DNA from: Nocardioides panacisoli
GTDB taxonomy: Bacteria > Actinomycetota > Actinomycetes > Propionibacteriales > Nocardioidaceae
Assembly: GCF_019448235.1 (NCBI RefSeq)
Contig: NZ_CP080409.1
Location: forward strand, 3,501,530-3,565,529
Length of the DNA stretch: 64,000 nt
Direction of reading: 5' to 3'
Made by a program: the position numbers and the translations under genes
The notes under the pieces: model-generated
Database searches by the model: none
Told to the model about the DNA's origin: nothing
What the model saw: the letters and a program-made list of their open reading frames with translations, nothing else
Shown here: piece after piece, positions 1 to 64,000 of the stretch
Numbering within the stretch: the first letter of the stretch is position 1
Layout of the letters: every line of letters begins with the position of its first letter

Positions 1-1
1 C

Positions 2-31
2 ACCCTGATCCTCACCGGCCAGCTCGACTGA
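2..31 (+). CDS. C-terminal end of an upstream gene (partial)
   Basis: The frame TLILTGQLD ends in TGA at 29–31, just before a 57-base gap and the next gene. It is probably the last nine codons of a gene whose body lies outside the window. Nothing can be said about function. Confidence 0.3.
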   Translation, partial: TLILTGQLD

Positions 32-88
32 GCCTCCCGCCACCGCAGGCGCGGTCCCGTGGCGCTCGCGCCGGTGTAGCGTCGAGGC

Positions 89-703
89 ATGGAGCCCCCG
101 CTCCCGTCCCCGCGGCGCGAGGTGCCGTTCGCACGGCCGGTCGGTGACTGGCTGCGCGGCGTACTCACGCCCCGCCGGCGGCGCCGGGGCTCACTCGTCC
201 TGGCCTTCCTCGGCGGCGTGCTCGGCACCGTGGTCGCGCTGTGGTGGTGGCGGGACCTCCCGCCGGACACGGCGGCCCCGCCCGCGACCCCGCGGGAGCC
301 TGCCGCTGCGTGGGGCGCCAGCGAGGTGCGCCTGGTGCTCCACCGCGTCGTGCCCGCCGCGGACGCCGCGGACGGGGTGCTGCAGATCGAGGCCGCCCTG
401 CTCCACGGTCGCGGCGACGGCACGGCGACCGTCACCGGCGTCCACCGTCCCGGCGGCAGTGTTGCGATCGACGCCCCCGCGCTGCCGGTGCAGCTGTCGG
501 TCAACCGCTCCTACGTCCCGATCCGGCTCGCGGTGTCCCCGCGGGACTGCGACCTGGCCACGGAGTGGACGCCGAGTGCGCAGCCGTTCGTGCTCACCTG
601 GCACGACGAGACCGGCGAGGTCACCGAGGAGGTCGGCGGGGACCACGACGCCGCGATGGAGATCGCCCTGATCCGCCACCTCGACGCGGCCTGCGCCCGC
701 TGA
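89..703 (+). CDS. Hypothetical single-pass membrane protein
   Basis: A 204-residue protein I do not recognise. An Arg-rich stretch (PRRRRRG, about residues 28–34) precedes one hydrophobic helix (about 36–53), followed by an Ala/Pro-rich linker and an outer domain. This suggests a membrane-anchored extracytoplasmic domain. A TAGCGT -10-like hexamer at 77–82 sits 6 bases before the ATG and there is no Shine-Dalgarno sequence, so the transcript may be leaderless. It is separated from the downstream phosphatase by 72 bases and may be cotranscribed with it. Confidence 0.7.
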   Translation: MEPPLPSPRREVPFARPVGDWLRGVLTPRRRRRGSLVLAFLGGVLGTVVALWWWRDLPPDTAAPPATPREPAAAWGASEVRLVLHRVVPAADAADGVLQIEAALLHGRGDGTATVTGVHRPGGSVAIDAPALPVQLSVNRSYVPIRLAVSPRDCDLATEWTPSAQPFVLTWHDETGEVTEEVGGDHDAAMEIALIRHLDAACAR

Positions 704-775
704 CCCACGCGCGGACCGGGGCCGAGCGGGGCGGCTGCCGGACCGGCCGGAGGGGCGGCGTGATGGGATGGCGGT

Positions 776-1615
776 GTGGATTTCGCATCCGCCCGCGCCG
801 AACGCCGCTACGCCGACCTGGCCGCTGCGGCGCCCTCGGTCGTGATCGGACTCGACTTCGACGGCACGCTGGCGCCGATCGTCGCCGACCCGACCCGGGC
901 CCACATCCACCCCGATGCCGCACCGGTGCTGGTGGACCTCGCCGCCGAGGTGGGCGGGGTCGCGATCATCACCGGCCGCCCGGTCCGCCAGGTGCTCGAA
1001 CTGGGCAACCTCGACGACCTGGGCGCCCGGATCCGCGCCGCCGGCGGGGCGTTCGACGTCTACGGCCAGTACGGCAACGAGCGCTGGAGCGCCGGCACCC
1101 GGCGCATCGTGAGCCCGCGGCCGCCCCGGGGGCTGGCGACCTTCGAGCGCGACCTGCCCCGGGCGCTGCGCTCGGCCGGCGCGGAGGAGGCCTACGTCGA
1201 GGACAAGGGCCTGGCGGTCGCCGTGCACACACGGCGGCTGGCCGAGCCGGCCGCGGCGTTCGACCGCCTGCTGCCCCTCCTGCGCGGGCTGGCCGACCGG
1301 CACGGGCTCGCCCTGGAGCTGGGCAAGAGCGTGATCGAGGTGCGCGACGCCGCGACCCACAAGGGCAGCGTGGTCGACGAGCTCGCCACCGCCCGCGACG
1401 CCCGCGGCTTCCTCTACGCCGGGGACGACCTGGGTGACATCGAGGCGTTCGAGGCCGTCGAGGCCCTGCGCGAGCGCGGGCTCGCCACGCTGCGGGTGTG
1501 CTCGCTCTCCGAGGAGCACACCGCCTTGGCCGACCGCGCCGACGTGATCGTGCGGGGCCCGGACGGCGTGCTGGGCCTGCTCCGCCAACTCGTCGACGAC
1601 GTACGTCGCCGCTGA
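776..1615 (+). CDS. otsB: Trehalose-6-phosphate phosphatase
   Basis: A HAD-superfamily phosphatase of 279 residues, the usual size for a stand-alone OtsB. It removes phosphate from trehalose 6-phosphate in the OtsA/OtsB trehalose pathway. The nucleophile motif I is LDFDGT (Asp27, Asp29), ITGRP provides motif II, and YAGDDLGDIEAF carries the Mg-binding acidic residues of motif IV. KGSVVDEL is typical of the family. The start is GTG at 776; a weak TGGGAT hexamer at 764–769 stands 6 bases upstream. No otsA lies in the window. Confidence 0.88.
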   Translation: MDFASARAERRYADLAAAAPSVVIGLDFDGTLAPIVADPTRAHIHPDAAPVLVDLAAEVGGVAIITGRPVRQVLELGNLDDLGARIRAAGGAFDVYGQYGNERWSAGTRRIVSPRPPRGLATFERDLPRALRSAGAEEAYVEDKGLAVAVHTRRLAEPAAAFDRLLPLLRGLADRHGLALELGKSVIEVRDAATHKGSVVDELATARDARGFLYAGDDLGDIEAFEAVEALRERGLATLRVCSLSEEHTALADRADVIVRGPDGVLGLLRQLVDDVRRR

Positions 1616-1660
1616 GCGATCCCACATCGCGGACCGCCGTCTCGCCTGACGGGACGCCGA

Positions 1661-1690
1661 TTCGTGCCGTGTGGTCCCGGCTCCTAGGCT
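1661..1690 (+). promoter_or_regulatory. Putative promoter of the SAM riboswitch transcript
   Basis: TTCGTG (1661–1666) and TAGGCT (1685–1690) are spaced by 18 bases. The predicted start point near 1697 falls immediately before the 5' strand of riboswitch helix P1, which is what a riboswitch transcript should show. The -35 element is weak. Confidence 0.4.
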
Positions 1691-1698
1691 GGGCGCAG

Positions 1699-1835
1699 CT
1701 CATCCAGAGGGACTGAGGGAACGGCCCGTCGAAGTCCCGGCAACCGCCGCAGCACCCCGCTCCGACCCCCGTCGGAGTCCTGCGGAAACGGTGCCAAGTC
1801 CGGCCCTGCGCGACCGTCGCGCCGGGACAGATGAG
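1699..1835 (+). promoter_or_regulatory. SAM-I (S-box) riboswitch
   Basis: The conserved S-box landmarks occur in order. CTCATC (1699–1704) opens P1, followed by CAGAGGGACTGAGGGA, then CGGCCCG, GAAGTCCCGGCAACC, and the late GGTGCCAAGTCC block. GATGAG (1830–1835) closes P1. The class binds S-adenosylmethionine and usually controls methionine or sulfur genes. The AAGGAGG Shine-Dalgarno at 1836–1842 abuts the closing strand of P1, so translational control is plausible, which is common in GC-rich actinobacteria. I see no obvious intrinsic terminator between the aptamer and the gene. Confidence 0.92.
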
Positions 1836-1847
1836 AAGGAGGACTCC

Positions 1848-3122
1848 GTGAGCGCTGTGGCGACCGAGGACACGACCGCCCGTTCCACCATCCGTGAGGG
1901 CGGGTTCGGCAACGCCGTCGGCCTCTCCTGCCGGGAGTGCGGCCACGCCGTCGCGCTCGGCCCGTTCTACGCCTGTCCGGAGTGCTTCGGGCCGCTCGAG
2001 GTGGCCTATGAGTTCCCCGAGGTCACCCGCGAGCAGATCGAGGCCGGGCCCAAGAACATCTGGCGCTACCAGCCGCTGCTGCCGGTGCCGACCGACATCG
2101 CCGAGAGCCCCAACATGGAGCCCGGCTTCACCCGCCTGCTGCGTGCGGACAACCTCGCCGCCGAGCTCGGCATCGACACGCTGTGGGTCAAGGACGACTC
2201 GACCAACCCCACGAACTCCTTCAAGGACCGCGTCGTCGCCTGCGCCCTGAGCGCGGCCCGCGAGCTCGACGCGAAGGTCTTCGCCTGCCCCTCCACCGGC
2301 AACCTCGCCAACGCCGTGGCCGCCGCGGGCGCCCGTGCCGGCATCAAGACGGTCGTGTTCATCCCGGCCAACCTGGAGCAGCCCAAGCAGGTCAACTCCG
2401 CGATCTACACCGAGAACCTCGTCGCCGTCGACGGCAACTACGACGACGTCAACAAGCTCGCCTCCGAGATCGCCGGCGAGGAGGAGGGCTGGGCGTTCGT
2501 CAACGTCAACGTCCGCCCGTACTACGCCGAGGGCTCCAAGACGCTGGGGTACGAGATCGCCGAGCAGCTCGGCTGGCGCCTGCCGGACCAGATCGTCATC
2601 CCCGTCGCGTCCGGGTCCCAGCTGACCAAGGTCCACAAGGCCTTCGGTGAGCTGGTCAAGCTCGGCCTGGTCGAGGACAAGCCGGTCAAGGTCTTCGGTG
2701 CGCAGGCCGAGGGCTGCAACCCCGTCGCCTCCTCCTACAAGGCCGGCGTCGACGCCATCCGGCCGGTCAAGCCCGACACCATCGCCAAGAGCCTGGCGAT
2801 CGGCAACCCCGCCGACGGCATCTACGTGCTCGACGTGTGCCGCGAGACCGGCGGCGCCGTGGAGGAGGTCAGCGACGACGAGATCCGTGCCGGCATCGTC
2901 CAGCTCGCCCGCTCCGAGGGCATCTTCACCGAGACCGCCGGCGGCACGACGCTGGCCGTCACCAAGAAGCTCGTCGAGACCGGCCAGCTCGACCCCAACC
3001 TCGAGACGGTCGTCATCAACACCGGTCACGGGCTGAAGACCCTGGAGGCCATCGCCGACCAGGTCGGTCCGCGCGCAACCATCGCCCCGTCCTACGACGC
3101 CTTCAAGGCCACCGACATCTAG
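1848..3122 (+). CDS. thrC: Threonine synthase-family PLP enzyme, probable MetM-type homocysteine-forming enzyme
   Basis: A 424-residue fold-type II PLP enzyme. An N-terminal zinc ribbon has Cys28, Cys31, Cys43 and Cys46. The PLP lysine lies in NSFKDR (Lys126), and STGNLANA binds cofactor phosphate. Canonical threonine synthase converts O-phosphohomoserine to threonine. Two contextual facts argue otherwise: the gene sits directly behind a SAM-I riboswitch and is followed by a CysO-like sulfur carrier. I infer that it replaces the phosphate of O-phosphohomoserine with sulfide from the carrier, giving homocysteine, as I recall being reported for a Streptomyces MetM/MetO pair. The start is GTG at 1848, chosen for AAGGAGG six bases upstream; upstream in-frame starts lie inside the riboswitch. 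Identity as a threonine synthase-family protein is firm; the sulfur role is inferred. Confidence 0.9.
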   Translation: MSAVATEDTTARSTIREGGFGNAVGLSCRECGHAVALGPFYACPECFGPLEVAYEFPEVTREQIEAGPKNIWRYQPLLPVPTDIAESPNMEPGFTRLLRADNLAAELGIDTLWVKDDSTNPTNSFKDRVVACALSAARELDAKVFACPSTGNLANAVAAAGARAGIKTVVFIPANLEQPKQVNSAIYTENLVAVDGNYDDVNKLASEIAGEEEGWAFVNVNVRPYYAEGSKTLGYEIAEQLGWRLPDQIVIPVASGSQLTKVHKAFGELVKLGLVEDKPVKVFGAQAEGCNPVASSYKAGVDAIRPVKPDTIAKSLAIGNPADGIYVLDVCRETGGAVEEVSDDEIRAGIVQLARSEGIFTETAGGTTLAVTKKLVETGQLDPNLETVVINTGHGLKTLEAIADQVGPRATIAPSYDAFKATDI

Positions 3123-3190
3123 TCCCGACGGGCGCGACCACCGGCGGTCGCGCCCGCCGAGTCCCCACCGAGCAACCGAGAGCGAGCAGC

Positions 3191-3466
3191 ATGAGCGTCA
3201 GCGTCCGGATCCCGACGATCCTCCGCACCTACACCGGCGGTGACTCCGAGGTGGACGCCGACGGCGCCACCCTCGCCGACGTCCTGGACGACCTCGACGC
3301 CAACTACGCCGGCATCAAGGGGCGGGTCCTGGACGAGGAGGGCAAGCTGCGTCGCTTCGTCAACGTCTACGTCGCCGACGACGACGTCCGGTTCCTCCAG
3401 GACCTGCAGACCCCCACCCCCGACGGCACCAAGGTGTCGATCATCCCCGCCGTCGCCGGCGGCTGA
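3191..3466 (+). CDS. CysO/MoaD/ThiS-family sulfur carrier protein (probable MetO)
   Basis: A 91-residue ubiquitin-like sulfur carrier ending in AVAGG. The C-terminal Gly-Gly is the site of adenylation and thiocarboxylation in this family. SVRIPTILRTYTGG at the N-terminus and RFVNVYV near residues 55–61 closely resemble mycobacterial CysO as I remember it. CysO feeds sulfide to a PLP enzyme (CysM) in cysteine synthesis. Here the neighbour, 68 bases upstream and under a SAM riboswitch, is a threonine synthase-like PLP enzyme, so delivery of sulfide for homocysteine is the better guess. A Mec-type JAMM peptidase and an activating E1-like enzyme would be needed; neither is in the window. Confidence 0.9.
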   Translation: MSVSVRIPTILRTYTGGDSEVDADGATLADVLDDLDANYAGIKGRVLDEEGKLRRFVNVYVADDDVRFLQDLQTPTPDGTKVSIIPAVAGG

Positions 3467-3467
3467 G

Positions 3468-4115
3468 TCAGTCCAGGGTGCGCAGCGTGTCGGCGACCTG
3501 CTCGACCAGCGCGGCCGAGCGGTCCGCCGATCCGGTCGTGCCCGTCAGGTTGACCACGCTGCCGTCGGCGACCACGAAGAGCGACATGCCGTGCTGCTCG
3601 CCGCGCTGGGTCGGCAGCGAGTAGGTCACCGCCTGTCCCGTGCCCAGCCACGTGTCGATCTCCACCACGTCGGTCACGGTGGCGCCGACGCGCTCGAGGT
3701 CGGCGCGGATCAGGCCGGGCTCGGGGACCGAACCCACGCCCCGCAGCGGCAGCACGTTGACGTTCTCGGCGCCGTCCGGCGAGATCGCCAGCACGTCGAC
3801 CTGACCCACCATCTGCTGGAACTGCTCCAGCGGGATCCCCGACTGTGCGGCGAGCGCCTCGAGCTCGGCCTGCGAGCCGGGGTTGTCCAGCGCCTCGGGG
3901 CCGGTCACCTGCCAGCCCTCGGGCACGCCGAAGCGCACGCCGGAGGCGTCGGCCTCGACCACCTGGAGGTCCTCGGGGATCGCGGGCGCGGCCTCCTCCG
4001 CCTCGCTCGAGTCGCTCGACCCACTCGCGGTCGAGGATTCCTCGGGGTCGCCCGAACAGCCGGTGAGCAGGGCGAGGGCGGCCACCACCGCCACGAGCCA
4101 GCGAGTCAGCGCCAT
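3468..4115 (-). CDS. Predicted lipoprotein
   Basis: A 215-residue protein with a type II signal peptide: a hydrophobic stretch to residue 16 and the lipobox LLTGC with Cys20. A Ser/Glu-rich linker follows, then a compact domain (about 46–215) I do not recognise; it contains GWQVTG and repeated small beta-type segments. It lies 9 bases downstream of the acyl-CoA synthetase on the same strand. It may also have its own promoter: TAGGTT, read on the minus strand from 4127 to 4122, stands 6 bases before the ATG and includes the fadD stop codon. It converges with the sulfur carrier gene, with one base between the stop codons. Confidence 0.75.
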   Translation of the reverse strand: MALTRWLVAVVAALALLTGCSGDPEESSTASGSSDSSEAEEAAPAIPEDLQVVEADASGVRFGVPEGWQVTGPEALDNPGSQAELEALAAQSGIPLEQFQQMVGQVDVLAISPDGAENVNVLPLRGVGSVPEPGLIRADLERVGATVTDVVEIDTWLGTGQAVTYSLPTQRGEQHGMSLFVVADGSVVNLTGTTGSADRSAALVEQVADTLRTLD

Positions 4116-4124
4116 GGCACCAAC

Positions 4125-5705
4125 CTAGCCGCCGACGTCGAGCAGCTCGACCGCCAGTGCGCTGCTCGCCTTGTAGTCCACCTTGCTGACCGGCGTACGC
4201 GGCACCTGGTCGACGAAGAGGACCTCCTTGGGCACCTTGTAGTTCGAGATCAGCTCGTGGCAGTGGGCCCGCAGGTCCTCCGCCGAGAGGCGGCCGCCCT
4301 CGCGCACCTGCACCAGGGCAGTCACCTGCTCGCCCCAGCGCTCGTGCGGCGTGCCCACCACGGCGGCGTCGAACACGTCGTCGTGGCGCAGCAGCACGGC
4401 CTCGACCTCCTCGGGGTGCACCTTCTCCCCGCCGGTGTTGATGCACACCGAGCCGCGACCCAGCACGGTCACCGAGCCGTCCTCCTCGCGACGTGCCATG
4501 TCGCCGGGGATGGCCCAGCGCTTGCCGTCGACCTCCACGAACGTCGCGGCCGACTTCGCCTCGTCCTTGTAGTAGCCCAGCGGCACCGGGCCGGACCGCG
4601 CGAGCATGCCCGTCACGCCCGGCGGGCAGGGCCTGCGTTCGGGGTCGAAGACCTCGACGTCGGCGTTGACCTCGAACCGCGGCGCGCCGCCGGACTCCTC
4701 CTGCCCGTCGTCGACGCGGGACCCGGCCGCCCCGGACTCCGAGGCGCCGTAGGAGTCGAGGATGAACCGGCCGGGCAGGGCTCGCCGGATCTCCTCGCGT
4801 ACGCCGTCACTGAGTGGGGCGGCGCCGTTGGAGACCGCGACCAGGCTGGAGAGGTCCCACCGGTCCGGCTCGGCGAGGATCGCCTCGGCGACCGGGCGGC
4901 CCATGGCGTCACCGAGGAAGGTCAGCGAGTTCACCCCTGCGGCCTGCACCAGGTCGAGGATCGACTCGGCCGAGAAGCCGGGCTCGGTGTAGAGCGACAC
5001 CGTCTGGCCCGCGACGTGGCCGTTGCCGAGGATCCACTGGCTGCCGCCGTGCATCATCGGGCCGCACGCCAGCAGCGTCATGGGCGACTCGTTGGCCGCC
5101 GCCTCCTCGCCGAGCTGCTCGACCGACTCGATCGGGGCGCCGTAGCGCGCCGCGTTCAGGGCGGCGCGGATGATGTCCTCGTGGCGCCACACGACGCCCT
5201 TGGGCTGGCCGGTGGTGCCGCCGGTGTAGAGGACGTATCGGTCGTCGCCGGTCCGGCCGGTCTCGGGTCGTAGGGAGGACGCGGCGGCCATCGCGGCGTC
5301 GTACTCCTCGCCGAGGACGATCCGGTGGCGCAGCGTCGGCAGGTCCAGGGCAGTGACCGCCTCGACGTACTCGGGTGCGATCACGGCGGCCACGCAGTCG
5401 GCGTTGTCGTAGAGGTAGGCGAGCTCGTCGTGGCGGTACTTGAAGTTGACGTTGATCGGCACGGCCCGCGCCTTGAAGCAGCCGTAGAGGGCGTCGACCC
5501 ACTCGATGCGGTTGGGGGAGTGGACGGCGACGTGCTCGCCGGGGGCGACGCCGAGGTCGGCCAGGTGGTGCGCGAAGCGGTTGGCGCGCTCGTCGATCTC
5601 GGCGTAGGTGTAGGCACGGTCCATGGTGAAGACGGCGACGCGGTCGGGGACGGCGTCGGCCATGACTTCGAGGACGTCGGCGAGGTTCAGCGGTCGAGGG
5701 CTCAC
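4125..5705 (-). CDS. Acyl-CoA synthetase, FadD19-like (AMP-binding)
   Basis: A 526-residue member of the adenylate-forming superfamily that activates a carboxylic acid to its CoA thioester through an acyl-AMP. The P-loop motif LYTGGTTGQPKG lies at residues 159–170, followed by VWRHEDI. Later come YGASESG, GYYKDEAKSA, the GDMARREEDG hinge region and the C-terminal VPRTPVSKVDYK with the catalytic lysine. The motif spacing resembles actinobacterial FadD19-type steroid or branched side-chain synthetases more than fatty-acid FadD, from memory. The GTG start at 5705 is preferred because the family begins close to the NLADVLE segment. A KstR-like palindrome at 5722–5737 lies just upstream, consistent with lipid or steroid catabolic control. 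Confidence 0.88.
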   Translation of the reverse strand: MSPRPLNLADVLEVMADAVPDRVAVFTMDRAYTYAEIDERANRFAHHLADLGVAPGEHVAVHSPNRIEWVDALYGCFKARAVPINVNFKYRHDELAYLYDNADCVAAVIAPEYVEAVTALDLPTLRHRIVLGEEYDAAMAAASSLRPETGRTGDDRYVLYTGGTTGQPKGVVWRHEDIIRAALNAARYGAPIESVEQLGEEAAANESPMTLLACGPMMHGGSQWILGNGHVAGQTVSLYTEPGFSAESILDLVQAAGVNSLTFLGDAMGRPVAEAILAEPDRWDLSSLVAVSNGAAPLSDGVREEIRRALPGRFILDSYGASESGAAGSRVDDGQEESGGAPRFEVNADVEVFDPERRPCPPGVTGMLARSGPVPLGYYKDEAKSAATFVEVDGKRWAIPGDMARREEDGSVTVLGRGSVCINTGGEKVHPEEVEAVLLRHDDVFDAAVVGTPHERWGEQVTALVQVREGGRLSAEDLRAHCHELISNYKVPKEVLFVDQVPRTPVSKVDYKASSALAVELLDVGG

Positions 5706-5721
5706 GAGGACACTCTGCTGG

Positions 5722-5737
5722 CTAGAACGTGTTCTCG
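5722..5737. promoter_or_regulatory. KstR-type operator (AGAAC-N2-GTTCT palindrome)
   Basis: CTAGAACGTGTTCTCG holds the inverted repeat AGAAC-GT-GTTCT. Its AACnnGTT core matches the binding motif known for the TetR-family repressors of steroid and lipid catabolism in actinobacteria (KstR class). It sits in the 92-base gap between divergent fadD and the SGNH hydrolase and could control both. No kstR gene is in the window. Confidence 0.55.
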
Positions 5738-5797
5738 TCCAGCGTTTCGCCACCTTCGTGTCACCGCCGGTTCAGCACGATCTGGTTCAACACGACC

Positions 5798-6622
5798 ATG
5801 GGAGTACGACGTACCGCGCTCATCGCGCTCGCGGCGGCCGTCGCCGGCGCCGGGGTGACCGCCGGTGGCGCGCGGGAGCTGCTGCGCCGCCAGGCCGCGC
5901 TCGCCCGGGACCGCATCGGCAAGCCACTCGGGGAGGAGGCCATCGACGCCGACCGGCTGTGGAAGAAGTCCTTCGGGGACCCGCTCGACCTGGTGGTGGT
6001 CGGGGACTCCATCGCCGCGGGACTGGGGGCCGAGCGCCGCAAGGACACCCTCGGTGCCCGCGTCGCCCGCGGCCTGGCCAAGCAGGTACGCCGCTCGGTG
6101 CGGCTGCGCACCGTGGCGCAGGTGGGGGCGGAGTCCTCGATGCTCGCTGCCCAGCTCGACCGGTTGCCGGAGGACTACCGGCCCGACGTCGCGGTGGTGA
6201 TCGTGGGTGGCAACGACGTGACCCATCGGGTCCCGACCCCCACCTCGGCCGACCACCTGGAGGACGCGATCTGCCGCCTGCGGGAGCTGGGGGCCGAGGT
6301 CGTGGTCGGCACCTGTCCCGACCTCGGGAGCCTGCGGCCGGTGCCGCAGCCGCTGCGGAGCCTGGGGTCGCGGATGTCGCGCCAGCTGGCGGCCGCCCAG
6401 GCCGAGGTCGCGGTCCGCAACGGTGCGCACGCGGTGTCCCTGGCCCGGGTGGTGGGGCCGTTCTTCATCACCAACCCCGACGAGATGTTCAGCCTCGATC
6501 GGTTCCATCCCAGCGCGTTGGGCTACAAGCGGACGGCCAAGGCGTTGCTGCCCTCGGTGCTGACGGCGCTGGGGGAGCGGGAGGAGGTGCCGTTCGGGCA
6601 CCTCCCCCCGCAGACGGCCTGA
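5798..6622 (+). CDS. SGNH/GDSL-family hydrolase
   Basis: A 274-residue protein with an N-terminal hydrophobic segment (residues 6–24) that is a signal anchor or signal peptide. The catalytic serine motif GDSIAAG is at residues 69–75 (Ser71). GGNDV provides the block III Gly/Asn of the oxyanion hole, and DRFHPSALGY near the C-terminus supplies the block V Asp and His. Such enzymes hydrolyse esters of lipids or sugars; the substrate cannot be read from sequence. The ATG at 5798 places the hydrophobic segment at the N-terminus. It is divergent from the acyl-CoA synthetase and shares its intergenic operator. Confidence 0.85.
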   Translation: MGVRRTALIALAAAVAGAGVTAGGARELLRRQAALARDRIGKPLGEEAIDADRLWKKSFGDPLDLVVVGDSIAAGLGAERRKDTLGARVARGLAKQVRRSVRLRTVAQVGAESSMLAAQLDRLPEDYRPDVAVVIVGGNDVTHRVPTPTSADHLEDAICRLRELGAEVVVGTCPDLGSLRPVPQPLRSLGSRMSRQLAAAQAEVAVRNGAHAVSLARVVGPFFITNPDEMFSLDRFHPSALGYKRTAKALLPSVLTALGEREEVPFGHLPPQTA

Positions 6623-6632
6623 CCACCGGCAC

Positions 6633-6654
6633 GGTCCGGAGGTCAGGCCGGACC
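6633..6654. terminator. Bidirectional hairpin between convergent genes
   Basis: GGTCCGG (6633–6639) and CCGGACC (6648–6654) form a 7-bp stem with an 8-base loop in the 35-base gap between the SGNH hydrolase and the beta-helix gene. There is no U-tract. Confidence 0.5.
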
Positions 6655-6657
6655 ACC

Positions 6658-8886
6658 TCAGGTGGTCGGCACCGGGGTGCCGTTCAGCGTGAACGTGCCG
6701 CCGTCGTTGAAGACGTCCGGCCCGTCCGGTGCGGTGTTGTTCTCGACCGTCATGTTCTCCGCGATGATCGTGCCGGTGCTGCTGTTCCAGATGCCGCCAC
6801 CCTCGGCCGCGGCCTCGTTGCCGGTGACGGTGCCACCGTCCCAGTTCACGGTGCCCGCGCCGGTGAGGTGCAGGCCGCCACCGTTGCCGGGGTTGCCCCC
6901 GGTCTCGTTGTCGGTCATGTCCACACCGGTCAGCGTCGTCGTGCCGACGTTGGCCTCCAGGCCGCCGCCCGCGCGCACCGCCGAGTTGCCCGACAGGGTG
7001 GTGTCGGTGACGGTCAGCTCACCGGCGTTGTTGAGGATGCCGCCGCCGGAGCCGGCCTCGCCGGTGGCGTCGTTGTCCGCGATGGTGGCGCCGTCGACGG
7101 TCATGGTGCCGCCGTCGTTGAACAGTGCGCCGCCGCCCTGATCGGCCGCCGCCCCCTCGGCGACGTTGCCGCTGAAGGACGTGTTCGTCACCGTCATGGT
7201 GCCGCCGCTGGAGTTCCACAGGCCGCCACCCTCGGCGGCCGCGGTGTTGCCGTTGACGCTGCCGCCGGTGACGTCCACGGTGCCCGCGCCGGTCAGGTGG
7301 ATCGCACCGCCGTTGCCCGGAGCCGCGCCGGTCTCGTTGTCGGCCATCGTCGTCGCGTTGACCGTGGTCGTGCCGACGTTGGCCTCGATCGCGCCGCCGG
7401 CCCGCGAGGCCGAGTTGCCGCTCAGCTTGGCCCGCTCGACGGTGAGGTCGCCGGCGTTGTTGAGGATGCCGCCGCCGGAGCCGGAGGCCCCCGTGGCTCG
7501 GTTGTCCTGGATCGTGCCGCCCTCGACGGTCATGGTGCCGCCGTCGTTGAAGAGCGCGCCGCCGCCCTGGTCGGCCTCGGCGCCCTCGGCGACGTTGCCA
7601 CGCAGGGTGGTGCCGGTGACGGTCATCGTGCCGGTGGCGGAGTTCCACAGGCCGCCGCCCTCGGCGGCCGCGGTGTTGCCCGCCACGGTGCTTCCGTTGA
7701 CCTCGACGTCGCCCTCACCGGTCAGGTGGAGGCCGCCGCCGTTGCCGGGTGCGGCGCCGGTCGTGTTGTTCATCAGCCACGAGCGGTTGATGACGGTCTC
7801 CCCGGCCACGGCCTCGACCGCGCCACCGGCGCGCTGGGCGTCGTTGCCGGCCACGGTGCTCGACCACAGGTCCAGCTCACCGCCGTTGTTGAGCAGGCCG
7901 CCGCCGGAGCCGGCCGCGCCGGTGGCGCTGTTGCCGCGCACCTGGGTGTTGGGGACGCTGAGGTCGCCACCGTCGTTGTAGAGGCCGCCGCCGCCCTGGT
8001 CTGCCTCGGCGCCCTCGGCGACGTTGTTCTTGACCACGCTCTGCGCCACGGTCATGGTGCCGGCCGCGGAGTTCCAGAGACCGCCGCCCTCGGCGCCGGC
8101 GCGGTTGCCGACGAAGCGGCTGAAGCGCACGGTGACCTTGCCGGCGTCGGTGAGGTGGAAGCCGCCGCCGTTGCCGGGCGCGGCACCGGCGTCGTTGCCC
8201 TTCAGGGTGGTGCCCTTGATCCAGGTCGTGCCGCCGACGGCCTCGATCGCGCCACCGGCACGGTCGGACTCGTTCTTGGCGATCCAGCTCTTGCGCACCT
8301 GCAACTTGCCGCCCTCGTTGGCGATCGCGCCGCCCGAGGCGCCGTCGCCGGAGGCGACGCTGCGGTTGACGTTGGCCTTGTTGACGATCAGGTTGCCGCT
8401 GCTGCGCAGCGCGCCGCCGTTCTCGCCCTGAGGGGCCTGGCCGCGGGTCAGCCGGATCTTCTTCACGATCAGCCGGCCGCCGGAGCGGACGTCGAAGATG
8501 CGGTCGACGCCGGCGGCGTTGATCCGGCGTCCCGAACCCACCACCTTGACGTCGCCCCGCACGTCGATGTCGCCACGCCACGCGCCGCCGTTGGTGGGGC
8601 GGGAGTCACTGAAGGTGATCGAGCGCTTGAGGCGGATCGTGACCGCGCCCTTGCGGTTGTTCGCCCGGGCCACGGCCCGACGCAGCTGCCACTCGGTGCT
8701 GACGCGCACCGAGCGTCGGGGTGCCGCGGCCACCGCACTGCTGGCGGGTGCCTGCGCGGCGGAGGCCGGGGTCGAACTCGCTGCTGATGCCGTGCCGCTG
8801 GGAGCTGCGGCGAGGATGCCCAGCGCGAGTGCGGCCGTGCCCACCCCGCTCAGCAGCCGGCCCCCACGGGTCGGTGTGGTTGACAT
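6658..8886 (-). CDS. Secreted right-handed beta-helix repeat protein
   Basis: A 742-residue exported protein. A signal peptide (hydrophobic about residues 12–29, AXA-type site near SAA) is followed by an Ala/Ser/Pro linker. A capping domain (about 58–150) begins STEWQLRRAVARANN, like the N-terminus of many parallel beta-helix surface proteins. From residue 211 there are three tandem copies of a 143-residue unit (211–353, 354–496, 497–639) and a fourth shortened to 103 residues (640–742). Each unit contains GNGG, EGGGLWNS, DQGGG, FNDGG and LNNAG rung motifs. I see no LPXTG sorting signal and no C-terminal membrane helix, so it is probably secreted or held non-covalently. Function is unknown; adhesion or carbohydrate binding are possibilities. 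It is divergent from an ECF sigma factor. Confidence 0.85.
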   Translation of the reverse strand: MSTTPTRGGRLLSGVGTAALALGILAAAPSGTASAASSTPASAAQAPASSAVAAAPRRSVRVSTEWQLRRAVARANNRKGAVTIRLKRSITFSDSRPTNGGAWRGDIDVRGDVKVVGSGRRINAAGVDRIFDVRSGGRLIVKKIRLTRGQAPQGENGGALRSSGNLIVNKANVNRSVASGDGASGGAIANEGGKLQVRKSWIAKNESDRAGGAIEAVGGTTWIKGTTLKGNDAGAAPGNGGGFHLTDAGKVTVRFSRFVGNRAGAEGGGLWNSAAGTMTVAQSVVKNNVAEGAEADQGGGGLYNDGGDLSVPNTQVRGNSATGAAGSGGGLLNNGGELDLWSSTVAGNDAQRAGGAVEAVAGETVINRSWLMNNTTGAAPGNGGGLHLTGEGDVEVNGSTVAGNTAAAEGGGLWNSATGTMTVTGTTLRGNVAEGAEADQGGGALFNDGGTMTVEGGTIQDNRATGASGSGGGILNNAGDLTVERAKLSGNSASRAGGAIEANVGTTTVNATTMADNETGAAPGNGGAIHLTGAGTVDVTGGSVNGNTAAAEGGGLWNSSGGTMTVTNTSFSGNVAEGAAADQGGGALFNDGGTMTVDGATIADNDATGEAGSGGGILNNAGELTVTDTTLSGNSAVRAGGGLEANVGTTTLTGVDMTDNETGGNPGNGGGLHLTGAGTVNWDGGTVTGNEAAAEGGGIWNSSTGTIIAENMTVENNTAPDGPDVFNDGGTFTLNGTPVPTT
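6661..8256 (-). repeat. Tandem 429-bp coding repeat, 3.7 copies
   Basis: On the minus strand the copies run 8256–7828, 7827–7399, 7398–6970 and a truncated 6969–6661. Translated units align without a gap at 143 residues each. The third and second are closest to each other; the first is most divergent. The array is a likely site of slippage or recombination. Confidence 0.85.
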
Positions 8887-9077
8887 GTGCGTGCCCTTTC
8901 GTCGGCGGTGCGGACCGCTGCGGCCCGCTGCGGTCGCGGGCGATCCCCACGGCCTCGTCGGTGGGTACGGCTGTGGTCCGGGCCACGTTCACCCGGCCTC
9001 GGACGGGTTCGACCGATGTCGTGAACGTCGGCGGTGCGTTCGCCGTACTGACTGGTGTGACCGGCAGACTGCGATCC

Positions 9078-9662
9078 GTGGGGGCGAGTGGCGTGGACGA
9101 GCGAGGTGGGGGCTCGGGCGAGCCTGCGCGATCCGTCGCCGGACTGGGCGACGAGGACCAGGTGCACGAGGCCTACCTGCGCTACGGCGCGGAGGTCTAC
9201 CGCTTCGTGCTGCGCGGCCTCGGGGACCCCGGTGCCGCCCAGGACGTGACGCAGGAGACCTTCCTCAAGGCCTGGCGCCACGCGCACCGCTACGATCCGC
9301 AGTTGGCGACGCTGCGGGTGTGGCTGTTCGGGATCGCCCGCAACACCATGATCGACCACGCGCGGGCGGCGGGGGTCCGCCCGTGGCAGCAGCACCTGGT
9401 CGATCCGACCACGGCGCAGGCGATCGGCGGCGCCGCGGCCGACTCGACCGACCGGCTGCTCGAGGCGTGGCTGGTCGAGGAGGCACTGCGCCGGATCGCC
9501 GACCACCACCGGGAGGCGATCGTGCAGACGCACCTGCGGGAGCGGCCCTACGCCGAGGTGGCCGCCGAGCTGGGCATCCCCGTGGGCACGCTGCGCAGCC
9601 GGGTCTTCTACGGCCTGCGCGCCCTGCGGGAGGCGATGGACGAGATGGGAGTGAGCCCGTGA
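9078..9662 (+). CDS. ECF-type RNA polymerase sigma factor
   Basis: About 194 residues with sigma region 2 (YLRYGAEVYRFVLRGL, then DVTQETFLKAWRHA) and region 4 (PYAEVAAELGIPVGTLRS, a helix-turn-helix). It would direct RNA polymerase to a small regulon, usually including its own promoter. The next gene overlaps by four bases (GTGA) and encodes a zinc-finger anti-sigma factor, the standard pairing. The start is uncertain: GTG at 9057, 9078 and 9093 are all in frame, and none has a strong Shine-Dalgarno. The divergent beta-helix gene is a candidate target. Confidence 0.87.
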   Translation: MGASGVDERGGGSGEPARSVAGLGDEDQVHEAYLRYGAEVYRFVLRGLGDPGAAQDVTQETFLKAWRHAHRYDPQLATLRVWLFGIARNTMIDHARAAGVRPWQQHLVDPTTAQAIGGAAADSTDRLLEAWLVEEALRRIADHHREAIVQTHLRERPYAEVAAELGIPVGTLRSRVFYGLRALREAMDEMGVSP

Positions 9663-10390
9663 ACGAGGAGCGGACGCACCAGCAGGTGCGGGAGATGTTG
9701 GGCTCGTACGCGTTGGGACACCTCGACGGGAGCGAGGTCGACCGAGTGCGCGCCCACCTGGACGGCTGCGCGGCCTGCCGGGAGGACCTCGCGCACATCG
9801 CACCGCTGGCCCCACTGCTGGACCAGGTCGACCCGGACGCCTTCGCGGCGCCGCCGGTCCCTCCGGCGGTCCTCGGTGACCTGATCCGGTCCGAGGTGGC
9901 CGCCGAGCGGGAGAGCATCGAGGCGGCCCGGCACGTGGCCCGGGTCGAGGACGAGCTGCGCGCCCGCCGCGGCCGCCGGCGGACGGGCCTGCTGGTGGCG
10001 GCCGCGCTGGTCGTGGCCGTCGGGGTCGGCGGTGTCGGCGGCGGGGTGGTCGGTCGGGTGACCGCGCCCGAGCCGGCGGCCGCGCCGTTGGAGCCGATCG
10101 CGCTCAAGCGCGCCGCGGACGGTGCCGACGTGGAGGTCGCCCGTGCCGACCTGGTCGACCACACCTGGGGCGTGGAGCTGCGGCTGGTCGCCGACGGCTT
10201 CGAGGACGGGAAGGTCTTCCGGGCAGCCTTCCGGACCTCCTCGGGCGAGCTGGTCCCGGCAGGGGAGTTCATCGGCACCGGCCCCGACCAGCTGGTCTGC
10301 AACCTGCAGTCGGCCGCCCTGCGCGAGGACGTGGTCGCCGTGGTCGTGCGCGACGCCGACGGGGCCGCGGTGCTGCGCACCTCGCTGTGA
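9659..10390 (+). CDS. Membrane-anchored zinc-finger anti-sigma factor
   Basis: A 243-residue protein with an N-terminal ZAS domain. The zinc motif HLDGCAAC gives His33, Cys37 and Cys40, which fits HxxxCxxC. A basic segment RRGRRR precedes one membrane helix (about residues 107–130), followed by an extracytoplasmic domain of about 110 residues that resembles the outer part of RskA-type regulators in general form. It should hold the upstream sigma factor inactive until a signal triggers proteolysis. The GTG start overlaps the sigma stop codon. Confidence 0.85.
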   Translation: MNEERTHQQVREMLGSYALGHLDGSEVDRVRAHLDGCAACREDLAHIAPLAPLLDQVDPDAFAAPPVPPAVLGDLIRSEVAAERESIEAARHVARVEDELRARRGRRRTGLLVAAALVVAVGVGGVGGGVVGRVTAPEPAAAPLEPIALKRAADGADVEVARADLVDHTWGVELRLVADGFEDGKVFRAAFRTSSGELVPAGEFIGTGPDQLVCNLQSAALREDVVAVVVRDADGAAVLRTSL

Positions 10391-10436
10391 GGGTGCTCGG
10401 TGGGTGCCCGGTGAGGTCCGGGGCGTCCGCGCCGGT

Positions 10437-10463
10437 CTTGCACTCGCGGGGGGCGAGTGCTAA
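10437..10463. promoter_or_regulatory. CIRCE operator 1 (HrcA site)
   Basis: CTTGCACTC-N9-GAGTGCTAA matches the CIRCE consensus (TTAGCACTC-N9-GAGTGCTAA) at all right-arm bases and seven of nine left-arm bases, with exact spacing. It overlaps a possible promoter, TTGCAC (10438–10443), N17, TAAACA (10461–10466). HrcA repression of chaperonin genes is well established. Confidence 0.85.
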
Positions 10464-10470
10464 ACATTGA

Positions 10471-10497
10471 TTGGCACTCATATCATGAGAGTGCCAA
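10471..10497. promoter_or_regulatory. CIRCE-like operator 2 (HrcA site)
   Basis: TTGGCACTC-N9-GAGTGCCAA is a perfect 9-bp inverted repeat with canonical 9-base spacing, differing from consensus at one symmetrical position per arm. Its start lies 34 bases after the start of the first site, so it would fall at or just after the transcription start. Confidence 0.8.
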
Positions 10498-10511
10498 TAC
10501 CGGACCGGTGA

Positions 10512-12263
<1,752 letters not shown>

Positions 12264-12288
12264 GGCCCGCGCACCCGCGCACCACCAG

Positions 12289-12319
12289 CAGGGCCCCGGC
12301 CGACTCGGCCGGGGCCCTG
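12289..12319. terminator. Bidirectional terminator
   Basis: CAGGGCCCCGGCC (12289–12301) pairs with GGCCGGGGCCCTG (12307–12319) around a five-base loop, a 13-bp stem between convergent groEL and the efflux gene. TTGCG follows on the plus strand. Confidence 0.85.
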
Positions 12320-12336
12320 TTGCGTGTGCGGTGCCC

Positions 12337-13869
12337 TCAGGCGTCCCGCAGGGCGCGACGGATGACCCGGGTCGCGACGGCGATCAGGACCACCGCGAGG
12401 GCGGCGGTGAGGGTCACGCCGGCGTCGAAGGCGTGGGCCGCGGCATCGAGCAGGTCCGCGGCGACCTCGGGCCGGTCGGCGGCGGCCTCGGCCGCGACGC
12501 CGTGCGCCCCGCCGAGGGTCTCCCCGGCCTGCTCGGCCTCCGCGGCCGTGAGGCCGGCCGGCAGGTCGAGGCCGCGGGTGTAGGCGGCGTTGAGCAGGCT
12601 GCCCATCACCGCCGTGCCCAGCACGGCGCCGACCTCGTACGCCGTCTCCGACAGCGCCGCGGCACCGCCGGCCTTGTGGGGTGGCACCGCCCCGAGGGCC
12701 AGGTCGCCCGACAGGGTCTCGCTCATGCCCACGCCGGCCCCGAGCAGCACGAAGGCGGTGACGAGGAGGGGCACCGACCCGGTGTGGCCGCCGACGGCGA
12801 CCAGTGCGTAGCACGCCCCGCTCAGGGCGAGGCCGAGCGTCACCACCGTCCGGGTGCCGAGTCGCCGTGCCAGGGCGACCGCCGCAAGGCCGGCGAGGAT
12901 CGTCATCAGCAGTCCCGGCACCATCTGGGCGGCGGCCCGCACCGGCGACATCCCGGCCACGAGCTGGAGGTGCTGGGAGAGGAAGTAGACGAAGCCGACC
13001 ATCGCCAGCACGCTGAGCAGGTTCAGGGTCAGGGCACCGCTGAAGACCGGGTTGCGGAACAGGCCGACGTCGAGCATCGGAGCGGGCCGGCGCTGCTGGC
13101 GGCGTACGAAGGTGACACCGTTCGCGAGGCCGACCGCCGTCGCGACGGCGGCGAGGGCGACCGACCCGTGGCCCGCGGCGGTCTTGATCGCGAACACCAG
13201 CGGCAGCATCGTGCCGATCGCCAGCAGCACGCTGGTCGGGTCCAAGGGGCCGGGGGAGGGGTCGCGCGCCTCCGGCAGCAGCAGCGGCCCCAGGACCAGC
13301 AGCGGCACGAGGACCGGCACGGCCAGCAGGAAGATCGACCCCCACCAGAAGTGCTGGAGCAGCCAGCCGCCCACGATCGGTCCCAGCACGGCGCCGGCGG
13401 AGAAGCCGGACGCCCAGATCGCGACGGCGGTGCGGCGCTGGTCGGGGTCGGTGAAGATGCTGCGCAGCAGCGCGAGGGTCGCGGGCATCAGCATCGCGCC
13501 GAAGACGCCCAGCAGCGCCCGCGCCGCGATCAGTGACCGCGCGTCCGGGGCGAACGCCGCGGCGACGGAGACGATCGCGAACCCGGTGGCACCCACCAGC
13601 AGCAACCGGCGGCAGCCGACCCGGTCGCCGAGGGTCCCCATCGTCACCAGCAGGCCGGCGAGCACCAGCGGGTAGCTGTCGATCAGCCACAGCAGCTCGT
13701 CACCCGAGGGCTGCAGGGCCGTGGTCAGCGTCGGCACGGCGAAGGCGAGCACGGTGTTGTCCACCGAGACCAGCAGCACCGGCAGCATCAGCACGGCGAG
13801 CGCCGCCCAGCGTCGGCGGGGGCCGAGTGGTGCGGCGCCGAGCGGGGTCGTGGCGAGGGTGTGCGCCAT
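12337..13869 (-). CDS. DHA2-family MFS drug efflux transporter
   Basis: A 510-residue proton-driven exporter with about 14 membrane segments, the DHA2 (QacA/LfrA/SmvA) layout. VSVDNTVLAFAVPTL in helix 1 matches the family D1 motif, GDRVGCRRLLLVG is the MFS motif A loop, and GPIVGGWLL is motif C (antiporter). Substrates are probably cationic drugs or dyes. ATG at 13869 is chosen for the AGGAG eight bases upstream; an ATG 36 bases further upstream overlaps the regulatory region. A divergent TetR regulator and a palindrome at 13912–13925 suggest local repression. Confidence 0.9.
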   Translation of the reverse strand: MAHTLATTPLGAAPLGPRRRWAALAVLMLPVLLVSVDNTVLAFAVPTLTTALQPSGDELLWLIDSYPLVLAGLLVTMGTLGDRVGCRRLLLVGATGFAIVSVAAAFAPDARSLIAARALLGVFGAMLMPATLALLRSIFTDPDQRRTAVAIWASGFSAGAVLGPIVGGWLLQHFWWGSIFLLAVPVLVPLLVLGPLLLPEARDPSPGPLDPTSVLLAIGTMLPLVFAIKTAAGHGSVALAAVATAVGLANGVTFVRRQQRRPAPMLDVGLFRNPVFSGALTLNLLSVLAMVGFVYFLSQHLQLVAGMSPVRAAAQMVPGLLMTILAGLAAVALARRLGTRTVVTLGLALSGACYALVAVGGHTGSVPLLVTAFVLLGAGVGMSETLSGDLALGAVPPHKAGGAAALSETAYEVGAVLGTAVMGSLLNAAYTRGLDLPAGLTAAEAEQAGETLGGAHGVAAEAAADRPEVAADLLDAAAHAFDAGVTLTAALAVVLIAVATRVIRRALRDA

Positions 13870-13911
13870 GGCGGGCTCCTGGGGTGGTGCGGTGGTCGTC
13901 CGCATTACTGT

Positions 13912-13925
13912 ACCGTCTGGACGGT
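13912..13925. promoter_or_regulatory. TetR-family operator palindrome
   Basis: ACCGTC-TG-GACGGT is a perfect 6-bp inverted repeat in the gap between the efflux gene and its divergent TetR regulator. Such ACCGTC/GACGGT sites are typical of TetR/AcrR regulators of efflux pumps. Confidence 0.7.
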
Positions 13926-14008
13926 TTAGTTATCAGGTCGAGCCGACTGTGATCCGCGTCGCCACACCTGCGCCCTCGCCGCGGGTCGACCTCGTAGGGT
14001 GATGCGTC

Positions 14009-14551
14009 ATGACCCGGCCCCCGCACGCACGCGAGAAGGTGCTCGACGCCTACTGCCGCCTCCTGCGCGAGGACGGCGAGCGTGCCGCGACCATGGAGGC
14101 CATCGCTGCCGCGGCCGGGGTGTCCAAGGGCGGGTTGCTCTACCACTTCCCGTCCAAGGAGGCCCTCGCCGAGGCGCTGATCGCGCGGTTCGAGGAGATC
14201 GCCGCCCTCGGCCTGGCCGAGATGGAGCACGCCGAGGAGGGGCCGGCCCGCAACTTCGTCCGCACCTCGGTCCACTCCGGGACCGAGATGGACCACTACT
14301 TCGCCGCGGTCCACCGGCTCGCGCAGGCCGCCAACGAGGCGGCGATCACCGCGCTCGAGTCCGCGCACGCCGCCTGGCTGGACCTGATCCGCGCCGAGGT
14401 CGGCGACGACCACGCCGCCGAGGCGATCATGCTCATCGGGGAGGGGCTCTACTACCACTCCACGATGCCCGGGTCATGGTCGCGCGGGACCTTCGCGGCC
14501 ACGGTCGAGCCGCTGCTGGCGCAGGTCGACCGGCTGCGTTCGGGCGCATGA
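14009..14551 (+). CDS. TetR/AcrR-family transcriptional regulator
   Basis: A 180-residue regulator. The N-terminal helix-turn-helix is clear: ATMEAIAAAAGVSKGGLLYHFPSKEALAEAL (residues 29–59), with the GVSKGGLLYHF recognition helix. The remaining helices form the ligand pocket. It most likely represses the divergent DHA2 pump and possibly itself, with inducers among pump substrates. TAGGGT at 13995–14000 lies 8 bases before the ATG with no Shine-Dalgarno between, suggesting a leaderless message. Confidence 0.9.
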   Translation: MTRPPHAREKVLDAYCRLLREDGERAATMEAIAAAAGVSKGGLLYHFPSKEALAEALIARFEEIAALGLAEMEHAEEGPARNFVRTSVHSGTEMDHYFAAVHRLAQAANEAAITALESAHAAWLDLIRAEVGDDHAAEAIMLIGEGLYYHSTMPGSWSRGTFAATVEPLLAQVDRLRSGA

Positions 14552-14652
14552 CCCGCTGCCGACTGCGCCCTCGCTCGGTTACCGACCCGTAACTTCGCCG
14601 GTGGGACACCCGTTGGGCCCTGTGACAGCGAACACAGATGAGAGGTTCCTTG

Positions 14653-15513
14653 ATGTCCCACCGTCCCCTCGCCTCCGCCCTCGCCGGCTTCGGCACCGTC
14701 GCCGCGCTGGCGCTCGCCGTCCCGGGCGCCACTGCTGCGCCGGCCGACGGATGGGCCCCGGCGGACTCGGCCGCCATCACGCCGGGCGTCCAGACCTACA
14801 CCGAAGGCGGCCAGTGCACGGCCAACTTCGTCTTCACCGACGCCGCCGACAAGGTCTACCTCGGCCAGGCCGCCCACTGCTCGGGCACCAGCGGCTCGAC
14901 CTCCACCAACGGCTGCGAGTCCGGCACCCTCCCGCTGGGCACCCGCGTCACCTTCAACGAGGGCGGCAGCCTGCTCAGTGAGGGCACCCAGGTCGGTGCC
15001 GGCACCCTGGTCTACAGCTCCTGGAACACCATGCAGGACATCAACGAGACCGACGCCGACACCTGCGCCTACAACGACTTCGCGCTCATCGAGGTCGACG
15101 CCGCCGACGTGGGCAAGGTCAACCCCAGCATCCCCTTCTGGGGCGGTCCGGTCGGGATCAACACCGACGGCACCAGTGCCGGTGACCGCGTCTACTCCTA
15201 CGGCAACTCCAGCCTGCGGGGCGGACTCGAGCCGCTCTCGCCCAAGACCGGCACCAGCCTCGGCTCGAGCGGCGGTGGCTGGACCCACGCGCTCTACACG
15301 CTGAGCCCCGGTGTCCCCGGTGACTCCGGCAGCGCCTTCCTCGACGGCGAGGGCCGTGCCGTGGGCACGCTGTCCACGCTCGGCCTGGCCCCGCTGCCGG
15401 CCTCGAACAACATCGGCGACCTCTCCCGCGAGCTGGCCTACGCCCAGCAGCACTCCGGCATCGCCGGGCTGGAGCTGGTCGAGGGCACCGAGCCCTTCTC
15501 GCCGGTGCTCTGA
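14653..15513 (+). CDS. Secreted trypsin-like serine protease
   Basis: A 286-residue exported protein with a signal peptide (hydrophobic residues 11–28, AXA-like site near ATAAPA). The catalytic triad is visible: His75 in GQAAHCSG, Asp142 in YNDFALIEVD and Ser225 in VPGDSGSAF. Four cysteines (55, 76, 88, 138) could form two disulfides. This is a chymotrypsin-fold peptidase (S1-like). ATG at 14653 is preferred because AGAGG lies seven bases upstream; an ATG 15 bases earlier is possible. The gene stands alone between a TetR gene and the cox-linked cytidylyltransferase, and is followed by a strong hairpin. Confidence 0.85.
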   Translation: MSHRPLASALAGFGTVAALALAVPGATAAPADGWAPADSAAITPGVQTYTEGGQCTANFVFTDAADKVYLGQAAHCSGTSGSTSTNGCESGTLPLGTRVTFNEGGSLLSEGTQVGAGTLVYSSWNTMQDINETDADTCAYNDFALIEVDAADVGKVNPSIPFWGGPVGINTDGTSAGDRVYSYGNSSLRGGLEPLSPKTGTSLGSSGGGWTHALYTLSPGVPGDSGSAFLDGEGRAVGTLSTLGLAPLPASNNIGDLSRELAYAQQHSGIAGLELVEGTEPFSPVL

Positions 15514-15531
15514 CGCACGCCACTGCTGGGG

Positions 15532-15566
15532 TCGAGCCCCGTCGCCTCCCGGGCGGCGGGGCTCGA
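15532..15566 (+). terminator. Intrinsic terminator after the protease gene
   Basis: TCGAGCCCCG (15532–15541) pairs with CGGGGCTCGA (15557–15566), with further pairing inside the loop (CGCC with GGCG). It lies 18 bases after the protease stop codon. Confidence 0.75.
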
Positions 15567-15590
15567 TCGTGTCCGGTGCAGGATGGGGGC

Positions 15591-16166
15591 GTGGTGCACG
15601 GACTGCTGCTCGCCGCCGGGGCCGGCCGGCGGATGGGACGACCCAAGGCGTTGGTCCGTGCCGCGGACGACACTCCGTGGCTGCTGCGCTCGGTCGAGGT
15701 CCTGCACCGGGGTGGCTGCCGCAGCGTCACCGTCGTGCTGGGGGCCGGCGGCGAGGAGGCTGCTCGACTCCTGGCCGGCGCACCGTCGCACACCGACCGG
15801 CCGGTCGAGGTCGTCCACGCCGCCGACTGGTCCCAGGGCATGGGCGCATCGCTGCGGTGCGGTCTCGGTGCGCTCGCCGACACCGCGGCCGAGGTCGCCC
15901 TGGTCCACCTCGTCGACCTGCCCGACGTGACCGCACCCGTCGTGGCCCGAGTCCGCGAGGCCGCAACCGGTCCCGCGACCCTCGCCCGGGCGGCGTACGA
16001 CGGCCGGCCCGGTCACCCGGTCCTGCTCGGCCGGGACCACTGGCCCGGCATCCGTGCGGCGGCGCACGAGGACCGCGGTGCCCGGGACTACCTCGCCGCG
16101 CACCCGCCGGTCGCGATCGAGTGCGGCGACCTCGCCACCGGCGAGGACGTCGACCGGCTGCCGTAG
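15591..16166 (+). CDS. MocA/MobA-like nucleotidyltransferase (molybdenum cofactor cytidylyltransferase)
   Basis: A 191-residue protein with the nucleotidyltransferase signature LLLAAGAGRRMGRPK at residues 5–19, which binds NTP phosphates. Later DLPDV is the metal-binding aspartate motif and GRPGHPVLL is typical of the MocA/MobA group. It probably attaches CMP to molybdopterin to make the cofactor of xanthine oxidase-family enzymes. Its place just before coxD, coxE and the XdhC-like gene fits this role. Starts at GTG 15576, 15591 and 15594 are possible. 15591 is chosen because the Rossmann-like strand begins right after it. Confidence 0.82.
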   Translation: MVHGLLLAAGAGRRMGRPKALVRAADDTPWLLRSVEVLHRGGCRSVTVVLGAGGEEAARLLAGAPSHTDRPVEVVHAADWSQGMGASLRCGLGALADTAAEVALVHLVDLPDVTAPVVARVREAATGPATLARAAYDGRPGHPVLLGRDHWPGIRAAAHEDRGARDYLAAHPPVAIECGDLATGEDVDRLP

Positions 16167-16180
16167 TCCGTCGCCACCAG

Positions 16181-16219
16181 CGTTCTTGCTGTGGTCGTTG
16201 ACGAAATTGAGCACGAACG
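16181..16219. promoter_or_regulatory. Long inverted repeat upstream of coxD
   Basis: CGTTCTTGCT (16181–16190) and AGCACGAACG (16210–16219) are complementary at nine of ten positions, with a 19-base centre. It lies just upstream of the direct repeats of the coxD promoter and may be an operator or a terminator-like hairpin for the preceding gene. Confidence 0.4.
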
Positions 16220-16232
16220 CTTGTGACGACGA

Positions 16233-16265
16233 GCCAACCGCTGGCCAACGAGGGTGATCTAGGGT
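16233..16265 (+). promoter_or_regulatory. coxD promoter with SARP-type direct repeats
   Basis: Heptamers GCCAACC (16233–16239) and GCCAACG (16244–16250) repeat with an 11-bp period. A -10 hexamer, TAGGGT (16260–16265), follows after 9 bases, and the ATG of coxD comes 7 bases later, so the message should be leaderless. There is no recognisable -35; the repeats occupy that position, as at activator-dependent promoters. The coxS promoter has the same layout. Confidence 0.65.
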
Positions 16266-16272
16266 CGAGAGC

Positions 16273-17148
16273 ATGGATGACCGGGTGGCCTCGCTCGCTG
16301 CACGCCTCGGTGAGACCGGCTACCTCGCTGACGAGGACCTGGCCACCGTGCTCCACCTCGCGCAGGTCATGGAGCGACCGTTGTTGCTGGAGGGGGAGCC
16401 CGGCACCGGCAAGACCGCGCTCGCCGAGGCGCTCGCCGCGGCGCTGGACCAGCCGCTGATCCGGCTGCAGTGCTACGAGGGCATCGACGCCACCCAGGCG
16501 CTCTACGACTGGGACTTCCCGCGGCAGATCCTGCACCTGCGGGCACTGGAGGCGACCGGTGGTGCGACGCCGGACCGGCTCGAGGAGGCGGAGAAGTCGC
16601 TCTACGACGAGCGGTTCCTGCTGGCCCGCCCGGTGCTGGCCGCGCTGCAGCGCAGCCCCGCGGTGCTGCTGGTCGACGAGATCGACCGCGCCGACGACGA
16701 GTTCGAGGCCTTCCTGCTCGAGGTCCTCTCCACCTACCAGGTCAGCATCCCCGAGCACGGCACGGTGACCGCGACGACCCCACCGACCGTCGTCCTCACC
16801 TCCAACCGCACCCGCGACCTGCACGACGCGCTCAAGCGCCGTTGCCTCTACCACTGGATCGACCACCCCGGGCTGGAGCGTGAGGTCGCGATCGTGCGGG
16901 CCCGGGCGCCCGAGGTGAGCGAGCAGCTCGCCCGCCAGGTCGCCGTACTCGTGCAGCGCCTGCGCGCGGAGGAGGGGCTGCAGAAGCCGCCAGGCGTCGC
17001 CGAGACGCTGGACTGGGCGCGGTCGTTGCAGTACCTCGGCGTCGCCGACCTCGACCTCGACGCGGCCGCCACCACCCTCGGCGCGCTGGTGAAGTACCGC
17101 GAGGACACCGAGCGGGTGCGGGCCGCGTTGGATCGGATGCTGGCATGA
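16273..17148 (+). CDS. coxD: CoxD-type MoxR AAA+ ATPase
   Basis: A 291-residue AAA+ protein of the MoxR class. Walker A is GEPGTGKT (residues 41–48) and Walker B VLLVDEIDRA (131–140), followed by sensor motif VLTSNRTRD. In carboxydotrophs CoxD acts with CoxE as a chaperone pair needed to mature the Cu/Mo active site of the CoxL enzyme. The next gene, a VWA protein, overlaps by four bases (ATGA), matching that partnership. The message is predicted to be leaderless from the TAGGGT box seven bases upstream. Confidence 0.9.
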   Translation: MDDRVASLAARLGETGYLADEDLATVLHLAQVMERPLLLEGEPGTGKTALAEALAAALDQPLIRLQCYEGIDATQALYDWDFPRQILHLRALEATGGATPDRLEEAEKSLYDERFLLARPVLAALQRSPAVLLVDEIDRADDEFEAFLLEVLSTYQVSIPEHGTVTATTPPTVVLTSNRTRDLHDALKRRCLYHWIDHPGLEREVAIVRARAPEVSEQLARQVAVLVQRLRAEEGLQKPPGVAETLDWARSLQYLGVADLDLDAAATTLGALVKYREDTERVRAALDRMLA

Positions 17149-18305
17149 GCGTCCGGGCCGAGGCCGACCACGGTGCCGACGAGGTGCTGCTCGGCTTCGC
17201 CCGCGCCCTGCGGTCCGCCGGTGTCGCGGTCACCCAGGACCGTTCGCAGGCCTTCCTCGCGGCGGCGGCCATCGCCGGAGCCGACGACCGCCGCGCCACC
17301 TACGCCGCGGGCCGCGCCACGCTGTGCGCCTCGCCGGACGACCTGGCCCGCTACGACCGGATCTTCGTCGCGTGGTTCGGTGGTGAGCCACTGCCCACCG
17401 GCCGGCGACCGGCGGCGAACCCCACGCCCGTGCAGGTCGACCTCGGCGAGGGCGAGGGCGGCGGCGAGGAGGACTCGGACGGCGACGTCGTGCCCGCCGC
17501 GGCCAGCGACACCGAGGTGCTCCGCCATCGCGACGTCGCGAGCATGTCGGCCGCCGAACGCCGCCACCTGGCCGCCCTGTTCTCCTCGCTCCGGCCCCGC
17601 ACCCCGACCCGGCCGACGGCGCGCCACGTCGCCTGGCACCGCGGGCGCATCGATGCGGCCCGCACGCTCCGGGCCAGCCTGCGCAACTTCGGCGAGCCGA
17701 CGACGGTGCGCTGGCGCCGCCGCGGCACCCGGTCACGCCGCGTCGTCCTCCTGGTCGACGTCTCCGGCTCGATGAGCGGGTACGCCGACGCCCTGCTGCG
17801 CCTGGCGCACCGGATGACGACGGCCTCGCGCTGCGGCCGGGGAGCGTCCCGGAGCGCGGACCGGCCCAGCGGGCACCGGGTGGAGACCTTCACCCTCGGC
17901 ACGCGGCTGACCCACCTCACCCGCGCGCTGCGAGCGCGCGACCCCGAGCGGGCGCTGGCCGCGGCGGGCGCGACGGTGCCCGACTGGTCCGGCGGCACCC
18001 GGCTCGGGGAGACCCTGGAGGCGTTCGTCGACCGGTGGGGACGACGGGGCATGGCCCGCGGCGCAGTCGTGGTGATCTTCAGTGACGGCTGGGAGCGCGG
18101 CGACCCCGCCCTGCTCGCCGAGCAGCTCGCCCGACTGCAGCGCCTCGCCCACCGCGTCATCTGGGTCAACCCGCACCGTGGCAAGCAGGGCTACGAGCCC
18201 GTCCAGGGCGGCGTCCGGGCGGCCCTGCCGCACCTGGATGCCTTCCTCGCCGGCCACTCGCTGGCGACCTATGCCGAGCTGATGGAGGTGGTCGGCGATG
18301 CGTGA
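17145..18305 (+). CDS. coxE: CoxE-type VWA domain protein
   Basis: A 386-residue protein with a C-terminal von Willebrand A domain. The MIDAS motif is DVSGSMS (Asp205, Ser207, Ser209); SGGTRLG gives the conserved Thr and FSDGWERGD the downstream Asp. The N-terminal half (helical; AADDRRATYAAGRATL-like region with DDLARYDRIF) is the family's CoxE/YeaD2-type domain. It binds metal and probably tethers substrate to the CoxD ATPase for maturation of the molybdenum hydroxylase. It overlaps coxD by four bases and the following gene by eight, so the three are translationally coupled. Confidence 0.9.
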   Translation: MSVRAEADHGADEVLLGFARALRSAGVAVTQDRSQAFLAAAAIAGADDRRATYAAGRATLCASPDDLARYDRIFVAWFGGEPLPTGRRPAANPTPVQVDLGEGEGGGEEDSDGDVVPAAASDTEVLRHRDVASMSAAERRHLAALFSSLRPRTPTRPTARHVAWHRGRIDAARTLRASLRNFGEPTTVRWRRRGTRSRRVVLLVDVSGSMSGYADALLRLAHRMTTASRCGRGASRSADRPSGHRVETFTLGTRLTHLTRALRARDPERALAAAGATVPDWSGGTRLGETLEAFVDRWGRRGMARGAVVVIFSDGWERGDPALLAEQLARLQRLAHRVIWVNPHRGKQGYEPVQGGVRAALPHLDAFLAGHSLATYAELMEVVGDA

Positions 18306-19443
18306 GGTGCTCTCCACGCTCCGTCCGTGGTGGGAGGCCGGCGAGACCGTCGGCATGGGCACGGTCGTCGCGACGTTCCGGTCCGCGCCGCGTCCCGCGG
18401 GCGCGTCGATGCTGGTCGGTCCCGACGGCTCCGCGGTCGGCTCGGTCTCCGGCGGGTGCGTCGAGGGGGCCGTCTACGAGCTCGGCCAGTCGGTGATGGC
18501 CAGCGGCACCCCGGTGCTGGAGCGGTACGGCGTCTCCGACGACGACGCCTTCGCCGTCGGCCTGACGTGCGGCGGGATCCTCGACGTCTTCGTGGAGCGC
18601 GTCAACCAGGAGACCTTCCCCGAGCTGGGCGAGGTCGCCGACGACATCGACGCCGGCCGGCCCGTCGCGGTCGTGACCGTCATCGACCACCCGGATGCGG
18701 CCTTCGTCGGTCGGCGGGCGCTGGTGCGGCCGGGGGAGGACCTGCAGGGCAGCCTGGGCAGCACCCGGATGGACGACGCGGTCCACGACGACGCACTCGG
18801 GCTGCTGGCCGCGGGCCACCACGGCACCCTGACCTACGGACCCGACGGCGAGCGTCGTGGCGAGGGGATGCGCGTCTTCGTGTGGGCCTTCGCGCCGGCG
18901 CCGCGCATGCTGGTCTTCGGGGCGATCGACTTCGCCGCTGCCGTGGCGCGGGTCGGTGACTTCCTCGGCTACCACGTGACGGTCTGCGACGCCCGACCGG
19001 TCTTCGCCACGACCACTCGCTTCCCCGGCGCGGACGAGGTGGTCGTCGACTGGCCGCACCGCTACCTCGAGCAGGAGGTCGCAGCCGGCCGGATCGACCG
19101 GCGTACGGTCATCACGGTCCTCACCCACGACCCGAAGTTCGACGTGCCCGTCCTGACCGAGGCGCTGCGGCTCCCCGAGGTCGCCTACGTCGGTGCCATG
19201 GGGTCGCGCCGCACCCACGAGGACCGGCTGGAGCGGCTGCGGGAGGCCGGCCTGACCGAGGCCGAGCTGACCCGGCTGCGCAGCCCCATCGGACTCGACC
19301 TCGGAGCGCGGACGCCCGAGGAGACGGCCGTCAGCATCGCGGCCGAGATCATCGCCGGGCAGTGGGGCGGCACGGGGGAGCCGCTGGCGGCCACCGAGGG
19401 CCGGATCCACCACTCCGAGGGCGGTCCGCACGACGCTCCCTGA
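18298..19443 (+). CDS. XdhC/CoxF-family molybdenum hydroxylase maturation factor
   Basis: A 381-residue XdhC/CoxI-family protein. The N-terminal domain has VGSVSGGCVEGAVYE and LTCGGILDVFVE with the conserved cysteines. The C-terminal Rossmann domain begins near PRMLVFGAIDF and includes VTVCDARPVFAT, THDPKFDVPVL and YVGAMGSRRTHEDR. Family members protect the molybdenum cofactor and insert it, often after sulfuration, into xanthine oxidase-type enzymes. Overlap with coxE shows one operon. The partner enzyme is very probably coxSLM six kilobases downstream. Confidence 0.9.
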   Translation: MREVLSTLRPWWEAGETVGMGTVVATFRSAPRPAGASMLVGPDGSAVGSVSGGCVEGAVYELGQSVMASGTPVLERYGVSDDDAFAVGLTCGGILDVFVERVNQETFPELGEVADDIDAGRPVAVVTVIDHPDAAFVGRRALVRPGEDLQGSLGSTRMDDAVHDDALGLLAAGHHGTLTYGPDGERRGEGMRVFVWAFAPAPRMLVFGAIDFAAAVARVGDFLGYHVTVCDARPVFATTTRFPGADEVVVDWPHRYLEQEVAAGRIDRRTVITVLTHDPKFDVPVLTEALRLPEVAYVGAMGSRRTHEDRLERLREAGLTEAELTRLRSPIGLDLGARTPEETAVSIAAEIIAGQWGGTGEPLAATEGRIHHSEGGPHDAP

Positions 19444-19619
19444 GCGCGAATCGGAATCGGATCGTTGTGTGCGTGTCGCCCGATTGCCCGCCCTCGCGGC
19501 GCGAACCGGCCTATCCTGCTGGATCTGGGGGGTGGCAACGAGGCTGCCCCGACGCCGGTGACGAGCAGTCCAGTCGCTGGTACCGAGTCCTCGGGGACGC
19601 AGCGAGCGAAGGAAGTCGA

Positions 19620-20567
19620 ATGCGAAATCGTGTGCAAACAGTTCTCGGCACGGGCGTGGCACTCGCCCTCGGCCTGACGCTGGCCGGATGCGGTGACGAC
19701 GGCGGGGGCGAGGCCTCCCCGGGCGGCGACGCGCTGTCCGGCGTGTCGGTGACGGTGGGGTCGAAGGACTTCACCGAGAACCAGATCCTGGGTGAGATGT
19801 ACGTCCAGGCGCTGGAGGCAGCGGGCGCGAACGTCACCAACCAGGTCGACCTCGGTGGCACCAACGTCAACCGCCAGGCCCTCGAGGCCGGGGAGATCGA
19901 CACCTACCCCGAGTACAACGGCACCGGCTGGACGGTCCACCTCGGCAACGACGACCCCAGCGACGACCCCACCGAGCTCTTCGAGGTCACCTCCGAGGCC
20001 GACCTGGAGCAGAACGACATCAAGTGGGTCGGCACCTCGCAGTTCAACAACACCTATGGCTTCGCGGCCAACGGTGACCTCGCCGAGGAGGAGGGTGGCT
20101 TCGACTTCGACTCGATGGCGGCCTACCTGAAGGCGAACCCGGACGCGACGGTCTGCATGGAGAGCGAGTTCCCCAACCGCCCCGACGGCCTGGTGCTGTT
20201 CGAGGACGCGACCGGCTACGAGCTGCCCCGCGGCCAGCAGCAGATCCTCGAGACCGGCCTGATCTACACCGAGACCTCCGACGGGGCCTGCGACTTCGGC
20301 GAGGTCTTCACCACCGACGGCCGGATCACCGCGCTCAACCTGGACCTGGTCGAGGACCCCGGCGTGATGATCATCTACAACGCGTCCTTCACGATGCGCA
20401 ACGAGGTCTACGAGGAGAACCCGGAGGCGTTCGACCAGATCGCCGAGACCATCTGGGACAACATCTCCCAGGAGAAGATGGCCGAGCTCAACGCGCAGGT
20501 CGACGTGGAGGGCATGCCCCGCGAGCGGGTGGCCGAGCAGTTCCTGGAGGACGTCGGCCTCCTCTGA
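19620..20567 (+). CDS. Osmoprotectant-type ABC transporter substrate-binding lipoprotein (OpuC/ProX-like)
   Basis: A 315-residue lipoprotein with lipobox LAGC (Cys24). The mature part begins VTVGSKDFTENQILGEMY, the hallmark of the OpuAC/ProX/OsmF family that binds glycine betaine, choline or related quaternary amines. EYNGTGW and NPDATVCMESEFPNRPDG follow, and IIYNASFTMRNE lies near the C-terminus. It should capture substrate outside the membrane for the permeases and ATPase encoded convergently downstream. AAGGAAG lies just before the ATG. The location inside a cox locus raises the possibility of a substrate other than betaine. Confidence 0.88.
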   Translation: MRNRVQTVLGTGVALALGLTLAGCGDDGGGEASPGGDALSGVSVTVGSKDFTENQILGEMYVQALEAAGANVTNQVDLGGTNVNRQALEAGEIDTYPEYNGTGWTVHLGNDDPSDDPTELFEVTSEADLEQNDIKWVGTSQFNNTYGFAANGDLAEEEGGFDFDSMAAYLKANPDATVCMESEFPNRPDGLVLFEDATGYELPRGQQQILETGLIYTETSDGACDFGEVFTTDGRITALNLDLVEDPGVMIIYNASFTMRNEVYEENPEAFDQIAETIWDNISQEKMAELNAQVDVEGMPRERVAEQFLEDVGLL

Positions 20568-20595
20568 GGCGCCCACGCCCCGCTCCACCAACAGC

Positions 20596-20628
20596 GACGC
20601 CGCCGGACGATCATCGTCCGGCGGCGTC
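20596..20628. terminator. Bidirectional terminator
   Basis: GACGCCGCCGGACG (20596–20609) and CGTCCGGCGGCGTC (20615–20628) form a perfect 14-bp stem with loop ATCAT, between convergent transporter genes. Confidence 0.88.
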
Positions 20629-20645
20629 GTCGTGTTCGGCGGCCC

Positions 20646-21488
20646 TCAGAGTCCGCGCGGGTGCAGGTAGCGCTCCGCGAGGGCGCCGATCCAGTCGAAG
20701 GTGATGGCCACGATCGCCACCAGCCATGCCACCGAGATCAGCGCCGCGTCCACGTTGAGCTGGATCGCCGCGTAGAGCGAGACGCCCAGACCGCTGCCAC
20801 CGATCAGGAAGGCCAGCGTGGCCATGCCGATGTTGATGGTCATCGCGGTGCGGATGCCGGTGAGGATCACCGGCACGGCGAGGGGCATCTCGATGCGCGC
20901 CAGCACGCCGGCGCGCGTCATCCCCATCCCGCGACCGGCCTCGATCACGCTGCGGTCGACGCTGTCGAGGCCGACCATGGTGTTGCGCAGCACCGGCAGC
21001 AGTGCGAAGAGTGCCAGCGCCCAGATCGCGGTGACCTTGCCCTGGCCCATGAAGGTCAGGAAGATGATCAGCAGGCCGTACGCCGGCAGCGCCTGCCCGG
21101 AGTTGGCGATGGTCAGGATCGCCGGGCTCACCCGTCGCAGCGCCGGCCGGGTGAGCAGGATCCCGAGGGGCACCGCCACCGCGATGACGATCAGCGTCGA
21201 CCAGGCCGCGATCTGCAGGTGGTCCAGCAGCTGGGGCTGCAGCGCGTCCTCCCAGTCCAGGATGCTCTGCAGCTGGATCTGGGCGTTGTCCAGGTCCAGG
21301 CTGCGCCGGTGGAGCAGCCACAGCCCGGTCAGCACGACGATGAAGACCGGTGCGATGAAGATGCCCTTGCCGGCGAACCGCGCCCCCAGGGCGCGCAGCC
21401 CGTGGAGCTGGTCGGTCGGGTCGGGGTCCGGGCCGTCGCTGTCCGGCGTGGCGGGCAGGCGTGCCCCGGCAGCGCTGACATCGATCAC
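20646..21488 (-). CDS. ABC transporter permease (OpuC/ProW type)
   Basis: A 280-residue inner membrane protein with an N-terminal cytoplasmic tail (about 40 residues) and six or more helices. The segment VIEAGRGMGMTRAGVLARIEMPLAVPVILTG contains the EAA loop that docks on the ATPase. IANSGQALPAYGLLIIF is typical of osmoprotectant permeases. It overlaps the ATPase gene by four bases and works with it, the second permease and the lipoprotein. Confidence 0.88.
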   Translation of the reverse strand: MIDVSAAGARLPATPDSDGPDPDPTDQLHGLRALGARFAGKGIFIAPVFIVVLTGLWLLHRRSLDLDNAQIQLQSILDWEDALQPQLLDHLQIAAWSTLIVIAVAVPLGILLTRPALRRVSPAILTIANSGQALPAYGLLIIFLTFMGQGKVTAIWALALFALLPVLRNTMVGLDSVDRSVIEAGRGMGMTRAGVLARIEMPLAVPVILTGIRTAMTINIGMATLAFLIGGSGLGVSLYAAIQLNVDAALISVAWLVAIVAITFDWIGALAERYLHPRGL

Positions 21489-22648
21489 GACTGCGCCTCC
21501 AGGTCCTCGTAGTGTCGCTGGGCCTCGTACTGCGCCCGCCGCACGGCCTTGGAGAGGTGAGCGATCTCGACCACGCCGGCGAACCGGCCCTGGTCGTCGA
21601 CGACGCAGGTGATGCTCGCCGCGCTCTGCACCATCACCTCCAGCGCCTGGTAGAGGGTGTCGTCGGATCGCAGGACGTCGCCCATCTCCTCACCGGCGCT
21701 CGACCAGCCCGAGGCCGGACCGTCCAGGTCGTCCTTGCGGAGCCACCGCACGGGGCGGTCCTGCTCGTCGGTCAGCACCAGCCACTCCCGGCTGCTGTCG
21801 GCCAGCTTGCGGGCGCCGGTCTCCGCGGAGTCCTGCACCGAGATGCTGGGGTACTCCGCGAGGCGTACCGAGTCGACCTTGAGGAAGTCCAGCCCCTTGA
21901 TCGTGGCGCCGGTGCCGATGAAGTCGTCGACGAAGTCGTCGATGGGGTAGGCGAGGATCCGCTCGGGGGTGTCGATCTGGCGGATCCGGCTCCGCTCGCC
22001 GAGGATGGCGATCCGGTCGCCCATCTTGATGGCCTCGTCGATGTCGTGGGTGACGAAGACGATGGTCTTGCGCAGGTCCTGCTGCACCCGCAGGAACTCG
22101 TTCTGCAGCCGGTTGCGCGTGATCGGGTCGATCGCACCGAACGGCTCGTCCATCAGCATGATGTCGGGGTCGGCGCCCAGGGCCCGCGCGACGCCGACCC
22201 GCTGGGCCTGGCCGCCGGAGAGCTCCTTCGGGTACCGGTTGCGGTACTGCTCGGGGTCGAGCCCGACCGTGGTCATCAGCCGCTCGACCTGCTCGGTCGT
22301 GCGCTGCTTGTCCCAGCCCAGCATCTTCGGGACGGTGGCGATGTTCTGCGCGATCGTCTGGTGGGGGAACAGGCCGATCTGCTGGATCACGTAGCCGATC
22401 CGGCGCCGCAGCTTGTCGGGGTTGACCTTGGTGACGTCCTCGCCGTCGAGGAGGATGCGCCCGCCGCTCGGCTCGATCATCCGGTTGATCAGCCGCAGGG
22501 TCGTCGACTTGCCGCAGCCCGACGGGCCCACCAGCACCAGGATCTCGCCCTCGGCGACGTCGAGGGTCAGTTCCTCCACTGCCGGGGCCTTGGTGCCGGG
22601 GTAGGTCTTGGTGACCCGGTCGAGGTGGATCTTGGGTTCGGAGCTCAT
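21485..22648 (-). CDS. ABC transporter ATPase with CBS domains (OpuCA/ProV type)
   Basis: A 387-residue ATPase. Walker A is GPSGCGKST (residues 41–49), the signature is LSGGQAQR (143–150; the family usually has LSGGQQQR), and Walker B is IMLMDEP (163–169). A C-terminal extension (about 265–375) forms a CBS pair, with repeats around VLTDEQDRPVRWL and CVVDDQGRFAGVV; in OpuA-type systems CBS domains sense ionic strength. It is the second gene of a minus-strand operon: permease, ATPase, permease. Confidence 0.92.
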   Translation of the reverse strand: MSSEPKIHLDRVTKTYPGTKAPAVEELTLDVAEGEILVLVGPSGCGKSTTLRLINRMIEPSGGRILLDGEDVTKVNPDKLRRRIGYVIQQIGLFPHQTIAQNIATVPKMLGWDKQRTTEQVERLMTTVGLDPEQYRNRYPKELSGGQAQRVGVARALGADPDIMLMDEPFGAIDPITRNRLQNEFLRVQQDLRKTIVFVTHDIDEAIKMGDRIAILGERSRIRQIDTPERILAYPIDDFVDDFIGTGATIKGLDFLKVDSVRLAEYPSISVQDSAETGARKLADSSREWLVLTDEQDRPVRWLRKDDLDGPASGWSSAGEEMGDVLRSDDTLYQALEVMVQSAASITCVVDDQGRFAGVVEIAHLSKAVRRAQYEAQRHYEDLEAQS

Positions 22649-22681
22649 GGGTTCCTCTCGGTCACTTCGATGGTCACGGGG

Positions 22682-23341
22682 TCACAGCTTCAGGCCGCGC
22701 GGGGTGGTGAATCGCTGGACGGTGGCGAGCACGATGTCCAGCACGAGCCCCAGCAACACGATGAAGATCGTTCCGGTCCACAGCTGGTTCTCCGAGTTGG
22801 GCAGGCCGAGGCGGCCCAGTGCGGTGTCGATGAAGGTGCCCAGTCCGTCGCCGCCGACCAGTGCCGCGATGGCCGCGATGCTCACCGCCAGCAGGGTCGA
22901 GACGCGGACGCCGGCCATGATCACCGGGTAGGCCAGCGGGAGCCGCACCCGCAGCAGCAGCTGGGTCCGGTTCATCCCCATGCCCTTCGCGGACTCCACG
23001 ACGGCCGGGCTGACCGCGTCCAACCCGGCCACGGTGTTGCGCAGGATCGGCAGCAGCGCGTAGAGGAACAGCGCGGCGATCGCGGCGGAGTTGCCGATCC
23101 CCACCAGCGGCACGAACAGCGCGAAGAGCGCCAGGGAGGGGATGGTGAGGAAGATGCCGACGATCGACTGCACGGGGGCGCGCAGCAACGGGCGGGGCTG
23201 GATGAAGACCCCCAGGAGCACCGCCACCACGGTGGCCGCGGCCACCGCGGTCAACGAGATCCGCGCGTGGTTGATCGTCTCCTCGAGGATGAAGTCGAAG
23301 TTGGTCTGTACGTAGGTGAGCCAGTCAGTGAGTACGTCCAC
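22682..23341 (-). CDS. ABC transporter permease (OpuC/ProW type)
   Basis: A 219-residue permease, first gene of the operon. It begins VDVLTDWLTYVQTNFDF and has five to six helices with the EAA loop VESAKGMGMNRTQLLLRVRLPLAYP. GTG at 23341 is chosen because AAAGG lies seven bases upstream and the family normally starts near this point; longer in-frame extensions run into the divergent regulator's upstream region. Separate small permeases are typical of OpuC-type systems. Confidence 0.87.
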   Translation of the reverse strand: MDVLTDWLTYVQTNFDFILEETINHARISLTAVAAATVVAVLLGVFIQPRPLLRAPVQSIVGIFLTIPSLALFALFVPLVGIGNSAAIAALFLYALLPILRNTVAGLDAVSPAVVESAKGMGMNRTQLLLRVRLPLAYPVIMAGVRVSTLLAVSIAAIAALVGGDGLGTFIDTALGRLGLPNSENQLWTGTIFIVLLGLVLDIVLATVQRFTTPRGLKL

Positions 23342-23474
23342 GGATGCCTTTCGGGTGGTTCCGAGTGTGTTCACCCTACGTAAGCCGTGCCCGGACCGCT
23401 CGCGGAGTCGCGGACTGGTGCCGGTTCGGGGGCCGAGTACGCTGAGTGTGATCGACCTCACTCTTGGAGGTGGC

Positions 23475-24710
23475 ATGACCGGCGAATCCGACCTTCGCGT
23501 GCGTCGACAGGCGGCCGCGCGCGCCTGGTCCTCGCACTTCGACCGCGTCGATCCCGTCGCTGCGACGGTCCGTCCCGAGATCCTGCACAGCTGGACCCGG
23601 TCCGAGCAGAGCGTGGCGGTGAACGTCGACGCCGCGCCGCTCGCCGACGAGGGGGAGACGGCGTCGTTCTTCCACGACTCGCCGCTCCAGGTCGGGGTCG
23701 AGCGCGTCGAGCAGGAGCTGCGGCGTACGGCCGAGGACGGCGACCTGGTCATCGGGGTCACCGACAACCAGACCCGGGTCCTGTGGACCTATGGCGGCCG
23801 GGTCATGCGCCGCCGCGCCGAGACCGTCAACTTCGTCCCCGGTGGCCGCTGGGACGACTCCTCGGTCGGCACCAACGCGCTGGACCTGGCCAACCGCCAC
23901 TCCTCGCCGGCGATGGTCTTCGGTGCCGAGCACTACGCGCCGATCGTGCACAACTGGGTCTGCTGGGCCGCGCCGGTCCACGACCCGGTGACGGGTGTGA
24001 AGCTCGGCGTGATCGACCTGTCGACCACCTGGGACCGCACCCACCCCATCGGGCTCGCCACCGCGCGCGTCCTCGCGACCCTCATCGAGGGGGCGATGCC
24101 GACCTCGGCACACGCACCCGCGGAGGAGACCGCCGACCCGGGCCTGGTCATGACGCTGCTCGGCACCGCCGAGGCGCGCCTGGACGGGCAGCGACTGCTG
24201 CTGAGCCGCCGGCAGACCGAGGTGCTGGCCCTGCTGTCACTGCACCCCGAGGGGCTCTCCCTGGAGCAGCTGCACGCCATGCTCTACGGCGACGCGGCGG
24301 TCACGTTCTCCACCCTCAAGGCCGAGGTGTCCCACCTGCGCCACAGCCTCGGCGGGGCGCTCGCGTCCCGCCCCTATCGGCTGATGCTCCCGGTCGCAAC
24401 CGACGTCGACCACGTGCTGGCGCTGCTGCGGCGCGGCCACGTCGCGGCGGCCGTGGACGCCTACGGCGGCGACCTGCTCCCCGGCACCAACAGTCCCGCC
24501 CTGGCCGAGATGGCCGAGTACGTCGCCGTCGCGGTCCGCGAGGCGCTGCTGGCCTCCCCGCACCCCGATGCCGTGCTGCGCTACAGCGAGCTCGCGCCGT
24601 ACGACGCCGAGGTCGTCGAGGTGTGCCTGGAGTCGCTGCGACCGGTCCAGGGGCGCCCCCACCCGGCCGCCGCCCTGCTGCGGGCACGGCTGGTCGTCGC
24701 GCGTGGGTGA
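23475..24710 (+). CDS. GAF-like sensor with SARP-like winged-helix domain: transcriptional regulator
   Basis: A 411-residue regulator. Residues about 1–215 resemble the N-terminal sensor of AcoR-like activators: EILHSWTRSE, LWTYGGRVMRRRAETVNF, SVGTNALDLA and KLGVIDLSTTWDRTHP are typical GAF-associated elements. The C-terminal part begins MTLLGTAEARLDGQ and continues with a winged helix (SRRQTEVLALLSLHPEGLS, EVSHLRHSLG, SRPYRLMLP), then a helical tail, the order seen in SARP activators. No AAA+ domain is present, so it should act with the main sigma factor. TTGGAGG precedes the ATG at 23475. It lies between the two halves of the cox locus, whose promoters carry SARP-like direct repeats, and is the obvious candidate activator. 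Confidence 0.82.
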   Translation: MTGESDLRVRRQAAARAWSSHFDRVDPVAATVRPEILHSWTRSEQSVAVNVDAAPLADEGETASFFHDSPLQVGVERVEQELRRTAEDGDLVIGVTDNQTRVLWTYGGRVMRRRAETVNFVPGGRWDDSSVGTNALDLANRHSSPAMVFGAEHYAPIVHNWVCWAAPVHDPVTGVKLGVIDLSTTWDRTHPIGLATARVLATLIEGAMPTSAHAPAEETADPGLVMTLLGTAEARLDGQRLLLSRRQTEVLALLSLHPEGLSLEQLHAMLYGDAAVTFSTLKAEVSHLRHSLGGALASRPYRLMLPVATDVDHVLALLRRGHVAAAVDAYGGDLLPGTNSPALAEMAEYVAVAVREALLASPHPDAVLRYSELAPYDAEVVEVCLESLRPVQGRPHPAAALLRARLVVARG

Positions 24711-24744
24711 GCTGGTCGCGAGGGACGCGCGGGTCCCTGCGTGA

Positions 24745-24909
24745 CTAGTGGTGCTGGCCCGAGGTGTGGGGCCAGTACTGCTTGGCCTCGCGTGGGCTCG
24801 GCGGCCCGTGCCGCTTGTCGATCGCGCCCTCGAGTGCGACCGCGATCAGGATGCCGGTCGTGAGGACGGCCGTGGCGATGAGCCAGATCAGGTATCCCAT
24901 CTCGGACAT
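24745..24909 (-). CDS. Small single-pass membrane protein
   Basis: A 54-residue protein: MSEMGYLIWLIATAVLTTG opens a single membrane helix (about 5–26), followed by a charged tail with PPSPREAKQYWPH and a His-rich end. AAGGAGG six bases before the ATG at 24909 is one of the best ribosome-binding sites in the window, which argues that this short gene is real. It lies between the regulator and coxS on the opposite strand. I do not recognise it. Confidence 0.65.
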   Translation of the reverse strand: MSEMGYLIWLIATAVLTTGILIAVALEGAIDKRHGPPSPREAKQYWPHTSGQHH

Positions 24910-25009
24910 GTGATCCCTCCTTCGGGGCATGTCGCCGGACCTCCAGCATAGGTCGATCGGGGCGGCGTGGACAGGGGTTCGCCCCGCGTTCACCGCCGTC
25001 GGGATCGGC

Positions 25010-25042
25010 GCCAACCATCTGCCAACCGGGCCTTCCTATCGT
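25010..25042 (+). promoter_or_regulatory. coxS promoter with SARP-type direct repeats
   Basis: GCCAACC (25010–25016) and GCCAACC (25021–25027) repeat with an 11-bp period. TATCGT (25037–25042), a -10 match, begins after 9 bases. The layout equals that of the coxD promoter: same heptamer, same period, same distance to -10. Transcription should start near 25049. Confidence 0.68.
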
Positions 25043-25051
25043 GATCGGGGT

Positions 25052-25066
25052 CACACGATGCGTGTG
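25052..25066. promoter_or_regulatory. Inverted repeat in the coxS leader
   Basis: CACACG-ATG-CGTGTG is a perfect 6-bp inverted repeat just after the predicted start point, inside the longer imperfect GGTCACACG/CGTGTGTCACC. It could be an operator. Confidence 0.35.
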
Positions 25067-25092
25067 TCACCGTCTCAGCGCGAGGGAGTGTC

Positions 25093-25581
25093 ATGACTCG
25101 GATCAAGCTCACCGTCGACGGACAGCAGGTCGTCGACGACGTCGAACCCCGGATGCTGCTCGTGCAGTACCTCCGCGAGGTCCTCGGCAGGACCGGCACC
25201 GTCGTCGGGTGCGACACCAGCAACTGCGGGGCGTGCACCGTCCACCTCGACGGCCGCTCGGTGAAGTCGTGCAACGTGCTGGCCGTCCAGGCCGACGGCG
25301 CCGAGGTCACCACCGTCGAGGGCCTGGCCCAGGACGGGCAGCTCCACCCCGTCCAGGAGGCCTTCCGGGAGTGTCACGGGCTCCAGTGCGGCTTCTGCAC
25401 CCCGGGCATGATCATGCAGAGCATCGACCTGCTCCGGGACAACCCCGACCCCTCCGAGGAGGCGGTCCGCGAGGGCCTCGAGGGCAACCTGTGCCGCTGC
25501 ACCGGTTACCACAACATCGTGCGGGCCGTGCGCCACGCCGCCAAGAGCGGCGCGCAGACCAGCCAGGAGGTGCAGGCATGA
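25093..25581 (+). CDS. coxS: Molybdenum hydroxylase [2Fe-2S] small subunit (CoxS-type)
   Basis: A 162-residue iron-sulfur subunit that passes electrons from the Mo site to FAD. The plant-ferredoxin-type N-terminal cluster uses Cys40, Cys45, Cys48 and Cys60 ([10 protein letters not shown] and SVKSC). The C-terminal helical domain's cluster uses Cys99, Cys102, Cys134 and Cys136 (CGFCTPGM and LCRCTGYHN). GAGGGAG precedes the ATG. It overlaps coxL by four bases. Confidence 0.95.
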
Positions 25582-27983
25582 CCGCGACCCAGGAGCCCAC
25601 CAGCCCCGAGATCGGACGCGACCGGCGCCGCAAGGAGGACCAGCGCCTCATCACCGGTCGCACGCGGTGGACCGACAACATGAAGCTGCCCGGGATGCTG
25701 CACCTGGCCATGGTGCGCAGCCCCTTCGCCCACGCCACGATCACCGGCATCGACACCAGCGAGGCGAAGGCCGCCCCGAACGTGGTCTCGGTCCTCACCG
25801 GCGCCGACTTCGGCGAGGAGCTCGGCGCCTGCATCAACGCCTGGCCGATCACCCCGGACCAGGTCGCCCCGGTCCACAGCCCCATGCCCGCCGACCGCGT
25901 GTCCTTCGCCGGTGAGATCGTCGCCGTCGTCGCGGCCCGCTCGGCGGCCGAGGCGCGCGACGCCGCCGAGCTCGTCGACGTCGAGTACGACGAGCTGCCG
26001 GCCGTGGTCGACCTCAAGCAGGCCGAGCAGGACCAGGTCCTCGCCCACCCCGACCTCGGCACCAACAAGTCCGCGTACTGGGTCTTCGACTCCGCCGAGA
26101 TGGGCACCGGCGGCGACGTGAAGGAGGCCATCGAGACCGCCCGCACCGACGGGATCCTCATCGAGCGGGAGTACCGCCAGCAGCGCCTGATCCCGGCCTT
26201 CATGGAGCCCCGCAGCGTCGTGGTCGACCCCACCGGTGAGCAGCTCACCATGTGGTCGGCGACCCAGGTGCCCCACATCGTGCGTTTCGCGCTCGCGGCG
26301 ACCACCGGCGTACCGGAGTCCAAGATCCGCGTGATCGCCCCCGACGTGGGAGGTGGCTTCGGCGGCAAGCTGCAGACGACCCCCGAGGAGTGGATCGCCT
26401 GGGCCGTCGGACGACGCCTCGGCAAGCCGGTGAAGTACACCGAGACGCGCTCGGAGAGCCTGGTGGCCGCCCACCACGGTCGTGACCAGTGGCAGCGGCT
26501 CACGCTGGCCGCCACCAAGGACGGCACCGTCACCGGCCTCAACGTCGAGCTGCTGGCCAACCTCGGCTCGCACGTCGCCGTCGTCGGCGGCGGCGTCCCC
26601 GTCCTGGGTGCCTTCATGTTCAACGCGATCTACAAGTTCCCCGCCTACCGGTTCGGGTGCCAGACCGTCTTCACCAACACCGCCTGGACCGACGCCTACC
26701 GAGGTGCCGGCCGACCGGAGGCGACCTTCGCCATCGAGCGGCTGATGGACGAGCTCGCCCACGAGCTCGGTCGGGACCCGATCGAGGTGCGTGAGCAGAA
26801 CTGGATCAAGCACGAGGAGTTCCCCTTCACCACCGTCGCGGGGCTGGAGTACGACTCGGGCAACTACGAGGCGGCCACCGCGCGGGCCAAGGAGATGTTC
26901 GGCTACGACGAGCTCCGCGCAGAGCAGCAGCGGCGTCGGGAGTCCGGCGACAAGGTCCAGCTGGGCATCGGCGTCTCGACCTTCACCGAGATGTGCGGAC
27001 TGGCGCCCAGCCGGGTGCTCGGCTCGCTGGACTACGGGGCCGGCGGCTGGGAGAACGCCCAGGTCCGCATGCTCGCCACCGGCAAGGTCGAGGTGACCAC
27101 CGGTGCCAGCGCCCACGGCCAGGGCCACGAGACGGCGTTCAGCCAGATCGTGGCCGATCGGCTCGGGGTGCCGTTCGAGGACGTCGAGATCCTCCACGGC
27201 GACACCCAGGTGGCGCCGAAGGGCCTGGACACCTACGGCTCCCGCTCCTTGGTGGTCGGGGGAGAGGCACTGGTGCAGGCCACCGACAAGGTCGTCGCCA
27301 AGGCCAAGCGCGTGGCCGCCCACATGCTCGAGGCGTCCGAGGAGGACCTGGAGTTCACCGGCGGCCGCTTCGGCGTCCGCGGCACCGACCAGGGCGTGGC
27401 GATCCAGGAGATCGCGACCGCGGTCTTCGCCGCGCACGACCTGCCCGAGGGCATGGAGCCGTCGCTGGACGCCGACGCGACCTACGACCCGGTCAACTTC
27501 TCCTTCCCGCACGGCACCCACCTGTGCGCGATGGAGATCGACACCGAGACCGGGCGGGTGGACATCCGCAAGTACGTCTGCGTCGACGACATCGGCAACG
27601 TCATCAACCCGCTGATCGTCGCCGGCCAGGTCCACGGCGGCCTGGTCCAGGGCATCGCCCAGGCGCTGTGGGAGGAGGCGGTCTACGACGAGGGCGGCAC
27701 CCTGGTGTCGGGCTCGTTCGTCGACTACCTGCTGCCCACCGCGGCGGACACCGTCAACTTCGACATCGACCACACCACGACCCCGAGCACCACCAACTCG
27801 CTCGGCACCAAGGGCGTCGGCGAGGCCGGCACGATCGCCTCGACACCGGCCGTGGTCAACGCCGTCGTGGACGCGCTGCGACCGATGGGCGTGGACGACA
27901 TCACGATGCCGTGTACGCCGGACCGCGTCTGGCGAGCCATCACCGAGGCGCAGGCCTCGCGCACCCAGGAGGGACAGGCATGA
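25578..27983 (+). CDS. coxL: Molybdenum hydroxylase large subunit, form II CoxL
   Basis: An 801-residue catalytic subunit of the xanthine oxidase family, binding the Mo-pterin cofactor. GGGFGGK binds the cofactor, and GVGEAGT contains the catalytic Glu749. The active-site loop reads AYRGAGR (residues 373–379), the signature of form II CoxL. True CO dehydrogenase (form I) has AYxCSFR, whose Cys holds the Cu bridge; that Cys is absent here. Substrate is therefore open: an aldehyde, an N-heterocycle or another small compound, with CO less likely. The start overlaps coxS and the stop overlaps coxM, four bases each. Confidence 0.94.
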
Positions 27984-28837
27984 TCCCCGCAACCTTCGAC
28001 TACGTGGCACCCACCAGCCTCGACGAGGCCCTCTCGGCGCTGGCCGAGCACGGCGACGACGCCAAGATCATCGCCGGCGGCCAGAGCCTGCTGCCGATCC
28101 TGCGGATGCGGCTCAACGCACCCGAGTGGGTCATCGATCTGGGCCGCATCGACAGCCTGCGGGGGATCAGCGACGACGGGGACCACCTGGTCATCGGCGC
28201 GATGACGACCCACGACGCGGTCCTGCGGGACCCGCTGGTCCGGGAGCACGCCCAGGTGGTCAGCGAGGCCGTCTCGCACCTGGCCGACGCCCAGGTCCGC
28301 CACCGCGGGACCTTCGGCGGGGCGCTGGCCCACGCCGACCCGGCCGGGGACCTCGGCGCGCCGGCGCTCGCCCTGGGGGCGTCGTTCGTCATCGCCGGCC
28401 CGAACGGCACGCGCACCGTGCCGGCCTCGGAGTTCTTCGTCGACCTGTTCGAGAGTGCGGTCGGCGAGGACGAGATCCTCACCCAGGTCCACCTCCCCAA
28501 GCACACCGGCTGGGGTGCGCGCTACGAGAAGTTCGTGCGCGTGGTGCACCAGTGGCCCATCGTCGCGGTGGCCGCGACCGTCCGCACCGACGGCGACACC
28601 ATCGCCGAGGCGCGGGTCGGGCTGACCAACATGGGATCGACCCCGCTGCGCGCCACCGCGGTCGAGGAGGCACTGGCCGGCCAGCCCGCGACCGAGGACG
28701 CCGTGGCGGCAGCCGCCGCCCACGCCGCCGAGGGCACCCAGCCCCCGAGCGACCTGAACGGCGACGCCGACTACCGCCGGCACCTCGCCACCGTCCTCAC
28801 CCGTCGTGCGGTCCTCGCCGCTGCCGGAGTCGCCTGA
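27980..28837 (+). CDS. coxM: Molybdenum hydroxylase FAD subunit (CoxM-type)
   Basis: A 285-residue FAD-binding subunit that hands electrons to the external acceptor. AGGQSLLPIL (about residues 33–42) and the later TFGGALAHADPAGD are the two FAD pyrophosphate-binding motifs of the CoxM/xanthine dehydrogenase family. It completes the S-L-M trio, here in the order S, L, M rather than the M-S-L order of classical form I operons. It overlaps coxG by one base. Confidence 0.93.
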   Translation: MIPATFDYVAPTSLDEALSALAEHGDDAKIIAGGQSLLPILRMRLNAPEWVIDLGRIDSLRGISDDGDHLVIGAMTTHDAVLRDPLVREHAQVVSEAVSHLADAQVRHRGTFGGALAHADPAGDLGAPALALGASFVIAGPNGTRTVPASEFFVDLFESAVGEDEILTQVHLPKHTGWGARYEKFVRVVHQWPIVAVAATVRTDGDTIAEARVGLTNMGSTPLRATAVEEALAGQPATEDAVAAAAAHAAEGTQPPSDLNGDADYRRHLATVLTRRAVLAAAGVA

Positions 28838-29520
28838 TGGACCTGACCCACGAGTTCACCGTCCCGACGACGCCGGAGGAGACCTGGGAGCACTTCCAGG
28901 ACATCGCCGCCGTGGCCGAGTGCTTCCCCGGAGCACAGGTGAGCGAGACCGACGGCGAGACCTTCTCCGGCAGCTGCAAGGTCAAGCTGGGCCCGATCGC
29001 GCTGACCTACCAGGGGTCGGGCACCTTCGTGGAGCGCGACGAGGCCGCACGCCGCTTCGTCGTCGACGCCAAGGGCAAGGACAAGCGCGGCAACGGCACG
29101 GCGAACGCGCACGTCACCCTCACCATGGCCGACGCCCCGGAGGGCACGGCGGTGACGGTGGTCACCGAGCTGGCGATCACCGGCAAGCCGGCGCAGTTCG
29201 GTCGTGGTGTGATGCAGGACGTCTCGGACAAGTTGCTGGGGCAGTTCGTGACCTGCCTCGAGCAACGCCTGGACACGCCGGCCCCGGCGGCGCCGGGGCC
29301 GGCGTCACCAGCGGGGGAGGCCGCACCGGGATCGTCCGGGACGCCTCCCGCTGCCGCACCGGCCACCGCGTCGGCACCGGTGGATCCCCCCACCGCCGGT
29401 GCCGACGCGCTGGACCTGGGCGCCACCGCGCTGCCCGTGCTGTGGCGCGCCTACGGCAAGCAGGTGCTCGGCGCCCTCGCGGCGCTGGTCGTCCTGCGCT
29501 GGCTGCTGCGCCGCCGCTGA
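28837..29520 (+). CDS. coxG: CoxG-type SRPBCC protein with C-terminal membrane anchor
   Basis: A 227-residue protein. The SRPBCC fold (about 1–145: EFTVPTTPEETWEHFQD, FSGSCKVKLGPIALTYQGSG, GRGVMQDVSDKLLGQF) matches CoxG. A Pro/Ala-rich linker leads to one membrane helix near residues 208–222 and a terminal RWLLRRR. In carboxydotrophs CoxG recruits the enzyme to the inner face of the membrane so that electrons reach the respiratory chain. It is the last gene of the coxSLMG operon. Confidence 0.92.
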   Translation: MDLTHEFTVPTTPEETWEHFQDIAAVAECFPGAQVSETDGETFSGSCKVKLGPIALTYQGSGTFVERDEAARRFVVDAKGKDKRGNGTANAHVTLTMADAPEGTAVTVVTELAITGKPAQFGRGVMQDVSDKLLGQFVTCLEQRLDTPAPAAPGPASPAGEAAPGSSGTPPAAAPATASAPVDPPTAGADALDLGATALPVLWRAYGKQVLGALAALVVLRWLLRRR

Positions 29521-29562
29521 CCCGCCGGTCCCGCCGGCGGTCACCCCGCCGGCGGGACCGGC

Positions 29563-30318
29563 TCACCAGCTGGGTGGCGGGGTACTGCCGGGGTCGCCCT
29601 CGCCGTCACCGCTGCCCGGCTGGTTCTGCTGGTCCCGCTCCTCCTGCTGGTCGCGACGGTCCTCGCGTCCCTCGTCGTTGCGGTCCTCCAGCTCCTGCTC
29701 CTGGGGGCTCTGCTGCTGCGGCTGGTCGTCCTGCTGCTGTTGCTGCTGGTCGTCGTCCTGCTGGTCCTGCTGCTCCAGCTTCTGCCGCAGCCGCTCGTCG
29801 ACGTCCTGCGCCTGCTCGGTCTGCTCCTGCCCGCGACCGGACTCCTGGGGACACCCGCCCTCGGCGAGGGCGTCGATGCCGGCCTGCCACCGGGCCGTCG
29901 CCTCCTGCCGGTCCGGCGGAGAGCCGTCCGCGGCACGGTCGCCGAGCGCCTCGTGGGCCAGGGCGAGGTTGATCCGCACCGTGCACTCCTCGACCGTCGG
30001 CACCGTCTGCAGCGCGACCTCGTAGTGCTCGATCGCGAGCGGGTACTGCTGGTTGGCATGACGCGCCGCGCCCTCGTCGAACGGGGCCACCCACGGCTCG
30101 AACCAGTTCCACGACCGGTTCTCCGCGAACTCCTCCGCGGCCTCCACGAACGACGCATCGGCGAACGCCGTCCGCCCCTCGTCGTCGTGGGACATCATCA
30201 CCACGACCTTGCCCAGCACCACCAGGACCAGGATCGCGGGGATGATCCCCGCTCGCCACAGGGCGCGGCGGAGCCGGCGCTGCGCCGTCGGTGCCGTGGG
30301 CGTCATCGAGGTCCTCAC
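29563..30318 (-). CDS. Membrane-anchored TPR-like protein with Gln/Glu-rich tail (BatC-like)
   Basis: A 251-residue protein with one N-terminal membrane helix (IIPAILVLVVLGKVVVM), a helical repeat region (AARHANQQYPLAIEHYEVAL, a TPR-like pattern; EECTVRINLALAHEALGD) and a low-complexity tail rich in Gln, Asp, Glu and Arg. This matches BatC, the TPR partner in Bat (aerotolerance) loci. The GTG at 30318 overlaps the VWA stop codon (GTGA); ATG at 30306 is an alternative. It is the last gene of the MoxR-DUF58-VWA operon. Confidence 0.75.
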   Translation of the reverse strand: MRTSMTPTAPTAQRRLRRALWRAGIIPAILVLVVLGKVVVMMSHDDEGRTAFADASFVEAAEEFAENRSWNWFEPWVAPFDEGAARHANQQYPLAIEHYEVALQTVPTVEECTVRINLALAHEALGDRAADGSPPDRQEATARWQAGIDALAEGGCPQESGRGQEQTEQAQDVDERLRQKLEQQDQQDDDQQQQQQDDQPQQQSPQEQELEDRNDEGREDRRDQQEERDQQNQPGSGDGEGDPGSTPPPSW

Positions 30319-31241
30319 GACCGCTCCACCTCCTGCGGGCGCCACCGCCGGCGGCCGGGACCGAGCGTCGTACGCGCCTCCCACAGCGTGCGCCAGTGCC
30401 CGTGCAGCTCCCACAGCAGCAGCGGGAACAGCGCCAGGCCAGCCAGCCACGTCCAGTCGATGGGGGCGGTCACCCGCTGGTCGGACTCCTCGGTGAAGCG
30501 GCCGGAGAAGTCCGCCGCCAACCGCCGCATGCCACCCGGTCCGGTGCGGGCCACGAACTCGGTGCCCGTCTGGCGGGCGACGGTCCGCAGCGCCTTGCGG
30601 TCGGTCCGCGAGATCGCGTCCGTGCCGTCGGCCTGGACGTTGCCGCGGGCGTCGGAGAGGTCGGCCGCCAGCGGCATCGGTGCACCGTCGGGCGTGCCGT
30701 AGCCCAGGACGAGACCACCGTCGAGGAACTGCTCGAGCCGCCGGAAGGAGCGTGGCTGGTCGCCGGTGGTGTTCTCCCCGTCGGAGACGAAGACCAGCAT
30801 CCGACGGCGGTCCGGGTACTGCTCCTCGGCGTCACGCAGCTCGCGCACCAGCGCCCGCAGCGGGGTGTCCACCTTCGTGCCGGGACCGTCGTAGGGGTCC
30901 TGCAGCCGGGTCGTCTCCACGGCGGTCAGGAACGCCTGGTGGTCGGTGGTGAAGGGCAGCTCCAGTCGGGCCTGGGTCGCCCAGGTCATCAGCCCGAACC
31001 GGGTGCCGGGCAGCTCCTCGACCAGGGTCCGCAGGTCCTGGGTCACGCCCTCCAGCCGGGGCCGCCGGTCGCCGTAGTCCAGCGCGGCCATCGACCGAGT
31101 CCGGTCGAGCACGACGAGGACCTCCACGTCGGAGGTCTGGCTGGCCAGGCCCCGCTCACCGAACTCGGGGCGCAGCACGACCGCCACGAAGGCGATCGCG
31201 ATGGCGATGCGCCGCAGCAGGACGAGCGTGGGCCGGGTCAT
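30315..31241 (-). CDS. VWA domain membrane protein (BatB-like)
   Basis: A 308-residue protein with an N-terminal helix, a VWA domain and a C-terminal helix (IDWTWLAGLALFPLLLW). The MIDAS motif is unusual: VVLDRTRSMAA, DxTxS rather than DxSxS. FVSDGENTTGD carries the downstream Asp. The start at 31241 overlaps the preceding VWA gene by four bases. Paired BatA/BatB-like VWA proteins are standard in these loci. Confidence 0.85.
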   Translation of the reverse strand: MTRPTLVLLRRIAIAIAFVAVVLRPEFGERGLASQTSDVEVLVVLDRTRSMAALDYGDRRPRLEGVTQDLRTLVEELPGTRFGLMTWATQARLELPFTTDHQAFLTAVETTRLQDPYDGPGTKVDTPLRALVRELRDAEEQYPDRRRMLVFVSDGENTTGDQPRSFRRLEQFLDGGLVLGYGTPDGAPMPLAADLSDARGNVQADGTDAISRTDRKALRTVARQTGTEFVARTGPGGMRRLAADFSGRFTEESDQRVTAPIDWTWLAGLALFPLLLWELHGHWRTLWEARTTLGPGRRRWRPQEVERS

Positions 31242-32311
31242 GGCCGCCCCCGCGCCGCACGGCCGGCTCGCCACTGGGCGACCCACACCCCGACCAGGAG
31301 GACCATCCCGACGCTGGTGACGATGATCCCCAGCAACGGCCGGTCGAAGGTCTGCACCACCGGGGGCTCGTCGACCCGGGCCGCCTCGAGCTCGTTGATC
31401 TGGGCCACCATGTTCGCGGCCGAGGACTCGTCGTCGATGTGGCCGAAGAGCCCGCCGGTGCGGGTCACGGCCGCCTCGAAGTCGGTCAGGTCGGCGGCGC
31501 GCTTCTCGAACCCCTCGGTGCCGATGCCGTGCACCACCACCTGGTTCTGCACGGCGTACTGCGACGCCTCCTCGAGGGTGAAGACGCCCTGGCCGTAGGG
31601 CTCGTTGTCGCTGGCCAGGATGATCGCGCGTCCCCGCTCGCTCTCCAGGTCGCCGAAGCGCTGCACGCAGGACGCCAGCCCGTCGCCGATCTGGGAGACG
31701 ATGTCGGCGCCGCCGTCGAGGCGCTGGGTGCCCGCGACGTACTCGAAGTAGCGGTCCAGGTCGGCGTCGTCGGTGAAGAGGCCCTGGATGCCCTGGAAGG
31801 CCTCCTCGGCCTCGGCCAGCCGCTCCTGGGCGTAGTCGTAGTCGTCGGTCAGCGGGAAGATGGTGATCGTGGCCTTGCTCCAGATCGCCAGGCCGACCCG
31901 CTCGCCGTCCAGGCCCGACACGACGCGCTGCATCTCCTGGAGCACCTCGACGTTGTACTCCGCCATCGAGCCCGAGGCGTCCAGGCACAGGATGACGTCA
32001 CGCGCGTTGACGTCCTCGTCCAGCGCCCGCTGTTGCTCGACACGACCGCCCAGGATGATCGTGCCGGCGATCGCGATGAGCACCGCGACGCTGGCCAGGG
32101 CACCGAACGTCGCCCGCTGCCGCACCAGGTCCCGGAATCGGGGGAGTGACCGCAGCCGCTCCGCGTGCGCCACCCACGCCGGGTCCGTCGCCGCGCGGCG
32201 ACGCCACGGCCGCAGCCACAGCACCAGCAGCGCCACCACCAGCAGCGACAGCGCCACCACCAGCCACGGCCACCGCAGGCCGAGCTCGCCGCCGATCCAG
32301 GTCACCTCCAT
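31238..32311 (-). CDS. VWA domain membrane protein (BatA-like)
   Basis: A 357-residue protein: two N-terminal helices (PWLVVALSLLVVALLVLWL; LASVAVLIAIAGTIIL), a VWA domain with MIDAS motif DASGSM, and a C-terminal helix (IIVTSVGMVLLVGVWV). The VWA domain faces outside and probably binds a partner protein through a divalent metal. It overlaps the previous gene by 10 bases. Confidence 0.87.
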   Translation of the reverse strand: MEVTWIGGELGLRWPWLVVALSLLVVALLVLWLRPWRRRAATDPAWVAHAERLRSLPRFRDLVRQRATFGALASVAVLIAIAGTIILGGRVEQQRALDEDVNARDVILCLDASGSMAEYNVEVLQEMQRVVSGLDGERVGLAIWSKATITIFPLTDDYDYAQERLAEAEEAFQGIQGLFTDDADLDRYFEYVAGTQRLDGGADIVSQIGDGLASCVQRFGDLESERGRAIILASDNEPYGQGVFTLEEASQYAVQNQVVVHGIGTEGFEKRAADLTDFEAAVTRTGGLFGHIDDESSAANMVAQINELEAARVDEPPVVQTFDRPLLGIIVTSVGMVLLVGVWVAQWRAGRAARGRP

Positions 32312-32790
32312 GCCGACACCAACCCGCGCGCCCGCTCCACCGCGATGTCGAAGCGCTCACCGGCGCGTCCCTCCTCGCCCGGAGCGAACTCCGGGGGGTA
32401 CATCAGCTCGATGGTGTCGGCCAGCTGCCCCGGCGCCGTGCGCTTGAAGTCCGCCAGCGACATCGTCCGCGCCGGCAGGTGGGTGGTGAGGTCGACGTAG
32501 GACCGCACCGTCTCGCTGAGCTGCTGGTGGCCGTCGCGCAGCGCGAGGACGCCGCTGCGCACCTCGGTCTCGATGCGGTCGATCGCGGCCAGGTGCCGCC
32601 CCTGGGCGTCCGGTGCCGGCGGCGGGGGCGGCGCGGTGTCGGCCGGCTCGCTGCGCTCCCGCGTGAGCCACCAGGTGGCCAGGTAGTAGGCGATCACCAC
32701 CAGCACCGCGAGCAGCGCGAACCACAGCCACCGGTCGAAGTACCCGACGGGGCCGTTGAACTCGGCGGGGAGCTCAGCCGTGACGAGCAT
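32302..32790 (-). CDS. Single-pass membrane protein of the MoxR/VWA operon
   Basis: A 162-residue protein with one helix (about 22–40), a Pro-rich linker and a cytoplasmic helical domain (residues 65–162). It occupies the position of the small DUF4381-like gene of Bat operons, between the DUF58 and VWA genes. It overlaps DUF58 by 17 bases and the VWA gene by 10. Its function is unknown, but it is likely part of the same membrane complex. Confidence 0.75.
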   Translation of the reverse strand: MLVTAELPAEFNGPVGYFDRWLWFALLAVLVVIAYYLATWWLTRERSEPADTAPPPPPAPDAQGRHLAAIDRIETEVRSGVLALRDGHQQLSETVRSYVDLTTHLPARTMSLADFKRTAPGQLADTIELMYPPEFAPGEEGRAGERFDIAVERARGLVSAWR

Positions 32791-33676
32791 GGCGATGCCT
32801 CTCCAGCAGCCGGAACACCGCGGTCACCGCGGTGTCACGGTCGTGGATGCGCTCGTGGACGATCCCCAGCCGGTCCAGCTGCCGGCGCATCGTGCTCTCC
32901 TCGGTCGCGACCAGCGCGGCGTACTCCTGCTGGAGGCGGGCGTCGCCGCGCAACCACTCCGGCACCTCGCGGCCGGTGTCGACGTCGACCATCGGACCCG
33001 ACCCGGCGCCCACCGGCAGCGCCGCCGCGGTGGGGTCCAGGTCGCCGATGGTGAGGTAGAGGATCTCGTGCTGCACCCGCAGGCGGCGCAGCAGCTGCAC
33101 GACCTCCTCCGACAGCGCGGTCTCGTCGGAGACCACCACCATGATCGTGCGGCGGCGTACGGCGCGCCGGACGTAGTCGAGCACCGCGCCGAGGTCGCTC
33201 GCGGCGCCGGTGGGGGAGGTGGCGTCGTGGACGGTCGCCAGCAGGCGCTCCAGGTGCACCTCGCCGCCGGCGGCCCGCCGGACGTGCTGCTCGGCCGCGT
33301 CGCCGTGCACCAGGCCGACCAGGTCGGCGTGCTTGGCGGCGAGGTAGCCCACCAGGCCCGCCGCGAAGACGGCCAGGTCCCGCTTGCTCACGTCGACGTC
33401 GTTGAGGGCGGCCATGCTCCGGCCGGTCGAGACCGTCAGCAGGATGGTGTGCTTGCGCTCGGCGACGTAGCGCTTGACCAGCAACTGGCGCGTGCGCGCC
33501 GACGCCTTCCAGTCGATGTCCTTGACGTCGTCCCCGCGCACGTAGCTGCGCAGGTCGCTGAAGTCGATGCCGCGCCCCACCTGGACCGAGGCGTACTCGC
33601 CCTCCAACATGCCGCGCACCTTGCGGTGGGCGTGGAGTGACAGGTGCGTCTTGACCCGGGTGAGGTGGGAGCTCAT
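32774..33676 (-). CDS. DUF58 domain protein
   Basis: A 300-residue soluble DUF58 protein. The family core is plain: FSDLRSYVRGDDVKDIDWKASARTRQLLVK (about 39–68). A degenerate VWA-like domain follows (TILLTVSTGRSM). DUF58 proteins partner MoxR ATPases in stress-related chaperone systems. The ATG overlaps the MoxR stop codon (ATGA). Confidence 0.9.
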   Translation of the reverse strand: MSSHLTRVKTHLSLHAHRKVRGMLEGEYASVQVGRGIDFSDLRSYVRGDDVKDIDWKASARTRQLLVKRYVAERKHTILLTVSTGRSMAALNDVDVSKRDLAVFAAGLVGYLAAKHADLVGLVHGDAAEQHVRRAAGGEVHLERLLATVHDATSPTGAASDLGAVLDYVRRAVRRRTIMVVVSDETALSEEVVQLLRRLRVQHEILYLTIGDLDPTAAALPVGAGSGPMVDVDTGREVPEWLRGDARLQQEYAALVATEESTMRRQLDRLGIVHERIHDRDTAVTAVFRLLERHRHARHG

Positions 33677-34698
33677 GGCGTCGGGACGGCGCGGAACACC
33701 GCGTCGATGATCGTCTCGGGCGGGACCCGGTCGGCCAGCGCCTCGAAGGTGAGGTGCAGGCGGTGCCGCAGCACGCTGTGGCGCAGCTCGCGGACGTCCT
33801 CGGGGATGACGTAGTGGCGGCCCTGGACCACCGCCATGGCGCGGGCGGCTTGGAAGAACGCGATCGAGCCGCGGGGGCTCGCCCCGATCTCGACGTAGGA
33901 GCCGAGCTCGGGGCCCACGACCTCGCTGACGTTGCGGGTGGCCCGGATCAGCTGGACGACGTAGCGGCGCACCGCCGGGTCGACGTACACCCGCCGGACC
34001 AGTGCCTGCAGCTCACGGACCTGGACCAGGTCGGCCACCGCCTCCAGCTCCGGCGCGTGCTGGCCCAGCCGGTCGTCGTCGATGCGGTCCAGGACGCCCA
34101 GTTCGTCGGCCTCGGCGGGGTAGGTGATGACCTCCTTGAGCAGGAAGCGGTCCATCTGCGCGTGGGGGAGGACATAGGTGCCCTCCTCGTCCAGCGGGTT
34201 CTGGGTGGCCATCACCATGAACGGCTCGGGGAGCTTGTGGATCGTCCCGGCGATCGAGGTCTGCCGCTCCTGCATCGACTCCAGCAGCGCCGACTGGGTC
34301 TTGGCACTCGCGCGGTTGATCTCGTCCAGCAGCACGAAGTTGCGGTGCACCGGACCCAGCTGGGTCTCGAACTCGTGGTGGCGCGGGTCGTAGACCTGGG
34401 TGCCGATGATGTCGCTGGGCAACAGGTCCGGCGTGCACTGGATGCGGGCGAACTCCGCGTCCACCGACCGCGCCAACGTCGAGGCGGCCAACGTCTTGGC
34501 GAGCCCGGGGACGCTCTCGAGCAGGATGTGTCCCTCGGCGAGCAGCGCGACGAGCAGTGCGGTGCGCACGCGCTCCTGGCCCACGACACGGCTCGAGAAC
34601 GCCGCGCTGACCTGCTCGATGGTCTCGGTGGCCCGCGCCAGCTCGGCGGCGGTCATCGTGCTGGCCGCCGAGGCGGAGGTGTCGGGAGTGGTCGTCAT
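33673..34698 (-). CDS. MoxR-family AAA+ ATPase
   Basis: A 341-residue ATPase. Walker A is SVPGLAKT, Walker B NFVLLDEINRA, and sensor motif MATQNPLDEEGTY; MDRFLLK follows. It is the first gene of a six-gene minus-strand operon (MoxR, DUF58, small membrane protein, two VWA, TPR) that resembles the mycobacterial moxR1 locus and the Bat operons. The likely role is ATP-driven maturation or remodelling of an envelope or metal protein. Confidence 0.92.
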   Translation of the reverse strand: MTTTPDTSASAASTMTAAELARATETIEQVSAAFSSRVVGQERVRTALLVALLAEGHILLESVPGLAKTLAASTLARSVDAEFARIQCTPDLLPSDIIGTQVYDPRHHEFETQLGPVHRNFVLLDEINRASAKTQSALLESMQERQTSIAGTIHKLPEPFMVMATQNPLDEEGTYVLPHAQMDRFLLKEVITYPAEADELGVLDRIDDDRLGQHAPELEAVADLVQVRELQALVRRVYVDPAVRRYVVQLIRATRNVSEVVGPELGSYVEIGASPRGSIAFFQAARAMAVVQGRHYVIPEDVRELRHSVLRHRLHLTFEALADRVPPETIIDAVFRAVPTP

Positions 34699-34782
34699 GA
34701 CGGTCGGACTCCTGGCATTCGTGGCGGGTTCCTCACTCGGCCGGAGCCGACGCCGTGGGCGGAGACAACGGCGATGACAAAA

Positions 34783-35619
34783 CTACCCACCCCCGTGGAA
34801 GTCACGGGAGGAGGTGAGACGGCGTCGCAGGTCCTCGTCGCGCTGGAGTCGTTGCAGGTCGCGCTCGCGCCGGACCGCGATGACCGCAGCCAGCACGTCC
34901 TCGGCCGGTGCCTGCGTCGGCGGCGCAGGGGCGACGTACGGCGACACGTCGGCCAGGAGCTGACCGGCGACCCGGTGCCGCGTCGCGGGGTCCAGCTGCG
35001 CGCGGCGGCCCAGGAACTGCCGCACCGCCAACGCCACCCCGGTGGGCAGGGCCGCGACGTCCGCGCGGTGCGCCCACCCCGCCAGGTGTGGCGGCATCGG
35101 GGTCGGCTCGGGCAGGCGGAGGCGGACGCGGTCGCGGACGACGTACGTCCCGGCGGCGTAGTCGCCGAGCCGCTTGCCGCGGCCGCTGAGCAGCATCGAG
35201 AAGAACGCAGGGACGCCGGCCAGGGCGTAGATCTCGACGAAGCCGATCAGGGCGCGGGTCAGCGCGTGGTGGAAGGTGATCGGGCCCGCGTCGTCCCGCA
35301 CCGTCCGCAGCCCCATCGCCAGCTTGCCGAGCGACCGGCCCCGCGTCAGCGTCTCCAGCGTCGTGGGGAACACCAGGAAGGTGATCACGTTGGCGGCCAC
35401 GGCAGCGGCCGCCATCAGCGCGTCGTCGCGGGCCGGCAGCGCGGCCAGGCCCAGCACGAGGAAGGAGATCAGCAGGAGCAGCGCCACCGCCACCACGTCG
35501 ATCACGCCCGAGGCCATCCGCACGCCCAGGCTGGCCGGGGGCAGGTCGAGGGCGACGCCCTCCCCGGTGACCAGGTCGTCACGGGTGAGCGTCGCGAACT
35601 CCGGGGCCGGCGTCGACAT
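34783..35619 (-). CDS. RDD family membrane protein
   Basis: A 278-residue protein. The RDD domain (about 25–150) has LGVRMASGVIDVVAVALLL with the Arg/Asp pattern in helix 1, and SLGKLAMGLRTVRDD. A cytoplasmic tail of about 110 residues follows. ATG at 35619 is chosen over one 39 bases upstream; TAGGCT (minus strand 35633–35628) stands eight bases before it, suggesting a leaderless message. In mycobacteria an RDD gene sits beside SpoIIM and MoxR2 genes, as here. Confidence 0.85.
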   Translation of the reverse strand: MSTPAPEFATLTRDDLVTGEGVALDLPPASLGVRMASGVIDVVAVALLLLISFLVLGLAALPARDDALMAAAAVAANVITFLVFPTTLETLTRGRSLGKLAMGLRTVRDDAGPITFHHALTRALIGFVEIYALAGVPAFFSMLLSGRGKRLGDYAAGTYVVRDRVRLRLPEPTPMPPHLAGWAHRADVAALPTGVALAVRQFLGRRAQLDPATRHRVAGQLLADVSPYVAPAPPTQAPAEDVLAAVIAVRRERDLQRLQRDEDLRRRLTSSRDFHGGG

Positions 35620-35701
35620 CACCGCCCAGCCTAGGCGGCCACCGGCTGGTCGCGGCACCGTTCCGTCGGTCGGGCTCGGGCGGCTGATGATCGAGCCCGT
35701 C

Positions 35702-35764
35702 CCCGTTGGTCGAGTCGTCGGTCCCGTTGGTCGAGCCGTCGGCCCCGTTGGTCGAGCCTGTCGA
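35702..35764. repeat. Three tandem copies of a 21-bp repeat
   Basis: Units starting at 35702, 35723 and 35744 all begin CCCGTTGGTCGAG; the second differs from the first at two positions, and the third drifts at its end into CCTGTCGAGACCCC. The GGTCGAGCCTGTCGAGACC type of sequence is, from memory, a frequent intergenic element in actinobacteria. It lies just upstream of the SpoIIM gene's -10 box. Confidence 0.75.
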
Positions 35765-35782
35765 GACCCCTACGCTGGGCGC

Positions 35783-36787
35783 GTGCCCCGCATCGACCTC
35801 GACGCCTACGTGATGGCGCACCACCACGAGTGGCAGCGGTTGGAGGAGCTGGTGCGGACCCGGCGCCGGACGGGGGCCCAGGCCGACGAGCTCGTCGACC
35901 GCTACCAGCAGGTCGCGACGCACCTGTCCGTCGTACGCACCGCGGCCCCGGACGGGGAGCTGGTGGCCCACCTGTCCTCCCTGCTGAGCCGGGCCCGGGT
36001 GGCGATGCTGGGCGCGCGCGTCCTGCACTGGCGTGCCGCGGGGCGGTTCTTCACCGAGCAGTTCCCGGCCGCGCTCTACCGCATGCGGTGGTGGTGGCTC
36101 GGCTGCCTGGCCGGCAACGTGCTGGTCACCGCGGTGATGATGTGGTGGCTGGTCGGCAACCCCACGGTCGAGCAGACGTTGATGTCGCCGGGCGAGGTCG
36201 ACCAGCTGGTCAACAACGACTTCGAGAGCTACTACTCCGAGAACGCCGCCAGCGCCTTCGCGACGCGGGTGTGGATCAACAACGCCTGGGTCTCGGGCCT
36301 GGCGATCGCGCTCGGCATCCTCGGGCTGCCGGTGATCTGGCTGCTGTTCCAGAACATCGCGAACCTGGCCATCATCGGCTCGATCATGACCCGCGCGGAC
36401 CGGGCCGACCTGTTTTGGGGCCTGATCCTGCCGCACGGCCTGTTGGAGCTGACGGCCGTGTTCGTCGCCGGTGGTGTCGGCCTGCGGCTGTTCTGGTCCT
36501 GGGTCGAACCGGGGGACCGGTCGCGCCCCGCCGCCCTCGCCCGTGCCGGGCGGATGGCCATCACCGTCGCCCTCGGCCTGGTCGCGGTGCTGGCGGTCAG
36601 CGGCGTGATCGAGGCGTTCGTGACCCCGTCGCCCCTGCCGACGTGGGCACGGGTCGGCATCGGCATCCTGGCCGAGCTGGTCTTCCTCGCCTACGTCTTC
36701 GTGCTCGGCCGCCGCGCCGTCGTCCGCGGCATCACCGGCGACGTCGCCGAGTCCCTCCTCGAGGACCGCGTCGCCACCCAGTCCTGA
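35783..36787 (+). CDS. SpoIIM (DUF95)-family membrane protein
   Basis: A 334-residue protein with a cytoplasmic N-terminal helical domain (about 1–95, YQQVATHLSVVRT) and about six membrane helices. NNAWVSGLAIALGILGLP and LPHGLLELTAVFVAGGVGL (with the conserved HGxxEL) identify the SpoIIM/DUF95 family. In non-sporulating actinobacteria its role is unclear; it accompanies RDD and MoxR genes. GTG at 35783 stands six bases after TACGCT (35771–35776), so it may be leaderless. Confidence 0.87.
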   Translation: MPRIDLDAYVMAHHHEWQRLEELVRTRRRTGAQADELVDRYQQVATHLSVVRTAAPDGELVAHLSSLLSRARVAMLGARVLHWRAAGRFFTEQFPAALYRMRWWWLGCLAGNVLVTAVMMWWLVGNPTVEQTLMSPGEVDQLVNNDFESYYSENAASAFATRVWINNAWVSGLAIALGILGLPVIWLLFQNIANLAIIGSIMTRADRADLFWGLILPHGLLELTAVFVAGGVGLRLFWSWVEPGDRSRPAALARAGRMAITVALGLVAVLAVSGVIEAFVTPSPLPTWARVGIGILAELVFLAYVFVLGRRAVVRGITGDVAESLLEDRVATQS

Positions 36788-36789
36788 GC

Positions 36790-36915
36790 GCCGAGTCGGC
36801 GCCAACTCGGCTGTCGGGAGTGCCGAGTCGGCGCCAACTCGGCACTCGCGGCCGGGTGAGTGCCGAGTTCACGCCGACTCGCGCGGGTCATTCGCCGAGT
36901 TCACGCCGACTCGGC
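36790..36915. repeat. Array of four 22-bp palindromes between convergent genes
   Basis: Each unit has arms GCCGAGT and ACTCGGC around exactly eight bases: 36790–36811, 36822–36843, 36862–36883 (right arm imperfect) and 36894–36915. The first two have centre CGGCGCCA, the last two TCACGCCG. They fill the gap between the SpoIIM and DUF58 stop codons and can fold as terminators for both. Confidence 0.8.
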
Positions 36916-36917
36916 GC

Positions 36918-38213
36918 CTACAGCAGGCCGCGGGCCTTCAGCGAGAGGTAGTGGTCGGCCAGGCGCGGCGGGAGGGAGGCAGCGTCGGCGTCGAGGACGT
37001 CGACGCCGAGCCGACCCAGCACCTCGGCGAGGTCGGCGCGGCGGGCCAGCTCCGACTCCGCCGCCGCCGCGTCGTACGCCGTCGCGACGGAGGAGCGCTC
37101 CCGGGCCATCCGCGACAACTCGGGATCGCGGACGGAGGCGAGCACCACGCGGTGGTGGTTGGTCAGCACCGGCAGCACGGGCAGCAGCGACTCGGTGATC
37201 GCCGAGGGCTCCAACGGGGTCAGCAGCACCACGAGGGCGCGCTGCTTGCCGAACTGCTGCACGGCACTGGCCAGCGCGTCCCAGTCGGCCTCGACGATCT
37301 CGGCGGCCAGCGGAGCCATCGCGTCCTGGAGTCGGCCGGCCACGTCCCGGGCACCGGTCAGGCGCCGCCGCGACCGCACCTGCCGGTCGCCGGCGACGAA
37401 GTCGACGCGGTCCCCCGCGCGCGAGGCGAGGGCGGCCAGCAGCAGCGCGGCGTCCATGGCCGCGTCCAGCCGGGGGACGTCGTCGACCCGCCCGGCCGCC
37501 GTACGCGAGGTGTCGAGCACCAGCACCACGCGGCGGTCCCGTTCGGGCTGCCAGGTGCGCACCACGACCTGTGCGGACCGCGCCGAGGCACGCCAGTCGA
37601 TGGAGCGGACGTCGTCGCCACGGACGTACTCGCGCAGTGAGTCGAACTCGGTGCCCTGGCCGCGTACCCGGACCGCGGCGCGGCCGTCGAGCTCGCGCAG
37701 CCGCGCGAGCCGCGACGGCAGGTGCTTGCGCGACTCGAACGGCGGCAGGGAGCGGACCGTGCCCGGCACGGGAAACGTGCGCTGCCGGGCGGCCAGTCGC
37801 AGCGGCCCCCAGCTGCGCACCGTCACCCCGTCCGCGGCCAGGTCACCACGGCGCGTCGGTCGCAGGCCGGTGTGGAGCGTGTCGTGGCCGGCCGCCGGCA
37901 GCGAGAACCGCGCCCGGTTGCCGGTCGCCCCGGCGGAGGGCTGCCACGCGTCGCGGACCTCCAGGTGGACCCGGCGGCTCGCATCGTTGCCGACCACGAC
38001 CGTCGATGCCGTCTCCTCGCCGAGCCGCACGCTGCCGACCTCGCGGCGGTGCAGCGTGGTCCGCGCCGGCGACCTCGCCAGCAGCAGGTCGAGGCCCACC
38101 AGCACCAGCACGCCGAGCAGCCACAGCCACGCGGTGCCCGCCAGCGGGCGCAGCACGACCGCGCCCACCCCGAGCAGGAGCAGCAGCGGGACCCGACCGG
38201 AGATCGCCATCAC
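36918..38213 (-). CDS. DUF58 domain membrane protein
   Basis: A 431-residue protein with two N-terminal helices (about 8–45), an outer beta-rich region and the DUF58 core FDSLREYVRGDDVRSIDWRASARSAQVVV, then a VWA-like fold (VVLVLDTSRTAAG). It is larger than the DUF58 protein at 32774–33676 and membrane-bound. It follows the second MoxR gene after four bases; GTG at 38213 or ATG at 38210 may serve as start. Corresponds in order to the gene after moxR2 in mycobacteria. Confidence 0.88.
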   Translation of the reverse strand: MMAISGRVPLLLLLGVGAVVLRPLAGTAWLWLLGVLVLVGLDLLLARSPARTTLHRREVGSVRLGEETASTVVVGNDASRRVHLEVRDAWQPSAGATGNRARFSLPAAGHDTLHTGLRPTRRGDLAADGVTVRSWGPLRLAARQRTFPVPGTVRSLPPFESRKHLPSRLARLRELDGRAAVRVRGQGTEFDSLREYVRGDDVRSIDWRASARSAQVVVRTWQPERDRRVVLVLDTSRTAAGRVDDVPRLDAAMDAALLLAALASRAGDRVDFVAGDRQVRSRRRLTGARDVAGRLQDAMAPLAAEIVEADWDALASAVQQFGKQRALVVLLTPLEPSAITESLLPVLPVLTNHHRVVLASVRDPELSRMARERSSVATAYDAAAAESELARRADLAEVLGRLGVDVLDADAASLPPRLADHYLSLKARGLL

Positions 38214-38217
38214 GTTC

Positions 38218-39233
<1,016 letters not shown>

Positions 39234-39237
<4 letters not shown>

Positions 39238-40370
39238 CGGCGGATCACCTCATCGTCGAGTCGGGCGAGGGCGTCGGCGAGGCGCACGAGCGCCTCGTCG
39301 TCGGTCGGGGGTGGGGCGTCGGGGGCGAGCAGGCCTTGCAGCTCGTCGCGGTCGTGGCCGAGCCGTCGGTGGGCCGCGTCGATCACCGTGTCGGGGTGGG
39401 CGCCCGGTGCGAGCCCGAGGCCGTGGGCGAGGCGTCGTCGTGACGCGGCGCGCAGGGAGGCGGCGGCGTGGCCGCGGTCGTTGCTGTGGTGGTACATCCG
39501 GCCGCGGCTGCGCGCCGTCTCGACGGCCCGGACCACCACGGGCAACGGCTCGGTGGAGAGAGCGCCGAGCCGACGTGCGCGCCACAGGACGAGTGCGGTG
39601 GCGGCGGCCAGGGCCAGCCAGAGGCCGGGCACGATCCAGTCGGGGATCAGGTCGGTGAGGGCGGGGGCCTCGTCGCTCGCGGCGTCCTCGGCGGTGGGGA
39701 CGTACCAGACGAGGCGGTCGGTGGCCCCCAGCAGCCGCAGCCCGACGGCGGCGTTGTCGGCACGCAGCACCTGGTCGTTGCTCACCGCGGTGCCCGCACC
39801 GAACAGGGCGGTGTCGTCGCCGGTGCGGTGCAGCAGCGTGACGCCGCCGGTGGTGAAGCAGCCCTCGCCCCCGCGCCACCCGACGGCCGCGTCGACGGTC
39901 ACCCGGAGGCCGTCGTACGCCGGGCAGCCGGCGGCGACGCCGTCGGGCTCGACGCGGGTGCGGGTGCCGAGGTCGTCGGCGACGGCATCGGTGAGCGCGC
40001 GGGAGGGGTCGAGGAGGACGAGCCGGCCGGGGGCGGCGTGGTCCAGCAGCCGTTCGGTGGTGCTGGGCGCTAGCTCGTCGCTGCCGGTGACGACCACGGT
40101 GGTGTCCGCGTCGACGGTCGCGTCCTCGAGGGCGGCGGCGTCGCGGGCGACGCTGACGTCGACGCCCTGCCCGTCCAGCACGGCGGCGAGTGCCTGCGCG
40201 CCCTGCGGCCCGGGGTTCTGCGGGTCCAGCGGATCGTCGTACTCGCCGTCCCCGCTGCTGGCCCAGGCCGAGATCGCCACCGCCACCACCAGGGCGAGCG
40301 CGACGGCGAACCAGATCCGGTTGCGCTGCCAGAAGCCGGTCGGTGGGGGCGCCGTGGTCGTGGTGGTCAC
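39234..40370 (-). CDS. DUF4350 domain membrane protein
   Basis: A 378-residue protein with an N-terminal helix (about 18–37), an extracytoplasmic domain (about 40–255) with LDPQNPGPQGAQALAAVL and VLLDPSRALTDA typical of DUF4350, a second helix (IVPGLWLALAAATALVLW) and a cytoplasmic helical tail. Function is unknown; it is a constant neighbour of actinobacterial MoxR genes. GTG start; overlaps of four bases at both ends. Confidence 0.85.
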
Positions 40371-40987
40371 CGGCGGACCCCCGCGAGGAGGTCGTCGAGG
40401 GCGAGGGCGTCCCGTGCCCGACCGCCGGTCGCGGTGTGGTCGCCGTAGAGGACCGCGTCGAAGGTGTCGGCGAGCGCGGCGATGGCCGGGCCGTGGTCGG
40501 GGAAGCGGCCCGCCAGCTCGTGGGCGAGCTCGTGGGCGGTGGCCTGCGGCACGTCGGCGATGCGGCCGTGCTCGATCTGGCGCACGGCCAGCGCCCGGAA
40601 GCCGTCCACGAGGGCGTCGTCGTGGCGCTGCTCGGCGAGCGCGGCCTCGGCGCGGTCCCGCAGTTCGGCGGCGGAGACCCGCTCCCGGGGCAGGGCGGCC
40701 CGGTCGGCCCGCTCGAGCCGCGTCGTACGCCGCGCCCGGCCGGCGAGGAGCAGCAGCGCGGTGAGCAGGGCGAGAGCGACCACGATCGCGAGGAAGGCGC
40801 TGAGCCCGTCGGCGCGGGTGGCGGTGTCGACGAGTCCGTCCAGCCAGCGCGAGATCCAGGTCAGCGCCCGCTCGATGAGGTCGTCGGAGTAGTACTGCGG
40901 GTCCGCGAGCTCGTCGCGCAGCAGGGAGCGGCCCCGGTCGCCGTCGGGGTCCAGGGGCGGCTCGGTGACGCGCAGCAGGGCTCTCAC
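40367..40987 (-). CDS. DUF4129 domain membrane protein
   Basis: A 206-residue protein with one membrane helix (SAFLAIVVALALLTALLLLAG) and a C-terminal DUF4129 domain with RAEAALAEQRHDDALVDGFRAL and TAHELAHELAGRFPD. The GTG at 40987 overlaps the previous stop codon by four bases. It probably forms part of the MoxR-linked membrane complex. Confidence 0.83.
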   Translation of the reverse strand: MRALLRVTEPPLDPDGDRGRSLLRDELADPQYYSDDLIERALTWISRWLDGLVDTATRADGLSAFLAIVVALALLTALLLLAGRARRTTRLERADRAALPRERVSAAELRDRAEAALAEQRHDDALVDGFRALAVRQIEHGRIADVPQATAHELAHELAGRFPDHGPAIAALADTFDAVLYGDHTATGGRARDALALDDLLAGVRR

Positions 40988-42105
40988 CGGGGCATCAGTC
41001 CGGCGTCGCGCATCAGCTCCACGTCGTGGGCCTCCTTGCGCATGCGCTGGTCGAGGTACTGCAACGCGACGACCGCGGAGGTGAACGGGGCGACGAAGGC
41101 GTAGAGCAGCACGTAGGCCAGCGAGTTGGTCAGCACCAGCACCAGCCAGCCGTACTCCGGCACCGCGAGGGCGAGCAGCTGCCCGACGAGGCTGACGGGG
41201 GTGCTGAGCACCTGCCCCGCGATGGTGGTGAGGAGCCAGGTGAGCAGCGCGATGCCGAAGGTGCGCCAGAACTGCCGGGACGTGAGGCGGTAGCCGCGGC
41301 CGATCGCCCCGAACACGCCGACGTCCTCCAGCATCAGCGCGGGCACGGGGAGGTAGTAGACGCGGATCCAGAACCAGAAGAGCGCGACCAGCAGGGCCGG
41401 CACGCTCACCAGGCCGAACCCGAGGAGCAGCAGCGGATCGGTCCCCGCGACCACCAGGACCACCCACAGCAGGGCGTAGGCGGTGAAGCCGACGAGCAGG
41501 CCGAGGGAGAGCACGACGTTGAGCCCGACCAGCCGCCAGCGCTTGCCGCGGGTCGCCCGCCACGCCTCGCCCAGGCTCAGCCGGCGCCCCACGGCGGCGG
41601 CCCGGGCGACGTGGGCGACCATGCCGGTGACGAAGACCATGCCGAACCAGGTCGCGACGGCGCCCAGGAACAGCGAGCTCACCAGCGCCACCAGTCCGGC
41701 GACGTCGGCGGTGCTGATCTCGTCCAGGGTCTCGGGGTCCTCGGTCATGACCCCCTCGAAGGGCACCGAGAGGGCGAAGGTCATCGCCGCGGTCACCAGC
41801 ACCGGGATGAGGTTCGCGATCGCGGTCACCAGCACCGCGGCGCCGACGGTCGCCTTCGGGTTGAACCGGATGATGCGGAACGCCCCGTCGTAGATGGCGC
41901 CCAGGGTGAGGGGGCGCAGCGGGATGGCGCCGGGCTTGTGGGCGGCGCCGAGCATCTCGCCGTACGTCCGTGGCGGCCCGCCCGGGGGTGGCGGTGCGTA
42001 CGCCGGCGGGGGCGGGTGGCCCGCGGCGCCGTACGACGTCCCGGACGGCTCGGGCGGGGGCGTGGCACCCGGTGGCGGGAACTCGGGCGTGGGGCCGTCG
42101 CTCAT
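40984..42105 (-). CDS. Multi-pass membrane protein (glycerophosphodiesterase membrane-domain-like)
   Basis: A 373-residue protein with a Pro/Gly-rich cytoplasmic N-terminus (about 1–65) and about six long membrane helices. KPGAIPLRPLTLGAIYDGAFRIIRFNP is the usual start of the actinobacterial family that resembles the membrane domain of glycerophosphodiesterases, without a phosphodiesterase domain. AAGGAG lies before the ATG at 42105. It heads the second MoxR operon. Confidence 0.82.
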   Translation of the reverse strand: MSDGPTPEFPPPGATPPPEPSGTSYGAAGHPPPPAYAPPPPGGPPRTYGEMLGAAHKPGAIPLRPLTLGAIYDGAFRIIRFNPKATVGAAVLVTAIANLIPVLVTAAMTFALSVPFEGVMTEDPETLDEISTADVAGLVALVSSLFLGAVATWFGMVFVTGMVAHVARAAAVGRRLSLGEAWRATRGKRWRLVGLNVVLSLGLLVGFTAYALLWVVLVVAGTDPLLLLGFGLVSVPALLVALFWFWIRVYYLPVPALMLEDVGVFGAIGRGYRLTSRQFWRTFGIALLTWLLTTIAGQVLSTPVSLVGQLLALAVPEYGWLVLVLTNSLAYVLLYAFVAPFTSAVVALQYLDQRMRKEAHDVELMRDAGLMPR

Positions 42106-42617
42106 CCCACTCCTTCGGCTCGTCTCGGGGGTGATCGGGGGCCTGCACATCCTCGCACTGGCTCGGTGGACGGTCGGGCGAGGCACTAGGGTGTGACGGA
42201 GACGGTGGCCCTCGACCTCCCCGGTCGACGCCCCCGCGGGCCCCTCCGCGGACCGATGGTCCCGGAGATTTGGCGGGCCGCGCGTTCTCTGCCAAGATAT
42301 TCAGGTTGCTCCGACGGGTGCGTCGGGTGCGACACACATTTGACTACTGAATCGCGTCTCCCGAAGCAGCCCCTCCGGGCTGCCTCGTGACTGGGTCCGG
42401 TGGTCGACGTGTGTCACCGCTGCACCTGGAGACCCGATCAGTCCGACGAACCGTCGGACGCCCCACAACACAGCACGACGATCAACGCGGTCACGCGTGT
42501 CACGACTTGCCGACACGCCCGACCTCGGGGGTCGGTGGGGTGGACAACAGGGCGGGACCGTTCCAACCCGGACGGCCTCGATACGTGACGCGGACTACAG
42601 AAGGACGAGAGAGACCT
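42106..42617 (+). promoter_or_regulatory. S10 operon leader and promoter region
   Basis: More than 500 bases without a gene. Possible promoter: TTGGCG near 42270 with AAGATAT near 42294. Three hairpins follow: GCAGCCC/GGGCTGC (42366–42383), GTCCGACG/CGTCGGAC (42441–42459) and CCGACC/GGTCGG (42519–42535). A long structured leader fits feedback control by a ribosomal protein, as known for S10 leaders in other bacteria. I cannot match it to a named motif. Confidence 0.5.
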
Positions 42618-42926
42618 ATGGCGGGACAGAAGATCCGCATCAGGCTCAAGGCCTATGACCACGAGGTGATCGACACCTCGGCGCGCAAGATCGTCGACAC
42701 GGTCACCCGCACGGGTGCGAAGGTTGCCGGCCCGGTGCCGCTGCCGACCGAGAAGAACGTCTACTGCGTGATCCGCTCGCCCCACAAGTACAAGGACTCC
42801 CGCGAGCACTTCGAGATGCGCACCCACAAGCGCCTCATCGACATCCTCGACCCGACCCCGAAGACCGTCGACTCCCTGATGCGGCTCGACCTGCCGGCCG
42901 GCGTCGACATCGAGATCAAGCTCTAG
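42618..42926 (+). CDS. rpsJ: 30S ribosomal protein S10
   Basis: 102 residues, the usual length. It begins [19 protein letters not shown] and has [19 protein letters not shown], characteristic of S10/NusE. It sits in the 30S head and also serves in transcription antitermination with NusB. First gene of the S10 operon; AAGGA lies upstream of the ATG at 42618, and longer in-frame starts fall in the leader. Confidence 0.98.
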
Positions 42927-42941
42927 TTCAGGGGAGCAACG

Positions 42942-43613
42942 ATGACTTTGAAGACCGAACGCAACGTCAAGGGACTGCTGGGCACCAAGCTCGGCATGAC
43001 CCAGCTGTGGGACGAGGACAACCGGGTCGTCCCGGTGACCGTCGTCTCCGCCGCGACCAACGTCGTGACCCAGGTCCGCCAGCCCCAGCCGGACGGCTAC
43101 AACGCCATCCAGGTCGGCTACGGCGAGATCGAGGGCCGCAAGGTGAACAAGCCGCGGGCCGGCCAGTTCGCCAAGGCCGGCATCACGCCGCGCCGCCACG
43201 TGGTCGAGATCCGCACCGGTGACGCCGCCGAGTACACCCCCGGCCAGGAGCTGGGCGTGGACACCTTCGAGGCGGGCGACCTCCTCGACGTCACCGCCAC
43301 CAGCAAGGGCAAGGGCTTCGCCGGCACCATGAAGCGTCACGGCTTCGGTGGCGTCGGTGCCTCCCACGGTGCCCACCGCAACCACCGCAAGCCCGGCGCG
43401 ATCGGCGCCTGCGCGACCCCCGGCCGTGTCTTCAAGGGCATGCGCATGGCCGGTCGCATGGGCAGCGAGACCGTGACGACCCAGAACGTCGCCGTGCACG
43501 CGGTCGACGTGGAGAAGGGCCTGATCCTCCTCAAGGGCGCCGTTCCCGGCCCCAAGGGCAGCGTCGTGGTGCTCCGTTCGGCTGTGAAGCTGAAGCAGAA
43601 GCAGGAGGCCTGA
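42942..43613 (+). CDS. rplC: 50S ribosomal protein L3
   Basis: 223 residues. [21 protein letters not shown] at the start and [20 protein letters not shown] in the central loop are L3 hallmarks; the loop reaches the peptidyl transferase centre. GGGGAG precedes the ATG. Two bases separate it from rplD. Confidence 0.98.
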
Positions 43614-43615
43614 GC

Positions 43616-44224
43616 ATGACCACCAACACCGTCAAGGTCGATCTCCCCGCCGAGATCTTCGACGTCGAGGTCAACGTCCCGTTGATCCACCAGGTCGTCG
43701 TGGCCCAGCAGGCCGCAGCGCGCCAGGGCACCCACGCCACCAAGACCCGCGGCGCCGTCCGCGGCGGTGGCCGCAAGCCCTACCGTCAGAAGGGCACCGG
43801 TCGCGCCCGCCAGGGCTCGATCCGTGCGCCGCAGTTCGTCGGCGGCGGCACCGTCCACGGCCCGCAGCCGCGCAGCTACGAGCAGCGCACCCCGAAGAAG
43901 ATGAAGGCCGCCGCCCTGCGCGGTGCCCTCTCTGACCGGGCGCGCAACGACCGCATCCACGTGGTCGACTCGCTGGTCAGCGGCGACACGCCCTCGACCA
44001 AGGCCGCCGTCGCGGCGCTGGCCGGCATCAGCGAGCGCAGCCACTTCCTGGTCGTGCTCGAGCGTTCGGACCGGCTCACCTGGCTCTCGCTGCGCAACGC
44101 GCCCGAGGTCCACCTGGTGGCGGTCGACCAGCTCAACACCTACGACGTGCTCGCCAGCGACGACGTCGTGTTCACCAAGGCTGCCTACGACGCGTTCGTC
44201 GGCACGAAGGAGGGCGAGAAGTGA
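43616..44224 (+). CDS. rplD: 50S ribosomal protein L4
   Basis: 202 residues. The extended loop has [26 protein letters not shown], which lines the exit tunnel and is a site of macrolide resistance mutations. In E. coli L4 also represses its operon. Its stop overlaps the GTG of rplW. Confidence 0.98.
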
Positions 44225-44523
44225 GCACCCTGCACAAGGACCACCGCGACGTCCTGATCGCGCCGGTCGTGTCGGAGAAGAGCTACGGCCTCCTCGACGC
44301 GAACAAGTACACCTTCGAGGTCCGTCCCGACGCGAACAAGACCGAGATCAAGATCGCGGTCGAGAAGATCTTCAACGTCCGGGTCACCGGCGTGAACACG
44401 ATCAACCGCAAGGGCAAGCAGCGTCGTACCCGCTACGGCATGGGCAAGCGCAAGGACGTCAAGCGCGCCATCGTGAGCCTCGCCGAGGGCGACCGCATCG
44501 ACATCTTCGGAGGCCCGGCCTGA
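44221..44523 (+). CDS. rplW: 50S ribosomal protein L23
   Basis: 100 residues. [17 protein letters not shown] and [22 protein letters not shown] are family-typical. L23 sits at the tunnel exit and docks the signal recognition particle and trigger factor. GTG start overlapping rplD (GTGA). Confidence 0.97.
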
Positions 44524-44555
44524 TCGGCCGGAGCGGACAAGAGGACTGAACACAC

Positions 44556-45389
<834 letters not shown>

Positions 45390-45405
45390 GAGAAGGAAGC
45401 CACCA

Positions 45406-45687
45406 ATGCCTCGCAGCCTGAAGAAGGGTCCCTTCGTCGACGACCACCTCATGAAGAAGGTGGACGCCGAGACCGAGAAGGGCTCGCACAACGTCATCAA
45501 GACCTGGTCGCGCCGTTCGATGATCGTCCCGTCGATGATCGGCCACACGATTGCGGTCCACGACGGCCGCAAGCACGTGCCGGTGTTCATCACCGACTCG
45601 ATGGTCGGCCACAAGCTGGGCGAGTTCGCCCCCACCCGCACCTTCCGCGGGCACGTGAAGGACGACCGGAAGGGCCGCCGCCGCTGA
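45406..45687 (+). CDS. rpsS: 30S ribosomal protein S19
   Basis: 93 residues, starting [19 protein letters not shown] and containing [20 protein letters not shown] and [13 protein letters not shown]. It contacts the P-site region in the 30S head with S13. GAAGGA upstream supports ATG 45406. Confidence 0.98.
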
Positions 45688-45724
45688 GCGCGGCCGGTCC
45701 GAGAAGAGACTGGAGACAACGAGC

Positions 45725-46135
45725 ATGAGCGTTACTGAGCGCCGGCGCACCAGCGCCCGCCGCGAGTCGCTGCTCGGCGACCAGCCGGGCGCCTTCGCGA
45801 GCGCGCGTCACCAGCGCATCACCCCGATGAAGGCCCGTCGCGTGGCCGACCTGGTCCGTGGCCGGTCGGTCGACGAGGCGCGCGCGATCCTCGAGTTCGC
45901 CCCCCAGGGCGCCTCGCAGACCATCGCGAAGCTCCTCGAGAGCGCCGTGGCCAACGCCGAGTCCACCGAGGGCCTCACCGCCGATGACCTGGTCATCACC
46001 GTGGTGCGGGTCGACGAGGGGCCGACCATGAAGCGGTGGCGGCCGCGTGCGCAGGGCCGGGCGACCCGGATCAACAAGCGCACGAGCCACATCACCCTCG
46101 CGGTCCAGCCCGCAACGATCGAGGAGAACGCCTGA
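45725..46135 (+). CDS. rplV: 50S ribosomal protein L22
   Basis: 136 residues. [21 protein letters not shown] and [21 protein letters not shown] are typical; the beta hairpin lines the exit tunnel. An actinobacterial N-terminal extension (about 25 residues) is present. Its stop overlaps the rpsC start by one base. Confidence 0.97.
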
Positions 46136-46947
46136 TGGGTCAGAAGATCAACCCGAACGGGTTCCGGCTCGGCATCTCCACCGACCACAAGTCGCGGTGG
46201 TACGCCGACAAGGACTACAAGGCCTACGTCGGCGAGGACGTCGCCATCCGCAAGCTGCTGTCCAAGGGCATGGAGCGCGCGGGCATCGCGAAGGTCGAGA
46301 TCGAGCGCACCCGCGACCGCGTCCGCGTCGACATCCACACCGCCCGGCCGGGCATCGTCATCGGCCGTCGCGGCGCCGAGGCCGACCGCATCCGCGGTGA
46401 CCTGGAGAAGCTGACCGGCAAGCAGGTGCAGCTCAACATCCTCGAGGTCAAGAACCCCGAGACCGAGGCGCAGCTCGTCGCGCAGGGCGTGGCCGAGCAG
46501 CTCGCCGGTCGCGTGCAGTTCCGCCGCGCGATGCGCAAGGCGATGCAGACCGCGATGCGCTCGGGCGCCAAGGGTGTCCGCATCCAGTGCTCGGGTCGCC
46601 TCAACGGTGCCGAGATGTCGCGCACGGAGTTCTACCGTGAGGGCCAGGTGCCGCTGCACACGCTGCGTGCCGACATCGACTACGGCGCCTACGAGGCCCG
46701 CACGACCTTCGGCCGCATCGGCGTGAAGGTCTGGATCTACAAGGGCGAGGTCGCCGGCACCCGTGCCGAGCGCCAGGCCCAGGCCGCGGCCCGCGCGGGC
46801 GTCCCCGGTCGTGGTGGCCGCGGTGGCGGCCGCGGTGGCGCACGCCGTCCGGCTCGCGGTGACCGCCCGACCCGTTCGGGTCGCGCGGACTCCTCCTCCG
46901 CCGGCGCCGAGGCGCCCGCGGAGCAGACCGCAGGAAAGGAGTCCTGA
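46135..46947 (+). CDS. rpsC: 30S ribosomal protein S3
   Basis: 270 residues. [14 protein letters not shown] opens the protein; [16 protein letters not shown] is the KH-domain loop and [20 protein letters not shown] the C-terminal domain. A Gly/Arg-rich then Ala/Glu-rich tail (about 215–270) is longer than in E. coli, as common in actinobacteria. Shapes the mRNA entry site. Confidence 0.98.
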
Positions 46948-46950
46948 GCC

Positions 46951-47370
46951 ATGTTGATGCCCAAGCGCACCAAGTACCGCAAGCCCCACGCGCCCAAGCG
47001 CAAGGGGATGGCGAAGGGCGGCACCAAGCTGGCCTTCGGTGACTACGGCATCCAGGCGGTCGAGGGTCACTACGTGACCAACCGCCAGATCGAGGCTGCT
47101 CGTATCGCCATGACCCGCCACATCAAGCGTGGCGGCAAGGTGTGGATCAACATCTTCCCCGACATCCCGCTGACCAAGAAGCCCGCCGAGACCCGCATGG
47201 GTTCGGGCAAGGGGTCGCCGGAGTGGTGGATCGCCAACGTCAAGCCCGGTCGCGTGATGTTCGAGCTGTCCGGTGTCGAGGACGAGGTGGCTCGCGAGGC
47301 CATGCGCCGCGCGGTCCACAAGCTGCCCATGAAGTGCCGGATCATCTCGCGAGAGGCTGGTGAGTTCTGA
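46951..47370 (+). CDS. rplP: 50S ribosomal protein L16
   Basis: 139 residues. [19 protein letters not shown] at the start and [21 protein letters not shown] are diagnostic. L16 helps position A-site tRNA. ATG at 46951 or the in-frame ATG at 46957 could start it. It overlaps rpmC by one base. Confidence 0.98.
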
Positions 47371-47606
47371 TGGCCGCCACCAAGGCACACGAGCTGGACG
47401 AGCTCAACAACATCGACCTCGAGACCAAGCTGCGCGAGGCCAAGGAGGAGCTGTTCAACCTCCGCTTCCAGGCGGCCACCGGCCAGCTGGAGAGCCACGG
47501 TCGGCTTCGTGAGGTCAAGAAGGACATTGCCCGGATCTACACCGTGGTGCGTGAGCGCGAGCTCGGCATCCGGGTTGCCCCGGCTGGGGAAGAGGAGAGC
47601 GCATGA
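47370..47606 (+). CDS. rpmC: 50S ribosomal protein L29
   Basis: 78 residues, a two-helix protein: [18 protein letters not shown] and [22 protein letters not shown]. It lies near the tunnel exit next to L23. Overlaps rpsQ by four bases. Confidence 0.96.
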
Positions 47607-47881
47607 GCGAGCAGCTCGAGCAGGCCGGGACCGAGCGCAACTCGCGCAAGGTCCGTGAGGGCCTCGTCGTCAGCGACAAGATGGAGAAGACCGTCGTCGT
47701 CACCGTCGTGGACTGGGTCAAGCACCCGAAGTACCACAAGGTCATGCGCCGCAACACCCGTCTGAAGGCGCACGACGAGCACGAGTGCGGCGTCGGTGAC
47801 CGGGTCCGCCTCATGGAGACGCGCCCGCTGTCGGCCACCAAGCGGTGGCGCGTCGTGGAGATTCTGGAGCGTGCAAAGTGA
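47603..47881 (+). CDS. rpsQ: 30S ribosomal protein S17
   Basis: 92 residues. [19 protein letters not shown] and [20 protein letters not shown], then [21 protein letters not shown], identify S17, an early 16S rRNA-binding protein. Last gene of the S10 operon; it overlaps rplN by four bases, so the spc operon continues without a gap. Confidence 0.97.
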
Positions 47882-48246
47882 TTCAGCAGGAGTCGCGACT
47901 CAGCGTCGCCGACAACACCGGTGCCAAGGAGATCCTGTGCATCCGGGTGCTCGGTGGTTCCGGGCGTCGGTACGCCGGGATCGGTGACATCGTGGTCGCC
48001 ACCGTCAAGGACGCGATCCCCGGCGGCAACGTCAAGAAGGGCGAGGTCGTCAAGGCCGTCATCGTCCGTGCGGTCAAGGAGCGCCGTCGTGCCGACGGTT
48101 CCTACATCGCCTTCGACGAGAACGCCGCGGTGATCCTCAAGGCGGACGGCGAGCCGCGTGGCACCCGCATCTTCGGCCCCGTCGGCCGCGAGCTGCGCGA
48201 GAAGAAGTTCATGAAGATCATCTCGCTGGCACCGGAGGTGCTCTGA
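47878..48246 (+). CDS. rplN: 50S ribosomal protein L14
   Basis: 122 residues, the exact family length when started at GTG 47878 ([18 protein letters not shown]). [21 protein letters not shown] and [24 protein letters not shown] are conserved. It forms bridge contacts with 16S rRNA. Confidence 0.97.
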
Positions 48247-48605
48247 TGGCGAAGCTCAAGATCAAGAAGGGCGACACCGTGAAGGTGATCGCCGGCAAGG
48301 ACAAGGGCGCTGAGGGCAAGGTCATCGGCGTGCTCCGCGAGGAGCAGCGCGTGATCGTCGAGGGCGTCAACCGCATCAAGCGGCACACCAAGGTCGTCGA
48401 CCAGGGCGGTCGCGCCGGCAACACCGGCGGGATCATCACCACCGAGGCCCCGATTCACGTGTCCAACGTGATGCTCGTGGAGGGTGACGGCGTCACCCGT
48501 GCGGGTGCCAAGCGGGTCGAGGTCACCAAGCGTCGCCCTGACGGCTCCGAGTACGCCGCCCACCGCAGCGTGCGCATCTCGCGCAAGACCGGCGAGGAGA
48601 TCTGA
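48246..48605 (+). CDS. rplX: 50S ribosomal protein L24
   Basis: 119 residues. The KOW motif is [44 protein letters not shown] follows. An assembly initiator of the 50S subunit. One-base overlaps with rplN and rplE. Confidence 0.97.
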
Positions 48606-49174
48606 TGACCACTGAATCCGTCGAGAAGGTGCAGCCGCGACTGAAGACGCTGTACCGCGAGGAGATCCTGGGCTCGCTGAAGTCCGAGTTCGACATCGCG
48701 AACGTGATGCAGGTGCCCGGCCTGACCAAGATCGTGGTCAACATGGGCGTCGGCGACGCGGCCAAGGACTCCAAGCTGATCGAGGGCGCGATTCGCGACC
48801 TCACCGCGATCACCGGCCAGAAGCCGGCCGTGACGCGGGCGCGCAAGTCCATCGCGCAGTTCAAGCTGCGTGAGGGCATGCCGATCGGTGCGCACGTCAC
48901 GCTGCGTGGCGACCGCATGTGGGAGTTCCTGGACCGCCTGCTGACCCTGGCGCTGCCGCGCATCCGCGACTTCCGTGGCCTCTCGCCGCGGCAGTTCGAC
49001 GGTCGTGGCAACTACACCTTCGGCCTGACCGAGCAGGTCATGTTCCACGAGATCGACCAGGACAAGGTCGACCGCTCGCGGGGCATGGACATCACGATCG
49101 TGACCACCGCAACCGATGACGAGCAGGGGCGCGCGCTGCTGAAGCAGCTCGGCTTCCCGTTCAAGGAGAAGTGA
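48605..49174 (+). CDS. rplE: 50S ribosomal protein L5
   Basis: 189 residues. [38 protein letters not shown] and [20 protein letters not shown] are conserved. L5 binds 5S rRNA and contacts P-site tRNA. Confidence 0.98.
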
Positions 49175-49175
49175 G

Positions 49176-49361
49176 ATGGCCAAGACTTCGCTGAAGGTCA
49201 AGGCAGCCCGCAAGCCGAAGTTCAAGGTGCGCGCCTACACCCGCTGCCAGCGGTGCGGTCGTCCCAAGTCGGTCTACCGCAAGTTCGGCCTGTGCCGGAT
49301 CTGCCTGCGGGAGATGGCGCACCGGGGCGAGCTGCCCGGCGTGACCAAGTCCAGCTGGTAA
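49176..49361 (+). CDS. rpsZ: 30S ribosomal protein S14, type Z (zinc form)
   Basis: 61 residues, the short zinc-binding form. Cys24, Cys27, Cys40 and Cys43 (CQRC and CRIC) form the zinc site. This is the housekeeping copy in spc operons of Gram-positives; zinc-free paralogs are usually encoded elsewhere. Confidence 0.97.
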
Positions 49362-49475
49362 TCGGCAGTGCGGGGTGCGCTCCCGGCGTACCCCTCACCT
49401 CCACCCCGCAATGAAGTTGCAGGTCCGCACCGCCGCAGAGCGGGCGGAAACCACAGCAGAGAGAGAACACGCATC

Positions 49476-49880
49476 ATGACGATGACTGACCCGATCGCAG
49501 ACATGCTGACGCGTCTGCGCAACGCCAATCAGGCGTACCACGAAACGGTGTCGATGCCGTCGAGCAAGGTCAAGCAGGGCGTCGCCAAGATCCTCGAGCA
49601 GGAGGGCTACATCACCTCCTTCGAGGTCGCCGACAGCGACACCGGCGTGGCCCGGACCCTCACGATCACGCTCAAGTACGGGCGCAACCGTGAGCGGTCG
49701 ATCGCCGGCGTGCGGCGCATCAGCAAGCCCGGTCTGCGGGTCTACGCCAAGCACACCGGACTGCCCAAGGTGCTCGGTGGCCTGGGCGTGGCGATCATCT
49801 CGACCAGCCACGGCCTGCTCACCGACCGCCAGGCCAACCAGAAGGGCGTGGGTGGGGAAGTCCTCGCCTACGTCTGGTGA
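49476..49880 (+). CDS. rpsH: 30S ribosomal protein S8
   Basis: 134 residues. [20 protein letters not shown] opens the protein and [26 protein letters not shown] closes it, both typical. In E. coli S8 is the repressor of the spc operon. A 114-base gap precedes it, and GAGAG lies before the ATG at 49476. Confidence 0.98.
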
Positions 49881-49905
49881 CGAGACCAGGAAGAGAGGAA
49901 AAGCT

Positions 49906-50445
49906 ATGTCGCGCATTGGCAAGCTCCCCGTCCCGGTCCCGGCCGGCGTGAACGTGACGATCGACGGAGCCGTGGTGACGGTCAAGGGCCCCAAGGGCGA
50001 GTTGAGCCACACCGTGGCCGACCCGATCGTGGTCGAGCAGGGCGATGGCGTGCTCGACGTCAAGCGTCCCGACGACGAGCGTCGCAGCAAGGCCCTGCAC
50101 GGCCTGACCCGGACGCTGGTGAACAACATGGTCACCGGCGTCACCGACGGCTTCGAGAAGGACCTCGAAATCGTTGGTGTCGGGTACCGCGTCGTGCCCA
50201 AGGGCCCGACCCAGCTGGAGCTGCAGCTGGGCTACTCGCACCCGATCACCTTCAACGCCCCCGAAGGCGTCACCTTCGCCACCGACGGTCCGACGAAGCT
50301 GACCGTCCAGGGCATCGACAAGCAGGTCGTCGGTGAGGTGGCAGCGAACATCCGCAAGCTCCGCAAGCCCGAGCCCTACAAGGGCAAGGGTGTCCGGTAC
50401 GCCGGCGAGCGCATCCGTCGCAAGGTCGGAAAGGCTGGTAAGTGA
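49906..50445 (+). CDS. rplF: 50S ribosomal protein L6
   Basis: 179 residues. [21 protein letters not shown] and the C-terminal [26 protein letters not shown] are diagnostic. It lies near the factor-binding site. AGAGGAAAAG precedes the ATG at 49906. Confidence 0.98.
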
Positions 50446-50447
50446 CC

Positions 50448-50831
50448 ATGGCGATCACCATCAAGCAGCAGCGTCACCTGGCGCCGAAGGCCCGGCAGCG
50501 CCTGCGTCGCCAGGTCCGGGGCCGCAAGAAGATCTCCGGCACCGCCGAGCGTCCGCGCCTGGTCGTCACCCGCTCGTCGAAGCACATCACCGCACAGGTG
50601 GTCGACGACGTGGTCGGCAAGACCCTGGTTTCGGCCTCGACCATGGAGGTGGACCTCCGGTCCGCCGACGGGGACAAGACCGCCAAGGCCAAGCAGGTCG
50701 GCGAGCTCGTCGCTGCTCGGGCCAAGGAGCAGGGGATCGCCTCGGTCGTCTTCGACCGAGCCGGCAACAAGTACCACGGTCGCATCGCGGCCCTGGCCGA
50801 CGGCGCCCGCGAGGGCGGCCTCAGCCTCTGA
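50448..50831 (+). CDS. rplR: 50S ribosomal protein L18
   Basis: 127 residues. [18 protein letters not shown] and [26 protein letters not shown] are typical; L18 binds 5S rRNA with L5. ATG at 50448 is used; the GTG at 50442 overlaps the rplF stop and is an alternative start two codons longer. Confidence 0.97.
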
Positions 50832-50856
50832 GACAAGGAACCGAGGAGACTTACTC

Positions 50857-51495
50857 ATGAGCGAATCCCAGCGCGGACAGCGTTCGGGTGGCGGCCGTCG
50901 CGGACGCGACGACCGGCGCGGCTCGGACAGGAACCAGTACGTCGAGCGCGTGGTCACCATCAACCGCGTCGCCAAGGTGGTCAAGGGTGGCCGCCGGTTC
51001 AGCTTCACCGCCCTCGTGGTGGTGGGTGACGGCGACGGCCTGGTCGGTGTCGGCTACGGCAAGGCCAAGGAGGTGCCCTCGGCGATCGCCAAGGGCGTGG
51101 AGATCGCGAAGAAGAACTTCTTCCGCGTTCCCCGCATCCAGGGCACGATCCCGCACACCGTGCAGGGTGAGAAGGCGGCCGGCGTGGTCCTGCTGCGTCC
51201 CGCCTCGCCCGGTACCGGTGTGATCGCCGGCGGTCCGGTGCGTGCGGTCCTGGAGTGCGCGGGCATCCACGACGTGCTCACCAAGTCGCTGGGCACCTCG
51301 AACCAGATCAACATCGTCCACGCGACGATCGAGGCCCTGCGCATGCTGGAGCAGCCCGAGGCCGTCGCGGCGCGCCGCGGCCTGGCGGTCGAGGACGTCG
51401 CCCCGGCGGCGCTCCTCAAGGCCAAGGAAGAGGGCGAGCGCGAGGCTGCCGAGGCGGCCAAGACCGACGGCGAGCACGCAGGGGTGAACTCCTGA
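50857..51495 (+). CDS. rpsE: 30S ribosomal protein S5
   Basis: 212 residues. [43 protein letters not shown] and [21 protein letters not shown] identify S5, which helps decoding fidelity and mRNA unwinding. One-base overlap with rpmD. Confidence 0.98.
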
Positions 51496-51677
51496 TGGCA
51501 CAGCTGAAGGTCCAGCAGAAGAAGTCGACGATCGGCTGCAAGCCCAACCAGCGCGAGACCGTGCGTGCGCTCGGGCTGCGTCGGATCGGCGACACCGTGA
51601 TCAAGGAGGACCGCCCGGAGATCCGGGGCATGGTCCGGACCGTCAGCCACCTGGTGACGGTCGAGGAGGTCGAGTGA
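51495..51677 (+). CDS. rpmD: 50S ribosomal protein L30
   Basis: 60 residues. [28 protein letters not shown] is the L30 signature region. One base separates its stop from the rplO start. Confidence 0.97.
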
Positions 51678-51678
51678 C

Positions 51679-52119
51679 ATGACGCTGAAGCTGCACCACC
51701 TGCGGCCGGCGCCGGGCGCGAAGACCGCCAAGAACCGCGTGGGTCGCGGTGAGGCGTCCAAGGGCAAGACGGCCGGTCGCGGTACCAAGGGCACCAAGGC
51801 CCGCGGGCAGGTTCCGGCCGCCTTCGAGGGTGGCCAGATGCCGCTGCACATGCGGCTGCCGAAGCTCAAGGGCTTCAAGAACCCGTTCAAGGTCACCTAC
51901 CAGGTCGTCAACCTGGACCGCATCAACGAGCTCTTCCCCGAGGGCGGTGACGTCACGCCGGCCGAGCTGGTCGAGCGCGGCGCGGTCCGCAAGGGCGAGC
52001 CGGTGAAGGTGCTGGGCCAGGGTGACCTCACGGTGAAGGTCGCGGTGAGCGCCCAGGCGTTCTCCGCGTCGGCCAAGGAGAAGATCGAGGGCGCTGGCGG
52101 CAGCGTCACGGTCCTCTGA
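51679..52119 (+). CDS. rplO: 50S ribosomal protein L15
   Basis: 146 residues. [34 protein letters not shown] and [20 protein letters not shown] are typical of L15, a late-assembly protein that organises the 50S core. It is followed by a terminator-like hairpin, then secY. Confidence 0.98.
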
Positions 52120-52143
52120 GGCGCACCACCCGAGGCAGATGAG

Positions 52144-52178
52144 GGGCGCGATGGTCGGTCACGGCCGTCGCGCCCTTT
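52144..52178 (+). terminator. Terminator or attenuator between rplO and secY
   Basis: GGGCGCGATGG (52144–52154 region) pairs with CCGTCGCGCCC (52165–52175), with one T-G wobble, followed by TTT. A TTAGGCT sequence near 52228 may be the -10 of a separate secY promoter. Confidence 0.6.
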
Positions 52179-52336
52179 GCCACATCGGCCACCGTGCCGC
52201 ACCCGCGGTGCGCACTGGCCGCCCTGTTAGGCTTCCCCGCGTCGTCCGGTGGTGACCGGACCGGTTGACCGAGGACCCGTACGTCGGGTCGACTGCACCG
52301 CGGGAAGCGGACGAACCAGTACGAAATGAGGATCGC

Positions 52337-53644
52337 GTGCTCAGTGCGTTCGTGAACGCATTCCGAACTCCGGACCTGCGGCGCAAGCTGCTGTTCGTCC
52401 TGATGATCGTGGTGATCTTCCGGCTCGGGTCGCAGATCCCGGCCCCGGGCGTGAACGTCTCCAACGTCCAGGCCTGCCTCAGCGACGCCCAGAACCAGGA
52501 GGGCGTCTACACGCTGATCAACCTGTTCTCCGGTGGCGCGCTGCTCCAGCTGACGATCTTCGCGCTGGGGATCATGCCCTACATCACCGCGAGCATCATC
52601 CTGCAGCTGCTGGTCGTGGTGATCCCACGTCTGGAGGCCCTCAAGAAGGAGGGCCAGAGCGGCCAGGCCAAGATCACGCAGTACACGCGCTACCTCACCC
52701 TGGGGCTCGCGGTCCTGCAGGCGACCGGCATCGTGGCGCTCGCGCGCACCGGCAACCTGCTGCAGAACTGCAACACCGACGAGTTCCCCCTGCTGCACGA
52801 CAACAGCATGTCGACCTTCCTCGTCATGGTCGTCACGATGACCGCGGGCACGGCCGTCATCATGTGGCTCGGCGAGCTCATCACCGAGCGCGGCGTCGGC
52901 AACGGCATGTCGATCCTCATCTTCTGCCAGGTCGTCGCGACCTTCCCCTCCGCCCTGTGGCAGGTCGCCAAGACTCGCGGCTGGTGGACCTTCGCGGTGG
53001 TGATGGCCATCGGACTGGTCATCGTCGCCGCCGTGACCTTCATCGAGCAGTCCCAGCGCCGCATCCCGGTGCAGTACGCGCGCCGGATGGTCGGTCGCAA
53101 GATGTTCGGCGGCTCCTCGACCTACATCCCGTTGAAGGTCAACCAGGCCGGCATCATCCCGGTGATCTTCGCCTCGTCGTTGCTCTACCTGCCCGCGATG
53201 GCGACGCAGTTCAACCAGAACGCCGACTCGGCCTGGGTGCGCTTCCTCGGTGACTACTTCGTCTCCGGTGACCACCCGGTCTACATGGCGACCTACTTCG
53301 GTCTCATCGTCTTCTTCACCTACTTCTACGTGTCGATCACCTTCAACCCAGAAGAGGTGGCCGACAACATGAAGAAGTACGGCGGCTTCATCCCCGGTAT
53401 CCGCGCGGGGAAGCCCACCCAGGACTACCTGTCCTACGTCCTCTCCCGGATCACCTTCCCGGGTTCCATGTACTTGGGGCTGGTCGCTCTCGCCCCGCTG
53501 ATCGCCCTGGTCCTGATCGACGCCAACCAGAACTTCCCGTTCGGTGGCACCTCGATCCTGATCATGGTCGGTGTCGCGCTCGACACCGTGAAGCAGATCG
53601 AGAGCCAGCTCCAGCAGCGCAACTACGAAGGATTCCTGAGGTAG
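52337..53644 (+). CDS. secY: Preprotein translocase subunit SecY
   Basis: A 435-residue channel subunit with ten membrane helices that forms the SecYEG translocation pore. FRLGSQIPAPGVN, GIMPYITASIILQLL (plug and helix 2 region) and STYIPLKVNQAGIIPVIFASSLLYLP are conserved. GTG at 52337 is chosen because the family starts LSAFVNAFRTPDLRRK and GAGG lies just upstream. Confidence 0.97.
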   Translation: MLSAFVNAFRTPDLRRKLLFVLMIVVIFRLGSQIPAPGVNVSNVQACLSDAQNQEGVYTLINLFSGGALLQLTIFALGIMPYITASIILQLLVVVIPRLEALKKEGQSGQAKITQYTRYLTLGLAVLQATGIVALARTGNLLQNCNTDEFPLLHDNSMSTFLVMVVTMTAGTAVIMWLGELITERGVGNGMSILIFCQVVATFPSALWQVAKTRGWWTFAVVMAIGLVIVAAVTFIEQSQRRIPVQYARRMVGRKMFGGSSTYIPLKVNQAGIIPVIFASSLLYLPAMATQFNQNADSAWVRFLGDYFVSGDHPVYMATYFGLIVFFTYFYVSITFNPEEVADNMKKYGGFIPGIRAGKPTQDYLSYVLSRITFPGSMYLGLVALAPLIALVLIDANQNFPFGGTSILIMVGVALDTVKQIESQLQQRNYEGFLR

Positions 53645-53650
53645 ACGACC

Positions 53651-54226
53651 ATGCGACTGATCATCATGGGTCCCCCGGGTGCCGGCAAGGGCACGCAGGC
53701 GGCGTTCATCGGCGAGAAGTTCGAGATCCCCGCCATCTCCACCGGTGACATCTTCCGTGCCAACGTCGCCGACGGCACGCCGCTCGGCGTGGAGGCGAAG
53801 CGGTACATGGACGCGGGGGAGTACGTCCCCGACGAGGTCACCAACTCCATGGTCCGCAACCGGATCGCCGAGCCCGACGCGGAGCCGGGCTTCCTGCTCG
53901 ACGGCTACCCCCGCACGGTCGCCCAGGTCGAGGAGCTGGACCAGATGGTCCAGGACTCCGGCCACCGCATCGACGCGGTCGTGGTGCTGACCTGTGACGA
54001 GGAGGAGCTCATCGCCCGGCTGCTCCAGCGCGCCGAGACCGACGGCCGCGCCGACGACACCGAGGACGTGATCCGTCGGCGCCAGGAGGTCTACACCGAG
54101 CAGACCGCCCCGCTGATCGACGTCTACCGCAGCCGTGGCGTGCTGCAGGAGGTCGACGGCATGGGTGAGGTCGACGAGGTCACCCAGCGCATCTTCGCGG
54201 CGCTGGACAGCGTCTCCGAGTCCTGA
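53651..54226 (+). CDS. adk: Adenylate kinase
   Basis: A 191-residue short-type adenylate kinase, interconverting ATP plus AMP and two ADP. P-loop GPPGAGKGTQ is at residues 7–16; STGDIFRANV and LLDGYPRT bind AMP. The LID is the short loop form (RAETDGRADDTEDVIRRR) without zinc cysteines, as in mycobacteria. Six bases after secY. Confidence 0.97.
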   Translation: MRLIIMGPPGAGKGTQAAFIGEKFEIPAISTGDIFRANVADGTPLGVEAKRYMDAGEYVPDEVTNSMVRNRIAEPDAEPGFLLDGYPRTVAQVEELDQMVQDSGHRIDAVVVLTCDEEELIARLLQRAETDGRADDTEDVIRRRQEVYTEQTAPLIDVYRSRGVLQEVDGMGEVDEVTQRIFAALDSVSES

Positions 54227-54238
54227 GCCGCGGTCGCG

Positions 54239-55060
54239 ATGTTCGGTGCCAACCGGCTCCAGCTGAAGTCCCCGGACGAGCTGGAGGTGATGCGGCGCGC
54301 CGGCCTGGTGGTCGCGCGCACCCTCGCCGCGGTCGAGGACGCCGTACGGCCGGGCATCACGACCGGTGAGCTGAACGACCTCGCGGAGGACGCGATCCTG
54401 TCCTCGGGTGCGATCCCGTCGTTCCTGGGCTACAGCGAGCCGCCGTACCCGGCCAGCATCTGCACCTCGGTCAACGACGAGGTGGTGCACGGGATCCCCG
54501 GTGACCGGGTGCTCGCCGAGGGCGACATCGTCTCGGTCGACTGTGGCGCGATCGTGGACGGCTGGCACGGCGACGCGGCCGTCACGATCGCGGTGGGTGA
54601 GACCAGTCCCGAGGCGAGCGAGCTGATGCGCGTCACCCGCGAAGCGCTGTGGGCCGGACTGGCCGCGGTGCGGTTCGGCGGTCGCGTCGGCGACATCGGC
54701 GCGGCCGTGGAGGCCCACGTGCGGTCGCAAGGGGCCTACGGCGTGGTCGAGGACTACACCGGCCACGGGATCGGCACCGAGATGCACATGCCACCCGAGG
54801 TGCCCAACCTCGGCGGCACCCGCGGACCCCGGATGCGTCACGGCACGACGCTGGCCGTCGAGCCGATGGTGACGACGGGGGACCAGGCCACCACGGTGCG
54901 GCCCGACGAGTGGACCGTCGCGACGCGCGACGGCGGCTGGGCAGCCCACCACGAGCACACCTTCGCCCTGACCGAGCGCGGCGTCTGGGTCCTCACCGCG
55001 CTCGACGGCGGGGCCGCGGAGCTGGAGCGACTCGGCGTCCCGTACGGCGGTCCCGACTAG
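54239..55060 (+). CDS. map: Methionine aminopeptidase, type I
   Basis: A 273-residue metallopeptidase that removes the initiator methionine. SVNDEVVHGIPG carries the substrate-binding His, VDCGAIVDGWHGDAAVT the two metal aspartates, and GHGIGTEMHMPPEVPN and EPMVTTG the metal His and Glu residues. It lies 12 bases after adk in the normal secY-adk-map order. Confidence 0.96.
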   Translation: MFGANRLQLKSPDELEVMRRAGLVVARTLAAVEDAVRPGITTGELNDLAEDAILSSGAIPSFLGYSEPPYPASICTSVNDEVVHGIPGDRVLAEGDIVSVDCGAIVDGWHGDAAVTIAVGETSPEASELMRVTREALWAGLAAVRFGGRVGDIGAAVEAHVRSQGAYGVVEDYTGHGIGTEMHMPPEVPNLGGTRGPRMRHGTTLAVEPMVTTGDQATTVRPDEWTVATRDGGWAAHHEHTFALTERGVWVLTALDGGAAELERLGVPYGGPD

Positions 55061-55094
55061 GGCAGTGACCCGGTCCGTGCAACAATCGAGGCCA

Positions 55095-55195
55095 CCACGA
55101 GGGGAGTATTCCTCCGCTGCGGTTCTCGTCATCACGACCGGCGCACCGGTCCGGGTCCGCAGGTCGCGGCGACGCGGCGGAAGAGACCTCGGGCG
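55095..55195 (+). promoter_or_regulatory. Manganese (yybP-ykoY type) riboswitch
   Basis: GAGGGGAGTA at 55099–55108 matches the conserved L1 element, AGACC followed by TCG (55184–55191) matches the closing L3 element, and CGAGG/CCTCG pair as P1. Variable helices fill the middle (GTCATCACGAC follows the first). The class senses Mn and controls TerC/Alx and other Mn exporters; a TerC gene follows 32 bases downstream. I am fairly, not fully, sure because the helices between were folded only by eye. Confidence 0.72.
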
Positions 55196-55226
55196 ATCCA
55201 GCCACCGATCAGCCTGAAGGAGTCCC

Positions 55227-56249
55227 GTGGACGTCTCGACCCTGGAATGGACCATCACGCTCACCGTGACGGTCGCCGTACTGCTCTTCGACGTGGTGAT
55301 GATCGCCCGCGATCCGCACGAGCCGTCGATGAAGGAGTGCGTGATCGCCTTCGCCGTCTACGTCGGCGCGGCCGTCGCCTTCGGCATCTGGACGATGGTC
55401 TTCCACGGCCACTCCTACGGCGTGGACTTCTTCACCGGCTTCGTGATCGAGAAGAGCCTCTCGGTCGACAACCTCTTCGTCTTCCTGATCCTGATGTCGG
55501 CGCTGAACGTGCCGCGCAAGTACCAGCAGGAGGCGCTGATGGTCGGCATCATCCTCGCGCTGGTCTTCCGGGGCATCTTCATCGCCGTCGGCTACCAGCT
55601 GGTCAACAACCTCAGCTGGATCTTCTACGTCTTCGGCGCCTTCCTCATCTACACCGCCTACAGCCTGGTGAAGTCCTACACGACCCACCACGAGGAACAC
55701 CCCGAGGACAACGTGATCGTGCGGTTCGCGCAGCGGCGCCTCAACGTCGGCACGGAGTTCCACGGCCTCAAGCCCTGGTACCACTCCGCGGGCGTCCGCG
55801 TGGTCTCGCCGATGGTGATCGTCATCATCGCGCTCGGTGTCACCGACATCATGTTCGCCGTCGACTCGATCCCCGCGATCTTCGGCATCACCCAGGAGCC
55901 CTACCTGGTCTTCACCGCGAACGTGTTCGCGCTGATGGGCCTGCGCCAGCTGTACTTCCTGCTCGGCGGGCTGCTGGAGCGCCTGGTCTACCTCTCGCTC
56001 GGCCTGGCCTTCATCCTCGCCTTCATCGGCGTGAAGCTGGTGCTGCACGCCCTGCACGAGAACGAGCTGCCCTTCATCAACGGGGGCGAGCACGTCGGCG
56101 TGCCGGAGGTGAGCTCGCTGATGAGCCTCGCGGTGATCGCGGTGACCCTGGTGGTCACGGCAGTCGCGAGCCTGTGGTCCTCGCGCAACGAGCCGGCCAC
56201 GGAGCCGGCCGGTGCGGACACCGACGCCCCGTCGGGCGACCAGCGCTGA
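55227..56249 (+). CDS. TerC/Alx-family integral membrane protein, probable Mn exporter
   Basis: A 340-residue protein with about nine helices. The paired family motifs are EKSLSVDNLFVF and TDIMFAVDSIPAIF, whose aspartates are membrane-embedded and probably bind the metal. Alx/MntX-type members export manganese and are often riboswitch-controlled, which agrees with the upstream element. AAGGAG lies before the GTG. The gene interrupts the usual map-infA junction of the ribosomal cluster. Confidence 0.92.
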   Translation: MDVSTLEWTITLTVTVAVLLFDVVMIARDPHEPSMKECVIAFAVYVGAAVAFGIWTMVFHGHSYGVDFFTGFVIEKSLSVDNLFVFLILMSALNVPRKYQQEALMVGIILALVFRGIFIAVGYQLVNNLSWIFYVFGAFLIYTAYSLVKSYTTHHEEHPEDNVIVRFAQRRLNVGTEFHGLKPWYHSAGVRVVSPMVIVIIALGVTDIMFAVDSIPAIFGITQEPYLVFTANVFALMGLRQLYFLLGGLLERLVYLSLGLAFILAFIGVKLVLHALHENELPFINGGEHVGVPEVSSLMSLAVIAVTLVVTAVASLWSSRNEPATEPAGADTDAPSGDQR

Positions 56250-56297
56250 CGTCCCGGCCGGGGGAATGCCGAGCGGCCGCGACGCCTTGACCCAGTG

Positions 56298-57350
56298 ATG
56301 ACTTCGTCTCCCACGCTGTCCGTGCTCGACCTGGTGCCGGTCCGCTCCGACCAGCACACCGGTGACGCGTTGGCGGCCTCGGTCCGTCTGGCCGCGACCG
56401 CCGACGAACTGGGCTACCGGCGCTACTGGGTCGCCGAGCACCACAACATGCCGGCCGTGGCCGCCACGAACCCACCGGTGCTGATCGGCATGCTCGCGGC
56501 CCACACCCAGCGGATCCGCGTCGGCTCCGGTGGCGTCATGCTGCCCAACCACGCCCCGCTGGTGGTGGCCGAGCAGTTCTCGCTGCTCGAGGCGGCGTAC
56601 CCCGGCCGGATCGATCTGGGCATCGGTCGCGCGCCCGGCACGGACCCGGTCACCCGGTTCGCGCTCCAGCACGGCGCCGGGGGAGTGGACGACCAGGCGG
56701 TGGAGCGGTTCCCGAACTACCTCGACGACGTCCGCGCGATGATGGCGCCCGAGGGCGTCGGGATGCGGGTCGGGCCCCGCACCCACGAGCTCCACGCGAC
56801 GCCGTCGGCGGCAGGCATCCCGGAGATGTGGCTGCTGGGCTCCTCGGAGTACTCCGCCCGGCTGGCCGCGGAGAAGGGTCTTCCCTACGTCTTCGCCCAC
56901 CACTTCAGCGGCCAGGGCACTGCCGAGGCGCTCGCGCTCTACCGCGAGAGTTTCGTGCCCTCCGAGCACTGCGCGGAGCCGCGCACGTTCCTCACCGTCA
57001 ACGCCGTGGTCGCCGAGACCCGCGCCGAGGCCGAGCGCCTCGCGCTGCCCAACCAGCTGCAGATGCTGGCGCTGCGGACCGGCGGCCCGCTGACCGCCCA
57101 GCGCCTGGTCGAGGACGCCGAGCAGGTGGCCGAGGGCCTGCCCGAGGACCACGAGCGGCTGATGGCGGCCATGCAGCGCCGCTGGGTGGTCGACGAGCCC
57201 GGGGCGGCACGCGAGCAGGTCGCGGACCTGGCCGCGTCGTACGGCGTCGACGAGGTGATGGTCCACCCGGTCGGGGGAGCGACCCGCGGCACGGATCCGG
57301 CGGTGGCACCCTCCCGCGAGACCACGCTCCGGCTGCTCGCGAACGCCTGA
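56298..57350 (+). CDS. Luciferase-like monooxygenase family protein (LLM, FMN-dependent)
   Basis: A 350-residue member of the bacterial luciferase family. LSVLDLVPVRSDQHTGDAL is typical of the subgroup annotated MsnO8-type. YWVAEHHNMPAVAATNPPVLIG, IRVGSGGVMLPNHAPLVVAEQF and GRIDLGIGRAPGTDP line the flavin pocket. It should use reduced FMN, but the substrate is unknown. GTG at 56295 or ATG at 56298 is the start. It follows terC after 48 bases with no terminator seen. Confidence 0.9.
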   Translation: MTSSPTLSVLDLVPVRSDQHTGDALAASVRLAATADELGYRRYWVAEHHNMPAVAATNPPVLIGMLAAHTQRIRVGSGGVMLPNHAPLVVAEQFSLLEAAYPGRIDLGIGRAPGTDPVTRFALQHGAGGVDDQAVERFPNYLDDVRAMMAPEGVGMRVGPRTHELHATPSAAGIPEMWLLGSSEYSARLAAEKGLPYVFAHHFSGQGTAEALALYRESFVPSEHCAEPRTFLTVNAVVAETRAEAERLALPNQLQMLALRTGGPLTAQRLVEDAEQVAEGLPEDHERLMAAMQRRWVVDEPGAAREQVADLAASYGVDEVMVHPVGGATRGTDPAVAPSRETTLRLLANA

Positions 57351-57374
57351 GGGCACCCGCCGGGTGCTCGCGAA

Positions 57375-57405
57375 TTGGTGATTCTCACCGGGGACGTCCT
57401 AAACT
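57375..57405 (+). promoter_or_regulatory. Putative infA promoter
   Basis: TTGGTG (57375–57380) and TAAACT (57400–57405) are spaced by 19 bases, giving a leader of about 180 bases before infA. Expected because infA is cut off from the spc promoter by terC and the monooxygenase gene. Confidence 0.45.
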
Positions 57406-57594
57406 GGCGTGTCGGCCCAACGTGGGCTCGTGTCGTGCTGCCTCGCGGCTGCCCGGACACCGATCGACCGCCAGCACCAACGGTAGGTCATCCGTGCCCG
57501 GGGAGAGGCATGCGACACGGCTGCACGAGGTCCACCACGGCGCAGGCCGTGGAGGTTCCCGGGCCACCGGTGGACAACGATCAGATGGGAAGGC

Positions 57595-57816
57595 ATGGCG
57601 AAGAAAGAAGGCGTCATCGAGATCGAGGGCGCAGTGATCGAGGCGCTCCCGAACGCGATGTTCCGCGTCGAGCTGACCAACGGCCACAAGGTCTTGGCCC
57701 ACATCAGCGGCAAGATGCGACAGCACTACATCCGGATCCTCCCCGAGGACCGCGTGGTGGTGGAGCTCTCGCCCTACGACCTCACCCGGGGTCGGATCGT
57801 CTACCGCTACAAGTAA
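57595..57816 (+). CDS. infA: Translation initiation factor IF-1
   Basis: 73 residues, the usual length: [27 protein letters not shown] then [39 protein letters not shown] single OB-fold that occupies the 30S A site during initiation. GGGAAGG lies just upstream. Confidence 0.98.
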
Positions 57817-57847
57817 GCATCGAGCCGCGATCTGAAAAGGACCTGAC

Positions 57848-57961
57848 ATGAAGGTCAACCCGAGCGTCAAGAAGATCTGTGACAACTGCAAGGTGATCCG
57901 TCGCCACGGCCGTGTCATGGTCATCTGCTCCAACCCGCGCCACAAGCAGCGCCAGGGCTGA
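57848..57961 (+). CDS. rpmJ: 50S ribosomal protein L36 (zinc form)
   Basis: 37 residues, exactly the family length: [19 protein letters not shown] then [17 protein letters not shown]. The zinc ligands are Cys11, Cys14, Cys27 and His32. AAAAGGA precedes the ATG. Its last 20 bases are repeated 87 bases downstream (58029–58049). Confidence 0.97.
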
Positions 57962-58049
57962 GGAGTGAGGCGAAGGCAGGCCGAGGAGCGAGGTCTGCCG
58001 GAGCCGAGCCCCGCAGGCCCTGGCACAGACAAGCACCGCCAGGGCTGAG
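57942..58049 (+). repeat. Direct repeat of the rpmJ 3' end
   Basis: Bases 57942–57962 and 58029–58049 match at 20 of 21 positions (one G/C change) and are offset by 87 bases, which is 29 codons. The interval contains GCGAAGGCAGG and GAGCGAGGTCTGCC, with partial inverted symmetry, and stays open in the rpmJ frame up to the second copy's stop. Confidence 0.75.
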
Positions 58050-58237
58050 CAGCAACAACAACATCACAACTGAACACTTCTGCAGCGTGACTGCACCCGC
58101 GTCCACGGACGCGGCCCACCGCCGGCACTGGGGCCGGCGCCGGGATCCCCGGGGGCACGACCAGCGGTCGGCCCCGACCCACGGGAGACCGGGCGCGTCA
58201 CGCACGACACCCCAGCGAAACACAAGGAGAACGCCGC

Positions 58238-58609
58238 ATGGCACGCCTCGTCGGTGTCGACCTCCCGCGCGACAAGCGCATCGAGGTCGCACTCACCTAC
58301 ATCTACGGCATCGGCCGTACCAGCGCCCAGAAGGTGCTGGCCGCCACCGGGATCAGCCCGGACCTCCGCGTCCACGAGTTGGGCGACGCAGAGCTGGTCA
58401 AGCTCCGCGACGAGATCGAAGCGAACTTCCAGACCGAGGGTGACCTCCGTCGCGAGGTGCAGGCCGACATCCGTCGCAAGATCGAGATCGGCAGCTACCA
58501 GGGTCGCCGCCACCGCCAGGGCCTTCCGGTCCGCGGGCAGCGCACCAAGACCAACGCCCGGTCCCGCAAGGGCCCCAAGCGCACGGTTGCCGGCAAGAAG
58601 AAGGCCTGA
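58238..58609 (+). CDS. rpsM: 30S ribosomal protein S13
   Basis: 123 residues. [26 protein letters not shown] and [21 protein letters not shown] are diagnostic. It contacts the P-site tRNA and the intersubunit bridge. AAGGAG precedes the ATG. A gap of 276 bases after rpmJ may contain the alpha-operon promoter; I could not fix it. Confidence 0.98.
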
Positions 58610-58658
58610 CGGCCCTTCCTCGACCGAGATCTCATCACCAGTTCACAGGAGATACTGA

Positions 58659-59054
58659 ATGCCTCCCAAGCCCCGCGCGGCCAAGGTGCGCCGCAAGGAG
58701 AAGAAGAACGTCGCCCAGGGCGAAGCCCACATCAAGAGCACGTTCAACAACACCATCATCACCATCACCGACCCGACCGGTGCGGTGATCTCGTGGGCCT
58801 CCGCCGGCACCGTCGGCTTCAAGGGCTCGCGCAAGTCCACGCCGTACGCCGCCCAGATGGCCGCCGAGGCCGCCGGGCGTCGCGCCCAGGAGCACGGCAT
58901 GAAGAAGGTCGACGTCTTCGTCAAGGGCCCCGGCTCGGGCCGTGAGACGGCGATCCGTTCGCTGGGTGCCCTCGGCCTCGAGGTCGGCACCATCCAGGAC
59001 GTGACCCCCAACCCGCACAACGGTTGCCGCCCGCCCAAGCGCCGGCGCGTCTGA
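58659..59054 (+). CDS. rpsK: 30S ribosomal protein S11
   Basis: 131 residues. [27 protein letters not shown] and [23 protein letters not shown], ending [11 protein letters not shown], identify S11 of the 30S platform. CAGGAG precedes the ATG. Confidence 0.98.
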
Positions 59055-59086
59055 GCCGACCGAGACCGAAAGAAGGAGCGTAGGAA

Positions 59087-59695
59087 ATGGCCCGCTACAC
59101 CGGCCCCATGACCCGCAAGTCGCGCCGCCTCGGTACCGACCTGGTCGGCGAGGACAAGGCATTCGAGAAGCGCCCCTACCCGCCGGGCCAGCACGGCCGC
59201 GCGCGGGTCAAGGAGAGCGAGTTCCGCAACCAGCTGCACGAGAAGCAGAAGGCCCGCTTCACCTACGGCGTGCTGGAGCGTCAGTTCCACAACTACTACG
59301 TCGAGGCCGCGCGTCGGCAGGGCAAGACGGGTGACAACCTGCTGCAGATGCTCGAGGCCCGCCTGGACAACGTGGTCTACCGCGCCGGGTTCGCCCGCAC
59401 GCGTCGTCAGGCCCGCCAGCTGGTCGTCCACGGCCACTTCCTGGTCAACGGCAAGAAGGTCAACGTGCCGTCCTTCCAGGTCAGCCAGTACGACATCATC
59501 GACGTGCGCGAGAAGTCGCTGGAGATGACGCCGTTCATCGTGGCCCGCGAGACCCACGCCGAGCGCGTGGTCCCGGCGTGGCTGCAGGCGCTGCCCAACC
59601 GGATGCGGATCCTGGTGCACCAGCTCCCGGTCCGTGAGCAGATCACGGTCGACGTCCAGGAGCAGCTGATCGTCGAGTTCTACTCGAAGAAGTGA
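59087..59695 (+). CDS. rpsD: 30S ribosomal protein S4 (zinc-free form)
   Basis: 202 residues. FEKRPYPPGQHGRARVKESEF, LEARLDNVVYRAGFARTRRQARQLVVHGHFLVNG (S4 domain). The N-terminus lacks the CxxC zinc cysteines, so this is the C-minus form, unlike the zinc forms of S14 and L36 in the same cluster. In E. coli S4 regulates the alpha operon. Confidence 0.98.
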   Translation: MARYTGPMTRKSRRLGTDLVGEDKAFEKRPYPPGQHGRARVKESEFRNQLHEKQKARFTYGVLERQFHNYYVEAARRQGKTGDNLLQMLEARLDNVVYRAGFARTRRQARQLVVHGHFLVNGKKVNVPSFQVSQYDIIDVREKSLEMTPFIVARETHAERVVPAWLQALPNRMRILVHQLPVREQITVDVQEQLIVEFYSKK

Positions 59696-59789
59696 TCCCC
59701 GGGGCGTCCTGCCCCATCAGTTCCACCATTCGTCCACGCATCACATCTGGGTCTTCAAATAGCGGTCGACCCGGAAAGGAACGAAACCA

Positions 59790-60806
59790 GTGCTCATTGC
59801 ACAGCGCCCCACCCTGTCGGAGGAGACCGTCGACCAGTTCCGGTCGCGGTTCGTCATCGAGCCGCTCGAGCCGGGTTTTGGCTACACCCTGGGCAACTCG
59901 CTGCGTCGTACCCTCCTCTCCTCGATCCCCGGTGCCTCGGTCACGAGCATCAAGATCGACGGCGTGCTCCACGAGTTCTCCACCGTGGAGGGCGTCAAGG
60001 AGGACGTCACCGAGATCATCCTCAACCTCAAGGGCCTCGTGGTCTCCTCCGAGCACGACGAGCCGGTCACCATGTACCTGCGCAAGTCGGGTGCCGGTGA
60101 CGTGACCGCCGCCGACATCGCGCCGCCGGCCGGTGTCGAGGTGCACAACCCCGACCTCAAGCTCGCCACCCTCGGTGAGGACGGCAAGCTCGAGATGGAG
60201 CTCGTCGTCGAGCGTGGCCGTGGCTACGTCTCGGCGGTCCAGAACAAGGGCAGCGAGAACGAGATCGGCCGGATCCCGGTCGACTCGATCTACAGCCCCG
60301 TGCTGAAGGTCACCTACAAGGTCGAGGCCACCCGTGTCGAGCAGCGCACCGACTTCGACAAGCTGATCATCGACGTCGAGACCAAGCCGTCCATCATGCC
60401 GCGTGACGCGATCGCGTCGGCCGGTACGACGCTGGTCGAACTGTTCGGCCTGGCCCGCGAGCTCAACATCGAGGCCGAGGGCATCGACATCGGCCCGTCG
60501 CCGGTGGACGAGCAGCTCGCCGCGGACCTCGCCCTCCCGGTCGAGGACCTGCAGCTGACCGTCCGGTCCTACAACTGCCTCAAGCGCGAGGGCATCCACA
60601 CCGTGGGTGAGCTCATCGGTCGCTCGGAGCAGGACCTGATGGACATCCGCAACTTCGGCGCGAAGTCCATCGACGAGGTCAAGGGCAAGCTGACCGAGAT
60701 GGGCCTCTCCCTCAAGGACAGCGCACCGGGCTTCGACCCGCACGCCGCGCTGGCCGAGATGGGCGAGGACGACGACACCGCGTTCGTCGAGGACGAGCAG
60801 TACTGA
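59790..60806 (+). CDS. rpoA: RNA polymerase alpha subunit
   Basis: 338 residues. The N-terminal dimerisation domain has [28 protein letters not shown]. The C-terminal domain (about 245–320) has [31 protein letters not shown], which binds UP elements and activators. GTG start with AAAGGA upstream. Normal alpha-operon position between rpsD and rplQ. Confidence 0.98.
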
Positions 60807-60872
60807 TCCCGGGCTCGCAGTAGCCCCGACTACCCCGGTACCTGACACGGCCGGGGAGGAAAGAGAGACGAC

Positions 60873-61457
60873 ATGCCCAAGCCCAAGAAGGGCCCCCGCC
60901 TCGGCGGCAGCCCGTCGCACCAGCGGCTGATCCTGGCCAACCTGGCCACCGCGCTCTTCGAGCACGGCCGGATCACGACCACCGAGACGCGGGCCCGCAC
61001 GCTGCGGCCCTACGCGGAGAAGCTGATCACCAAGGCCAAGAAGGCGCACCTGGGGGAGAACCCCCTGCACCAGCGCCGTGAGGTCCTGAAGGTGATCCAC
61101 GACAAGTCCGTCGTGCACGAGCTCTTCACCGAGATCGCCCCGGCGTACGCCGAGCGTCCCGGTGGCTACACCCGCATCACCAAGCTCGCGCCGCGCAAGG
61201 GCGACAACGCCCCGATGGCGGTCATCGAGCTGGTGACCGAGGCCTACAGCCCGAAGGCTCCGGCCGCGCCCGCCCAGGAGGCCCCGGCGGCCGCCGAGGA
61301 GGCGCCGGTCGAGGAGACCACCGACGCCGTCGAGGAGGCCCCCGTCGAGGAGGCCGCCGAGACCACGGAGGAGGCTCCCGCGGAGGAGGCCACCGAGGCC
61401 ACGGACGAGGCTGCCGAGGAGGCTCCCGCCGAGGAGTCCGACGAGGACAAGGCCTGA
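60873..61457 (+). CDS. rplQ: 50S ribosomal protein L17 with acidic C-terminal tail
   Basis: 194 residues. The L17 core (1–122) has [45 protein letters not shown] tail of about 70 residues, almost only Ala, Glu, Pro and Thr with [11 protein letters not shown] repeats, follows; many actinobacteria have shorter tails. Its role is unknown. AGGAAAGAG precedes the ATG. A strong terminator follows. Confidence 0.97.
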
Positions 61458-61478
61458 TCGAGCACTCGATCACCACCC

Positions 61479-61517
61479 ACCGAGCCGCCCGGTACGCCGG
61501 GCGGCTCGGTGCGTTTT
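61479..61517 (+). terminator. Intrinsic terminator of the alpha operon
   Basis: ACCGAGCCGCCCGG (61479–61492), loop TACG, CCGGGCGGCTCGGT (61497–61510), then GCGTTTT. A 14-bp perfect stem with a U-tract. Confidence 0.93.
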
Positions 61518-61551
61518 CGGTGGCCCTCGCCGCGCCCCTACACTTGGCGCC

Positions 61552-62547
61552 ATGACGATCGACCTCGGCACGCCCCGCCAGTTGGACGACGCGGAGCGGG
61601 AAGTCCTGCTGGCCGACCCCCGCGGCTACTGCGCCGGCGTCGACCGCGCCGTGATCACCGTCGAGCAGGCGCTCGACCTCTACGGCGCACCGGTCTACGT
61701 GCGCAAGCAGATCGTGCACAACAAGCACGTGGTGCAGAACCTCGAGAAGCGAGGCGCCATCTTCGTCGAGGAGATCGGCGAGATCCCCGAGGGTGAGACC
61801 GTGGTGTTCTCCGCCCACGGCGTCTCCCCGCAGGTGCACCGCGACGCCGAGGCGCGGTCGCTGAAGACCATCGACGCGACGTGCCCGCTGGTGACCAAGG
61901 TCCACAACGAGGCCAAGCGGTTCGCCCGCGAGCAGTACGAGATCCTGCTGATCGGGCACGACGGTCACGAGGAGGTCGAGGGCACCGCAGGTGAGGCGCC
62001 GGAGTCGATCACCCTGGTGGAGCGGCCCGAGGACGTCGACCACCTCGAGTTCCCGCCGGACGCGAAGCTGTCCTGGCTCTCGCAGACCACGCTGAGCGTG
62101 GACGAGACGATGGAGATCGTGCGTCGGCTGCGGGAGAAGTTCCCGCAGCTGGAGGACCCGCCGAGCGACGACATCTGCTACGCAACCCAGAACCGCCAGG
62201 TCGCGGTCAAGCAGATCGGCGCGGAGGCCGACCTGGTGATCGTGGTCGGTTCGGGCAACTCGTCCAACTCCGTACGCCTGGTCGAGGTCGCGCTGGAGGC
62301 GGGCGCGAAGGCCTCCTACCGCGTCGACGACGCCAGCGAGATCGACGAGGCCTGGCTCGAGGGCGTCGAGCGCGTCAGTGTCACCTCCGGCGCCTCGGTG
62401 CCCGACGACCTGGTGCAGGGCGTGCTGGACTACCTCGCCGACCGGGGGTACCCGGCCGCGAAGGCGGTCAACACCGCCGAGGAGTCGCTGGTCTTCTCAC
62501 TGCCCAAGGAGCTGCGCCGCGACATGAAGGCCGCCGGCAGGGCCTGA
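61552..62547 (+). CDS. ispH: 4-hydroxy-3-methylbut-2-enyl diphosphate reductase
   Basis: A 331-residue iron-sulfur enzyme, the last step of the MEP pathway, giving IPP and DMAPP. Cluster cysteines are Cys27 ([11 protein letters not shown]), Cys111 (DATCPLV) and Cys209 ([10 protein letters not shown]). VHNKHVV and SAHGVSP hold the conserved histidines, and SGNSSNS binds the diphosphate. TACACT (61539–61544) lies seven bases before the ATG with no Shine-Dalgarno, so it is probably leaderless. Nine bases separate it from the next gene. Confidence 0.97.
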
Positions 62548-62555
62548 GGCGCGCG

Positions 62556-63176
62556 ATGGCACGCTTCCTCGACCTCCACCCGGACAACCCGCAGCCCCGC
62601 GGGCTGCAGCAGATCGTCGACGCGCTGCACGACGACGCCCTGATCGCCTACCCGACCGACTCGGGCTACGCCCTCGGGTGCCGGGTGGGCAACCGCGAGG
62701 GCCGGGACCGGATCCTGCGGATCCGCGGCCTGGACGACAAGCACCACTTCACGCTGGTGTGCCGCGACTTCTCCCAGATGGGGCAGCTGGTCCACGTCGA
62801 CAACGCCGCGTTCCGCGCCATCAAGGCCGCGACGCCCGGTCCCTACACCTTCATCCTGCCCGCGATGCCCGAGGTCCCGCGTCGGCTGATGCACCCAAAG
62901 AAGCGCACCGTCGGTGCCCGGATCTCCGGCCACACCTTCGTGCAGCACCTGCTGGAGAAGCTGGAGGAGCCGCTGCTGTCCAGCTCGCTGATCCTCCCCG
63001 GCGAGACCGAGCCCCGCACGATCGGCTGGGAGATCAAGGAGGAGCTCGACAACGAGGTCGACATCGTGGTCGAGTGCGGCGAGACCTCGGCCGAGCCGAC
63101 GACCGTCGTCAGCTGGGTGGACGGCGTACCCGAGGTCCTGCGGCGCGGCGCGGGCGACCCCGACCGGTTCGTCTGA
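62556..63176 (+). CDS. YciO/Sua5/YrdC-family protein (L-threonylcarbamoyladenylate synthase-like)
   Basis: A 206-residue single-domain protein. YPTDSGYALGCRVGNREGRDRILRIRGLDDKHHFTLVCRDFSQM and PGPYTFILPAMPEVPRRLMHPKKRTVGAR are typical of the YciO branch of the YrdC family. YrdC/Sua5 makes the threonylcarbamoyl-AMP for tRNA t6A; whether YciO-type proteins do this in the cell is unsettled. Likely cotranscribed with ispH. Confidence 0.88.
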   Translation: MARFLDLHPDNPQPRGLQQIVDALHDDALIAYPTDSGYALGCRVGNREGRDRILRIRGLDDKHHFTLVCRDFSQMGQLVHVDNAAFRAIKAATPGPYTFILPAMPEVPRRLMHPKKRTVGARISGHTFVQHLLEKLEEPLLSSSLILPGETEPRTIGWEIKEELDNEVDIVVECGETSAEPTTVVSWVDGVPEVLRRGAGDPDRFV

Positions 63177-63265
63177 GCCCAGCCCGAACACCGGGGAGCA
63201 CCGCGTGAGCTGAGTGCACCCGATCCTCCCCGATCTGGGCTTGGTGCGATCTCGGCCACGTGCTT

Positions 63266-63440
63266 TCATCCACACTGCGCGGTCTGATGGCTTGTCGGTG
63301 CCCTGCGCGGGTCGCGCTCGTGTCGAAGAAGGCGCCGCGGACGCGGTCGGCGAAGACGGGTGAGCCGAGGACGACGATGCGCAGGCCGCGGTTCAGCTCG
63401 AAGCGTTGCCGGTAGTGGTCGAAGTAGACCGTGCGCGCGA
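63266..63440 (-). pseudogene. Degenerate exonuclease III C-terminal fragment
   Basis: On the minus strand the translation gives YFDHYRQRFELNRGLRI, then VVLGSPVFADRVRGAFFDT, which matches the C-terminal part of exonuclease III (XthA) and the similar fragment at 63818–64000. Compared with that copy it has lost one codon (RIVVLGSP for RIDFVLGSP) and five bases after FFDT, so the final SDHA-type motif is out of frame. It is a remnant without an upstream half. Confidence 0.65.
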
Positions 63441-63450
63441 GCAAAGCTCA

Positions 63451-63840
63451 TTGGTATCGGACGTCATTCGCCCCGAAAATGATGCGGTGGACTCCGACCG
63501 AATGGCCCGTGTAGTCGCTCTGCTTGAAGATTGCGTGCGGACTGAGATTGAGGTGATGAACGCCGCCAACAATCTTGGCCTCACGGACGATCAGGTCGAG
63601 AAAGTGATGATGGGAGTCACCAGCGGAGTCCTGCACGGGTTCTCGGTTGACTGGCACCCAGACTGGGTGAAGGCGGGTGGACTGCACTCATGGGCGGAGA
63701 GCGATGGCCACTTTGCTCGTTGTCCCGTCTGTCTCCTGGACTCGCCGGCCCGTGACGGCAGGGAGGAAGCGGAGCAGTGGGTACGTCGGCACATGGCCGA
63801 CCACCCTGAGGCGGACATCACTCAGCCAGATCCACGATGA
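63451..63840 (+). CDS. Hypothetical protein in a low-GC insert
   Basis: About 129 residues if started at TTG 63451; GTG 63487 and ATG 63502 are alternatives. The protein has IEVMNAANNLGLTDDQVEKVMMGVTSG, WHPDWVKAGGLHSW and a CPVC pair. I do not recognise it. Its DNA is visibly poorer in G and C, and uses AAT, AAA and CTT codons that neighbours avoid, suggesting recent arrival. Its 3' end overlaps the end of the exonuclease III tail on the other strand by about 20 bases. Confidence 0.55.
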   Translation: MVSDVIRPENDAVDSDRMARVVALLEDCVRTEIEVMNAANNLGLTDDQVEKVMMGVTSGVLHGFSVDWHPDWVKAGGLHSWAESDGHFARCPVCLLDSPARDGREEAEQWVRRHMADHPEADITQPDPR

Positions 63841-64000
63841 CCGGCGCGTGGTCCGACGGCTTGTCGTGCCCTGCGCGGGGTTGCGCTCGTCGGTGTCGAT
63901 GAAGGCGCCGGTGACGCGGTCGGCGAAGGTGGGGGAGCCGAGGACGAAGTCGATGCGCAGGCCGCGGTTCCGCTCGAAGCGCTGCCGGTAGTAGTCCCAG
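63818..64000 (-). pseudogene. xthA: Exonuclease III (XthA) C-terminus, frameshifted, cut by window end
   Basis: Reading in from the window edge: WDYYRQRFERNRGLRIDFVLGSPTFADRV, then GAFIDTDERNPAQG, as expected for XthA. One base is then missing near 63866–63870. The other frame continues DKPSDHAPVIVDLAE and ends at TGA (63818–63820). The SDHAP motif holds the catalytic Asp-His pair, so the frameshift should inactivate the protein unless it is a sequencing error. The rest of the gene lies beyond the window. Confidence 0.65.

Follow-up and report, generated by a model that had tools for sequence, protein, structure and literature searches.

In a 64,000-nucleotide stretch of the Nocardioides panacisoli genome (here called the window), two cox operons are each preceded by paired heptamers with an 11-bp period, and the GAF-SARP protein encoded between them at 23475-24710, P0001, is very probably a ligand-responsive activator that reads the pairs at both coxD and coxS. 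A first-pass annotation had proposed a dedicated coxD/coxS regulon under this regulator, and the sequence comparisons reported below support that reading. The enzyme itself belongs to a class whose role is unsettled. CoxL carries the form II motif AYRGAGR at residue 373 instead of the AYRCSFR of form I CO dehydrogenases; it falls under the CO-dehydrogenase cut-offs (656 bits against 991 for TIGR02416) and is form II. In the accessible part of one study, form II cox enzymes are described as often regulatory or accessory and not directly CO-oxidising (PMC12996764).

Paired heptamers and the regulator between the operons

Upstream of coxD, GCCAACC (16233-16239) is followed by GCTG, GCCAACG (16244-16250), nine bases and TAGGGT (16260-16265), with the ATG at 16273; upstream of coxS, GCCAACC (25010-25016) is followed by ATCT, a second GCCAACC (25021-25027), nine bases and TATCGT (25037-25042), with the ATG at 25093. 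On re-reading, both pairs had exactly the coordinates and spacings originally reported, and the regulator was likewise confirmed between the two operons, its start being taken as ATG 23475. Since the coxD -10 element lies just 7 nt before the ATG, the coxD mRNA is probably leaderless; in relatives, the distance from the -10 to the first ATG or GTG is 6-7 nt in 50 of 53 coxD promoters. All features are collected in Table 1.

Table 1. Features of the cox region, in positions of the window
Feature	Position	Strand	Basis or remark
Paired heptamer GCCAACC-N4-GCCAACG, coxD promoter	16233..16250	+	sequence read directly; putative regulator operator
coxD -10 element TAGGGT	16260..16265	+	7 nt before ATG
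coxD, MoxR-type AAA ATPase (maturation)	16273..17148	+	AAA_5
coxE, VWA_CoxE	17145..18305	+	PF05762
xdhC/coxF-like	18298..19443	+	PF02625, PF13478
Regulator P0001, 411 aa	23475..24710	+	predicted DhaR-like GAF (about 53-216), SARP domain (216-411)
Paired heptamer GCCAACC-N4-GCCAACC, coxS promoter	25010..25027	+	sequence read directly; putative regulator operator
coxS -10 element TATCGT	25037..25042	+	sequence read directly
GTGA-N6-TCAC inverted repeat, CRP-like	25041..25054	+	overlaps -10 end of coxS
coxS, 2Fe-2S subunit	25093..25581	+	PF01799, PF00111
coxL, molybdenum subunit, form II motif AYRGAGR	25578..27983	+	motif, profile score
coxM, FAD subunit	27980..28837	+	PF00941, PF03450
coxG	28837..29520	+	PF06240

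When up to two mismatches were allowed, the 64-kb window gave 7 matches where 3.2 were expected, and 6 of 100 shuffles reached 7; at this tolerance the pattern is unremarkable. With no mismatch, only the coxD and coxS sites were retrieved. Across the whole 3.57-Mb genome, GCCAACSNNNNGCCAACS gave 2 exact matches (reversed-pattern control, 0), as did CCAAC-N6-CCAAC-N(10-11)-TANNNT, at coxD and coxS only (control, 0); the exact scan returned no third site.

Structure prediction was required for P0001, as Pfam found no domain at E 1e-3 and, at relaxed E, only Trans_reg_C below its cut-off. Precomputed labels in the protein database (PF26965, with PF01590 and PF27103 in addition for exaC-type homologues) did not come up in our Pfam scan of P0001. 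In the predicted model, residues 216-411 align with the SARP domain of AfsR and with EmbR over the whole domain, an OmpR-type winged helix followed by the BTA part, and the recognition helix comprises residues 278-291, including K282 and H287. The GAF part is modeled with only moderate confidence, and its fold matches include IclR-type regulators. On this model, P0001 is a DhaR-like GAF region fused to an AfsR/EmbR-type SARP domain.

Many IclR-type regulators are repressors, and the match of the GAF half to this type would suit a protein that binds the repeats as a repressor and is released by its ligand. We consider repression improbable, because the 3' repeat lies 9-10 nt before the -10, near the position used by SARP activators, and because the fold match spans the entire SARP domain including the BTA part, which in AfsR contacts sigma and the beta flap (PMC10936776, available in part). 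The same source states as the SARP operator rule that the direct repeats have a period of 11 or 22 bp and that 8 bp separate the 3' repeat from the -10; the putative operators described here share the 11-bp period and, at 9-10 nt to TANNNT, stand one or two above that rule.

Conservation across Nocardioides

Whole-genome pattern counts spanned 196 genomes of the genus Nocardioides (by source names), and promoters were compared in 61 loci, namely the window and 60 loci picked from the list of regulator orthologues, one each from 60 of the 196 genomes. These promoters were scanned for a CCAAC pair with an 11-bp period lying 9-10 nt before TANNNT, with 1 mismatch in 10 allowed and the coxD stretch extended 45 nt into the predicted gene. 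Rows with identity below 50% or an alignment start past residue 20 were dropped (coxD of L098, L118 and L143), and genes missing from a stretch were left out of the counts (coxS in L100, L123, L126, L127, L129 and L132; coxD in L107).

Relatives keep the paired heptamer at both homologues: with at most one mismatch it precedes coxS in 55/55 loci (45 of them exact) and coxD in 53/57 (50 exact), the exceptions being L109, L111, L115 and L121, and shuffles gave 0. Exact pairs at period 11 occur in 45/55 coxS and 50/57 coxD upstream stretches, while any other listed period gave at most 2. No pair was found upstream of the regulator gene (60 loci), mobA (52), coxE (59), xdhC (59), coxL (51) or coxM (55). 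The exact motif is absent from the retrieved stretch in 2 of 57 Nocardioides-type loci, and the L357 promoter, judged by eye, retains one half of the pair only. The nine-base gap to the -10 proposed as part of the signature holds for the two promoters of this genome; in relatives the gap is 9 or 10. The promoters are otherwise diverged, as the 30 nt preceding the pair average only 0.19-0.24 bits per position in pair-anchored alignments; the CCAAC cores reach 1.6-2.0 bits per position, partly an effect of that anchoring.

Genome-wide, the CCAAC-pair pattern was found in 161 of the 196 genomes, mostly in 1-2 copies each, and the reversed pattern gave 7 matches in total. Presence of the motif and of a regulator orthologue (threshold E 1e-100) was hand-compiled from the two respective tables and then tested: the motif occurs in 155/158 genomes with an orthologue versus 6/38 without one. 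The first-pass annotation had made its proposal depend on the repeats persisting wherever relatives keep the regulator, and in nearly all of them they do. The six genomes with an exact motif and no detected orthologue are G121, G031, G025, G168, G184 and G195. A contig ends 0.75 kb from the coxS promoter in G121 and 32 nt from coxS in G031, where the motif stands before coxD, so that the regulator may be unassembled in these two; the single site of G025 lies away from cox.

Seven genomes with extra or lone sites were examined among the matches listed (L349-L355). In three of them (L350, L352 and L353), the site precedes an AMP-binding CoA ligase-like gene, as judged by product start, with Pfam run on L352 only.

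Relatives beside exaC and residue 287

Outside Nocardioides, relatives of the regulator mostly flank exaC (acetaldehyde dehydrogenase), with a promoter layout as at cox. A first scan beside distant homologues gave exact CCAAC pairs in 4 of 20 loci, the GCAAC variant being visible only with mismatches allowed. Requiring TANNNT loses most exaC pairs, as the exaC -10 is often CACAGT-like: CCAAC pairs were found in 2/17 cases with this requirement and in 17/17 without it.

For regulators with His or Tyr at position 287 of the recognition helix (H/Y287), a CCAAC pair precedes exaC in 21/21 loci (17 exact, 4 with one mismatch); for those with Arg (R287), a GCAAC pair does so in 11/11 (L201 with one mismatch). 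Mixed pairs occur in L342 and L269, the latter a one-mismatch H/Y287 case that fits both versions equally and entered the test as CCAAC. The exaC start of L316 was extrapolated from an alignment that began at residue 163. In L185, L187, L189, L199 and L307, the regulator is present and no pair-bearing exaC or cox promoter was identified (L185 and L189 have a pair elsewhere). In the reverse test, 30 loci were chosen by the GCAAC pattern alone; 18 had a family helix within 1.5 kb, with R287 in 18/18, and 12 had none. N. panacisoli itself has a single GCAAC site, before exaC and adjoining an R287 paralogue. Across these loci, the heptamer letter is thus associated with the regulator's recognition helix and not with the target gene.

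Taxon alone does not account for this link, since Streptomyces members occur in both sets, by name in the H/Y287 set and in the R287 set through L191, whose regulator has the same sequence as a protein of Streptomyces fructofermentans. K282 was also considered as the specificity residue and dropped, because the Amycolatopsis regulators of L321 and L329 have R282 yet H287 and retain CCAAC, which points to residue 287. In our own alignment (S-x-x-R register), residue 287 corresponds to AfsR R92 and residue 282 to AfsR R87, given in the accessible part of PMC10936776 as a base-contacting residue and a phosphate contact, respectively; an error of one position is possible in matching the AfsR-contacted base to the C/G position. 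In the tree, H/Y287 and R287 regulators form two clades, so that, Amycolatopsis apart, the link comes down essentially to a single ancient split. The cox regulators cluster with those of Knoellia/Janibacter (exaC-linked in L280 and L318; support 100/99), and an aldehyde-dehydrogenase activator was therefore probably recruited to cox.

Many winged-helix regulators bind direct repeats of about 11 bp, and the heptamers could be read by another such factor (an OmpR/PhoP-type response regulator or a different SARP) while the GAF-SARP protein acts elsewhere. This is quite unlikely, given that the heptamer letter tracks the GAF-SARP recognition helix at the common target exaC and that the motif is mostly lost along with the regulator orthologue.

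The coxS palindrome, proposed mechanism and known systems

The GTGA-N6-TCAC palindrome is exact in 39/55 coxS promoters and present within one mismatch in 53/55; in coxD promoters the corresponding counts are 0/53 and 5/53, the latter against 0.77 in simple letter shuffles. GTG-N6-GNCAC occurs in 28/55 coxS promoters (shuffles, 0.37). Operator consensus sequences are given, in the portion of PMC10033298 available, as GTG(N)6GNCAC for Streptomyces Crp and GTG(N)8CAC for GlxR, and the window site GTGATCGGGGTCAC matches both. Three HTH_Crp_2 matches lie above cut-off in this genome, though each of the 14 control genomes also contains some. In R287-type exaC promoters the palindrome is exact in only 2/11, and several streptomycete exaC promoters carry it at an offset identical to that in coxS. 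A second factor acting at coxS would probably come from the CRP family. That this palindrome is the real coxS switch and the heptamers merely a basal promoter element would fit its frequency at coxS and the HTH_Crp_2 matches; we regard it as very unlikely, because coxD retains the heptamers without an exact palindrome and the heptamers co-vary with the regulator. The compared cox loci are all related, but the nearly unconserved flanks, the zero counts in shuffles and control genes and the 7 reversed matches across 196 genomes leave a negligible chance that the repeats are functionless inherited sequence or coincidence.

From these comparisons we infer binding, activation, a causal role for residue 287 and an evolutionary direction. 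The DhaR-like N-terminal GAF domain, under ligand control, would govern the C-terminal SARP domain; two protomers, paired on the DNA as in AfsR, would occupy the adjacent heptamers where a -35 element would otherwise stand, and the bound regulator would hold RNA polymerase at the coxD and coxS -10 elements, turning maturation and structural genes on together. Residue 287 would set the second heptamer base, His/Tyr calling for C and Arg for G. In a family found mostly beside exaC, the cox-linked branch would have kept the CCAAC operator and gained two new target promoters, with a probable CRP-family protein at GTGA-N6-TCAC as an additional input at coxS. More speculatively, and as a whole less likely than not, an exaC activator may have been captured by Nocardioidaceae form II cox operons along with a promoter module made up of the heptamer pair, the -10 and, at coxS, GTGA-N6-TCAC; the form II enzyme would then be under the control of an alcohol or organic carbonyl, its substrate would probably be of the aldehyde class and not CO, and residue 287 would be a natural CCAAC/GCAAC switch separating two paralogous regulons per cell.

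Our searches of open-licence literature brought up no account of form II cox enzymes being regulated by a GAF-SARP protein, nor any paper that joins SARP and GAF domains with an aldehyde or CO dehydrogenase. If the proposal is true, this transcription factor has a defined two-site regulon, its GAF inducer should hint at the enzyme substrate, and SARP-type control is placed beyond antibiotic biosynthesis. With a constant target gene and a base that varies along with the helix, the exaC-side paralogues would offer a natural library from which to decipher a SARP recognition code.

EmbR has a C-terminal FHA domain. Compared with this Mycobacterium tuberculosis protein (2ff4, 2fez), P0001 has a GAF sensor instead. 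AfsR, the large SARP of the Streptomyces coelicolor afsS promoter (8hvr, 8k60), has the N-terminal SARP domain by which SARPs are recognized, followed by NOD/TPR, whereas in P0001 the GAF region is N-terminal and the SARP domain C-terminal; AfsR serves antibiotic regulation with 8 nt to the -10, and the P0001 family has exaC/cox neighbours and 9-10 nt. DhaR/AcoR-type activators (4lrz) share the N-terminal DhaR-type GAF region with P0001, in which the Pfam scan (weak Trans_reg_C alone) detected no sigma-54 AAA+ or Fis-type helix, the C-terminal half being SARP instead. PimR-type SARP-LAL operators, according to the accessible part of PMC5930380, are heptameric direct repeats with 4-nt spacers and the consensus CGGCAAG, which resembles the heptamer, GCAACG, that goes with R287 regulators; the PimR-type proteins are large LAL proteins of polyene clusters, unlike P0001. 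Finally, CutR (Mycobacterium sp. JC1) and CoxC (Afipia carboxidovorans) regulate cut/cox genes (PMC12609908 and PMC11347149, each available in part); as LysR-type and MHYT-domain proteins, they belong to families unrelated to P0001, and their enzymes are CO dehydrogenases, whereas the CoxL described here is form II.

The paired heptamer at the cox promoters

The promoter sequences that the first-pass annotation had described upstream of coxD and coxS were read directly in the window as given. At two or fewer mismatches, GCCAACSNNNNGCCAACS matches seven times in the window (3.2 expected); exact matches lie only at these two promoters, and across the whole 3,565,529-base genome there are again only two, both at cox promoters (reversed control, 0). 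A version including the -10 element, CCAAC-N6-CCAAC-N(10-11)-TANNNT, retrieves the same two places from the genome (reversed control, 0). Since 6 to 7 nt separate the -10 from the first ATG or GTG in 50 of 53 coxD promoters, the coxD transcript is probably leaderless.

Among 196 Nocardioides genomes (genus according to the source names of the records), the regulator query matched an orthologue or paralogue in 184 and the coxS query matched in 186. Loci were compared in the window and in 60 fetched stretches, each no longer than 20 kb; their commonest gene order is mobA-coxD-coxE-xdhC-regulator-coxS-coxL-coxM. Counting query genes only, the regulator is placed between xdhC and coxS in 50/61 loci; coxS is out of reach of the stretch in 6, and one stretch (L107) holds coxS without the regulator. 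The scan of relatives proposed in the first-pass annotation, with one mismatch in ten tolerated, found the pair followed at 9 to 10 nt by TANNNT before 55/55 coxS and 53/57 coxD genes (shuffles, 0), and before none of the regulator (60), mobA (52), coxE (59), xdhC (59), coxL (51), or coxM (55) genes. CCAAC pairs have a period of 11 in 45/55 coxS and 50/57 coxD promoters, with every other listed period occurring at most twice. In promoters anchored on the pair, the preceding 30 nt are nearly unconserved (0.19 to 0.24 bits on average); the CCAAC cores reach 1.6 to 2.0 bits, partly due to this anchoring.

The exact pattern occurs in 161/196 genomes (reversed pattern, 7 hits), and regulator orthologue and motif go together: with orthologues defined by an E value of at most 1e-100, the motif is present in 155 of 158 genomes with an orthologue versus 6 of 38 without. 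Of the genomes with an orthologue and no exact motif, G006 and G156 have a one-mismatch pair at coxS (L111; L357, by eye), and in G179 coxS is located at a contig end. The motif without an orthologue occurs in G121 and G031, where coxS is close to a contig end; in G025, as a single site away from cox; and in G168, G184, and G195.

Several further features were observed (see table). In 3/61 loci (the window, L121, and L148), a cassette for an ABC transporter of the glycine-betaine/OpuB type, encoding an ATPase, two permeases, and a binding protein, is found within the cox locus. Its position relative to the regulator differs among the three; in the window, it masks the usual adjacency of regulator and xdhC. 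In G031, the motif site precedes coxD and consists of three consecutive heptamers at 11-bp steps. An exact paired heptamer with a -10 also precedes an AMP-binding CoA ligase-like gene (Pfam run on L352 only) in three genomes, in one of which (L353) GTGA-N6-TCAC immediately follows that -10.

Locations of features in the window, the regulator, and related stretches
Feature	Location	Detail
coxD site (-10 to first ATG/GTG)	window 16260-16273	
ABC transporter cassette	window 19620-23341	
Regulator (P0001)	window 23475-24710 (+)	411 aa
GAF pattern in P0001	residues 152-163	E152, H153, W161, C163
Three consecutive heptamers before coxD	G031:C62:1476-1504	L031/L035
Paired heptamer before CoA ligase-like gene	L350:4721; L352:4585; L353:4864	
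GCAACG-like repeats before exaC	L201, near 8337 (-)	11-bp steps; three half-sites vs two
Further GAF paralogue, own genome	G000:C1:1231852 (L204)	helix RAEISRMR

Recognition helix and heptamer version

Outside Nocardioides, relatives of the regulator mostly flank exaC, the acetaldehyde dehydrogenase gene, which is present in 15/20 stretches of the distant-homologue set (two being own-genome paralogues) and in 17/23 named non-Nocardioides loci; two of the latter (L283 and L338) have cox. Of nine neighboring open reading frames scanned, seven are ExaC (NF050026, above cut-off); the other two, chosen by position, are not. The exaC promoters are laid out like those of cox and come with either of two heptamers, NCCAACC or NGCAACG; a third half-site was seen in L201. 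The 20-kb stretch around the further GAF paralogue yielded neither exaC nor a paired heptamer.

On these sequences, the heptamer version tracks the recognition helix of the regulator. Regulators with H287 (Y in L190; typically KAExSHLR) have a CCAAC pair before exaC in 21/21 loci, four with one mismatch and L269 mixed, and those with R287 (RAE[LIM]xRLR) have a GCAAC pair in 11/11. In the reverse direction, 30 loci were chosen by the GCAAC pattern alone; a family helix lies no more than 1.5 kb away in 18, R287 in every case, and the other 12 show none at that range. Both versions coexist in the window's own genome, where cox accounts for two CCAAC sites and a single GCAAC site lies at exaC, next to the R287 paralogue. 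Because exaC neighbors both helix classes, the signal is a property of the regulator, not of the gene.

In the tree, R287 regulators form one clade (100/100) and the others another, so the link as read from sequence amounts to a single deep contrast, supplemented by the Amycolatopsis case. There, two regulators (L321 and L329) combine R282 with H287, and their genes are immediately followed by a CCAAC pair, which in L321 precedes a DUF779 gene; L342 has the same helix and a mixed pair. As R282/H287 goes with CCAAC here, residue 282 is disfavored and 287 is left as the candidate for heptamer specificity. For the AfsR complex, base contacts are reported for R92 and T88 and phosphate contacts for R87, R94, and K95 (PMC10936776). 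When lined up on the S-x-x-R signature in our own alignment, AfsR R92 would correspond to 287 and R87 to 282, and a profile alignment places EmbR in the same register; the AfsR-contacted base may sit one position off the C/G position.

Separately, all 54 family GAF regions examined, from both helix classes, contain the pattern [EQ]H-x(5-8)-[WH]-x-C, a possible ligand or metal site.

CoxL type and a CRP-like palindrome at coxS

The CoxL motif AYRGAGR is that of form II. CoxL earns the name of neither CO dehydrogenase nor glyceraldehyde dehydrogenase, since it scores below both cut-offs (656 bits versus 991 and 663 versus 790, respectively); its nearest solved structure is a CoxL (8uem).

The palindrome GTGA-N6-TCAC is exact in 39/55 coxS promoters (shuffles, 0.02) and present with at most one mismatch in 53/55 (shuffles, 0.66); for coxD, the counts are 0/53 and 5/53. 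It matches published Crp/GlxR consensus sequences (PMC10033298). Of the 39 exact coxS sites, 33 have base 5 of the -10 as their first position, and the other 6 lie 11 to 12 nt, roughly a helical turn, downstream of that. Exact palindromes also precede exaC in 8/17 H287-type loci, seven at the matching offset, and in 2/11 R287-type loci. Of the two cox promoters, only coxS would receive an extra CRP-like input, and because the site covers the -10 and the start, its placement suggests repression, e.g., catabolite repression.

Origin and proposed mode of action

Cox regulators group with those of Knoellia and Janibacter (100/99). Among these, L280 and L318 are linked to exaC; exaC is absent from the stretch of L307 (Janibacter). 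Read most simply, this grouping means that cox probably recruited an activator of exaC, which retained its operator, although the direction of recruitment is our inference, as the tree is unrooted.

The observation made in the first-pass annotation was right, and its interpretation of shared control stands up well at the sequence level. To this, the present analysis adds the family-wide helix-heptamer link, the likely takeover of an exaC regulator by form II cox, and a putative CRP-like input specific to coxS. The proposed mode of action is modeled on AfsR: ligand binding by the GAF domain would enable two protomers to occupy the heptamers, from which they would recruit polymerase to both cox promoters. 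In AfsR, two protomers lie adjacent on two 11-bp repeats and offer a docking surface for sigma region 4 that replaces the -35 element (PMC10936776).
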